64,000 nucleotides of DNA from Pocillopora verrucosa (lineage: Eukaryota; Cnidaria; Anthozoa; Scleractinia; Pocilloporidae): positions 22,669,904 to 22,733,903 of the forward strand of contig NC_089312.1 of assembly GCF_036669915.1 (NCBI RefSeq). The letters run 5' to 3'. Each line of letters starts with the position of its first letter. Within the stretch, counting starts at the first letter, position 1. The position numbers and the translations under genes were made by a program. Shown one piece after another: positions 1 through 64,000 of the stretch. Below the pieces are notes generated by a model. The model searched no databases, had not been told where the DNA came from, and worked only from the letters and a program-made list of their open reading frames with translations.

Positions 1-1843
1 TTTAATAGTGAAGATGAAGAACCAAGTAGTGTCTAGCAGGCGCAGGTTAGCATCCCATCGCCGCCTAGTTTTCTTTTCCGAATGCTTCTTTAATTTTCTA
101 CCATTACTGCAATTGCAGTTTACCTACAACGATTCTTTCTTTATTTGGACGTCATCGGTGGGTCAAAATAGAATTTATTTGATTTAACTATGAAAAAATT
201 ACCCAGACTTCGAAGCTTATTCCTCCTTTAAGAGGATTATAATTCCTATACTAATGGCTCGTTCTATGATGAACATAGCGACGGTAAAGAGAGTGCCGAT
301 CATTTCTATTTGAAAGCTTTGTGATAAACGTACCGCATCAACATTTCTGCCTACTTATCGGAAATATCGGAAATAATGCTTGTGTGATATGTTAAGATTT
401 AGATAATTAATGGCTAGTCATCAGTCTGATGAGGAGTTTATCCGGATCTGTCGGCAAGACGGTAACACCCTGTGAATTGACGACAAACTAAAGTTCCTCG
501 ACAAATCGAATTGGAAGCGGATTATACTTCACTTGCCGTCTAAAACCCGTGTTTATAATGCAAGCTATGACTGAAAGCAAAAGTTCAACTTTTTGTCGTC
601 GGGTGATTGACTCAAACGAATTATCTCGAATTATCCGCCGACCATAATACGGACAATTTGACTTTGGTTAAATAGCTTTACATATGTAGATCAAATAAAG
701 AAAAAACAATCAACATATGTTGTCCTTTCTAAAAAGTTCTGTTCTATCTTTTCTGGTCTATTAGCGGGCCAGCATACTTTAGACTGCATCGACTTCAGCA
801 CACCGGAATATCTGCGCTAGTTTACGGAAATGATTCTGTCATGATTCTGTCATGCGTATCATCCAGCCTGCTTTGCTTTAGGAGAAAGTGTAAATTTTTT
901 AACAACTGGGGCACTCCACAACTCAACGAAGTCGATTATTCAATTAAGAGAATTATCATCTCCTCAATAGTCTCCTTTTGAAATGTGATGAAAAAAAATT
1001 TTTTTTCCTTCTTTGAAAAGTCGTAATCTGGGATAATCGCCATTCGTTTGTTTGTTTTTTATCTTTATTTATTTTTATCACTCCCCTTTTTTACGTTGGA
1101 ATGTTAAATACACGTCGTCTGGGCGCCAAAAACGATTAGCAAGAATAGTTCTGACCAAAACAACAGCTGCTCTTATTTCAAGAAATGGTTACATAAAGAT
1201 TTTGGGGACGTGGACCACGAAGAAACTGTCGTGTTTAACCTATCGGTCCTAAATGGAGTAACTTTTGATGGATATTTTGCTGCTGAGGCGCTCAGATAAC
1301 CCAGTATGTGGAATGCGAGTTGTAGAGACGCACTATAGCGCGCCACTCCTCACCTGAGACTTTTTTTTAAATACTCACGCTAACGCCCCTGCACTGACAT
1401 AACATTTGTCCGATTATCTGATTATCTGCTTCAAAGGCTATATCTGTTTAAGAATCCAGAGAGCAATTTCTAATTTTCTTCCTCAGTACGCGCCGTGATC
1501 GGTCTGGAAAACTCACGTTAAATCACACCAATGACGACTTGATCTATACCTCTTTACCGAGCTTCAAACAATTGAATGTTTTTGCTTTGAATTCTCAATG
1601 GTTCCTTGAAATATTTTGCTTTGTTGTGATTTCTAGTTCTCAAAAGTATGATTTTCGTTTCACAAAGTTCACTCAAAAAAGCTTCTGCAAAGAACTCTTT
1701 GTATAGGTTCGATGCAATAGTTCTATTATTCTTTTATATGCTAGTCAAAAAAATAAGACTAGTGTTTACAGCTTATTTGTCAAGAGGAATTAATTTATTT
1801 ATTATTCAAAAATATAGAATGGGGCATTTATCTGTCGACAAAC
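1..1843. other. No recognisable exon; intron or flank of the minus-strand protease gene
   Basis: After the donor at 1843-1838 the minus-strand protease gene should continue into its catalytic domain. I looked for the zinc-binding HExxH motif and the usual reprolysin strand motifs here and found none. The stretch is AT-rich with no convincing open frame, so the next exon probably lies left of position 1. Confidence 0.4.
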
Positions 1844-4800
1844 CTTTCAGTCCTGTAGGGTAGTCCTCCGTTTGAAACTCGTCAAACTCCAAGTTGTGTG
1901 GATCTTCTTCTTCTAAGACAGCTTTTCTATACATCAGATGAGGTCTTCCTGGTCTGGTCCAGCCTCGATGCGTCACCAGGCTTTTGTTAAGCACAGGCTC
2001 GATATAAATTGTGTCATTTCCGAGATCTATGATTCCTGCCTGGAAAAGAGAGAGAAATTTTCCTTTTTTTAACTAGAGGGTTATAATCTCGAAAGCTATT
2101 TACTGACGATTCATGAAGTGATTCTTATTACAAGAAGTTCTAGTTGATGAAGCTTTTAAAAAGAGTTAAGTCAAACATCCAAAAGCGGTCCCCCTTAGCC
2201 ACGGCCTTACAGTTCCTAATTCCCAAAGGAAGCTCATACTGTCCCAATCTTACTGTCATGTTAATATTTCTAGAACGAAAACGGCCACTAAAGCGCGTTC
2301 CACCCGTCAAAATAACTCCTTAACATCGTCGGCCAGTAAATCAACGGCTGGTAAAAAGCAGAAACAAAGCTTCATTTTTTCACGGCAAAAAGATTGGAAA
2401 TAACGTTTTTTTTTCTGACCAACAGTTTTTTTATTCTTCTTTATTTCATAATTTGGATTGTGTCACCTTGAGTACTCCAAGCTAACATTTCTTTTTTTTT
2501 TTAAATAGTAATGATATGCCCTTTCAGATAAGCAAGGCTTATCACACTCCCTTCCTCCCTAGGATGGCTACCTCATTACTTATACATTACCTACTAATGT
2601 TCCATTTTGAAAAAACATCAGAACTTTTTTTCACACACTGTGCTATTTCAAAAGAGAGAAAGCACCTTTCCCTGATAAGCGCCCTCTCTTGAAGTACCCT
2701 AAGTAAATAAGCGCTCCGGGTGCTAAATCGAATCATTACAATAAGAGCGAACGAGTTGTAATTATCGGATCAAGCGTAGATCCTTGAGAGTACAATACGT
2801 ACCAGTCCATCACAATCACTTATAGCCACGCTACTGTAAAATGATTCTGTTTCGCCGACAAGATAGCAGTGAAGGTCTGAGGATTTGGTTCTTTCAATAG
2901 TGCCGTCTTCTTTATATCGCTCGGTAGTGAAATCTGATCCGAAAAGCAACGTGTTTATTCGTAGGTTTAATTTAATAGTCTTTCCTTTAAACTGGACCTG
3001 CAGAAACAAAACAGAAAAAAGAAAACAAAATCTAAATGATCAATAGATAGACGGGTAGACAAATCAACGAATCCAGGTTGAAAACCAAGCCGTACGCCTT
3101 CTCTGGTAAGCCTCTAACACTTTCAAGCATAGGTTCATTCTGAGTGCAAGTATGTAAGTAGTCTTTAACAAACAAAACCCTTACTAACGTCATGTCACAG
3201 TTTTTTATTCTTGGGTTTATAGGTATTTAATCCGTTTTAATTTCAGTCCTCTCCATTCATTCCCATCCTCGTTCCTTTTAAGTTTTTTCTTCTCATCATA
3301 ACATACCTCTACCTTACCAAACTAATATACCACGCCTTCCTTCATGCTCAAGGCAGATTTGCACGTTTATCCCAATATAATAAGTTATGCTTGAAGTTTT
3401 GAAAGTTACAACGTGCGAGTCACATGAGTATTCTGACAATTCCTACTTAAGGTGGAGCAACTGTTGGAAAGGGTCTAATGATACCTGATAGATGATGGGC
3501 CCAGCTTCTTCTGTCAGGCTCCTCCGGCGACGTCGATGGCTGGAAAGGGTTGTCACATGATCGATCACCTCATCACGGTGATCTAACTCTGTTGGGTAAG
3601 TGATGTCAAACTCTCCCAATGTTTTGATCAAGAAATCTATTAAAAATGATTCAGCAGATCAGTCAACGAATTAATCAATGACACACAAGAGCCAACTTAT
3701 TGAAAAGTCTTTCTCGCGTTTTCTGACAATACGTAAGGCCTTTTCTCTTGTATAAAAGACAGATGGAAAAGCTATCTCTAGATGGAGGGGTCCAATTTCC
3801 TGAAGCAATCTGCTAAGCACATCAGAAAGGTTTAGCGATATTGGAGGCATTTGTTCAAGACTTCGCGCGTTAAGATCAACTTTGCGATGTTTAAAACTCC
3901 TTCAAATCAATAAAGCCATCGATGGCCATGGCTAGATATGCTTTATAAATTCAACGACTTTGCGGAGATCTTTCAAAAGGCTCAAAGGGGCTCACTTTAT
4001 CCGTAGGTATAAATCATGAGTACAATCCGGTTTATATGGTTATGATATTGTCCTCAGATCAGTACAAGTTTACATTTTTCGTTCAGGTGGAACTGGTTTT
4101 GAGAAGTTTTCGGCGGCTACACAGCAAAGGAGAGTTTGCATCTGATGATAAATAACGATCTCCGCTAAAAAGATTGCTCTTGGAATTTCAGAGACAGTCT
4201 TGGCAATGATCAAACCGCTCATTTCATTGAGCTCCTGCAAGTTCGCCAGAACAGTTTGCATGCTCTCGTCCGTCCGTTAACCATTCGTTAGCTTTTACCC
4301 GTTTAACGGAAAAACGCTAAAGTAAGTTTTTCTTATGCATGGTCACAAAGGAGTAGACGTGAGGATGATGGGACGGAGAGGCGTGAATGAGCGTCGGCAA
4401 AGGATTGTGCAGTATGGGACAAAAGCATGCCAGAAATATTTTTTCAAAAAAGATATTTTGGCTGTGAGTGAAATATTTACTGGCGTTTTGATGACCTCTT
4501 TTGTCTAATGCGGAAATTGGAAATCAGAGAAAAACTTGTAATAGCAGGTCATTATGGCACTGTAGCCAGCACTTTAAGGCGTGGTCTTCATGAACCTTCG
4601 ACTTATGAACTCCAGTTATTTGGCCGTCTAAACTCTAATTATCCATCTTTGAAACAGCAGTTGTTTGTCCATTCCACTTACTTCCGTTTGGTATAGCTTG
4701 TTCAGGAAATAATTCATACATATAATCCAATAAATTACTCGGAAATGATGATGCATTTAAAAATGAATCAACTAGGAGGACATTACACATAAACCTGCCT

Positions 4801-5619
4801 CTCATTGACAAAAGATAGACATAGGCGACAATAATCTTCTGAAACATGTCCGAACATCATGTTTAACCTGTCATTGTAGATAGTGTCAGGTGAAATATAT
4901 GGATTGTGTACGCTGGTTTAAACATTAGCGCTGGTTTGAACATTATACATTAAGTGTACCGCAAAAAATTTGTCTGATTCGCCCTTTCCTCTGATGAAAT
5001 GCACCGTGCACTTGTAACGTCAGACTTTTATAAGATTTGCTGCAGCAGTTAAGTCATTCTCATCTTTCAATACCAATAAGCAAATCAGAGGACTGAACGC
5101 CAGCTCCGATACTGGTAGAAATGGAGCATGAAAGCATAAAAGTTATGATCTATGGTCTTCATTTTAACCCTCTAATTTATCCATTTATAACATTGAATCT
5201 GTTGTATACCCCATACCAAAACAAATTACGCAACTTCGCGAAGATAAGAGCACTACTACATTCTAAGATTGTGCTGCCGCCTCTTCTCACTAGAAACAAT
5301 GGCACTTCCATATCTTTTGAATATCTTGATGCTCTGGTATGAGTGGTTTGGCATAACATGCTCTAAGGAGGAATTTCGTTAAAGCAAACTTAATGTGCGT
5401 AAACGTTTTAATTTAAACACTAACAGCTAACCACAGACTCAAAAGAGTTGTGGTTAGTGGAATTCACGGGGACTGGAAATGACGATATTCTGTAATTGTT
5501 TTTTACTTTCGCATTTGGTAAGCTTTTACTTCTGACAAATTCTGGTGTTAATCGTTTTGAAATTTCTGCTTTTGAAAGAAAATAACTGAAAACCGCGCTA
5601 TGCCCTTAAAAAATTCAAA

Positions 5620-5655
<36 letters not shown>

Positions 5656-7951
5656 TACGTAGCGGCGACGTCAAGGAACACGTCGATTAATAAATTAGTC
5701 CACATGTCTACATATAATTTTAAGAATGACCGGATGCTTTTACCGTCTCTTACAGCACCTTACATGAACTTTAGCTTGACGTATGCGAGCAGCTTTTAGT
5801 TCCAAACTGAATGAAACTGCAATGATTGGCCTTCGGAGTTTCAGCTCTCGGACCACGCGAATTTTGGTGATTTGACGTTTTTGTTTGGCAGAGGAAGGCA
5901 AAGAGACGTGACAAGTCGTAAAAACGCACGTGTGGAGCTATTGTTTTACTCATTAAATTGACCTCTTTGCTTTACCGTCGCCGTTGTGGTTTGCTTAAGG
6001 TACCTAATTATTTGGGGAAACACTCGAGTGTGAGAAAACACGAATTAGAATTGACACGCAACATAACTGATTCGAATAAAACGACCGTTTGTTAATCTAC
6101 GTTATGAGTTTCAAATTTTTTATGTTGCGGATTCGTCTTCAACCAGTTCATATGCGAGATCATCAACTACACTACTTGTTTGAATCATCGTAAGCCGGCT
6201 TTCTGAGGAAGACGTTTAGCATTCTTGTGCATAAGTAGTTGGGACCGCGTCCGTTTTAGTTTTGTCTTATTCAGTTGCAAGACGTAAGGCATTTCTGTTG
6301 CCAGTATGCAGGTCGCAATCAGTTTTTTGCAACTTGTATTACTAGAGAGAAAAAGCTTGCGCAATATATTTAATGATTAAATCATATAACGCACATCTTT
6401 TTGGGAACTTCCTATTACATGATTTAATCAAATAACGTACACATGTTTGGGAACTTCCTATGACGTGATTCAATCATCAAATAACGCATTGCGTTTTAGG
6501 ACCTGAATACTACACTGCGCTGATATGAACTTCCATTTCCAAGCAGTAACTTGCGTCATTTCATTGTTTTCAAGAAACCGTAACTACTACCGAAAGGGTT
6601 AAATTACAATGTACAATTTAAAGGTCACTTGCAGTGGGTGTTATTCGAAAGAAACTTAAATACACATGGAGTAAAGCCAAGAACCCCCAAATAGGCTTGA
6701 ATGTTTTTTTTTTAAACCGAGTTCTTTTGACCGAATAAAAAATCGTTTAGTCAAAGAAACACCCTCTAGCGTTGTTCTTCCCTTTACTGGAGTAAACATA
6801 GTGCACTGGGATCACTAGCTTTCACGTTTATCCCGTCACTCAATTTGCGTGTTGAAAAATTTTCCGGTATTTAGCTTTCAACGCGTGTTTCAAGAGGACC
6901 TCAGTTAATTATATAACCTCTGTCGGTAATGTGCCGCCACGGACAGCCCACAGAGTACTCGATAAATAAAATAAAAAAATCCAAGGAAGCAGGACTATTT
7001 AAGCATAGCGCGCGCTACTCAAAGCTAGTATTGCGTGGTGAAGAAACCAAATGGTTCTTTACACTTGGCGACTATCTTCGTTTGCACGTGAAAAAAGACA
7101 CAAAATAGTCCCCTATGACATTTGGTTGACCTTAAGCTTCAAAACTTTTAGAAAATGAGCGACAGAATGTATTGATTCCTTTGTTTATCATTGCACTGAG
7201 GTCGTACTATCTGCCGATAAAACTTAATGTTTAACCACTTAGCGTAAGTGCATGTAGCGTAAGGAAATCCACCAATAAACAGTTCCCCTTTGTGTCTGGT
7301 GAGGCAAGGATTGGAAAATTTTTTGCATGTGCGGGATTGTGCTAGAAAGAAAAGAAAAAGGATCTTGTCATGCTAGCCGGCCAGATGTCTAAATGATAAC
7401 TCTTTCGACCAAAGCCACCCATACAACTCCTTACGTTAGGGTGAGGTTTTCTCAGTGCGTGAGACAAATGACAAAGGTAAATTGGCGGAATCTTCTGCGC
7501 ACGGGTTGCTGACAAGCTGGGCAGCAAGATCTCTTTATTTTTTGTGTTCCTCGCAAATGCGGGGATATATTTTTAATAGGATATAAGCACTAATCGGATT
7601 CAATGTAGACTGCAGTCTTCAGACCAACGTGAATCCGATCACTTGTTGGTAAGAATTTTGTGATTTACTCGCTTTGATCGACTTACCTTGCTTTTCTTCT
7701 GCGCTGCGATGACTTTCTTTTACCTGGAAAAACAGGAATAGATCGACATGCTATAAATTTGCCGTATCAAAGTTTGAATAAAGGACAGAAGAATTTATTC
7801 CGAATGCACGCATTTTGGTGAACTGAGATATGTCTATTACAAGATGGGATGGATTAATAATTACCGTCTTCGAGTATCTTGCTTCAATCCAAACAGCTAA
7901 ACAGAGCAGTAACCAAACCACGAACAGGCTGATCACCCTCCCACTTTTCAT
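1844..7951 (-). CDS. ADAM/ADAMTS-type (M12B) metalloprotease, signal peptide and prodomain only (3' end outside window)
   Basis: Five exons on the minus strand: 7951-7865, 7723-7687 (a 37-nt micro-exon), 3636-3485, 2997-2803 and 2039-1844, all with GT-AG borders and matching phases. Together they give about 222 residues. Residues 1-25 form a signal peptide (MKSGRVISLFVVWLLLCLAV). The rest is a reprolysin prodomain: the EFDITYP strand, a basic run HRRRRR near residue 76, then HCYLVGE and SDCDGLAGIIDLG, the typical prodomain Cys strands, ending in YIEPV. In this family the prodomain chaperones and inhibits a secreted zinc protease that cuts extracellular matrix. The catalytic, disintegrin and thrombospondin parts are not in the window, so ADAM versus ADAMTS is unresolved; the prodomain looks closer to ADAMTS. 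The start at 7951 is chosen because it opens directly into the signal peptide. Confidence 0.75.
3680..4261 (-). pseudogene. Coding-like fragments inside an intron of the protease gene, unidentified
   Basis: Two open stretches lie on the minus strand between protease exons. One runs from 4261 to 4070 (63 codons from an ATG, ending KPVPPERKM and a stop). The other, about 3906-3680, is open for roughly 75 codons without an early ATG and reads like a helical protein (LSDVLSRLLQEIGPLHLEIA, then YTREKALRIVRKREKD). A short open piece KDLRKVVEFIKH sits between them in another frame. They could be remains of a retroposed or decayed gene, or chance. I recognise no family. Confidence 0.25.
5622..5652. 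repeat. Poly(A) tract
   Basis: An uninterrupted run of about 30 A follows an A-rich lead-in, inside the largest intron of the minus-strand protease gene. It could be the tail of an old retroposed insert, but no element body was recognised upstream. Confidence 0.8.
6368..6497. repeat. Short tandem repeat, about 55-bp unit, 2.5 copies
   Basis: The block with ATTTAATCA, AATAACG and TTTGGGAACTTCCTAT occurs twice in full and once in part, ending in AATCATCAAATAACGCATTG. Copies differ by a few substitutions and small indels. It lies in the long protease intron. Confidence 0.7.
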
Positions 7952-9656
7952 CGCGACTTAAGCTCCGCACTTCGAACACCACACAACCAGTCTTAACGAA
8001 GGGTTTGGCAAATTGTCGCACATTCGTTTTACAACTTAGCCGTCGGTGCGTCAAATCTGTATTTAAATAGTGTCCAAGGCCGATGGATGACGTCACATCC
8101 GCCGTTCTCCATCCTCGGGCACGTAATTGGTTAACGTGTCTCGATGAAATGATATGATGGCGGTATGTTTATCTGGCAACCCAACAGCTGGAGAAAATGA
8201 ATGACATAAGCGAATGAGAGGGTCTGTGCGAAATAATCGCCTCTCAACCCTAGAACTTGAACTGATTGTAACACATGTACAGTTCTTGAACATTATACGG
8301 TCACGTTCCACTGAAACAAAACTGTTTGCAAGAAATAGAATATACCTCTCTAGTGTAGGAAGAGTTTTATGGGCGTGTTTTGAAGGTTTACATCGCGGTT
8401 TATTTTTCTGAGTGGTTTTATCAATACCCTGACCTTGTGCATAAGACTGAAAGCACTATTACTAAAAAAGGTAAAATCCTTGTCTTCCGCACGGAAGCGT
8501 TATCTGGAAAAAAAGCTAAAACTCAATGAGCGTGGTCTCGCGCCAGCCACGCGATGCGCACCATCGGGTATCAGCCAGTTGGCTGACGGCAAAAAAGGCT
8601 GAAGTAGAGAGCTCAATGAAAACTTACCAAGAAAGGCAAAGCCAACTTCCTCATCCCGGAGGTCTGATTTATGCTATCTAACACCTGACCACTAACAGCC
8701 AAACTCACAAATCGGGCGTGACTCAGAGTCCCGCTTGCACAAGCAACGTGACGCGAGGCGCCTGGAAGCACTATCCTTAGGATGAGTGCAAGAGGTTTCA
8801 ATTAACATGGTGATTAATTGTCACAACTGGGTACCGTTCTTGATTTTAGAATGAAATCAAGTGTCTAAGCATTCGTTCTTAGTGATGCATATCTTCTCTT
8901 TTGTATTTTTAACGCTAACGCATTTTATTGGTATCCATATCACTCCAAGGTCACTCAACGTTTAATTATCACAGACACGTTTCAACCTCGTTGGGTGGTG
9001 ACAAGAAACACTGAACAGTTACTTCTAGTTACTTCGCGTCATTTCATCGATATTCTGGCTCTTTTACGTTGACGATCGCGGCCCGCACTCTTTGTGCGCT
9101 TTGCTTTCCTATTAACTCCCTACTCCCTCCATGTATACCCCAGGCAAGCGAATAAATCAAGTATGGAAAAAAAATATTGACGAAATAATCTCCCTTGTTA
9201 TAAACTTCCGGTGTGTTTTGCTTCATGCTAAAATGTTGCTGTTGCTGATGATGTTGCTGGTACTCCGGCAATCGCGACTCTTTAATTGTTCCTACTTCAC
9301 CAGATATTCATTTTTTGACTCTACACTGTTCGAGTTAAAGTTGTGGTACCAAAAAGAGAGACAATAGACCCATCCTCGGCAACATGTAGAAATAGGAACT
9401 TCATTTTCATTCATACCAGAAAAAATAAACACTCTTTCATTTCCTTTTTACTTCACCCGTGATCGCTGCTTCAGCTGAGAGCTTGTTATGTTACGGAGTT
9501 TGTATGCTACTCTTTCCCCTAGACAAAAGCAAGTGTATATTAGTCGGCGTAGATGACGTTTGTGAGTGCGCTTTGAAGACTTGGAAAGGGAAATAGTGAG
9601 AGAAACCACTGGACCATAAGCTTCTCGAGTTCGATCCTCCGCCGCTTTATTTCATG

Positions 9657-9722
9657 GTCCCACCCCTCCCCCCCATTCCACCCCTCCCCCCTCCCATTCC
9701 ACCCCTCTCCCCCATTCCCCTT
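9657..9722. repeat. C-rich minisatellite (G-rich on the minus strand)
   Basis: Three to four imperfect copies of a CCATTCCACCCCTCCCCC-like unit in a row. The complementary strand has many runs of four or more G, so it could form a G-quadruplex. It lies about 330 bp upstream of the first UBE2D start codon. Confidence 0.75.
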
Positions 9723-9956
9723 GCAGGTGGAAATATATATCGCGTATTGCCCTCCCGTGCCGTTCTGTAATGAGGAATGATACTTTTAAATTAATAGGCG
9801 GGGTGCACCAAAGGTTGAAATCTTCTCTGGTTGCGTCACTCCACAGGAGAATGGAACTACGGAACTAAAGGTCCTGCGCAGGTGAAGATTTGATCATGTG
9901 ACAGCCACTAACCAATAAACTGTGACATTTTTTCCTTCGCAGCTATCGTCGCCATT

Positions 9957-9970
9957 TTACAGGAAGTTTC
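9957..9970 (+). promoter_or_regulatory. Putative ETS-family site upstream of UBE2D copy 1
   Basis: TTACAGGAAGTTTC has the ETS core GGAA in the GABP-like context CAGGAAGT, about 85 bp before the start codon. The second UBE2D copy carries ACAGGAAGTTT at the same distance, so the element survived the duplication. A CCAAT box (ACCAATAA) lies about 50 bp further upstream in copy 1 only. Confidence 0.45.
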
Positions 9971-10043
9971 CCGATTCTTCATCGCAGTACACGACGTTTG
10001 CCTGTTCCCATTCTATTTTACATCGTAATAGTTATTCGGGGGA

Positions 10044-14200
<4,157 letters not shown>

Positions 14201-14470
14201 TGACTTCATTGAGACACTGCTGTTGCATTGTCTGTGGCAAAGTCGTATTGTTGTGATGTGCAATATATGTTATGTCCTACAGTACTTTCTTTAGAATTGT
14301 TGAATGATTTACTAGCTATTTGTCTTTGTCGTGTAAGGTATATACTGTCAGTCATATGATGAAATAAATGTAGAGAATGCCATAAACAGGAGTTTGCAAG
14401 TATATATGTATATTTCTAAATCAAGTTAATGTTTTGTGTAGCAGATTCAGATTTTAATAAATTACATTGT
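14201..14470 (+). other. Probable 3' UTR of UBE2D copy 1 with polyadenylation signals
   Basis: Following the stop at 14198-14200 there are AATAAA hexamers near 14363 (GAAATAAATGTAG) and 14455 (TAATAAATTACATTG), each followed by GT-rich sequence. Either could be the 3' end. Confidence 0.5.
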
Positions 14471-16355
14471 TCTGAATAAGTGCAGCAACTGTTTTTGTAC
14501 GTTTTGTGTGTGTGTTACTTGTTTCATTGTATATACAAATTGTTGTGAGCACTTTCTGCCCAACTTTAAGCAGGTACGTTAACCACAGTTGACTCTATAT
14601 TTGTGCTTTGTTTTCCCAAGAGTTGGAATTATAAGTATTCTCTGTACACCTGTATTGGTGAGGTCAAATTACTTCTTGGTATATTATTGTTTTGTATTAC
14701 TACTGAAACTCCAGTTTCCACCTGGTCTTAGTTGGCAGTGACATTGTTTAGGTGTTAGTAATTTAATTGCAAACCGCCTCCAGGAAAAACCTTCAACACT
14801 TATCCTATGGTCGTAGTTTAAGTTACAGCTAATGATTTTAATTAGGGCTTCTGCAACACCTTCAAACTTTGACATTTGTTGTCTCTTTGTTCCTTTTGGA
14901 AGTGGTAAATAAACAGACAATTTAGTGATTGACTTTTGAATGTGATTTGCTTTAGTTTCTTACATCCTCTTCAGTTCTCCAAAATGTTAATAGTATTAAA
15001 CAAAGGAAACAAATATCTTAACCAATATATGTTAATAGATACATTATTTTTAAAAAGGGAGACTAGCTTAAATTAACCTCAATGCAATTAATTTCATTAG
15101 TCTTTGAAATTTTTCGTTTTCTTTAAGAACCAAGTTTAAACTAACCCTTACGGTCCCAAAAGTGATTTAAAGTAATTTCTCTTTCTATCCATCTCATTAC
15201 AGTGTTTTCATATGCCAAAAAAAAAGGGAAAAAACCAAGGGGAATAGGGAAAGTTATCATTTAAATCCCAAATTTGAATTACTAATGAAATGAATAGTTG
15301 GTGGGAGAGGATTAAAATATGTTACAATCAGATTTGAATTTTGGGTTAGAATAGCCTTTTACAGAGATGTACTTTCATTTGAGCTAAAGATGTGAGTGTA
15401 ATTTGAAACGAAATACAAATCAAGCTCTACTATGGTTTGAAATATTTTAAGGTCATTTTGTATTACACAGTATAAATATAGCTATTCTTTCTCACTGCTT
15501 GCTTCTTCCTATGATCTACTATTGATCAGGAAACAGAGGTCAAGAAAAAGTGGGGGGGGGGGGTGGGGAATATTTTCATGTTGTAATTGTTATTCCTCTT
15601 TCTGGGGAAGACTAGGTTTAGGCCTTGCCAAAGAAGAGAGAGGGTGGTAATTTCAACAGGGAATACTGCTCTTAAACTGAGGGTGGAGTAGGAAAAAGAA
15701 GTAAAATGCCTCACGTATGCAATCCTTCCCTCTACTTTGGTCCTAACATCAGAAACATTTGAGCCAGAGCAAGTCGCGCGTGAATGCGTCAATATTTACC
15801 TTCTTCTTAAACACCCTTTCCAACGCATATCCATAGGTGACCCCATGCAAACTAATGCTACCCGGATGTCTAATGGCTGATAAGTCATCCATTCTGCTGT
15901 TTTCCCCTTCTCCATAGCAGCAGATTAAGCCCACAAGTGGACATCAAATCTCCTCCTTTCATACATCTCCTAAACCTAGTCTCGCGATTGTCTCATCACA
16001 CCCCAAACGCTCAGCCTTTAGTCGGACTTCCTAATTGAAATACAGGTGAGCTGAGTGACTCATTAGTGGCAGTTAATACCGCCAGCTATTCTAACCTGAG
16101 AATCTATGGAAAAACGTCCTAAAAGCTACTCAGATCATTTACAATGCACATTAGAATTTGAGTGTTTCCTACACAATACTGCAAAGTAGTCATCAGTTGG
16201 GGACCTGGCGGTGGACAGAAAATCTCGTGCTCCTCTCGAGAAACAACACCCATTAGGGAACTGGAACTAGGCCGGTTCTTCTCTGTGAACGTGACTGTCT
16301 TTCGGCCAATGGGTGAAGAGGAAAACAGCTCACACGTTTCTTGTTGGCCTCCATT
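14471..16355. other. Spacer between the two UBE2D copies
   Basis: No exon recognised. It contains a G-run (15551-15569, about a dozen G then T and four G). The last 80 bp before the second start codon form the probable promoter of copy 2. Confidence 0.55.
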
Positions 16356-16367
16356 AACAGGAAGTTT
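16356..16367 (+). promoter_or_regulatory. Putative ETS-family site upstream of UBE2D copy 2
   Basis: AACAGGAAGTTT about 82 bp before the start codon, matching the site in copy 1 in sequence and spacing while the surrounding sequence has diverged. Confidence 0.45.
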
Positions 16368-16438
16368 GCGATCTCTAACGCATTAGTAAAATTTATATTT
16401 TCCTCGAGACTTCAACAGAATAATAGGGTTTATAGAAA

Positions 16439-20054
<3,616 letters not shown>

Positions 20055-22230
20055 AGTTTGGTGGATTCTTGTTTCTGTCTCTCCTTCTGTATTGTGCTAG
20101 TAGTAAAGTCTTGCTTTTGTCTTAAAACTGTCTATCCTTATCTCTACAGATGTTCCTCATTAATCTGTAAGTTATTGTTAGTACTTTGTATGTACTATAC
20201 CATTTGTACAGTTATCTGACGTCATGGGTAATGTCGCTATTTCATCAAAACTTGAATGGGGCATCCTCAAATAATTTATGGTAGCATCAACCTGTGATTA
20301 CCGTAAAGCTTTAACCAAAAAAAAAATTAAAAAGGTATTAATTACAGCAGCGAAGTCTTTTAGAATGCATTAGGTAGACATTTATACAGAGGCAGTACCA
20401 GAGTTTGAATTGTGTGCATCAAGTAAATATTGTAGGAGATGTTTAAAAGATATGCAATTGTGAATTGTAAACTCATGTTTACTATGTCTTGGTCAGTTGC
20501 AGGAGAATTTTTTTCTAATACATGCGCGGTTGTTTTTGGTTGTATTTTTTCAAAATTTTAAGCTTGGTTGCCAGTGTTATTAATGGCTTTCAGAGGCTAT
20601 TTATGACTCAGTCTTCAAAGCTTGTTGCCATATGCACAAATAATGAATTAGCACCCATTTGATTGTTTACTGGACCTTGCACAAAGCCTCACCTACTGAA
20701 TTTCTGCAAAGTGGTTTGGCCATCATGCTGGATCATGTAACTGCCAACTTAGGTTATGTGGCAAGAGCAAGAACAAAATACTCTCAGTGGTGATGAGGGT
20801 TTGAGACTAGCCCCATTTTGTTTTGATAGCAGCCTTCCTTCCCCCTCCACCCTCATCCTGTGGAAGTATAAAAAATTTTGTCTCAAGACAGGACAACTTT
20901 ACTTGTGATCCTTCCTCACACAATTACCTTGGTTGGTGGCTCCTTGATCACACTTTTTAATCCAGTGATTTGGTGGAGAAAGTAAAGATCTTTTGTACTG
21001 GAGTCAGTCAAAGTGTGCATTATCTGTTTGCCTTCGTGTTAATTTTTTTGAAAACAGCCTCAAATGTCAATATGCTGCTCTGAATATTGATTTTCGAAAT
21101 TACATCTTTTATTGGAAGTGAATTTTTTTTGTGACTTAAGTCTTTTCCATTTGTACATAATTTACACTTTCAGAATTTTCATGTAAACTGTATTCAACAC
21201 CTGAATTCTCCTCAGAAAATGGACTTACAAGCCACTTGGTACCTAGTATAATATAACAAGTTGTGAATACACATTTTTGTGATTACCAGTACTAAGGAGA
21301 AATTAGGTGCTTTTCTGTTGTACTGAAAATATCATCACCCACTTTTTTTACTATTGAAGTTTTGTACTGTAAATCCTCTTTGTATCAGTATAAATTGGCA
21401 GAATTGTAGTGTATAACTGTTAATAAATATTATGATGTATCTCCTGTTATGTTTATTTTAATAATAAAGCTCTCTGCAGTTGCAATACCTACATGTAATG
21501 TTATGCAATTACTGGACTGTATTTTTGTCACCTACACATATCAATGAATTGTCGGTAGCTAGCAGATGATATAGCAATACCTTTTTGGTCTGCAATGAAC
21601 CTTAGTGAACCACATATCAGAAATCCTATCCCTTTCAATGTGATGATATTATTCCATTTTTCTTACATTATATCTGTTTTGGGATCACAACTTGCAAGCA
21701 GTCCATCCATGGTGGTTTGCTCTCAGCCTTTCAGTTTTTTCTTGTACTTATTTCTTTGTTGTTTATGTTGTTTTTGTTTTAATTTTCATTTTTGTGCAAG
21801 TTAACCCCACCATATTGGATCCATGAACACTGTGTAAATTGTGGCTTTCTTTTTTCTCACTTTGTGCATATTGATTTAGGAGAAAAAGGAAAGTTTGTGG
21901 AGAGGCTAATTCCCAGCATTTTTTTCATGAACAGAGTAGTGAATAGTACACAGGTTATGTTTTCAGTAGGTTAGGCTTAAAGGGAAGGACCCTTTCTAAA
22001 GTGACCTTCTGATCTTTTGATTTTCAGTCATCTTATCTACCGATTCTACCCCTTAGCTAATGGTGTTGCTCAAAGCCGTCATTGTTGACCTTTGTTGACT
22101 GTATAGATTACTTCAGGTGAATCATGTGATTTCCCGCTTCTTTTCTTGTTGGGACGTAAAGCACTGGGTCGAGTAGTCAAAAATATTGAAAGCATGAGTG
22201 GTATGCAAGAGCCTGAAACTAGCTAGAATC
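20055..22230. other. 3' UTR of UBE2D copy 2 and spacer to SIRT1
   Basis: Several AATAAA or ATTAATAAATATT-type signals lie around 21420-21470 and could end the UBE2D transcript. Short open frames are present but none looks like a protein family. The last 150 bp before 22235 form the probable SIRT1 promoter and 5' UTR. Confidence 0.5.
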
Positions 22231-22242
22231 CAAGATGGCGGA
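22231..22242 (+). promoter_or_regulatory. YY1-type motif overlapping the SIRT1 start codon
   Basis: CCAAGATGGCGG matches the well-known YY1 consensus AAnATGGCGG, which in many animal genes sits at the start codon or just downstream of the transcription start. Here the ATG of the motif is the SIRT1 initiator. Confidence 0.4.
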
Positions 22243-25200
22243 TCGAGACGAAATGGACGAATACACCAACACAAAGCGGGTTCGTTTGTCATCTGACGCT
22301 TCTCTCGCTCAAAATATTAGCTATAGTGATGATAAAGATAAATTTGAACCAGAAAAAGATTTCAGATTGCAGTTCACGGCAACTGGAGAAGGTGATAATT
22401 CGAAAAAGCCGTCGTCTGAGTCTACGTCACGTGAACAACATGTCGGCCACGGAGGACAAGAAAGACGTCAAATTGACGACTTTCCGACTTGTTTCAGCGT
22501 AGAAGAAGGCTTAGATGATATTGATGAACATCATTATCAGCCTGTTGCCGGTAATTATAATTTATTTGCTCTTGAATACCCGCAAATTATTACATCAACA
22601 CGGTTTTTGTATCCGCCATTTTGTTTTTGTTCGTCGGTTTCAAATGGTCGCTTTGAAATTTCACTTCTCAAATCAAAACTTGCTTTTCCTCGAAAAAGCA
22701 TGCTACTCTGGGCGCTATTGGGAAACCGAAACCCTTGATTGTGGTAGTTAATAAATTTTCTTCACCCTCTGTCCCCTCCATAATGAATACAGCAAATTTG
22801 CACAAATTTGTAAGGTCTTTAGAAAGGATTCGCACTTATAGTTATATTGATCTTTGACAAAGAGTTGTGTCTGATCACAAACAAGAACAAAGAATTTCAT
22901 TGTTATCAATTTCATGGTGAAGCCTGGTTACCAACTCAATATACATACCTAAGCTTCTTAACCTATTTTTGTATTTATTAACTTGTTTAAAAAGTACTAT
23001 TCTTAAAAACACATCTTAGTTACATTTTAGTGTCAACAGATCCTACTGTATTTAATTAGGCAGGTCCACATCAGCCTTTCACTGACTTTTATTGACCTGT
23101 GTTGACAAAAAATGTTTTGTGTATGTATTGAAATCACTTTTGTGACTTGGAATGGTGTTAGAACTTATCCATGACAATCCATGACATTTAATTTCCCATT
23201 TCAATGAAAACAGATAACAAAATTATACTTACGGCAATATACCTCGCTTGTGTAACAGATTCGAGACTGACTTTGAGACTTGAGGTTTCTACCTGTGGGT
23301 GTATTAAGATTCAAATTTGGTCTTTCCTAACGATTATCATTCCTGGTATTTGCTATATTAGGTCCCATGGGATGGATTGAACAGCAGATGAGTCATGATG
23401 TTAATCCAGAGGATATTCTTACCTACATGATACCCCATGCTCAATTGGTAAAACTATTTTGCTTATACTTAACAACTTTTTGGCATGAATTTCCCATGGG
23501 ATGTGTATGTTTCATTAACTGCTCAAAAATTAAAAAAAAAAAACCCCACTTAAACTTGCACCAACATTCCTATCCTTCTTCTTACAGTTATAAGTCTTTT
23601 CAGCTTGTATCTTCAGTGAAAATTAAGATAGTAATTTAAAAAAAACTTTTTTGAGACCTTGTTATGAATTTATTGGCATTTCAGTGGTTTTTATACAGGT
23701 ATGTGGTGAATCAACATAGATAGTAGAGATGGAAAATGAATACCACTGTGCTGGTGGTAAGAGGCAAGATGATGAGATTTGGTCTTGTGGTTTTCTCTCA
23801 GCTATTTTGCAGGTTTTTTTTATAACAGACTATTTGAGGTGACTGGTCAGATACAGCTCTATATACTTGTAGCACAAAATTGGTCTAAAAAATTGAATTG
23901 AATATGAAATGTCCTTCATTGTCTCTGGTTGAGTGGTCTTTATTGTTTTCAATGATATTTTCTTCATTTAAGCCTCCCAACCTCGATAAAACAACTTTAT
24001 GGAAGATTATCATTGACATTCTTACTGAGCCTTCTCCAAGACAAAAGCTTGACCATTTTAATACTCTTGATGATGTTGTGGAACTTCTCAAAGGATCAAA
24101 GAACATAGTTGTTTTAACTGGAGCTGGGGTATGTAGCTTTTCTCTCTAGTAAGAGTACATTACTCTTACTAGTATTATATATTTGTTTCAATTCTTATAC
24201 CTATGTGCAACAACGATATTCAGTCAATAATTGTATATAGTTAGAGGTGAAATATGATGAAAAATAACTGACCAGTTGAGCTCTCATGCATGCCAACTTG
24301 GAAGCTGTTTGCAGAATAGCCATATAGTGCTTCTTTATGATGAAATATGCAAATTTACCCTCTCAAGAGAATCACAAGGTTAAACCATTTACTGTATCTG
24401 TATGTTTATTTTTGTGCCACAAAACCCACGGATATTGTTTGCAAAATAACTTAAACTGGTTAAGGTGACTTCACACTCTCACTGATTCATTCCCTTTTGT
24501 ACTAACACTTCAAAAATCAATCATTGAATCCTCATTGGTTGCATAGTTTGAAGTTCATTTGTTTTTACTTTGGTTTGGGATTTAATTGACGTAGAATCCA
24601 GTAACTTTTTGCGCAAATTATCAGATTTACTGTCTGCATTGTTTATGATAAACTAGATATGTTGTATGATTACATTGCAGGTATCAGTGTCCTGTGGTAT
24701 TCCAGACTTTCGCTCTCGAGATGGTATCTATGCTAAATTAAGTGTTGAATACCCTGACCTTCCAGACCCTCAGGCAATGTTTGACATTTCATACTTCTGT
24801 CAGAATCCACGACCATTTTACAAGTTTGCAAAAGTAAGTTGCTCGTTGTAAATGTACTTTGTAATGAACAGTATAAGAACAGTCCATTAATTCATTAAAT
24901 TAGATGAGAGTTTGTCCCAGTTTCTGTAATCTAATGACTCATACAGGTAGGCATGGATGGATGTAATCAGGAGTCTGTCATCTTCCCTTTACACAGTGTA
25001 CAAATGTACTATATACCATTTAATCCAAACACTTATAATACAGTGTAACAGTTCCAACAGTAAATCCATCTTTGCTTGTTATGAATCAAGGCAAATGAAA
25101 GTTTCTGTTTGGAAAGTTGGCTCATTGTTTAGGACCTGATTGGACGAGAAAATTGTCAATTTCACTAGGCCTAGCTATTTTCAATATTGTGACAGCAAAC

Positions 25201-28200
25201 ATTTAATGAGGATGACAGTTTCTTGCTCCACCTTATTTCTTTTGTTTATTTAACTTACTTCTTGTAGTGAGAATCGCTCACAATTCCCTTCTTACCCCTT
25301 TAACTCCCAGGAGTGATTAACATGTAACTTCTCCATATGGTATCTATACATAATCCTGCAAATGGGTAAAGAGAATACTCAAACTTATCAGGTAGTAGTT
25401 GTTATCAGACCTGGGAATTAAAGGGTTAAGAATGAATTAAAAGATACAAAACTTGTGCTCTCTGTTTCAAACAAAGACGGCATTGTCTTAAACATCATGA
25501 TCCTCCACCTTTTAAGAAACAGGAACTGCTTTCATTGCAGGATGATATACTTATCATTTCCCACTTGTGTTTTATAACAACCACCACCCACTTTTCTGAA
25601 ATTAGATTGCAAGTTATTTGGGGAATACATGATGGACTTTCATTTAAGTTCAAATTTTGAATAATACATAATTTGTGGAGGAGTGTGTGTTATTGCAAAC
25701 CACCACAAATGCTATATATTTTTTTTGTTTGCTTGTTAACTTTTGATGCATTATTTTTACCCTAGGAAATATATCCAGGAAAATTTAAACCTTCCCGTAG
25801 TCACAGATTTATCAGGCAGCTAGAATTGAATGGCCAACTTTTGAAGAATTATACCCAGAATATCGACACTCTGGAACAGATTGCTGGCATATCAAGAGTC
25901 ATACAATGTCATGGTTAGCTATGTGATTGTGATTGGGTGAAACATTTGGAGATTAGATGAGAAAAAATCAAAAGTAACATATGTCCCAATTTTCTAGTCC
26001 CTAAGTAACCCTTTTAACATCAAATTTACTCACAGGCTAGATTTTTCTTCCAATTTGAAGTCTTTTTAACTTGAGGTTTTCTAGAAATTGTCAAGTATTT
26101 TTGAAAGAAGCAAATGCTGGACAGGGCCTATTTCTACACGACAACATATAATTTGTAGTGTGTAAATGGTTAATTTACTGTGTAGAACAAGAAGATGCAA
26201 ATAGATCTGCACATGCAACTAAATAACATGGCTGTCCAAGCTTTTCCTTTGCATAAAGTGATTAGGGGTGGAATGACATTCTTTCAAAAAACAATGCCTC
26301 AGTAATTTGTGGGGTCTCACTGACAATTTGCTCACACCCTGTACACTCATTGTTGACAAAATATGAATTAAGTGAATTTTTTTGTCCACTACAACAACTC
26401 AGTTACTTTTCTGTGGCCTAAAGATGTTGTGCCTTTCTGCTGTCCAGCAGGCATATCATAACTATCTGTAAGCTCTACCACTTGTATACACACAGGCAGA
26501 GAACTGAAATTTTCTGTTATTAATACTTCAGTGATTTTTGGAACATAATATGATAAATTACACTGTAACCACAGGGTCATTTTCTACTGCATCATGTACA
26601 AACTGCAAGTACCAGGTTTCTTGTGAGGCCATAAGAGATGATATTTTTAACCAGGTTTGTTTATTTTTATTGTTTTGTTGAAAGAAATTCTCATAGTAAT
26701 TTTGTTGTAAATGGACAGCATTTTCTAATACATGACACACAATTCAAAAGGAGAAAAATAATTTTTTTACATGGCTTTTTCTGAAACTTGGTTTGCCCCA
26801 ACTGAAGCCTATTTGAAGGCATTTTTTGTACAGTGTTAGACTATGGGCAGTCCTTCCTTTTCAGCTATGTCCGAAACTGATTTTAACATTCTACAGGGAG
26901 CTCTTGTTGTGATGCCAATGTGTCCCTGAAGCTCTATAGGCGAGGGACTCAAAACTGACTCATGGAGCTCCCATGGTGCATTGATGACATCTAAGAGCTC
27001 CTCTCAATTTTTTTTCCTCTGATTTTTCTTTTGACTCAGCAACGGACTTGGCCAAAATGGAGGGACTGCTTGTAGTCCAGTACAATGTACTGGATGATTC
27101 AAACCCTGCTTGTGCTTTGCTAATAATTATGAATTAATAGGTGACGCTCTCTCAGAAAGCTTTTCTCAACCTGCTCAGTTACTTGGATGTAACAGAAGGC
27201 AGCTTGTAGTTCTTCCAATGTGGACTCCTACATGTATCACTCCAAACTGCAAGAATGTACTAAAAAAGCAGCAGTCTGAATTTGAAATTCAACAGAGACT
27301 AATGTTGCACAAACTCAGCTCAAATGAAACCAGTCCATATTTGTCTGTTTTGCACTCATCATTTGATGGACTGGATCTAAAAATGTTAGGACCTTTTGCT
27401 TAAATTTTTTGATAGGATTGATTTTCTTTGTTTTGTTGTAACCCTTGATTCCCGGCTTTGAAAGATGGTATAATGTCGTTGGTTATACCACTTGTTTTTG
27501 ATGTTTTTTTGTCACCTCTAGGCATATTCATGATGATAGAGTTTTAATGTCAGTGATTTTTTCAGGTCATTCCTCTCTGCCCAAAGTGCCCTCAAGATGG
27601 AAGCTGTTTTGCTATCATGAAACCTGGTATCCTTTGAACATTTCAGCAAAACTGTATTTGACAGAGACATTGTAGCATGATTTGCACATTAATAGGAAGT
27701 TGCATATACATTTTTATATCAACAAAGTGTGTTAAAAATCTGAATAGTACTTCACTTTTAAAATTCATATGAAACTACTTCTGGAATGGACCAAAGAAGA
27801 ACATTTTCCTCATTCTTAATATCCAGGATATTGATGACATCTTACTGATCTTACAAAGAGTTGTTTGTTAGATCAGTAACAAGCAATGCATTTATGTTCC
27901 GAGTATTGTTCAATGCTTTGCTTTCAGTAAACCTGAATTGAGCTATCTGGGGCAATTTAGATCTTGCCTCCAAAAGATCCTAATATTTATTAGGATGTAA
28001 CTTTTAAGGGCTTAGAGTAAGGTTGAATTTTACCCCTTCAGTGTTGTGAACCTTGCTGTGGAACATTTGCATGCTCTTCACGAGAATTACACGAATCTGA
28101 TTAATTCATACACTGCAGGTGCCACGGTGAATGTTTGTTTCGGAAGTGATTAGGCTAAAAGTAATAGTGAATGAGTTAACTTTTGCTCATGAGTATAGTT

Positions 28201-31200
28201 TTCAGAAAGTTACAGGTCTCTTGACTTGAGTATTTTAGATATAATATTCTTTGGCGAGAGTCTTCCCTCTGAGTTCTATCACAGCTTGGATGAGGATTCA
28301 GAAAAGGTATTTATATGTAAAATGATGGGTTAGTGTTTTTTGTGCAGAATATCACCTCATTTGTTTGTGGTAATATTGAGTGAACTACCTTCTGTGATCA
28401 GAAGGTGGAGTTAATTGTGCTCTGTCTATTATAGCGATCCCCCGATAAACATCTCATATACATGAACAATAGCCTTCACTTGGCTCGAAAATATGCTTGC
28501 ATATTTTTTCGTGGACATTATGTGTTGCAAGAAGCAAACTGTTTTCCGGAAGAGAAACTCGTGGAAAACTATGAAACCTGGCCTAAGTGAGCAGAGTTGA
28601 AGTTTCTTGTGTCACTGTTCTGTTCTGTTGTAGGCTGATCTTCTGATAGTCATTGGATCGTCCTTAAAAGTTCGACCAGTTGCCCTGATTCCAAGTAAGT
28701 TTTTGTACAATTTATCTGGTCTTGTATATTTATTGTTGACTCAATCGGAAGCCGGTGTAAGCGTAAAGCGGAAATTAATTGAGGGTTAATTGTCTTTTTC
28801 CTTCTTATTAACCGCTCACTTTTCCTCCCTTTAAACCGCTCCCAGTTAAGTATTTGATAAACCATAATGTGTCTTGTAACGGCTCTTAGTTGTTGATGCT
28901 GACGATTTGTTTTTCATGTGCAAAGCAGTATTGCTTCCCATTGATTTCATAGCTATCGAGAGCAGGATCGCATCAACTGTATATTTTAGTGCACAGTAGT
29001 GGCATTTGTGCTATGAGATGAAACCTTGGATTAAAACGATAGAAATTTTAATGATGTATAAATTGCTATCACTTAGTGAATGGTAGTTTTGTTTACCTTT
29101 GGCGCTGCTCACTATAGGTCACGTGCCACCTGAGGTTCCACAGGTGCTTATCAACAGAGAGCCGCTTAAACATCTGACATTTGATGTCGAGTTACTGGGC
29201 GACTGTGACGTCATCATCTCCGAGCTTTGTCAGCGGCTGGGTGGGACTTGGAGCGGTTTGTCAGATGATTTGGAAATTCCTTGTGTGAAAAGATTGCGAT
29301 CTTTGCCAGCGAAGCTGACTTCAGATGAGGAACGTATCGAAGAGAAGGGTCACTCGTTGGGAGAGAAAGAAACTTCTGAGGTAAGTAGAATGGATAGGTG
29401 TTAGGGCGTTTTTGTTTGCGTGCTAAAGAATAATAAACAACAGCAAAAACAGAATCAAAGTAACCAGGAAGACCAATTACAACAAGTATTATTCCAAGGA
29501 GGCAACAAGAACTCAGATTAAACAACTGTCTCATTTGCGAGAAATTGGGAGTGGCTAAGCTGCGATCGGTTTTAGTTTTCTTGAACAATAACTGAAGAAA
29601 ATGAAGCAAGCCCAGTACAATCCCGGAGTGCCTTTGCTCTACAAAGACCGGCTGATCACGTGACAATTTATCGGTAAAATTGCTGCTAAAATTTGATGAA
29701 GTACAAAAATAGAAAGACTGTGGTGATTCATACCAGTCGATACCGGCCTAATCATCGAGTTTACGGGAAAAAAAGAAGTCACGTGATCAACCCTTTTAAA
29801 AATTGCTCGAACAAGATTGCTACAAACTGTATTGTTTGTTCTTATCAGCAGAAGCGGTTTCGTTTAATGGTTGCCTTTTCTTTTCTTCAACCAACTCATT
29901 CAGTTTTGATTTGGTGCTACTAGTACAATTCAAATTCGCGGAAATACCCCTTAGGCAATGTTCCTCTCCCTTAACCCCCCCCTCCCCCATTTCTGTTTCT
30001 AACCTTACTTTAAATCAGTTTTCCCTGATGATGGTTTCAAGTTAAAACTAAAGCATTGATTGATTACCAGACCATTGGCCGTCTTTTTTAGACGAAATGT
30101 TGATTTTTATACACTGCAGAATGTACCAAACAATGAAGACATATTGCCCGATGAAGCGCAAGTGCGAGATGCTGTAAGTACACCCAATCAACTCGACGGT
30201 CACGTGACTGTTGGTGAGAGTAGTGGCTGTAGTGACACTGGTAACGAGTTAAACCGAGAGCACCCGAGAGCTTCAGCTAGTGGAGAAGAAAATAAACATC
30301 CTACAAACAACGACACAAAATGTGAAGAAGGTATATTTTATATGCTCTTTATAGTTTTGTAGTCTTCTAGGGAAGATCCATGAAACTTAACACATAGCAG
30401 CAGTGAAAAGAACCGGATCGACTGTCCTCTGACCTAATATAGATTAACTGGGAGTAGTAGAAACTCCCTCATATTGAGTTTTTTAATTTTTGTTTATTTT
30501 CATAACTCATCATTTCCAGATTTTCCCCGGTTCATATTTAAACCGCCCAGCTGTTATATTTTCTACGGTGCCGAATTGATGGACTCGCCATTCCCCTCTC
30601 CCTCCCCCTCCCCCTCAAGAAACATGACGAGCTTCTTAGATAGTACAAGTGAGGAAAGTGACAGCGACAGTGTGGGAGAAATCGATGATAACGAAGCTGG
30701 TGGCGATCAGTTGGATGGAGTGATCGAGGATGTGATAGGAGTTAAAAAAAGTATTGACAATGGCCACCAGACAACAGCAAACAATGGCATGTCACCGATT
30801 AATCACAGCGTTGAAAGCGAAAATAACAGCGATGACGGTTTTGGAGAAGGCGATGTAGAGAAGGCACTGGAGACCAGCAACGGTGACGTGACCAAACAAA
30901 CCTTGTCTTTAATCCTAGGTGGCTTGAGTAGCTACACATGCGCAAGCGAAGAGAATAGTCGATTGTCAGCTGGATCTGATGATCCGGCGTCTGCGGGCTC
31001 AGGTAATTCTTGCTGCTTGTCGAAAGCGACGGAGACGCTGTTGACCGACCGCCCCTTCAGTGTGGTTACCATGGGAACAACGCTGACCAAAAGAGAGTGC
31101 CTCGAGATTGAACACCAACATCGGTTTAAGAAGACAAAAACAGGAGACTCTGAAGACAGCCAGAGGGGCGATGATTCAGTGCAGCCAGAAGCAGAAGTCA

Positions 31201-31235
31201 ATGCTACTAATGATGACCATGTGTCGCATTCGTGA
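22235..31235 (+). CDS. SIRT1: NAD-dependent protein deacetylase sirtuin-1
   Basis: Twelve exons: 22235-22550, 23362-23447, 23973-24128, 24681-24833, 25766-25913, 26575-26654, 27566-27626, 28239-28306, 28634-28694, 29118-29380, 30120-30330 and 30520-31235. They join without a break into 772 residues (human 747). The NAD-binding core runs from about residue 170: LTGAG, then CGIPDFRSRDGIY, QNIDTLEQ and QCHG with catalytic His286. Zinc ligands are Cys294/Cys297 and Cys318/Cys321. GSSLKVRPVALIP and NREPL...DVELLGDCDVII complete the Rossmann fold. The acidic, Ser-rich tail contains FIFKPPSCYIFYGAEL, matching the C-terminal segment that activates the vertebrate enzyme. SIRT1 removes acetyl groups from histones and transcription factors, mainly in the nucleus. 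Exon 11 contains an internal GTAAGT (30174), so a shorter splice form is possible. Confidence 0.96.
25291..25430. mobile_element. Short MITE, family B
   Basis: Ends CTTACCCCTTTAACTCCCAG and (inverted) CTTAACCCTTTAATTCCCAG. It is about 140 bp in the fourth SIRT1 intron (24834-25765). Two other family members are at 51226-51395 and 56603-56815. Confidence 0.6.
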
Positions 31236-31640
31236 GCTAAATCGCTATTTATTCCACACAGAGTCTGAGTACTATTTTGTTGAAATACGCATCGTAATTA
31301 TTTTATATATAAAGCGCATATTTCTTTTTGACCAATAGTTTGTAAGTGAAATCTTTACCACACGGAAGTGTATGGCTCAGTTCTAGCTGTTATCATTCAC
31401 ACGGAAAATTATTCTGAGTAACTCCCCATTCTAGCGCATACAGAGAGAGGTAGTGTTCAACGCCGTTACCCGTCGCTTTAAAGTCTCAACGTAACTGATA
31501 ATAGACGAAGATTTAGGTCGTGAGCAGTAACTCACTGACCACGCTTACTTCGTTTAACCTTGCAATTTTCTTGTCAATTACTCACGAGTTCATGTTAAAG
31601 TTCGGCAACTTACTCGATAACCTTTTAATAAAGCCCCCAC
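31236..31640 (+). other. Probable SIRT1 3' UTR
   Basis: Sequence from the stop codon to an AATAAA at 31627-31632. Other weaker signals lie earlier, so the true end is uncertain. Confidence 0.4.
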
Positions 31641-33260
31641 TAGAGACTCGCGACGTTTGTCTCAGTGGCGTACCCCAATACTGACCTCAGTCTCTCGCGG
31701 GCGCGACTTTCTGCGCGTGCGTGTCACTTAAATCAAAAGCCTATTACGTATGCTACCTCTTGCTTGCTTTCAGCCAATTGTGCTGTTCTATAATTCACGT
31801 TTGGTTAAGGGCAGTGACGATGAGAGCTGACTGCATTCGCGGCCATCTTTTTCAGTAATATCTCATCTGATGTGTTTGCGCCAGTACTGAGTGCAACCGT
31901 TTTTCTAACTTTGTTCTTCCCCTGGGAAACCTTTGGGATTTTCCCACATCTCCGAACCATAACGATTTCCCTGGGTGATGCTTTTAGTAGGAATCACTGC
32001 TGCGTAATGAAGTAATTTCCACTCCGCACAGTGGTAGTAGTATGCTCATGTGTAAATGGAAACAAATTTACAATATACAGCATTGTGCAATATTTATCTC
32101 TTACCCATTAGCTTGGGAATTATTAGATGAGCTTGAAGCTCGTTGTACGGAACATTAAATTGCGAGAGCCTTAAAAACTGTAAATCAGGTGAAGCTGGGA
32201 TGGGGTTTGAAAATAAACTGTTCGGAACGGGAATTAATGAGATTGTCTCGATGATCAGTGGACATTTTTACGGTTAAAAGTGTGGAAGAGGAGTTGACGT
32301 CATGACAGCAAGAGTTGCAGCGGGACCCTAGCCTGGGTACCCTGTGGGTTAGCCGGAAAAAAATTTTCAATTATCGATGAGGATCTAGATTAATTAAAAG
32401 TAAGATTTCAGTCTGGTCCTTTCCATATGAAAAACCTTTGAGCTCAATTATCGAGATGTTGATAACAAAAGCCAAAAAACCATCGCAACTATTTCCTCAT
32501 AACCTAAATCGGTACCGCTAAATAAAAAAAAACATTTTGTTTCGCCTTTGATCTTTATTTTTACAGCAGTTATGACCTTTACATATAGTAGTGAAGAAAT
32601 ACAATGACAATGACAAGTCGTGTTATTTTCTCAAATTAAAAACTAAGACTTAAAGCTACAGTAGATTATGCCATCCCATTCTGCTATGAGCGTTCGTTGA
32701 GCTTTGTTCGGTTTGCTTCGTTCAACTATTTAATCTTTAAAATTACTTCAGGTGACATCTGCGTTGTGTTTTTTTATTTTATAGATATACATTTTACCCA
32801 ACTATTTTTGTGTGGGATTTCCCACACTTAGTCAAGGCCCGCGAAATTTATTTCTTTATTTCTTTATTTATTTGTCCACGAGAGAGAAGTGCTTGTCACG
32901 TGGTTTCTATTTGCGTTCAGTGAGCCGTGAAGACTGGATTCCAGTCAGCGTTTTTTCATAGTGTATTGTACGGCGGCCATTTCTCTTCTCAGTCATTGGG
33001 TTTTGGAGAACTTACTCGGAATTTCATATTTGTTTCTTGGGGATTTTCGTTTCCAAGGTAAGGATAAGTCATTTCATATTTTCACGGGTTCTTTGCGTGC
33101 TTTAACTTTTCAATTTTGTTGTGGGAGCTTCACGATTAAGCTCTCACGAAAGGCGATTACGTTTGTACACCTGGTTTGTGTTCTTTCTTTCATAATCTGA
33201 GGCGTTTGTTTCGTTATTTCTTCAGGTGTCTATAACAGAAGATTTTTTCACGTAAACCAA
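31641..33260. other. Intergenic, no gene recognised
   Basis: No exon with splice borders and no protein-like frame of recognised family. The segment around 32860-33260 (start of the repeat-rich block) may belong to the same decayed element as the helicase fragment downstream. Confidence 0.5.
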
Positions 33261-33269
33261 CACGCTGAA

Positions 33270-33515
33270 ACGCGGCTTGTGTTCAGTGCAGGTTGCACAG
33301 GAGCTTTTACGTTTTCACAAGCCAACATTTATCGGCTTGGATCTTCGGTGCGGGTTGTGTCAGATTGAAAGGAGTCATTGTACTCTCACAAGCCAACATT
33401 TGTCGGCTTGAATGTATTTGTGCGGGTTGCGCTTCAAAGAGTCTCAGGGTGTCTCAAAGTGTCTCACGAGTGTCTCAAAATGTCTCACGAGTGTCTCAAA
33501 GTGTCACAAACTGAA
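33270..33515. repeat. Tandem repeats upstream of the helicase remnant
   Basis: Two imperfect copies of a roughly 75-bp unit, each with CACAAGCCAACATTT and TCGGCTTG followed by GTGCGGGTTG, are followed by a simple array of GTGTCTCAAA / GTGTCTCACGA units at about 33440-33510. The array is typical of slippage. Confidence 0.7.
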
Positions 33516-33623
33516 AGAAACTATTGTTTGCCTTGAACTGTCAAGAGTGTTATCTATTTTAATAAACTGAGTTTCTAGTTAGTTGGATTGTTGTTGTTGC
33601 TCGCTCAAGCACACAAGTAAATA

Positions 33624-34140
33624 TGGGGATCTCCATTGACCAATTCCGTTCAAGGATTGGATCTCATGAAGATTTACATCCTGATTTAAGTGAAAACTAT
33701 GACCTCTCTGATAATCTCAACATTCCATCAACATCGCTGAATAATGAACCACTGATATTGAATGAATTACCTGATTTCGATTTCGTCAAATGGTCCAGAC
33801 ACCCGATAAAGAGCAAAAAGAATTTTTTATCACATTTTACATCAGATTAAAACCTCAGAAACCCCTTTCTACTGCTTCCTCAGTGGAGGGGCTGGTGTTG
33901 GCAAATCGCATTTAACAAAAGATTTGTATCAGGCAGTGCTTAAGTATTATAACACTAGGGCTGGTGATGATTTTCATCAGATCGAAGTTATACTATTAGC
34001 TCCAACTGGTAAAGCTTAATGGTAACACTCTTCATAGAAGAGTCCACGCTAATTTGCATATCGCAGAGCGCCCACAAGAACTCGTTTCTACGCTATCGTG
34101 TATCCACGAGTTAAACAGTAGTAGCAGAAATTTTTTCAAT
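33624..34140 (+). pseudogene. Frameshifted PIF1-like helicase remnant of a mobile element
   Basis: An ATG at 33623-33625 opens a frame (MGISIDQFRSRIG) that runs to 33849. Shifted frames then give DKEQKEFF, YHILHQIKTSETPFYCFLSG, the Walker A motif GGAGVGKS (33885-33908) and LLAPTGKA at about 34000 just before a stop. These are the first two motifs of PIF1/RecD-type helicases, which in animals are often carried by Helitron or Helentron elements. At least one frameshift near 33827 and a stop near 34018 make it non-functional. No ends of the parent element were identified. Confidence 0.6.
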
Positions 34141-34927
34141 TGTTTTTCAATGACTGTTACGAAAATATTTACTGCTCCAAGTATTTCCAGTATTGCCGTA
34201 TAAACAAATAAATAGCCTAAGCCACCAAGAGGTAATTTAATTGTTGAAGACGATTACCAAACGTTCAAAAACACGCCAAAAAGCTTCCAGGGAGGGAGGG
34301 AAAGGCATATTGCTTGATAAAAGTATAAGTTAATACCCCAGATCTCTCCTGTGAATCTGTATTTGTTCAAATAATTCCCGCACAAAAATTACTATTCAGG
34401 CTGTTGATTCCAGGCCTAATATCACCCCTGTAGTACAGTTGACTCACGGTAAGCGACAGGTTTGCTTCCACTCAAAAACCCCTTGCAAACACTTTGTCAA
34501 TGAAATCCCACACAAGTACGCATTGCGGACCTATTTTTTAGTCTACTGTTCAAATTAACGTTTTCTGTCTTTTCAAACCGATAAACAATGAGATTCGCAA
34601 GTAAATTTAACAATTCAACAACGAATAAAAGGCAGAAATAACGAAATATCAGAGAAGGAGTTTTTAAAAGTTTTGCTCAAAGTTTAAAGAACTTTCAGAT
34701 GTCCTCATCCTTAAATCGTCACCGTTTCTTCAAAGTAAACACTGTTGCGACAATTTAAACATCCCATGCCTGTAATAAGAGTCGTCCACAAGTGGTTAAG
34801 TTACATGAGGAACCTCTTCAGTGTGGAAGTTTTTTAGTTTCCTTTCCATTGATAACGAGAGAAGGGTTATTGCCCTTTTTTCCGGACGAGGATAAGCTGA
34901 CGAGGTGTACAGTAACTAGCTCACTAG
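34141..34927. other. Intergenic / 3' flank of the death-fold NHL gene
   Basis: No coding signal seen. The region is the downstream side of the minus-strand gene ending at 34928 and should hold its 3' UTR. Confidence 0.4.
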
Positions 34928-37900
34928 CTACTGAAAAACATGAATACAGTCATCATCAACGACATACAAGTTGCCGGTATTAGATGCAGCTATTGAAATT
35001 CCTTTCTGTTCGACCTCTATTTTGTAAAGAAAGTTGCCTTCCACTGTGAACACCTTAAGCGTCTTATTATGATCCTCACTCACAATCAGGTTGTCAAACT
35101 TGTCAATGGCAAGACCACCTGGCTTCGTCAACCATCCCTCAGCGGATCTATAACCACCAATATCATACAGAAACACTCCGTCTTTGTTGAACGTTTTGAC
35201 GCAAGCAACCAGCAAGTCACAGGACACAAAGAACATGTCCTGATGATAAACAGAAAACCGCGGGAAGTGTGGATCGCTGAAGGACTTTAATAATTTTGTA
35301 CCATCAGGGGAGAGGACGTCTACTGAACTTTTACCCCGGTCACAAACGATTATGCTTCCATCGTGCGAAACAGACACCGCCACCGGCTGTGTCAGGTACC
35401 CTTGGCCGATTTCTTTAATTGACTCTCCTCTTTCGTCAATCAAGTACAATTTTTTTTTGTGGTTGGAAAGCAGAATTGCAACGAAACTGCCATTTATGGT
35501 GAAGTCCATGGAAAATATGATGTCCTCCAACCAAAAATGCCTTACCAATGAATGATCAGCACCAAGTATTAGCATTAATTTATGCCATTTGACTGCGATC
35601 TCGTTAGTCTCCTTGTTAACCGCAAGAGCAGGGGAAAACGACCCGTCATCCACTGTTATATCAAACGCACGTTTGTATTGATGTGGAGACACCTCTACAC
35701 TCCAGGGACTGCCAGTCAGCGGCTGACCATTCACTGTAATTGTTACGCTGTGCGGACCTACAATATCTGGTGTGAAGCTCACAGTGTAGTTACCATTCCG
35801 ATTGTCTTCAATCTTCTTTTTTACAAAGTTTCCTGACAAAGCCTGAATTTTTACACCAACTTGATTATCTGCCTCATAAAAAAGATTTCCTTTCGCATCC
35901 TTCGTCGAAAACAAGATTTTTATTTCTCTTCCAGCCTCTACTTTGAACGCATCTGTTAACAGGAGAAAAGAAAAGAACTCACTATTCCGTTTTTGTTTTT
36001 TTTACGTGCTTGTATGTCTTAAACGATAACCTGCATGGTGTAAGCTGATTGGTCAGTTTAGCCGAGCGACGAGAAAAGGTGATGTCAACAATCAACTTGC
36101 TGAACATTATCGACCTATGAACCACGCTATTGACTGGGACTCTGCGCAGCACTAATAATTTTCAACGACTGAATCTGGAAAGCTGGTTTACAGACTCCCC
36201 TAAACAGGTGTCAATTACTATCGGCTCCATACAAACGACTTATGTACGATATTAATATCTAAAACGAACCGAACAGCACGACCTAACTATACCGACGGAT
36301 CGAAACTGACCAATCGCGACTGACTTACGATAAGTCGTGATTGAGACTTACAGCCAATAACATCACGGCTAAAGTGACGTTATTAGCTGAGTTTACACGA
36401 ACCAGACCTAAAACTCAGAATTAAAATTATACGTAGTAACGACCAAACCTGAACAATTTCATCACGAGTTTGTCTATAGTGTGAAAACGGCAAAACGAAT
36501 GGGATACGCACCAAAACTTCTCAAATTGTTTACCAGTCCAGAAAAGTGAGGTCGAAAATTTGAGCATTGTGCTTTTGAGCGTCACCCCAGAACTGAAATG
36601 GCATTGCGCTCATAATTTTTCATTATGCTCCTTTAATAATTATTAATTTAATTGTAGAGCTTTTGAGAGACTTCAACCTCGTCTCTCGATTCTCAAACAA
36701 TGCTGTAGATTGTTTTTAAAAACTAGGTTCAAAGCTAAAATACGAGCAAATGAAATAGTTGTTGACTAATAAATCTTTCATACGATTAGAATACAAACGA
36801 ACACTTTCCTCATTGCCCTCATTAAAAGTTCAACAATAGAATAAGGTCTACAAAGAAATACAGCCCACCCCAGATATTGCACGCAGATTCGAACAACCAG
36901 AGTTCACAAAAGATTGATTACAATAATTACCGTGCGTTTCCTCGGCCTGAAAAGAATATGTCGGCGGTCCAAGGTCGTTCTTTTGTACGGTGAACCTCGG
37001 TAGCTTCCTGGACAATTCTCCTTCGTTACTCAGCCTCCATGTGTGAAAGGGGTCTGAAATATGAACAGGTCCTTCATCAGAGTAGTGTACATGGGAAAAC
37101 AATTTGCAACATTTCAGCATAACTTTAGGAATGTACAAAAATCAAGGTCAGACAAACAGCTCGTTCTTCGTCAGCGTTCCAATTTAACATTTCCGTCAAG
37201 TATCTCAAGTGCTATCAGGAATTCTCCGCCGAACTGCTATTCCGCAAAATCGTTGTTTCCCGTTATTGTCATCTTTAACAGCTAAGGCACTCTTACATCA
37301 TGGAAATATCCACCCTCGAGAGCATATTAAACGGTCAAGTCGAGAGTGTTCAAACAAGTCCTATTTTTTATCTCTTAATTGAGATCAATAACTTATACAC
37401 TATTTGAGGCTCCGGTCTCTGGAATGCGGCGGTTAAATGTCTACGCACGTGCAAACGTTTTAATTACTAGGTAGTGCGCTTTCAGGTTGCCAGAACCAAG
37501 TTATCGGCTCATAAAAGTTACAAAAAAACCTTAAACTTTACTTTTTCTGAACCTTTCTTTGAGCATTTTTCTTTTCTACGTGTATCTTTCATTACTCACT
37601 CAGAATCCCTCCAGCGGTTGGCCATCCTATTGAAGTTGGAGGGGGAGACATCCCAACAGCGACAGGTGTTACTGATCGGTTAAAGAAAAAATGGCAATGA
37701 GAGGTGGTTATTTCGGCAAATTATAAAGGTAGCATTCAAGCTTCAGCTCTATGCAAAAATTTCAGGTGGTGTGCATGTGTTTCTGTTTTAGTGCCTTCGT
37801 GAACAAATCAATTAGACGAGAAGCATTCGGGGAAACTCCACTGGGAGCCGAGGATTAACCGATAAAAGGTTTGAAAAATAGATGAGCATTACAAAGCAAA

Positions 37901-40900
37901 AGAGATAAAAGCGATGATTTACTTTGATCTTCACCCAAAATTTCTCCAAATTCCTTTTCTGAACCGTAACTGCTGTCCTTCGAAAACGATCCGCGTCTCG
38001 ATGGGAGATAACTTAAATATGTATCGATATTCTCCCTTCTGGACCAGTCCAAATAAGGAGGAGGTGGTGTATCTCCGCGAATTTCTGTTAAAAAAGATAT
38101 GTTCAAGTTGATATTAAAACTATTAGGATTAAATTAAAGAACTGCAAGTATTCCAGAAGTTCCTGCATTACATGTGGCTATGTTGTAGTGCAAACACTCC
38201 TAAAAGATATAGGATCCTTTTAGTGTTTAAGGCGTAGTTTCCGTCACAAAATAGAAATAATGTAGCACACCTTCAAATAATGTGATAAAAATGATGATTC
38301 CTTTTGAGAAATTAGCAGAAAGACTTAGCAGAAGAAAAAGCACTTGGATAATAAATAACTTATTAGACGTTTTGGTATGTAGTATCGCTGAGTATTTTTA
38401 CTCCTTGTTTGTCTTTCGACTCGCCCCAAGGGCGCTTCCCTCGTATATAAGTAGATAGAAGGTTGGGAAAGAGTAAAATAGGGACATTATCATGAGAATC
38501 ATGATGCGATAACTTTACTTTACTTTTTTTTTAGAGGGCACGGTAACGAATCCTGCAAGCTGACTGGTTCTTTACCCGGTCAGTATTTTCCTATCTCTGC
38601 CCACGGGCCGCGGTAACGCTTTCGTGAATCGCTAAGTACATCCCAAATTTTGTTGCCATTTTATTATTCTATTTTCGGTGGGCATCCACAACTTTTTATG
38701 TGGGCCTCCATCGATCCAAATGCATTCTAATACTCAGAATCGGTGTTTTCATTATTGCCCTGCCTTGTGGTCGTAACGTTCTCCAACTGAAATAAGCATG
38801 TGCACCATCTGAGGGCAGATAATATAAATTAAAGCCACAGCTATGCCATCAAACATTTTCATTCAAAATCATGTTGGAAGAACATGTTTTACTGTTCAGC
38901 CACCTTTTCCAACATTAAATCTTAATGTATTTCGATGTTTGATCCAGATCAAACATTTTCATCGAACATTTTGCATCACGAGTAAATATTTGATCAATTG
39001 GCCACCCGAAGTTTTGTGGAACACACACGATATTGAACGCAAATGTTTGATTGTTTAACGGGGCTTAAGATTGCCGTGCATGATTTTTTTACTATATGTT
39101 TGATCTTAAATGTTTCGCGGAAAAGACTCTAAATAAATGACTTGCTTAGGTTTTCTTTATTTGCTAAGCTTTGTCAGGCTGATTCTAAGAAAGATATGAT
39201 ATTAATTAGTCTCCTGTTGTAGGCAGGAAGTAAGTATGGAAAAATTTTAAGCAACACGACAAATGAATAATTATCTATATCATAGAAAATGAATTGTGCT
39301 ATTTCATACCATCGTCTGCCTGATCGGCGACATGTGCAAGCTGATGAATTTCTAGATCTCTTTCTTCCTGTTCTCTGTATACCTTCGAAATCCTGTCGAT
39401 TTCACTTTCCAGTGTTTCAATTTTCTCTTGCTGAAATTTAATTTCTGCTGTTTTTAATGAAGACAGTACAGCTGCCGCCTCATTTTCTTTAGGTTTTATA
39501 TAGACGACAGAATCTGAGTTCCTTCTATTTATTTCCCTCTGACGACCATACTCCTCGTCTTTAAAGACTGGAAATCAAAATGAAAAGCAAACAAACAGAC
39601 AAACACAAAATAAGCCATCAGAAACTCAGTCTTGAATTTTTGTCACCAGATTTTACTTGCTCCAATCATGGTCGACGTATTGCAACAAAATCATAATAAC
39701 TTAACATCTTTTTGACAACCCTCCAATTTTTGCAAATTTTTGGATGGAGGAAAGACTTCGCACGTCTGTTATGTGTAGTTTCCATGGTGTCCGAGTTGCT
39801 TTTGATCATTGTTGTTCATGCAGTGTAATTGACGTTATTGAAGTAGACTCTCTTGTCTTTTTATGAGAGTGGAACTAAGCCATAACCGCCCATTGCTTAA
39901 GGAGGATAGTCCTCGGTTGTATCTGGCCTTTTGGCGTTTTAAGAAAAACCTTCGTATCTTCGTTAAACACTGCAAGTCACTGCATGAAAGACCAACGAAG
40001 TACAATCACGATATTGAAATATTTACCTTGCACCTCAGAGTCCATCATAAAATCCAAACAGGCGTCTTGATATTCCTGTTCATCAATGTGTACTGTCACA
40101 ATCATATCTTCACCATCTGCTAGTTGTTTTATTTCTTCTGTCACCAGAAAGTCTTGTAGCCTTGCCTGTAGTGTGTTGTCCTGGTATTGTTCCCATAGCA
40201 ACTGGAGGGCTGCTCTATCTTCTGCCTGGACTGTAAAGCATAAGGACCCATTCCCTATCGCCCTCAAGCTGTTGGCTGCCGGAAGGATTGCTTCGTTAAA
40301 GAGATTTGCAAATTGTTGGATATCGTTGTCGCCTCTGGAATATTTATACAGGACAACACCAGCACCAACTGCCACTACCACACCACCGACGGTCTTAAAA
40401 TTACAGTGAACATTTACAGCTGTTCGAGGGATAACAAACAAAGTTGATAAATAGTTGAAATTCTCTGCAAACCGAATCAGAGATGGGTCATGGTTTTTCG
40501 ATAATCATAAAGTTATTTTTTACATTATCCTGCATTTGGAGGGTGGTTGAAAGTCCAAGGCAGCAGGCTTAGGAGGTGCTGCAAAAACCTGAGGGCTAAG
40601 TTTTCGCTTGAAGGCGGGAATCGCGGGCTGGAAGGAGCTTGTCTCATTCATTGAGGTTGAAAGCCTGCATTGCAGGATTGGTAACCAGGCCTGAACCCTG
40701 TCGCATCTCAGCCACTGGGCTAACACTCCATGGCTGGAGGGTGGCCGAGTGTCAAAAGCATGCCTTTGGGGGAGAGGGCTCAATCGACATTGCAAAAACC
40801 TGGTAGCTAGGTTATCACTTGACAGCGGTCATCACTTTTTGATAAGAAAAGAAAAGGTATATATATATTTGATATATATTTTCAAATTGCAGCGTTTTTG

Positions 40901-43507
40901 AAAACGGGTATATATATATTTATCCGTATGAAAATCATCAATATATATCGCGCTCTACTTCTACGTATCGAGCACGAGCACTGTTCAACAGAAAAATCCA
41001 AACAGACTTCCTACATATATATCTATTATATACATACCGAGATTTACGCGCCAAAAAGCATCGAGATAAAAATAGTCTCTTCGCGCTAGAGAAGCCAGCT
41101 GATTGCACTGTAAAATGAAAAGAGCCAAATTGACCCCAAAAGCCAAATTGGCCCCAATTTCTCGAGGGCCAGTTTGGCCCATCAAGGTTCGTTTTGGACT
41201 ATTTGAGCCAAAACGGGCGGGACAGGTACCATTTCGACCCCTCCAAAATCTGAATTGGCCCCTATGAATTCTACTTTGGAACTTTTTCTCAATTTGGCCC
41301 TTCCAAGAGCCAAGTAGGATTGACCAATTTGGCCCCAACGAGGTGCAATTTTTGAAAAAAAAAAGAAAATATAAAAATAATTTTCTTTTTTCGACCATAT
41401 TTCGTTCCCTATACTATTCCTTATAAAGTGTTCAAATTTTCAACGGTTCCTCTCGTAACTGAACACCGAGTCACATAACGAATTAATCGTTGGCTTTTTC
41501 TCGAGACGTGAGCGTGAGCTGCCTGTGATGGCATTAGTCGAACCTAGACCACGTGCGTCGGAAACAATAATGAATTATAGCAGCGAATTCGTCACTGAAG
41601 AGGCTGTTTCTTGGCTACAGTCGCATGGAATGAGACTTAAGAAAGGAAAGGTAGGCAAAAGAAATTTCTTAACAACGTATTTTATTGCAACTTTATATTC
41701 ACAAACTTGACCGCTCATTGATCTTTGTTCGTATCTTATCTTGCAGAAAAAGACGGTTGCGACGGCCAAGATCTCCTTGTCATCGCCCAAGATGCAGACG
41801 TACCAAGGCACTACATCCCTATTATAAAAGAGCGTCTAAAGCTCAAGAAATTGATTGCAATGAACGCTGAACCTAGAGATGACACGAGTTCTTCGTCGGT
41901 ACGATAATTAATTTTCCCACCACTCTCTCACTCTGAATTCTTAATCTTTTTCTTGAAAAGATGAACTGATATTTTTATGTCTATGTCTTTGTTTGCATCC
42001 ACTTAAGCTGATTTTTTGGCTCTCACTCTTTCAGCGTGCAGAATCAAGTCCTTCGAGTAAGATGGTTCAAACGTCGATTGATGATTCAGATAACATCAGC
42101 GATTATGAAAATTTAGAGGTGACATTGGCACCGAAAGAAAAGGGTAAATCGCCCAAGGATCTCTGTTTTACGGACGAGGCGACAGAACTGAGCACTGTCT
42201 AATAAGTTCTTGTATATTAAACTTAGCAGGATGGTGAAGAGTACATTATCGATTACTTTCTTTCGATTATATCCTAAAGGAAAACACACAAGGTGCCAGT
42301 TGGTCAGTTAAAGATGACAAATCTCGGGGATTGCACCTACAAAAATGGCGAGATTTGCTTTATTTTTATTGAAATATATTAGATATGTATTTACTTGCAC
42401 CATGCATAAAACAAAGTAAACCCAATTTTTAAATCTGGTAAATTAAAAAATTAGTGAATTGAAAGGATGTTATCATACAGTTTAATTTTTTTGAAAACAA
42501 ATATTTACCTACAGGTTCCTCCTGAATGGCTTTCAAAATTCCAACTACCATCGAGGGTAAGAAACTTTTCTTTGTTTTGTTTTCTAAGTCTACAAGCAAT
42601 CCTTATTTATTCATGAATACTGAACTAAAACTGAAGTGCATAGAGGTATGATTTCTTTTCTTGATAAGTACATATACAGTTTGGTGAAAATACATCATTG
42701 ATGATCACCATTATTGTGTTTTTACTTCTTATGCACAGTTTGCTTACAAATATTTTGCAACTTTGTAGTTGCAAAAATTTACTGTTCTCCAACAACAAAT
42801 TAATTTGCTCATTTGTTTGTTTTTTGTACAGTTCTCTGCCTCAGTAGAGTTGGATACCCAGAAGGGATATCTCATCAGCAGCCTAAAGTACTCTGAGCAA
42901 CAGTGGATTGCAAAAAAAAAAATTATTGCAGAGTATCCTTGTATGGTTAGCAGGATACTAGACTAAGTTGACTTGGAAACTGAATGGATTGGTATGGTCT
43001 AAAAATCTATTGCTTCACCTCTTCTGCTTGCAGTGAAGAGAGACAATTTTGTGGTGCTGAATCTCTTGCCTTAAACTAAAAAGTTGCAAAATAATCACTC
43101 TCGCCTTTTAAGTTCATGACCTTTGTTCTTGTGTGTTTGTCATCACATGCATTTAATGAAGTTGTGACCATTTTGGAGGTACAAGTCCAAAAAACTGCTA
43201 CTTTGGTACTAAGATGAACAGCTAAAATTTCTGAGCCCATTTGCCAATGAAGTCCAGATACAAAGGTTCAAGTACTTTGGGGTTGTATTAATTTTGCCTT
43301 TTTGTTTAGTTTTTTTGATTTTGCAATTTTTTAAAATATTCCTGTTGTCAAACCATTAGATAAATATTGGACATAGAATAGCTGATTTTTTTCAGATATT
43401 TTGAGAGTCATACATTAGTTTTTCAAGTCTTGAATGGGAGACAAATTACACACATTGAGCTAAACTTCCACTTCCATTTCTGGTGTTTTAGCTTATAGTT
43501 TTAGAAA

Positions 43508-43555
<48 letters not shown>

Positions 43556-45946
43556 GTGGGGGTAGAGTCTACCTTGGCATAAAGTGCTCAATACTGTGGT
43601 AGCAGAGCTAAGTATACATAAGTTAAAGAATTAAAGAGGACACATCAATTCTCTGTGACTCTGAATTTCACACCTAAGCGGTTGTCAGACAGAACTTTTG
43701 TCTGACAAGCACTTAGGCACAAAACTCAGTCACAGAGAATTGATGCGTCCTCTTTAATTCTTTAACTTAAGTGTGTATATATATATTCTTTTTTTTTTTC
43801 TGGCTACAGGCACTTTTTGCACTTTGGCTTGATTTTAATGTGGTTGTAAAACTTGTTTTTATTGCATAGAGTAGCTGATGTTGATTCAGCAATCAGAGAT
43901 TATGTCCAGCACAAATTTTAATTGTTGGAGATCTTCAATACATCAATCACCTGAATATAGTAACAGAGGGAAGTGTAATTTGTCACTTCTCACAAGAAAA
44001 GATTCTTGATGCTCTCATTGGGTTACTTGGCTCATTTATATTTTCTTACAATCGGTCAAAGGCAATTTTGACTTTTTTTAGAGCAAGCATTGCTTGAAAT
44101 TGGGCACAGGCAGACTCTTGTCACTGTTTCCTCTATTTTCAATGACTTGGCAAATGCCTGCGGTAGTACTTGCTGATAGTTTATATTTTGATAATATCTA
44201 AAGTAGCAATATGAGTGCATGTATTCTCACATCCACTGGAAGAATACTCTTTGCTGCTCTAAGGCTCTTTGTTTTTCATATGCACAAATCAAACAAGATC
44301 TATATTCTTGTGCAGGAACTGGACCATTTGTTGCCTCTGTCTTATTTTGATAATTTTCTGTACTTTAAATCAGTCTTAATTATAAGCTGCTTTACATTAC
44401 CACATTTGCTAAGTCATTGAAAAGGGAAGCTTTACTCACAAGTGTCTCTTGGGTGTAATTTCTTGCAATGCTTGCACTGTTAAGAAGTATACTGATTTAG
44501 GGAAGAGATCTATTTTAGAAAATGGTTGAATTAATGTTAAATATGTATGTATGTTATATTCTTTCACGTGATGTTTCAAAGTTTGTCTGTTTTATACCAC
44601 AATTAAGATTCTTAATAACTGTAAAATCAGGTAGCATAAAAGGTTTTTACATAAACAATATCTAGAACCTAATAAATGAGTGTTTGAAAGATAAAGTATG
44701 TGGTGTATTTTCATTATTTGAATGTAAGGGGGAAAATCAGCATGGAGAGGAAAGAGCCCTCTACTTCTGAAGTGGCCCACATTGGAGCTGAATTGGCTCT
44801 TTTTAAAGGGGCCATTTGTGAGAGGGCTGAAATTTCGGGGGCTGTTTTGGCCCCTATAAATTTGAAAGTGGCCCCTGTATTTTTCAAATTCACCCTTCAC
44901 ATGGTCCAATTTGGCCCCTACAACGGGGTCAATTCAGCCCCGAAATTGGTGCCAAAAACAGCCCCATTTCAATGGGGCCGAATTGACCCTAAGTGAGTGC
45001 CAAACTGGACTCACTCGTTTTGGCCCCATTTTTGGGGCCAAATCAACTCTTTTAATTTTACAGTGTGGTCAACGATATTTTTCACTAGTGAAAAACGATG
45101 TATCGACGCTCTGATTGGCTATATCATTATTTTCACCAGTGAATAAAACCGTGTTGCTTGCTCTCCACTCCTCTTGACTGACAAATAGCACATTTCTAAT
45201 AGCTTAGGCGCGTTTTTCTTTAGAAAGATGGCTTCAAATCACACTAACCGTTTTCAGAACCTGGATTCATCAGTAGAAGAGTTCATAGACGGACAACAAA
45301 ATGAAAACACCAAGAAAAAGACCAAACACGATGTTGCTCTGTTCCACGAATTTCTTGTTTTGAAAGGCGAGACGAGACAAATTGATGAATTGACTCCTCA
45401 AGAGCTGAACAAGTTTCTTAGCGAGTTTCTTATAATGGATCACAAAAAAGAAGACAACGAGGAATACAAACCTAATTCCTTAAGGGCATTCTTCGCTATC
45501 TTTGAGTGCCATTTGAAGAAAAAAAACTATAGACTTTGCCTTATGAAAGACATCCAGTTCGAGCAAACTCGGAAAACGCTTCAGTCAAAGCAAAGTGACC
45601 TAAAATGGAAAGGCATGGGTAACAAGCCAAATGCATCTTTTGAATTTTGAACTAGCGTAGAACTATTTCGACATATTTTCAGGATGTCTTATTTTATTCT
45701 AACTAGTTCTGCTCGATAATTTAAATGTAAAGTATTTTACAAGGAAACCATTTCGGGGCAACTCTCGAACTGTGAGGTGGCTTGATCATGACTGCGCATT
45801 GTTTTCCTTTGAAAGAAAATGAAGATATGTTCATCCTTGAGTTCTGTTCGTCTATGAATCTCAGTATATATATATTAAATAAGTTATTTCACGGTTAGAT
45901 CGCTTGTGTACGACTTTTATTCACTCGTTGTGAATAAAAATCGTAC

Positions 45947-45999
<53 letters not shown>

Positions 46000-47693
46000 A
46001 ATGTTTCTCTCTGCGTGAGAGGTGCGCAGGTTCATTTCCTAAACATCAACTAGCTGTGGAGCACAAAACGTGATACATTGTGGGGTCACAGTCTTTATTT
46101 TTTTTAATCACCACTTACCTCCCATTAGTCTTCCAACCACTCTGGGTACAGCATAAACAGCTGCAGCACGAGCTGAAATTTAAATTGTGATTCTGTCATT
46201 CATAGATAGGGTAAGCCATAAAATTGAGCAAGGTTCAGCGGGGTCTAATAAATTTGGTAAGCCTCAGGAAATTAATATGGACTTAAAAAAATGCGGTCAT
46301 CAAAATCAATAGAGGAGGTAAGGGCTTCCCTGGAAACATTGCTTAGTTCTACAGGAAACTGGTCGCTCATGCCTCAAGACTACAAAAGATTGTGATCAAA
46401 AGAAAGCTTACATCCATACAACAAGTGAACGACATAAGGCTACAGTCTTGTTTTTCAACAGAGACCTAGCAGAATGGCCCGGACAATATCGAACAACAGA
46501 CCTGATTCGATTTTGATGATCGAGGAACTGCTATATATATATATATATATATTATACATTAATTGCACTGACATGTCCTTACTTTGACGGCCATATTTAT
46601 ATGCTTAACTCATAGAGACATAACCACGTTACAGCGAAGACCAATGAGCGGGCTCATTCTGACCCTATCTTGCCGGGGTAAAACACGACCGTGCATCCCT
46701 CAATAAACTTTCTATTTTAGATTGCCACGGCTCAATGCCTGAACCATTATTTATAATTCTAGACCATTATTTTGATTCGAGTTACACATGAGTATAATTT
46801 TTTTTATATTTTCAAAAATTCGATTCAGAAACCCGAAAGTGACGGATTCATTGAAAAGGACAATGAAAACTTCTGATCAAACGGTTTTTAAGGGGATTCA
46901 CGGTTCTTAAAGGGTTTGGAATAACAAGTACATGCATCCCTGGGCTAATTATAAGCTTCTATTAATTTTTGCCTAAAGTCAAACGAACCTAAGTTCGTTG
47001 CTCGCGTCTCAAGTTACCAAAATGTATTTGTGCATGGGATTCATTCGAACTCAGTGTTATTCACATGCAATTCACACATGCCAGCCCTAAAGAAAGCAAA
47101 GAGGGACTCTCACCTTGACTTCTTTCCTCAGCTTCCATTCTTTGTCTGTCTCTGATGTCCTCGTCCTTCCGTTTCTTCTCAAATTCATCAACTTCCCATA
47201 AGAGTTCATCTTCTCCCGTTTCCTTTAAAATCTTTTTCAAAATTCCAAGGCAGGCAGGTCCTAAAAGGTTCTTGCTTTCAAGTTTCTCGAACAGGACGCG
47301 AATACTCTCTATTTCGCCCTCTCTATCCTCCGCCAGATGAGGAGTGCAAAAGTTGATCAGTCGTTCTAGATCATTTAACTCGTCGAGTTTATGAATTACC
47401 TTCTCTAACATACAATGATAATTTTTCCTTTTGGTCTCGAAACTTTCTATTTCGTCGACCAGGGCCCATTTCTTAACTCTTCTCAAGAGTTCTTTCAGGT
47501 GCTCGAGATGATCGATTCCTAAGTTACTCTGAATCTCTAATTCTTTGAGTAAGGCAGCAACATTTCCAATATTATTTTCACTTCCCTCGGCTATTAGATC
47601 TCCACATAGCGACAAGAGTGTTTCGCCTTCAGTCTGCCAGTCGATCCCTTGGCTAACTTTGCAGTGCAAGGTACGGTATTCGATTTTAGACAT
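34928..47693 (-). CDS. DED-DED / TRADD-N / coiled-coil / filamin / NHL protein (novel architecture)
   Basis: Seven exons: 47693-47114, 46172-46119, 40419-40027, 39567-39310, 38084-37923, 37053-36931 and 35952-34928, giving 864 residues in one frame. Residues 1-95 and 105-190 are two death-effector domains (LKELLRRVKKWALVDEI; LGILKKILKETGEDELLWEV). About 219-237 is a Gly/Val-rich hydrophobic stretch (TVGGVVVAVGAGVVLYKY). About 240-340 resembles the TRADD N-terminal domain (GNGSLCFTVQ, LLWEQYQDNTLQARLQ, IVTVHIDEQEYQDACLDF). About 345-420 is a coiled coil. About 525-620 is a filamin repeat ending GQPLTGSPWSVEV, and 640-864 is an NHL propeller (WLTKPGGLAIDKFDNLIVSE). DED and TRADD-N domains bring together caspase and TNF-receptor pathway proteins; filamin-NHL modules in TRIM proteins bind RNA or partners. 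An adaptor in cell death or immunity is inferred. The weakest link is the 5.7-kb second intron. Confidence 0.75.
39568..40026. other. Intron 3 of the death-fold NHL gene
   Basis: Lies between the TRADD-N exon and the coiled-coil exon. No other feature recognised apart from the splice signals themselves. Confidence 0.6.
40535..40830. repeat. Imperfect direct repeat, two copies about 200 bp apart
   Basis: GGAGGGTGGTTGAAAGTCCA at about 40539 with GCTGCAAAAACCTGAGGGCTA recurs at about 40736 as GGAGGGTGGCCGAGTGTCAA with TTGCAAAAACCTGGTAGCTA. Both are followed by a TCACTTGA/TCGCTTGA motif. In intron 2 of the minus-strand gene, just left of the large TIR element. Confidence 0.5.
41528..42202 (+). 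CDS. Unidentified gene inside the TIR element, first three exons
   Basis: Exon 1 starts at 41528 (MALVEPRPRASETIM, then EEAVSWLQSHGMRLKKGK). Exon 2, 41747-41898, reads KDGCDGQDLLVIAQDADV then YIPIIKERLKLKKLIAMN. Exon 3, from 42035, reads QTSIDDSDNISDYENLE and ends at a stop at 42202. With the ordinary GT donor at 41651, exons 1 and 2 are out of phase. They fit only if a GC donor at 41655 is used (AG before GCAAAA) or if one base is lost. Exon 3 may instead leave at the donor 42119 to join the exon at 42515. I recognise no family. It could be the element's own protein or a captured host gene. Confidence 0.45.
42515..42966 (+). CDS. Further exons of the TIR-element gene
   Basis: Exon 42515-42556 (VPPEWLSKFQLPSR, flanked by CTACAG and GTAAGA) and exon from 42832 (FSASVELDTQKGYLISSL, then EQQWIAKKK) are phase-compatible with each other and with the donor at 42119. 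The second exon either splices out near 42933-42942 or runs to the stop at 42964-42966. Ten A in a row at about 42912-42921 make the frame there vulnerable to a length error. No family recognised. Confidence 0.4.
43510..43552. repeat. (TA)n microsatellite
   Basis: About 21 uninterrupted TA units, roughly 65 bp before the palindromic element. Confidence 0.95.
43619..43769. mobile_element. 151-bp palindromic (fold-back) element
   Basis: The left arm TAAGTTAAAGAATTAAAGAG pairs with CTCTTTAATTCTTTAACTTA at the right. The match continues inward for about 70 bp (ATCAATTCTCTGTGACT, GTCAGACA) with few mismatches around a short loop at about 43697. Short TA-rich tracts lie on both sides. Nested inside the larger TIR element. 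A MITE or an inverted duplication within a TA repeat. Confidence 0.75.
43870..44098 (+). pseudogene. Frameshifted last part of the TIR-element gene
   Basis: After an acceptor-like TTGCATAG the sequence reads VADVDSAIRDYVQHKF and hits a stop. Shifting frame by one step at the AAATTTT run gives ILIVGDLQYINHLNIVTEGS, then SQEKILDALIGLLGSFIFSY. The second piece has strong coding character (alternating strands, then a helix LDALIGLLGSF) of the kind seen at the C-terminal end of some repeated cnidarian and fish proteins, but I cannot name the domain. The frame break means this copy is probably dead. Confidence 0.4.
45228..45650 (+). CDS. N-terminal core-binding part of a Crypton/ZMYM2-type tyrosine recombinase-like protein
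   Basis: Intact 140-codon frame from an ATG in good context (AAAGATGGCT) to TGA. It reads KTKHDVALFHEFLVLKG, then LTPQELNKFLSEFLIM, YKPNSLRAFFAIFECHLKKK and ends MGNKPNASFEF. This helical pattern is the DNA-binding N-terminal half of Crypton-derived recombinase-like proteins (DUF3504-associated; related to ZMYM2, QRICH1 and KCTD1). The catalytic half is missing: the stop falls where it would begin. It lies 160 bp right of the TIR element, opposite in strand to the host gene, in its intron 2. It may be a domesticated or truncated DNA-binding protein, or a recent remnant. Confidence 0.6.
   Translation: MASNHTNRFQNLDSSVEEFIDGQQNENTKKKTKHDVALFHEFLVLKGETRQIDELTPQELNKFLSEFLIMDHKKEDNEEYKPNSLRAFFAIFECHLKKKNYRLCLMKDIQFEQTRKTLQSKQSDLKWKGMGNKPNASFEF
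45908..45997. repeat. Hairpin followed by (TA)n microsatellite
   Basis: GTACGACTTTTATTCAC and GTGAATAAAAATCGTAC (45908-45946) form 17-bp arms with one mismatch around a 5-base loop. They abut about 25 TA units (45947-45997). The arrangement resembles the palindrome near the (TA)n at 43.5 kb. Confidence 0.85.
46290..46529 (+). pseudogene. Broken protein-like fragment, unidentified
   Basis: The plus strand reads SKSIEEVRASLETLLSSTGN, then WSLMPQDYKRL, a stop, SKESLHPYNK, two more stops and GYSLVF. The stretches between stops look coding, so this is probably a decayed mobile-element or duplicated-gene exon in intron 1 of the minus-strand gene. Family unknown. Confidence 0.3.
46530..46552. repeat. 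(TA)n microsatellite
   Basis: About 11 TA units in intron 1 of the death-fold NHL gene. Confidence 0.9.
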
Positions 47694-47888
47694 GGAAAGT
47701 AGTAGTTAAGAACACCTTGGAGGTGGAGATGGCATCTTATCGATCACAGAATTGGGGAACAGAATTGCTTGATAAGGGAGTTACTACATCACGGGCGACG
47801 AGCGGGGCAGGAAGAAATGACCGAAATACAAGTGGTCAGCGGGAAAACAAATTTAATAATTGATATAGAGACATATCAGTTGTAGTTG

Positions 47889-48242
47889 CAGAAAGCAATA
47901 GTGTTGTAAAGCCGAACTGTGAACAGTATACTTCGCTCAATAAAATGTGAAACAATCTATATTAAACAATGCAGGTATCGGGAAAGGCATCGGTTGCATT
48001 CGGAAAGGCACTAAGAAAAATTATATTTACGTTTTGTAACTTGCAAAAAACAATCGTGTTGTAAAGCCAAAATGTTACCAGGTTATACTTTGGTAATTCA
48101 AAAGTTAAGCAATTTTCCAAACGCTTTGACTGGAACAATATTTTTACTGCTATATTAATCAACAGAGGCATCGGGAAAGGCATCGGTGACACCGGGAAAG
48201 GCATCAAGAAGAATATTACGAATATTTACGATATGTAACTTG
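47889..48242. repeat. Tandem duplication inside the left arm
   Basis: A unit running from GCAATAGTGTTGTAAAGCC to ATTTACGTTTTGTAACTT is repeated next to itself as CAATCGTGTTGTAAAGCC to ATTTACGATATGTAACTT. The two copies are about 155 and 195 bp long and moderately diverged. Both contain GGCATCGG-type motifs. Confidence 0.6.
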
Positions 48243-48706
48243 TTGTATGACGAAAAACAGTATCTTGACTTGTTTAAGGCATTAATCGCAGTCGGTTTGC
48301 TTTTCACTTGAATTTTGCAATCTCGACTTTCGATTCCGGAAAAATGAAAAGCTAAGCAACTCTAAAAAAATTTCGTTCTAGATTTTTATATTTTTAGAGT
48401 CATTAATAAGTTTGTATCCACAGCCTTTAGATAAGAAATTTTAAATTTCCATCTGCTGTAGTTCTTTTAGTGTTTATTATATATATTCAATCGCCTCGTT
48501 TCACGTGAAAAAGGCATGTAGGAAAACACTGAGCTTCGAGAAACAGCCAAGTTAAGGCTAATGTATTTACCATGCTTAAATATTTATAATCAGGGCCACT
48601 CGTTTAGGAGACCTTTTTTCAAAAGACCCAGGCGTTAAAATAATTCTGTTTTCCGTTCGAAGTGTTTTTTTTCTTTTTATTTAACAAATGAACTCGGGAT
48701 GAAAAC

Positions 48707-48982
48707 TTAACTTTCGAAGCGAACGGCAGATGAAATGTTGTGTTGGTGCCTCTGCCTCCCACGTCTCTGCGAAAGGTACATCCAGACAACCTGCATGGAA
48801 AAACTGACCACAGCTATCGCACCACATTTTAAAAAAAAATCTTTAAAACTAAACTGGTTAGCAGCACTCTGCGAACGGTAGTTGTAAAATTTCTTTATTC
48901 TCCGACGCGTTTCGTTTAACTGTCGTAGACTTCTTTGGGGAGTTTTACAGTTTAACACTAAATAACTGTATTTATAAGCCAT
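48707..48982 (-). pseudogene. Frameshifted PHD-finger remnant
   Basis: From an ATG at 48982 the frame reads YNYRSQSAANQFSF and passes a run of nine T on the coding strand at about 48830. One frame over, directly after this run, the sequence reads WCDSCGQFFHAGCLDVPF. Its Cys-x2-Cys-x4-His-x2-Cys spacing is the middle of a PHD zinc finger. PHD fingers occur in cnidarian LINE and other retroelement proteins, so this is probably a mobile-element fragment caught between the inverted arms. Confidence 0.45.
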
Positions 48983-49442
48983 AGTTAGTGGCTATACGGG
49001 AGCCAATGACCATATAGGCTTGGCCGGACCTACGAATAGGAACTGGTGAAGTTGCGGAAAATTTGAAAATTTTTTGGGGCAAGGTGGGAGAATTCATTTG
49101 GGGACCACGGTTTTGGTTTTCTTCTTTCGTCACGCAGCAAGTTACAAAACGTAAATATAATTCTTCTTGGTGTCTTTCCAGATGCCACTGATACCTTTTC
49201 CGATACCTCCATTGTTTATTACAGCAGTAAAAGATATATGTGCCATCAACACTTTTGAAAAATTGCTTAACATTTTATTTAGCGAAGTATACTGTTGACA
49301 TTTCGGCTTTAGAAGACTATTGTTTTCCGCAACTATAACTGATATGTCTCTATATGAACTATTAAATTTGTTTGCCCGCTGACCACTCGTATTTCGGTCA
49401 TTTCTTCCTGCCCCGCTCGTCGCCCGTGATGTAGTAACTCCC

Positions 49443-50971
49443 GCTTGTAACTTAGCATTTTAGAGTCTGTGAAATCACGTGAGCTATATTTATTCCGGTT
49501 TTCGACCAATCATCTCCTTGGTTACAAGTAATAATTCCTTGTGATCAGAATGCATGCAAAAGCACGCGAACTTTTGCGCCAGTTATCCTAATTTAGGCAA
49601 CGTAAGCCATCGATATATTTCCTTTTTCTAATTCAAAGTCACCTGAGGTTTTTGGAAAGTTTTAACCATTAGAGGAATTTAGCAGCTTGCTCAGTGATAA
49701 CGAATTGAGTGACTTGTGAACAACCACCTAACTCACCTAAATGGTGAAGAAACATTTAGCCAGTACAACAAATACATTCGAAGAAAGATGCGAATAAAAA
49801 CCCCAGAGAAAGCTAGAATGAATTGCTTCTGTGGGTGTTTGCAGCTCGAGTGGCAAGCGCAAAGAGGAGAAGGGAAAGAAGGCTCGAGCGGAAAGCGCTA
49901 AGGGAGGGTCAGCTCTTGAGGGGTCGGATCACATCCAGCGTAGTTGGAGAGTCGAAGCTGTCCTGCTTAGCACCAATAACACTGCACTGCTTTTAAATTT
50001 AGTACTGTTTGTAATATGATAATCCTCTGGAGACGCTCTCCTGCACTGGCAGCTAAAGAAAACTTGTTCCAGCTAACAGACACTAAAAGAGAATTACCAT
50101 GGTGAAATAATGATAAAATGAAGATCTGTGATCAACCCTTTTTGATTCTATATGCGAACTTTGAATACTGGTAACCCTCCCAAAACACGTGGAATGAAAA
50201 CCTCTGATTAACTTGTCATACCTATTTTGTAATCGAAATTTTTGCTTGCAATTAAAATATGAACCAAAAGGCTTGCTCAATTTTTAATTATTTTCATTTA
50301 AGTTGAAGTCAATCTCGGATATTAAAGCATACAGATGGAAAAAGTTGAACTAGATTATGTATAAGTAGTTTCAAATAGCATGCTCTATTATTTTGAGGTC
50401 TAAATACCGAGGGCAGAATGATAACTATGCAAACATTGAATTGAAATTAAATCGAAAAGGTAAATTCTCAACAGGAAGCCTTACACAGCCCACTAAATTC
50501 GAAATCTAAGAAGTAAGACTAAGACAGTATCCCGTCCCAAGGGGAGAGGCAGCATCCCCGTTCACTGCAGTGGGAAGGGACCTTCTGTAGGTGATGGAAG
50601 TGAGAGTTACTTGGCTTGTAAGACTTTAATCCTAAATTCACCACTACGATTCAACAAAAGGGAATCCACCACCTCATTGATGAAATTAGAAATAAGGATA
50701 AGCTTCTTTCTTACACATCTTAGAATAAACAGACATGTTATCTGACATGGCCTCTAAGGTAGCTCAAAATGGTGTTGATGCCTTCAAACAACAATTTGCT
50801 GATGGACTGATGAAACTCCCAGTTTAATAAGACTATAATACAAAACTGGATGACTGCAAACAAAACTTGTTTATAAAATGGTTTTATTTAACAAGAGAAT
50901 ATAGGCTAAGCTTAATGCAAAACAATTTTATTGTTGTCCAGTAGGGATGGTGTGATTCTTGAGATCTTCTT
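49443..50971. other. Intergenic, no gene recognised
   Basis: Open frames at 49716-49901 and 49831-50019 are Lys/Arg/Glu-rich and lack splice partners or family resemblance. OSTC's 3' UTR probably occupies the last 100 bp, with TTTATT (minus-strand AATAAA) at 50883-50888. Confidence 0.45.
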
Positions 50972-53756
50972 TTAGTAAACTTGCATGTAACCCCTAGAGT
51001 AATAAATAGAAGGTTAGTATTAAAAACTGTTCAGAAATATTTTTAGTGCAAAGTATAATTTGATTTCTGTCACTGGATGTTTTTAACTTCATGAATGATA
51101 AATGAAGCCATAGGAAATAACTACTGTGTACTGGTGAATGCACCTTTGATCAACTACTACATAGGAATTATTAATTAATTAACAACCACATAGGAATTAA
51201 TTAAAGTGTACTTGTGGATGCACCTTTAACCCTTTAGGTCCCATGAGTGACCAAGACAGAATTTCTCCTTACAATATCAATACAATATCAAGCAGACAAG
51301 TGATGAGAATAAAGAAAAAGATTAGTCAGGAGATTACAAGTTGATCCAATACCAAATTCTCCAAACTAACATCACAAGAATTGTATTGATGTCAGACTAC
51401 CCTATCCACAACCCCCAAAAAGCAAAGAAGGGACACAAGAACCTTTTAACTTATGAAAAGGCATAAAGTTAGCTTTGTGTAGCTTCCTTAAACTATGTGT
51501 GTCTGAGTCAATTTTCCATGACAAGATTTTAATTAAAGCATTGACATGCTTCCTCTAAGGAGGCATACCCACTTAATAACCTACTCAATCCCAGAGGTGA
51601 TAAGGATATACATGTAAAATTCCTTTACAATATAAATGCACTTCAGATTTAACTTCATTTGTTAAACCTGCAATTTATCTAGAAGCATAGGTTAAACTGT
51701 TTTTTTTTTTAAAAAGAAACCTTAGATGCCTGAGTTTAATCACAATTCTGTACTTCAATCATTTTTATTACATCTCTCAGATGCCATGTATGCTGGGATT
51801 GTTAATTTCCTGGGTTTAACTGTGACCACCACCAAGAATTTTCAGCTATTTTACTGTTCCCACATCTTTCATTTTTTACTGCAGGTTTTTTACTTTTGTG
51901 GGAAAAAGGAAATGCTAAATCATTAATTTTCCTTACTGCTCAACTTGCTGAACCTGAACAAAAAATTTCAAATTGACCCCATTTGCTCTTGATGTGAGTT
52001 ATTCAATTACAGCTGTCCCTCATCACTAAAAAATTGTTTTCCAAACTTGTCATGCAAAGCAGAGATATCTTGTTGACTTTGTCTTTCGTAATTTTAAGCA
52101 ATCAATCCTCTATGTGGCAGTGAGGAGGGGGGGGGGGGGGGGTACAAACAGTCTGGACCCTGGACCATGAACATAGGGTTAGTAAGGAGTATGCATTCAC
52201 CAGTAAATCTAGTAAATCTAGCAGTAAGTAAAAAAAAAAAAAGTGATACTCACGGCAGTTTCATTCTCATGAAAACTCTGCATGTAAAGAATGACACTAG
52301 GACACAGACAAAGCCCAGGAACAGCAAGAGAAATCTGTTAAGTTTAGACATGCCAACAGCATTTGATTTATCCAGGATAATGAAGCCTAATCCACCCATT
52401 GAAAACAAAAAACTTGATGCCAGGCCTTCCATGATGTACTGACCGTTTACACGGTAAGGCATGAAAGCAACCTGGGAAGGAAAAGGAATACAAGAAATTG
52501 CTTTAATGACCATGAGTGTTTATGATAAGCTCATTTACCATTAAAAACAGAAAAAAGCAAACAAAAAAATTCTAATTTTTTTTACAAGTTATTTGGTTTC
52601 TGAGAAGCAGAAAAATGTTTTGCAGGCTTCAGAAAATGACCACAGTGGTCAAGCACCTGTGCATGTGTGAATGTAGCAATGACTAGGTGGCCTGCTTTCA
52701 GGGTGTCAGAACAAAGTAGTTTCACAAAAGTTACAAATAACTGCACAAGCCAGTTAGTCAGGGTGCTTCAGAAATGTATACCTTTTTGGGAAAAGCTCAA
52801 AACAGAATGGTTAATCAACAGGATACCCATATTTGGGTAAGCTTTGTGTCCAAAAGTGTTCCTTTTCCCTAATTTTCTTTCCTTTAACATATTTTTATGA
52901 ACGATTCATTTTTCATTGCTTATTTGTCAAGACTGAGAGATTTTGTGCAGAAAATTGGTTCTCAGGAGCCTAAAATTAATCCTTTCTCACATGTCCTATG
53001 TTTGACTTCAGTGTTCTGGGCATGTACTAACCGGTTTACTGTGACCAAACTCATCTGTTGTGCTTCCCACACTGGGTGGTTCCACAATCACATCATAGAT
53101 GATACCTGGGAGACAACATCAAAGATCCATGAGAAGTTTTAAGGCACTTTACAATCAAATGTTAACAAATCTAGTCAAAAATTTTTTTCATCCAGGATCA
53201 TGTATGCAAGGAAACAGGAATCAATAACACATTTTGTCAATTAAATATGTCTTGTTATACTCGCCATGTGGCAATGCACGTGATTTTAAAGTGAATGATC
53301 ATTCTCGATGCCTGTCTCAGGGCACTGTTTGATCATTAGTTCCGAAATACATTTTATGTCACGTTTTTGAGTGCCACGTATCCCTTAATTGGGACCGATC
53401 TACTTTAGTAAACAAACCCACATGTTATTTTCTTTAGCTTGCTATCAGCATGCAGTTTGCAAGAAAGCTTAAAGTTAGAGGAGAATTCTGACTTTAGAAT
53501 CTAAAATCATGATCGACTCTTATCTTTAATAATTTTTTTTTTGCATTGCTGGTTGGCTTGATTTTGGATCCTTTCGAGATCGAGGCATGTAACAAGAAAC
53601 TAATTCGGACAATTTACCTCCAGTGACCAAGAAATACGACAAGAGAACAAAGGCGAAGACCACCATAGCCGATGGTGGTTTTACCCATCCTGGCTTCTTC
53701 AACTTGAGGTTAGGGACTTCTAAAATGTGAAAGGGTATCCCATACAAAGCCTCCAT
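50972..53756 (-). CDS. OSTC: Oligosaccharyltransferase complex subunit OSTC (DC2)
   Basis: Four exons: 53756-53618, 53105-53032, 52471-52254 and 50993-50972, giving 150 residues (human 149). OSTC is a three-pass ER membrane subunit of the STT3A oligosaccharyltransferase and couples N-glycosylation to the Sec61 translocon. The start [20 protein letters not shown] and membrane segments at about 33-52 ([17 protein letters not shown]), 85-103 and 116-135 are visible. So are the conserved loop [14 protein letters not shown] and the [14 protein letters not shown] segment. The last coding exon is only 22 nt (GYMQVY and stop) and lies 1.26 kb from exon 3; it restores the family's LPGY end. It faces away from the CDK1 gene, starting 1.17 kb from it. 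Confidence 0.93.
51125..51230. repeat. Short direct duplication
   Basis: GTGTACTGGTGAATGCACCT and GTGTACTTGTGGATGCACCT lie about 80 bp apart, with ACATAGGAATTA also repeated between them. In the last OSTC intron. Confidence 0.6.
51226..51395. mobile_element. Truncated MITE, family B
   Basis: It begins TTTAACCCTTTAGGTCCCATG and contains AGACAGAATTTCTCCTTACA and TACAATATCAA, which reappear inverted in the copy at 56603-56815. The right-hand end is lost. In the last OSTC intron. Confidence 0.6.
52127..52142. repeat. Poly(G) run
   Basis: About 14 consecutive G after GGAGG, in the last OSTC intron; liable to assembly length error. Confidence 0.85.
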
Positions 53757-54926
53757 TTTGAAAAGAAAGAAGAGAAGAGAGAGGGGTATGAAAACAAATT
53801 TGATTGGTCCAACGCTTTAAGTTATCATCCAATTATAGCTGGTGTTTTATTATGGTCTGCCTTGAAGCTGTCCGTGGTGACCTGAGAAAGAATTTAAATT
53901 CTGGGATCTCATTGGTCAATAATATTCAAACGCCGCTATTTTCAAATACAAATCTGCGGAAGCACGCACTTGGCCTTCATCTTGGGAACGCTTCGTAAAG
54001 GTTTGTCAACATCTCTTTTATAGTTGAATATCTAACTATCTTCTTTTTGCCACGATTTATCATTCATACCTTTTACGTAACTAAGGCTTGCAGTCGGTGG
54101 TCGTTATAGTTTTCATTTCAAATCAGGAGAACCTCCTTCGCCAATGATAAATGGCATTTAATTTTTTTCCGTTAACCATCGCCTTTTGTGGACTTTCGTT
54201 TCAGCCAGCCGAATTCCAACCGTAAACTCCGATTTCTCGATGTATAGGTTCACTCGTTAGAATTGAAGACCCTATAAGCTATGCATGCAAGCTCGATAAG
54301 TATTATCCCTTCTGACAAAGTTATTCGCAACTACAGTTTAGGAATACAACTTTAGCACACTTTGAAATGTAGATTTCAGATTTTTTAAAGTAACATTTAT
54401 TGACTGTTGCATCGATTTTGCAGGAAAAAAAAAATTTTGCTTTTTAACGGTATGTCTTTTGGAAAAATAGTATCCGCTCCGGCGATGGGGAGCTACACTG
54501 TAATTTGTCGCGCGCACGTTTTATGGCTGAAGTTCGAATATGCTGTAGATCACGCTGATACATACCCTGCGTATGCTTGCGATCTACCACAGGGATGGCC
54601 GTTCAACAAGATTGCAAACACGCTGTAGCCGAAATCGATATTTACCGCACAATTTATTGCAGAGGCTGGCGAAAAGCGTTATACTTTCGGTCGAATTAAA
54701 CCACTCTACGTGAAGTTACCCTTACTGATGTGCACGACAAAAAAAACAATTATTTGTGAAGTTGTTAGATGTTAGTTCACCCTAGATTTGACCTCTTTTT
54801 AGATTTTAAGTGATTGAAAAAAATTGATGCATGTGTAATTCCGTTTTAAGTATGTTTTTACTGATTTGTTATCTTGTTTTGTAGGTAGGTTTCTCTGAAT
54901 TCAGGGAATCGAAAACACAATTGAGA
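53757..54926. other. Shared head-to-head region of OSTC and CDK1
   Basis: OSTC (minus) and the kinase (plus) diverge from this 1.17 kb. TTGTTTTGTAG at 54874-54884 looks like a splice acceptor, so the kinase probably has a non-coding first exon further upstream. No other gene seen. Confidence 0.5.
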
Positions 54927-58957
<4,031 letters not shown>

Positions 58958-60355
58958 AACAGAGCTCTACACTTTCTATAAATCACACTCTTAGTATTCT
59001 TTTTTGCCTAGTGTAAAGAACTCAAAATTTTCTCAGCGAATTAATCAGCCTTTTTGTTATCTGTAGACATAAGTGCTAAAACTGATTAGAAAATGACACA
59101 TGTTACATTTCATGTATTTTTAAAAGGGAATTGTTTCACTTTATTACTGATTAGTGTTAATTTAATGGCTCTAAGAGCCTGTGCTTCACAATCTCATTAC
59201 ATGACAAAGTAACTTTCTAAATACAATCAGTCCTGGAGAGGTACTTAGTTCAATGTACATAATTATTAAATCAACTTCTTTTGTTTTCCATTCCTTGAAC
59301 TTGAACCACATTTCTCAATGATCATGTTAAATCTTTTCTAATAGCCTTGAAATGTGTTTTGTTTTAAAACACTCAATAACAGCTGCTTTATAAATATTTT
59401 TGTTGCTATAATTTGTATATACTGTATTAACTTTGCAAATTTTACATTTAATTAGAAGGATTAAAGACAAAATATCCATATTAAGTTTAAGTAAGAGGCA
59501 AATTAGAGGAACTCTATCAGATCTCTGAGTGCAACAATGCAATAACTCCCTCAGATAAACACCATGAGGATGAGGGTAACTTGCAGCTTGATACATTTTC
59601 CTATTCAGAGTTACAGAAATTTTTCTTTTAGTTGTCTAGTGTAAATAGTTGCCATTTGCCTAATATCTTTAAAAATATCAAGAATGTTACCTTCAATTTT
59701 TACTTACCTCTCCTGTGCTAGCTTTGATGTACTGTTTTTGTATTGCAGTTCACTATTACTGAAAGTGTACTTACTGATACTTTTTTCCAACACTATCAGA
59801 TTATAATAAAAAAATTTATAAAACGAAACTCTGTGACAATTATTGAAATAAATTATGTTATTGGAGGTCAGCTAGCTCAGATCTCTAGTAAAACACTGAG
59901 TTATGAGATCGAAAATGTAGGGACTCTCACCTAACAATTTCAATATCACGTAGCTAACACGTGTCACAAACATGCCGTGAAGATATTGGATTAGCTAGAG
60001 CTAGCAACTCATCATCTCCCAAGGAGTCACCAAAAGTGTACGATGATTCTCCGGTTTTTGTTTAAGTTATTATCATTTTTGCTGTTGTCTCCGGAGCCCG
60101 ATTGGTGCCATGCAAAATTTATGTACGATTTTTTTTCCTCAATTTTTTTCTCTACTCTTTTCGCGACTTCTTTCGCGACTTTTTCAAACACTGATCATAA
60201 ATTGCATCCTTATTCCCGCGTAGTGAGAAGGAATGGAAAGACTTAGAGATGGCGAGTTTGATTCTTGGTTTTAGTTTTATCACTATTATATTTGTCACTG
60301 GAAATGTTTTAATGAGCATTTATTATTTTTCATGGAAATACGCAATATAGATATT
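58958..60355. other. CDK1 3' UTR and intergenic sequence
   Basis: No coding feature recognised. ATAAAT- and AATAAA-type signals at about 58979 and 59846 could end the kinase transcript. Confidence 0.45.
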
Positions 60356-60358
60356 AAT

Positions 60359-60361
60359 TAA

Positions 60362-60394
<33 letters not shown>
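60359..60394. repeat. (ATT)n microsatellite
   Basis: About 11 ATT units. Confidence 0.95.
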
Positions 60395-60395
<1 letters not shown>

Positions 60396-60424
60396 AATGT
60401 GTCATAGTGTCGGGTAGTTTTACC

Positions 60425-60775
60425 TTCATACTTGCCTATCTTACAACAAGGCAATATATCACTGAGAGTTATTTTCATTTGGGAATGCATTACAAAGAAA
60501 TCTTGCTTCTTATTTTAACCCACGGGTTTTACTTTAGTATGCGCCAATTGAAGAGAATTTTAAAGTCTCGTGGTCTTGGGCGACGGAAAAATCGTAGTAG
60601 TCTCCGAGAGGTTGGTGGATGCATAAAGATGGAATTGTGTAAATGATCCAAAGACTCACGGGTCTACGGCCTTTGTGTTGACAAAGATACTCTCAGGAAC
60701 CTCCTAAAAATTCTTGATCCTGACGGTGTAGACATAAATTTCCTTTGTGGAGTCATCTTGCGAATACAATAACAT
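60425..60775 (+). pseudogene. Transposase/integrase-like remnant
   Basis: Reads YFHLGMHYKEILLLILTHGF, then SMRQLKRILKSRGLGRRKN and SSLREV. After a break it gives SRVYGL, DKDTLRNLLKILDPDGVD and soon stops. The first part is a helix-turn-helix arrangement and the second the region before the DDE core of integrase-domain transposases common in cnidarian and fish genomes. Roughly a dozen residues are missing between SRVYG and the DKDTLR piece and the catalytic core is absent, so it is dead. Confidence 0.55.
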
Positions 60776-60944
60776 TGCCATGAAGGAAAAATATTTTGTT
60801 GTCAATAATATGTTCGTTATTAATTATAGTTTGAACGAGAAAGGGAATCTGAAAAGCAGTGTCATTAAAGTGGGAGTGTCCTACTAGGGCCAAACATTAT
60901 ACATACAGTTTTTTTAACTGGAACAACTAGAAGAACATGTAAAG

Positions 60945-61891
60945 AGCAGTTTTAAGCAATGTTCATTTCCCAGAATTCACTGTCGATGATGCTGTTCATT
61001 TCTTGTCTCAAGTCTGCAAAGTTTTAGTATGTTGAGGGCAACTCTAAAGATACCGATGGTGCCCACGCATGAGCAGTGGGACGCCTCTCAAAGCCATCTA
61101 GACTAGTGAAAGTAACCTTAATTTTGTCCAAACATATGGTGTCAGTCTCTCAATATCTAGTTCTCTCAGGTAATTTTTAAAGTAGAATATGACATTTTCT
61201 CCAGGCAAAATTTTGCGGTTGTGGGATAACTTCAAGGAGATCGATCACCTCATCAGTTTTGTTTGTTGGAATGGCTCTAGTTAATAAATTTATAAGTTTT
61301 CCGTGGAGTTAAGGGTGGCTGTCTTCAATTTACGTTATGGCTCATGTCATGTCAATAATGTATTGACAAGCTTGTATTCGCTCTTTGTGAGCGATTTCTA
61401 AAATTGTATCCCTGCTCAGGCTTTGGAGCTCGCTTATATTCGAATCTATATAAGAAATCAAGCCACTCGTCATTGTGTTCATCCAAAGAACCGTTAATTC
61501 AAAAGCATGCACAACCAAAGCCCTTTTATCCCTAGACAAATAGGCTAAGAAAGAATCGAGTAGCACTTGCTGTGTCACCTCGCTTTCCCCAAAAAGTGTA
61601 GCAATCAGGAATGCCCTATTTAACTTTACAATTCAAGGAGTCTAGCAATGGCTTCTCTCTCTGGAGTTTGAAAGTCATGTCGTTTATCTTCTCCAACTGT
61701 GCAGGAATTCTCAAATGCTGTCTAGAACGCTGACAGTGCGTCCCTGAAAACTCCATTTTCATCTGCTCCGACTTCTTCTTGGCCATGTGCATGTGCACTT
61801 TTAGTTGAGCTGCCATAAATGATGGATCCTTAAACACTTCAATCATATCAGACACAACCTGCACCCTCCGAATTCTGACGAGTCTATGCAA
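60945..61891 (-). pseudogene. Degenerate gene ending in a HECT C-lobe-like domain
   Basis: Minus-strand open blocks with stops and shifts between them. 61891-61616 has KDPSFMAAQLKVHMHMAKKK. 61578-61342 has LLDSFLAYLSRDKRALVVHA and LWMNTMTSGLISYI. About 61290-61200 has IPTNKTDEVIDLLEVIPQPQ. About 61135-60955 reads ICLDKIKVTFTSLDGFERRP, TAHAW, LELPSTY, a stop and NFADLRQEMNSI. The last block resembles the C-lobe of HECT-type ubiquitin ligases (the RRPTAH-C-x-LELPSTY pattern), but the catalytic cysteine position reads Trp here. Such HECT-like genes are often dispersed by mobile elements in cnidarians. Confidence 0.45.
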
Positions 61892-61899
61892 TAAGAAAG

Positions 61900-62580
61900 C
61901 ATGAAATGAATAATTACTAATTAGTTAAAAAGGTGAAGGAGCATACGAGCCAAGGAGGCCCATGCGGCAGGAGCTTAACCTGATTTCTGTAGTATGAAGC
62001 ACCTAGGAGCACTTTAGATGGGACGTTAGTACACATAAGTAAAACGTGACTGTTATTGACTGATTACAATGCGTGTCTTCAGGAATAGGCAGAGCAGAAA
62101 AAATTATTTTACATAATTATCTTCTCTCATTTGTTTTCTTGATTTCAAGTTGGATTATTTTCAAATGCAAACCCAAAATACTGTCGTAGATGATACTAAT
62201 ATCATCTAAATTTCTTTAAGAATACAAATCTAAGAACATCATGCGGTTCCCCTATTAGCTGGAACATTGCTCCCTCATTACCGTCCTCACCTTACTTCCA
62301 CAATGCATTGCTTGTTATCTAACCGCTTACGATGTTGAAAAGAATCCATTTATGTATTTTTATTGAGAATTTGACCGTATTGTTTTATTCCTAAGAGCGG
62401 TCGTAAATGCTCCCATACAAACTCTTATAATTTCGCCATGACTTAATCATCTCCCAACTGAAGCTTGGGCCGATTGTGCTTAAGTCGGTCATGTTTCCCC
62501 TTCGTGCAGGAATGAGCCTGTGACGAGTAAGACCAGCGATTGAAAAAGTCGAGAAAAAAGTTAGGGAAAAAGTCGCGAAA
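61900..62580. other. Intergenic, no gene recognised
   Basis: No splice-bounded exon or recognised family. Confidence 0.4.
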
Positions 62581-62591
62581 AAAGCAAGAAA

Positions 62592-62661
62592 TTCGAGCGC
62601 GAGGAAAAAAAATCGAGCGCGAGGAAAAAAAATCGAGCGCGAGGAAAAAAAATCGAGCGCG
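62592..62661. repeat. 20-bp CpG-containing minisatellite, 3.5 copies
   Basis: ATCGAGCGCGAGGAAAAAAA is repeated nearly without change, ending at GCGAATTTTG. It lies about 180 bp upstream of the dioxygenase start codon. Confidence 0.9.
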
Positions 62662-62843
62662 AATTTTGATCAATGTAAGTCGTCTTACTAAATCTTTATA
62701 GGACGTTTCGTGAATCTTACACACCCGAATGAACGTGAGACTTCCAATATTAATATCAGCAGCTCATCATCATCTTCTAAAGGATTACTAGCGATGACTT
62801 TCCATTTTCACATTTTAAATTATTAACAGGGATTCAAGCAGCC

Positions 62844-63008
62844 ATGGAGTCAACCATACCAATCATCGACTTAAGCGCCATGTGTTTGGGGAAAACAGCT
62901 GAATCGTCCACCGCATTAGAAATCAGACAGCTCGCAGATGAAATATACAGGGCTTTCTGTACGGTTGGATTCGTTTATATTAAAAACCACGGTATTCCAC
63001 GGGAAAAG
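62844..63008 (+). CDS. 2-oxoglutarate/Fe(II)-dependent dioxygenase, first coding exon (3' end outside window)
   Basis: 55 codons from ATG to the donor GTAAGG at 63009. STIPIIDLSAM, then LADEIYRAFCTVGFVYIKNH and GIPREK, is the DIOX_N domain of the isopenicillin-N-synthase-like family, whose later part binds Fe(II) through HxD...H and 2-oxoglutarate. That part lies beyond the window, so the substrate cannot be guessed. GGAT-rich sequence with an acceptor-like TTAACAG at 62823-62829 suggests a non-coding exon upstream. Confidence 0.8.
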
Positions 63009-64000
63009 GTAAGGATCTCATTCTTAGGTTTAGTTCTTTTGAACAGAAATTAAATTATTTGGAAAGATTCACCTCTCCTCAAGGAAGAATTAATAAGTTC
63101 TGATTCTTCGTCTTCAGAGAAGAATTACAATTCTGAAGGAGAAATCTGGGCTCAATTGTGTGGTGTAAAATGCATAAGTAATGTCACAAATTGTATCGTC
63201 AATCAAATGGATTTGTGGTTCTTTAGGGTCTTGGGATTTTTTGGGTCTCAGGGTCTCTTAGAGTCTGTTGGTCTTTAGGTCCCTAGTTCTCTAGGTCTTT
63301 AGCTCTCTAGGTCTGTAGGTCTCTAGGTTTATGGGTCCCTGGGTCTTTGGGTCTCTAGTAGGGTCTTTAGGTCTCTGGAATCTCTGGGTCTCTATTTCTC
63401 TATGGGTCTATGGGTCTTCTAGCGGCTTCCTAGTCTCTCTGTCTCTGTCTTTCTTCCAGGCCTGGTTTACGAACACTAATGTTTTAATCCCTGGAAAAAA
63501 CTTAAACATAGTGAAACTCTTTATCGGCTCTCCAAGCTGTTCAATCAAGTCATTCATTATGTTAGTCATCAAATTTATTAATGCAGAAAAGGTTTGTAAA
63601 AACACCTAAAGTTACTTTGATCATTGCAGTAATGGAAAGTTGTGTCATTTGCTCTTTAGAAAAAAGAATATGAAATTTAACATAAAATCCAGGTGCAAAA
63701 CATGGCTTTATTATCCAACTTTAATTTTAAGTATTCCCAGTGTAGGGTCAATGTAAAAGGAGGCTAATGAACCAAAATGATTGTAATCAATGCAAACTTA
63801 TATTGAGAATTAGTTTAGTTAAATGCTTTTTTACCAGCTGCAAAGAAAAAAAAACTGAACTGATGTAATCAAGGCCAGTACAAAGCATGTACTACTCTCA
63901 ACGAACTCTCTAATTTTATTTTTTTTTTTTTAGGATAAGAACAAGCATCTAAATATCCTCCTTAAAACTTCCATATTTTATTTTTGACAATAAAAGATGT
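63009..64000. other. First intron of the dioxygenase gene with a GGTCT repeat
   Basis: From about 63218 to 63460 the intron is a degenerate array of TAGGTCTCTAGGTCT / GGGTCTCT units. No second exon was recognised to position 64000; the coding-like stretch at 63455-63609 does not resemble the dioxygenase family. Confidence 0.6.
63218..63460. repeat. GGTCTCT-type degenerate minisatellite
   Basis: More than twenty near-copies of an 8-10 bp unit GGTCTCTA or GGTCTTTG, G/T-rich on this strand. Confidence 0.85.

Follow-up and report, generated by a model that had tools for sequence, protein, structure and literature searches.

The window, a stretch of 64,000 nucleotides of Pocillopora verrucosa DNA, carries on its minus strand, at positions 34928-47693, a predicted gene of seven exons and six GT-AG introns with phase 1 at every junction. 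The exons read through in one frame to give a predicted protein of 864 residues (hereafter, the window protein), in which the splice into exon 7 is a prediction from genomic DNA. Two death-effector domains (DEDs), a TRADD-like_N domain, a filamin repeat and an NHL propeller were each identified above their own Pfam cut-offs, with concordant structure comparison, and the domain architecture DED-DED-TRADD-N-filamin-NHL is firm. The original prediction had named these same domains, all of which were recovered by the profile and structure searches. Its proposal of a single minus-strand gene with seven exons in one frame was supported by the splice phases and by the full-length counterpart in Stylophora pistillata described below.

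Exon 1 (47114-47693, aa 1-193) begins with the start codon and encodes both DEDs (DED1, ~47433-47660; DED2, ~47172-47411), which were matched by Pfam DED in two stretches (63.8 bits) and at the same places by a genome-wide DED search. Exon 2 (46119-46172, aa 194-211) is a short linker with GT-AG introns on both sides (phase 1/1). Within intron 2, and outside the protein, lies an open frame on the plus strand (45189-45650) with a Pfam QRICH1 match of 19.7 bits against a cut-off of 30.8, which we presume is perhaps a mobile-element remnant. Exon 3 (40027-40419, aa 212-342) encodes a hydrophobic segment of 30 residues (~40331-40419) followed by TRADD-like_N (Pfam, ~40130-40327). Exon 4 (39310-39567, aa 343-428) contains an RRNSDS motif and a helical coil, and a helix was predicted at the homologous place of a related protein, P0003. 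Exons 5 (37923-38084, aa 429-482) and 6 (36931-37053, aa 483-523) are linkers with no known domain, both having GT-AG introns on either side (phase 1/1). Exon 7 (34928-35952, aa 524-864 and the stop codon) encodes the filamin repeat (~35702-35938; 58.1 bits) and a six-bladed NHL propeller (~34931-35695; 22.1-27.8 bits). The AlphaFold2 model of exon 7 had a pLDDT of 89.9 and its top Foldseek match was the filamin-NHL of LIN41.

Protein searches identified a full-length counterpart in Stylophora pistillata (P0001, LOC111336627; labelled tripartite motif-containing in UniRef) with 65% identity over 100% of the length. Identity between the two proteins ran through all exons, with 79% in exon 1, 17 of 18 residues retained in exon 2, and 67, 60 and 39% in exons 4, 5 and 6. 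By domain, the DEDs and TRADD-N were 78-80% identical and the filamin repeat 76%, with the NHL at only 56%. P0001 has the same domain order as the window protein, including the RRNSDS segment, the coil and the linker exons 4-6; its TRADD-N was assigned by alignment, there being no TRADD-like_N Pfam match at E ≤ 0.001. A search with an Oculina query identified two proteins of Oculina patagonica, P0052 and P0053, that also have two DEDs, TRADD-N, filamin and NHL in the order of the window protein, but in which the RRNSDS segment, the coil and the linker exons 4-6 are missing. The predicted order of DED-DED, TRADD-N, filamin and NHL agrees with Pfam and with these proteins from other anthozoans. 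In addition, P0003 is an intron-free ORF of 566 codons on a contig of 2371 bases, in which homologues of exons 1-4 are joined, as in a cDNA.

The hydrophobic segment (aa 212-241; 40331-40419) was identical at 30 of 30 residues in the window protein, P0001, P0002 (Oculina LOC144643930) and P0003, and the adjoining TRADD-N had 65-78% identity across the same proteins. The TRADD-N fold probably begins with this segment. A membrane anchor was considered and not adopted, the best Kyte-Doolittle 19-mer being borderline at 1.71. AlphaFold placed a strand in the first third of the segment, with a loop and a short helix in the remainder; an anchor is still conceivable because the local confidence there was low.

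The window protein is not a TRIM. It has the filamin-NHL fold in common with TRIM-NHL proteins (TRIM71/LIN41, TRIM2, TRIM3), but neither a RING nor a B-box was identified in the Pfam scan of the predicted protein (E ≤ 0.01), and its coil is not TRIM-like. Among the relatives compared, every BLASTP alignment of the exon-4 coil at E ≤ 0.1 (10 of 10, to nine proteins) was to a DED-TRADD-N protein, and the coil is set apart from the filamin repeat by exons 5-6. The TRIM/NHL relatives P0006, P0010, P0012 and P0013, some of which have a RING or B-box, had tblastn matches in exon 7 only. The earlier comparison with the back half of TRIM2/3/71 was therefore borne out for filamin-NHL and not for the coil. 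The same scan (E ≤ 0.01) identified no NTPase, in which the window protein differs from NLR/STAND receptors, and no caspase, pseudo-caspase or other effector or catalytic domain.

The window protein is a member of a known, expanded marine kind of DED-TRADD-N protein. In the parts of Kaur et al. 2021 (PMC8195603) drawn on here, DED-TRADD-N proteins are described as expanded in marine animals, including cnidarians, and as having variable C-termini, among which WD40 propellers and TRIM E3 domains are named. The same parts report variable WD40 propellers in amphioxus and propose that propellers next to TRADD-N recognize invaders directly. As far as those parts describe them, these proteins and the window protein have in common a constant DED and TRADD-N, variable C-termini, cnidarian copies and propeller or TRIM C-termini; the window protein is distinguished by its two DEDs and its filamin-NHL C-terminus. 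An N-terminal death fold is provided by the two DEDs and was also seen in the homologue P0003, and TRADD-N is present. Behind like N-termini the C-termini differ, with filamin-NHL in the window protein and P0001, HEPN_DZIP3 in P0002 and no Pfam domain in P0003. P0002 is as near to the window protein in exon 3 as the Stylophora protein is (82-83% identity), yet it has HEPN_DZIP3 in place of filamin-NHL and contains the RRNSDS-coil segment twice. The terms NHL and filamin had 0 occurrences in the main text of Kaur et al. 2021 (PMC8195603), its supplementary architecture table aside, and that table may list P0001. The original statement that no described protein has this combination was too strong as to kind, as DED-TRADD-N proteins with variable C-termini have been described (PMC8195603, in the parts used), and the unnamed database proteins P0001, P0052 and P0053 share the order. 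It held in that no published report of the DED-TRADD-N-filamin-NHL combination itself was found in the literature searched.

In a TRADD-N tree, the window protein grouped with P0001, P0002 and P0003 (100/99), and the tree required two changes of NHL label. In a filamin-NHL tree of 28 rows, built with strict trimming, the window protein, P0001 and the Oculina TRADD-N protein P0004 formed one clade (99/98), which in a tree of 46 rows also contained P0052, P0053 and five metagenome exons (100/99). Both a single ancient fusion with later replacement of the C-terminus and several fusion events involving related donors would fit these trees.

The 353-Mb genome had at least 104 DED and at least 61 TRADD-N matches, many of them clustered on C1, C5 and C6, and these arrays represent a lineage-specific multiplication in the genome of the window. 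A Pocillopora verrucosa protein, P0063, matched one locus of this genome at 78-100% across six pieces. DED-DED-TRADD-N arrays were located at C1:21.80-21.98M, C5:2.07-2.32M and C6:7.98-8.14M, and the C1 array runs on into a conserved, unnamed C-terminal region, as in P0005 and P0049. The C1 array ends ~0.72 Mb from the window gene, and filamin-NHL genes lie 140-210 kb from it (C1:22.49-22.56M). A local fusion of these neighbours was considered but found no support, as the two C1 NHL rows compared, L039 and L045, did not group with exon 7. The best exon-3 match elsewhere in the genome was on C6, which also counts against local fusion. At L039, L043 and L045 (C1:22.49M, C9:18.0M), stretches like the HEPN_DZIP3 of Oculina P0010 were observed upstream of filamin-NHL frames. 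No filamin-NHL was found near other TRADD-N genes in the ~10-kb downstream stretches of 20 of the 61 TRADD-N matches. At least one further TRADD-N/filamin-NHL pair was present among the matches listed, identified by eye on C7. This locus (L047, C7:23389000-23396500, minus strand) has TRADD-N-like exons at ~4796-4362, 3736-3290 and 2841-2404 before a filamin-NHL exon at ~1693-549, and a hydrophobic exon upstream; the exon borders were set by eye, and one of the four candidate exons was above its Pfam cut-off. In the filamin-NHL tree its NHL is placed elsewhere and has a long branch, suggesting that this fusion arose separately.

To examine variation in exon 7, we reduced 53 protein-search matches to 35 filamin-NHL-sized ORFs that were compared, and used the 19 with at least 69% identity to measure variability. 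These exon-7-sized ORFs, which come from public assemblies labelled ena or lgn, are 19 clusters at 90% identity, comprising 348 member sequences that are 69-95% identical to exon 7. They are known from exon-7 ORFs alone, so that a link to DEDs is presumed for them, and they may mix alleles, paralogues and species differences. Variability was measured on protein only, and the entropies, taken from cluster representatives, indicate which sites differ and are not allele frequencies. In six of the seven variants inspected, the letters ahead of the filamin repeat matched those at the junction of intron 6 and exon 7 in the window itself, which supports genomic DNA as their source, either at the same locus or in close copies of it. 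Among the matches listed for the genome of the window, the next full-length matches were 40-41% identical for exon 7 and 53% for exon 3, and the 69-95% variants are therefore probably differences between genomes. Partial exon-7 matches reached at least 57% over 94 residues, with 119 of 328 candidates scored. No close copy of the window gene was present among the matches listed, although a collapsed assembly could hide copies.

Mean pairwise identity across the 19 clusters was 92.6% in the filamin repeat and 79.5% in the NHL. The NHL/filamin change ratio of 2.76 was exceeded by only one of 13 other pairs (P0017/P0025, 2.89), and an NHL that changes much faster than filamin is thus not unique to the window family.

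The distribution of the variation within the propeller was strongly uneven. Assignment of loops to the upper or lower face followed the strands predicted in the exon-7 model and the loop order typical of propellers, guided by the LIN41 contacts. Mean entropy within the NHL was 0.97 in upper-face loops, 0.24 in lower-face loops and 0.40 in strands, and variable sites made up 73 of 84 positions in upper-face loops versus 29 of 74 in lower-face loops. The 30 most variable sites included 23 on the upper face, where ~10 would be expected, and one on the lower face. This bias was retained when the analysis was confined to 12 less redundant rows (19 upper, four lower and seven strand sites in the top 30) or to the 10 closest rows (20, three and seven, respectively). 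The upper-lower entropy difference of 0.74 was equalled in one of 246 circular shifts, and sets of Stylophora-like (n = 6) and Oculina-like (n = 13) sequences showed the same upper-face bias. A control set of 14 RING TRIM-NHL proteins had no such bias. Two coral NHL control sets without DEDs (n = 5 each) showed a weaker bias (0.30 and 0.34, values reached in 9 and 4 of the 246 circular shifts, respectively), and so the bias is not exclusive to the window family.

In LIN41, RNA is bound on the upper face. Fourteen RNA contacts of LIN41 are named in the part of the structural report used here (PMC5908797), of which 12 could be mapped onto the window protein in an alignment at ~20% identity, the other two falling in gaps. 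Mean entropy at the contact-equivalent positions was 1.43, versus 0.50 elsewhere in the NHL, and one in 100000 random site sets was as high. Seven of the 12 ranked in the top 22 of 247 sites and one ranked 200th. The changes at aa 712 were radical (Q/R/L/W/C/G/E/K). The upper-face variation of the NHL and the variability at the LIN41-contact equivalents are new here; upper-face variation in an NHL was not encountered in the parts of Kaur et al. 2021 (PMC8195603) consulted.

Since variability on the upper face far exceeds that on the underside of the propeller or in the filamin repeat, the protein is likely a diversified sensor. We consider it about as likely as not that the NHL propeller, with its diversified upper face, detects a ligand of foreign or non-self origin and starts a DED assembly that leads to cell death or inflammation. 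Binding of such a ligand to the upper face would release the DEDs, which together with TRADD-N would recruit FADD- or caspase-8-like partners into the assembly. The output would be cell death or inflammation, which we assume from the general biology of FADD, caspase-8 and TRADD. The filamin repeat may serve as a conserved stalk or spacer on which the propeller is displayed, and a regulatory hinge or oligomer contact may be provided by the RRNSDS segment and coil. Linkage of DED signalling to NHL-mediated partner binding, as first proposed, is our best reading of the protein.

A more specific version, which we put forward tentatively, is that the window gene encodes a polymorphic non-self receptor of reef corals, in which a hypervariable NHL upper face, held by the filamin repeat, would bind the ligand and signal through the tandem DEDs and TRADD-N. 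If so, the receptor would have a role in pathogen defence or colony allorecognition, corals would swap C-terminal modules (filamin-NHL, HEPN and others) behind one death-signalling head, and the receptor would be to animals what the HET-D/HET-E propeller sensors are to fungi. In the part of the HET-D/HET-E work considered (PMC12222747), those proteins likewise combine a death-signalling head with a propeller that has hypervariable sensor sites, but they are NLRs with highly similar repeats, whereas no NTPase was detected in the window protein. Coral tachylectin-2 (PMC2880987), a lectin, is presented in the title of its report as a putative immunity gene that is highly diverse in amino-acid sequence and under positive selection.

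Several other explanations were weighed against a diversified sensor. One, which we regard as rather unlikely, is a FLIP-like decoy or regulator, in which FADD/caspase-8-type filaments would be capped or blocked by the tandem DEDs, with the NHL serving only to localise the protein or to bind a partner in the cell. The window protein shares an N-terminal DED pair and structural matches with caspase-8, cFLIP and FADD, including matches to cFLIP and vFLIP, yet it has TRADD-N and filamin-NHL instead of a caspase or pseudo-caspase domain. With a tandem DED lacking a protease, and with no effector domain in the Pfam scan (E ≤ 0.01), an inhibitory role is possible on architecture alone. A FLIP-like role would, however, leave unexplained both the concentration of variation on the NHL upper face and the HEPN of P0002, whose N-terminus is alike.

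Relaxed constraint, under which surface loops tolerate change and the gene drifts after domain capture with no sensing, we consider unlikely. It would be in keeping with the NHL outpacing filamin in some TRIM pairs too, the milder upper-face bias in the two small control sets and the low NHL Pfam score of the window copy (22.1 bits), and the open frames in all 19 clusters prove little, as they were collected as ORFs. Drift does not sit well, however, with lower-face loops that are nearly fixed (0.24 versus 0.97) and a filamin repeat that is 93% identical, nor with a pattern that recurs in three sequence groups and is missing from the 14 RING TRIM-NHL proteins.

A TRIM71-like regulator, whose NHL would recognize RNA and be coupled to death signalling, is improbable. 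The nearest solved fold is the LIN41 filamin-NHL, which has also been solved bound to RNA, but only one of the 12 mappable contacts was identical (R707), with one K for R, in the part of the LIN41 report used; the equivalent positions were highly variable instead of conserved, the NHL part is acidic (net charge -9, pI 5.5) and there is no RING. Judged by its residues, the window protein is not a LIN41-type RNA binder, and the NHL-mediated RNA binding raised in the original prediction was unsupported. RNA could still be the ligand, as RNA-directed domains occur in relatives according to the parts of Kaur et al. 2021 (PMC8195603) cited above. Finally, a gene-model artefact, in which a DED-TRADD-N gene adjoins a separate filamin-NHL gene to which it is not spliced, is highly improbable: intron 2 is 5.7 kb long, the model rests on genomic DNA and protein searches found no annotated Pocillopora protein of the same domain order, though Pocillopora proteins were in the database, but full-length counterparts in Stylophora and (two) in Oculina, with homologous linkers or direct joins, make an accident unlikely, as do phase 1 at all junctions, the single clade formed by the filamin-NHL parts of these proteins and the cDNA-like union of exon 1-4 homologues in P0003.

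To our knowledge, the ligand-binding surface of DED/TRADD-N proteins is seldom known. For the window family, the variable sites can be named, with upper-face positions such as aa 631, 646-647, 688, 712, 714, 769-772 and 800; they map to one face of an established fold, and amplification of one exon would recover them from populations. Polymorphic intracellular sensors of corals, whether for symbionts, pathogens or other colonies, are therefore directly testable. In the window protein, moreover, the recognition module of TRIM-NHL proteins stands apart from RING and B-box and is joined instead to an adaptor head of the caspase type.

Two other features of the window lie outside the gene. On its 3' side, at 33566-34203 on the plus strand, there are broken frames similar to an AAA/PIF1-type helicase (AAA_19, 24.7 bits; cut-off 25.1), perhaps a mobile element. 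At 55284-55652, also on the plus strand, we identified a protein kinase exon (65.4 bits) that by eye is cyclin-dependent-kinase-like.
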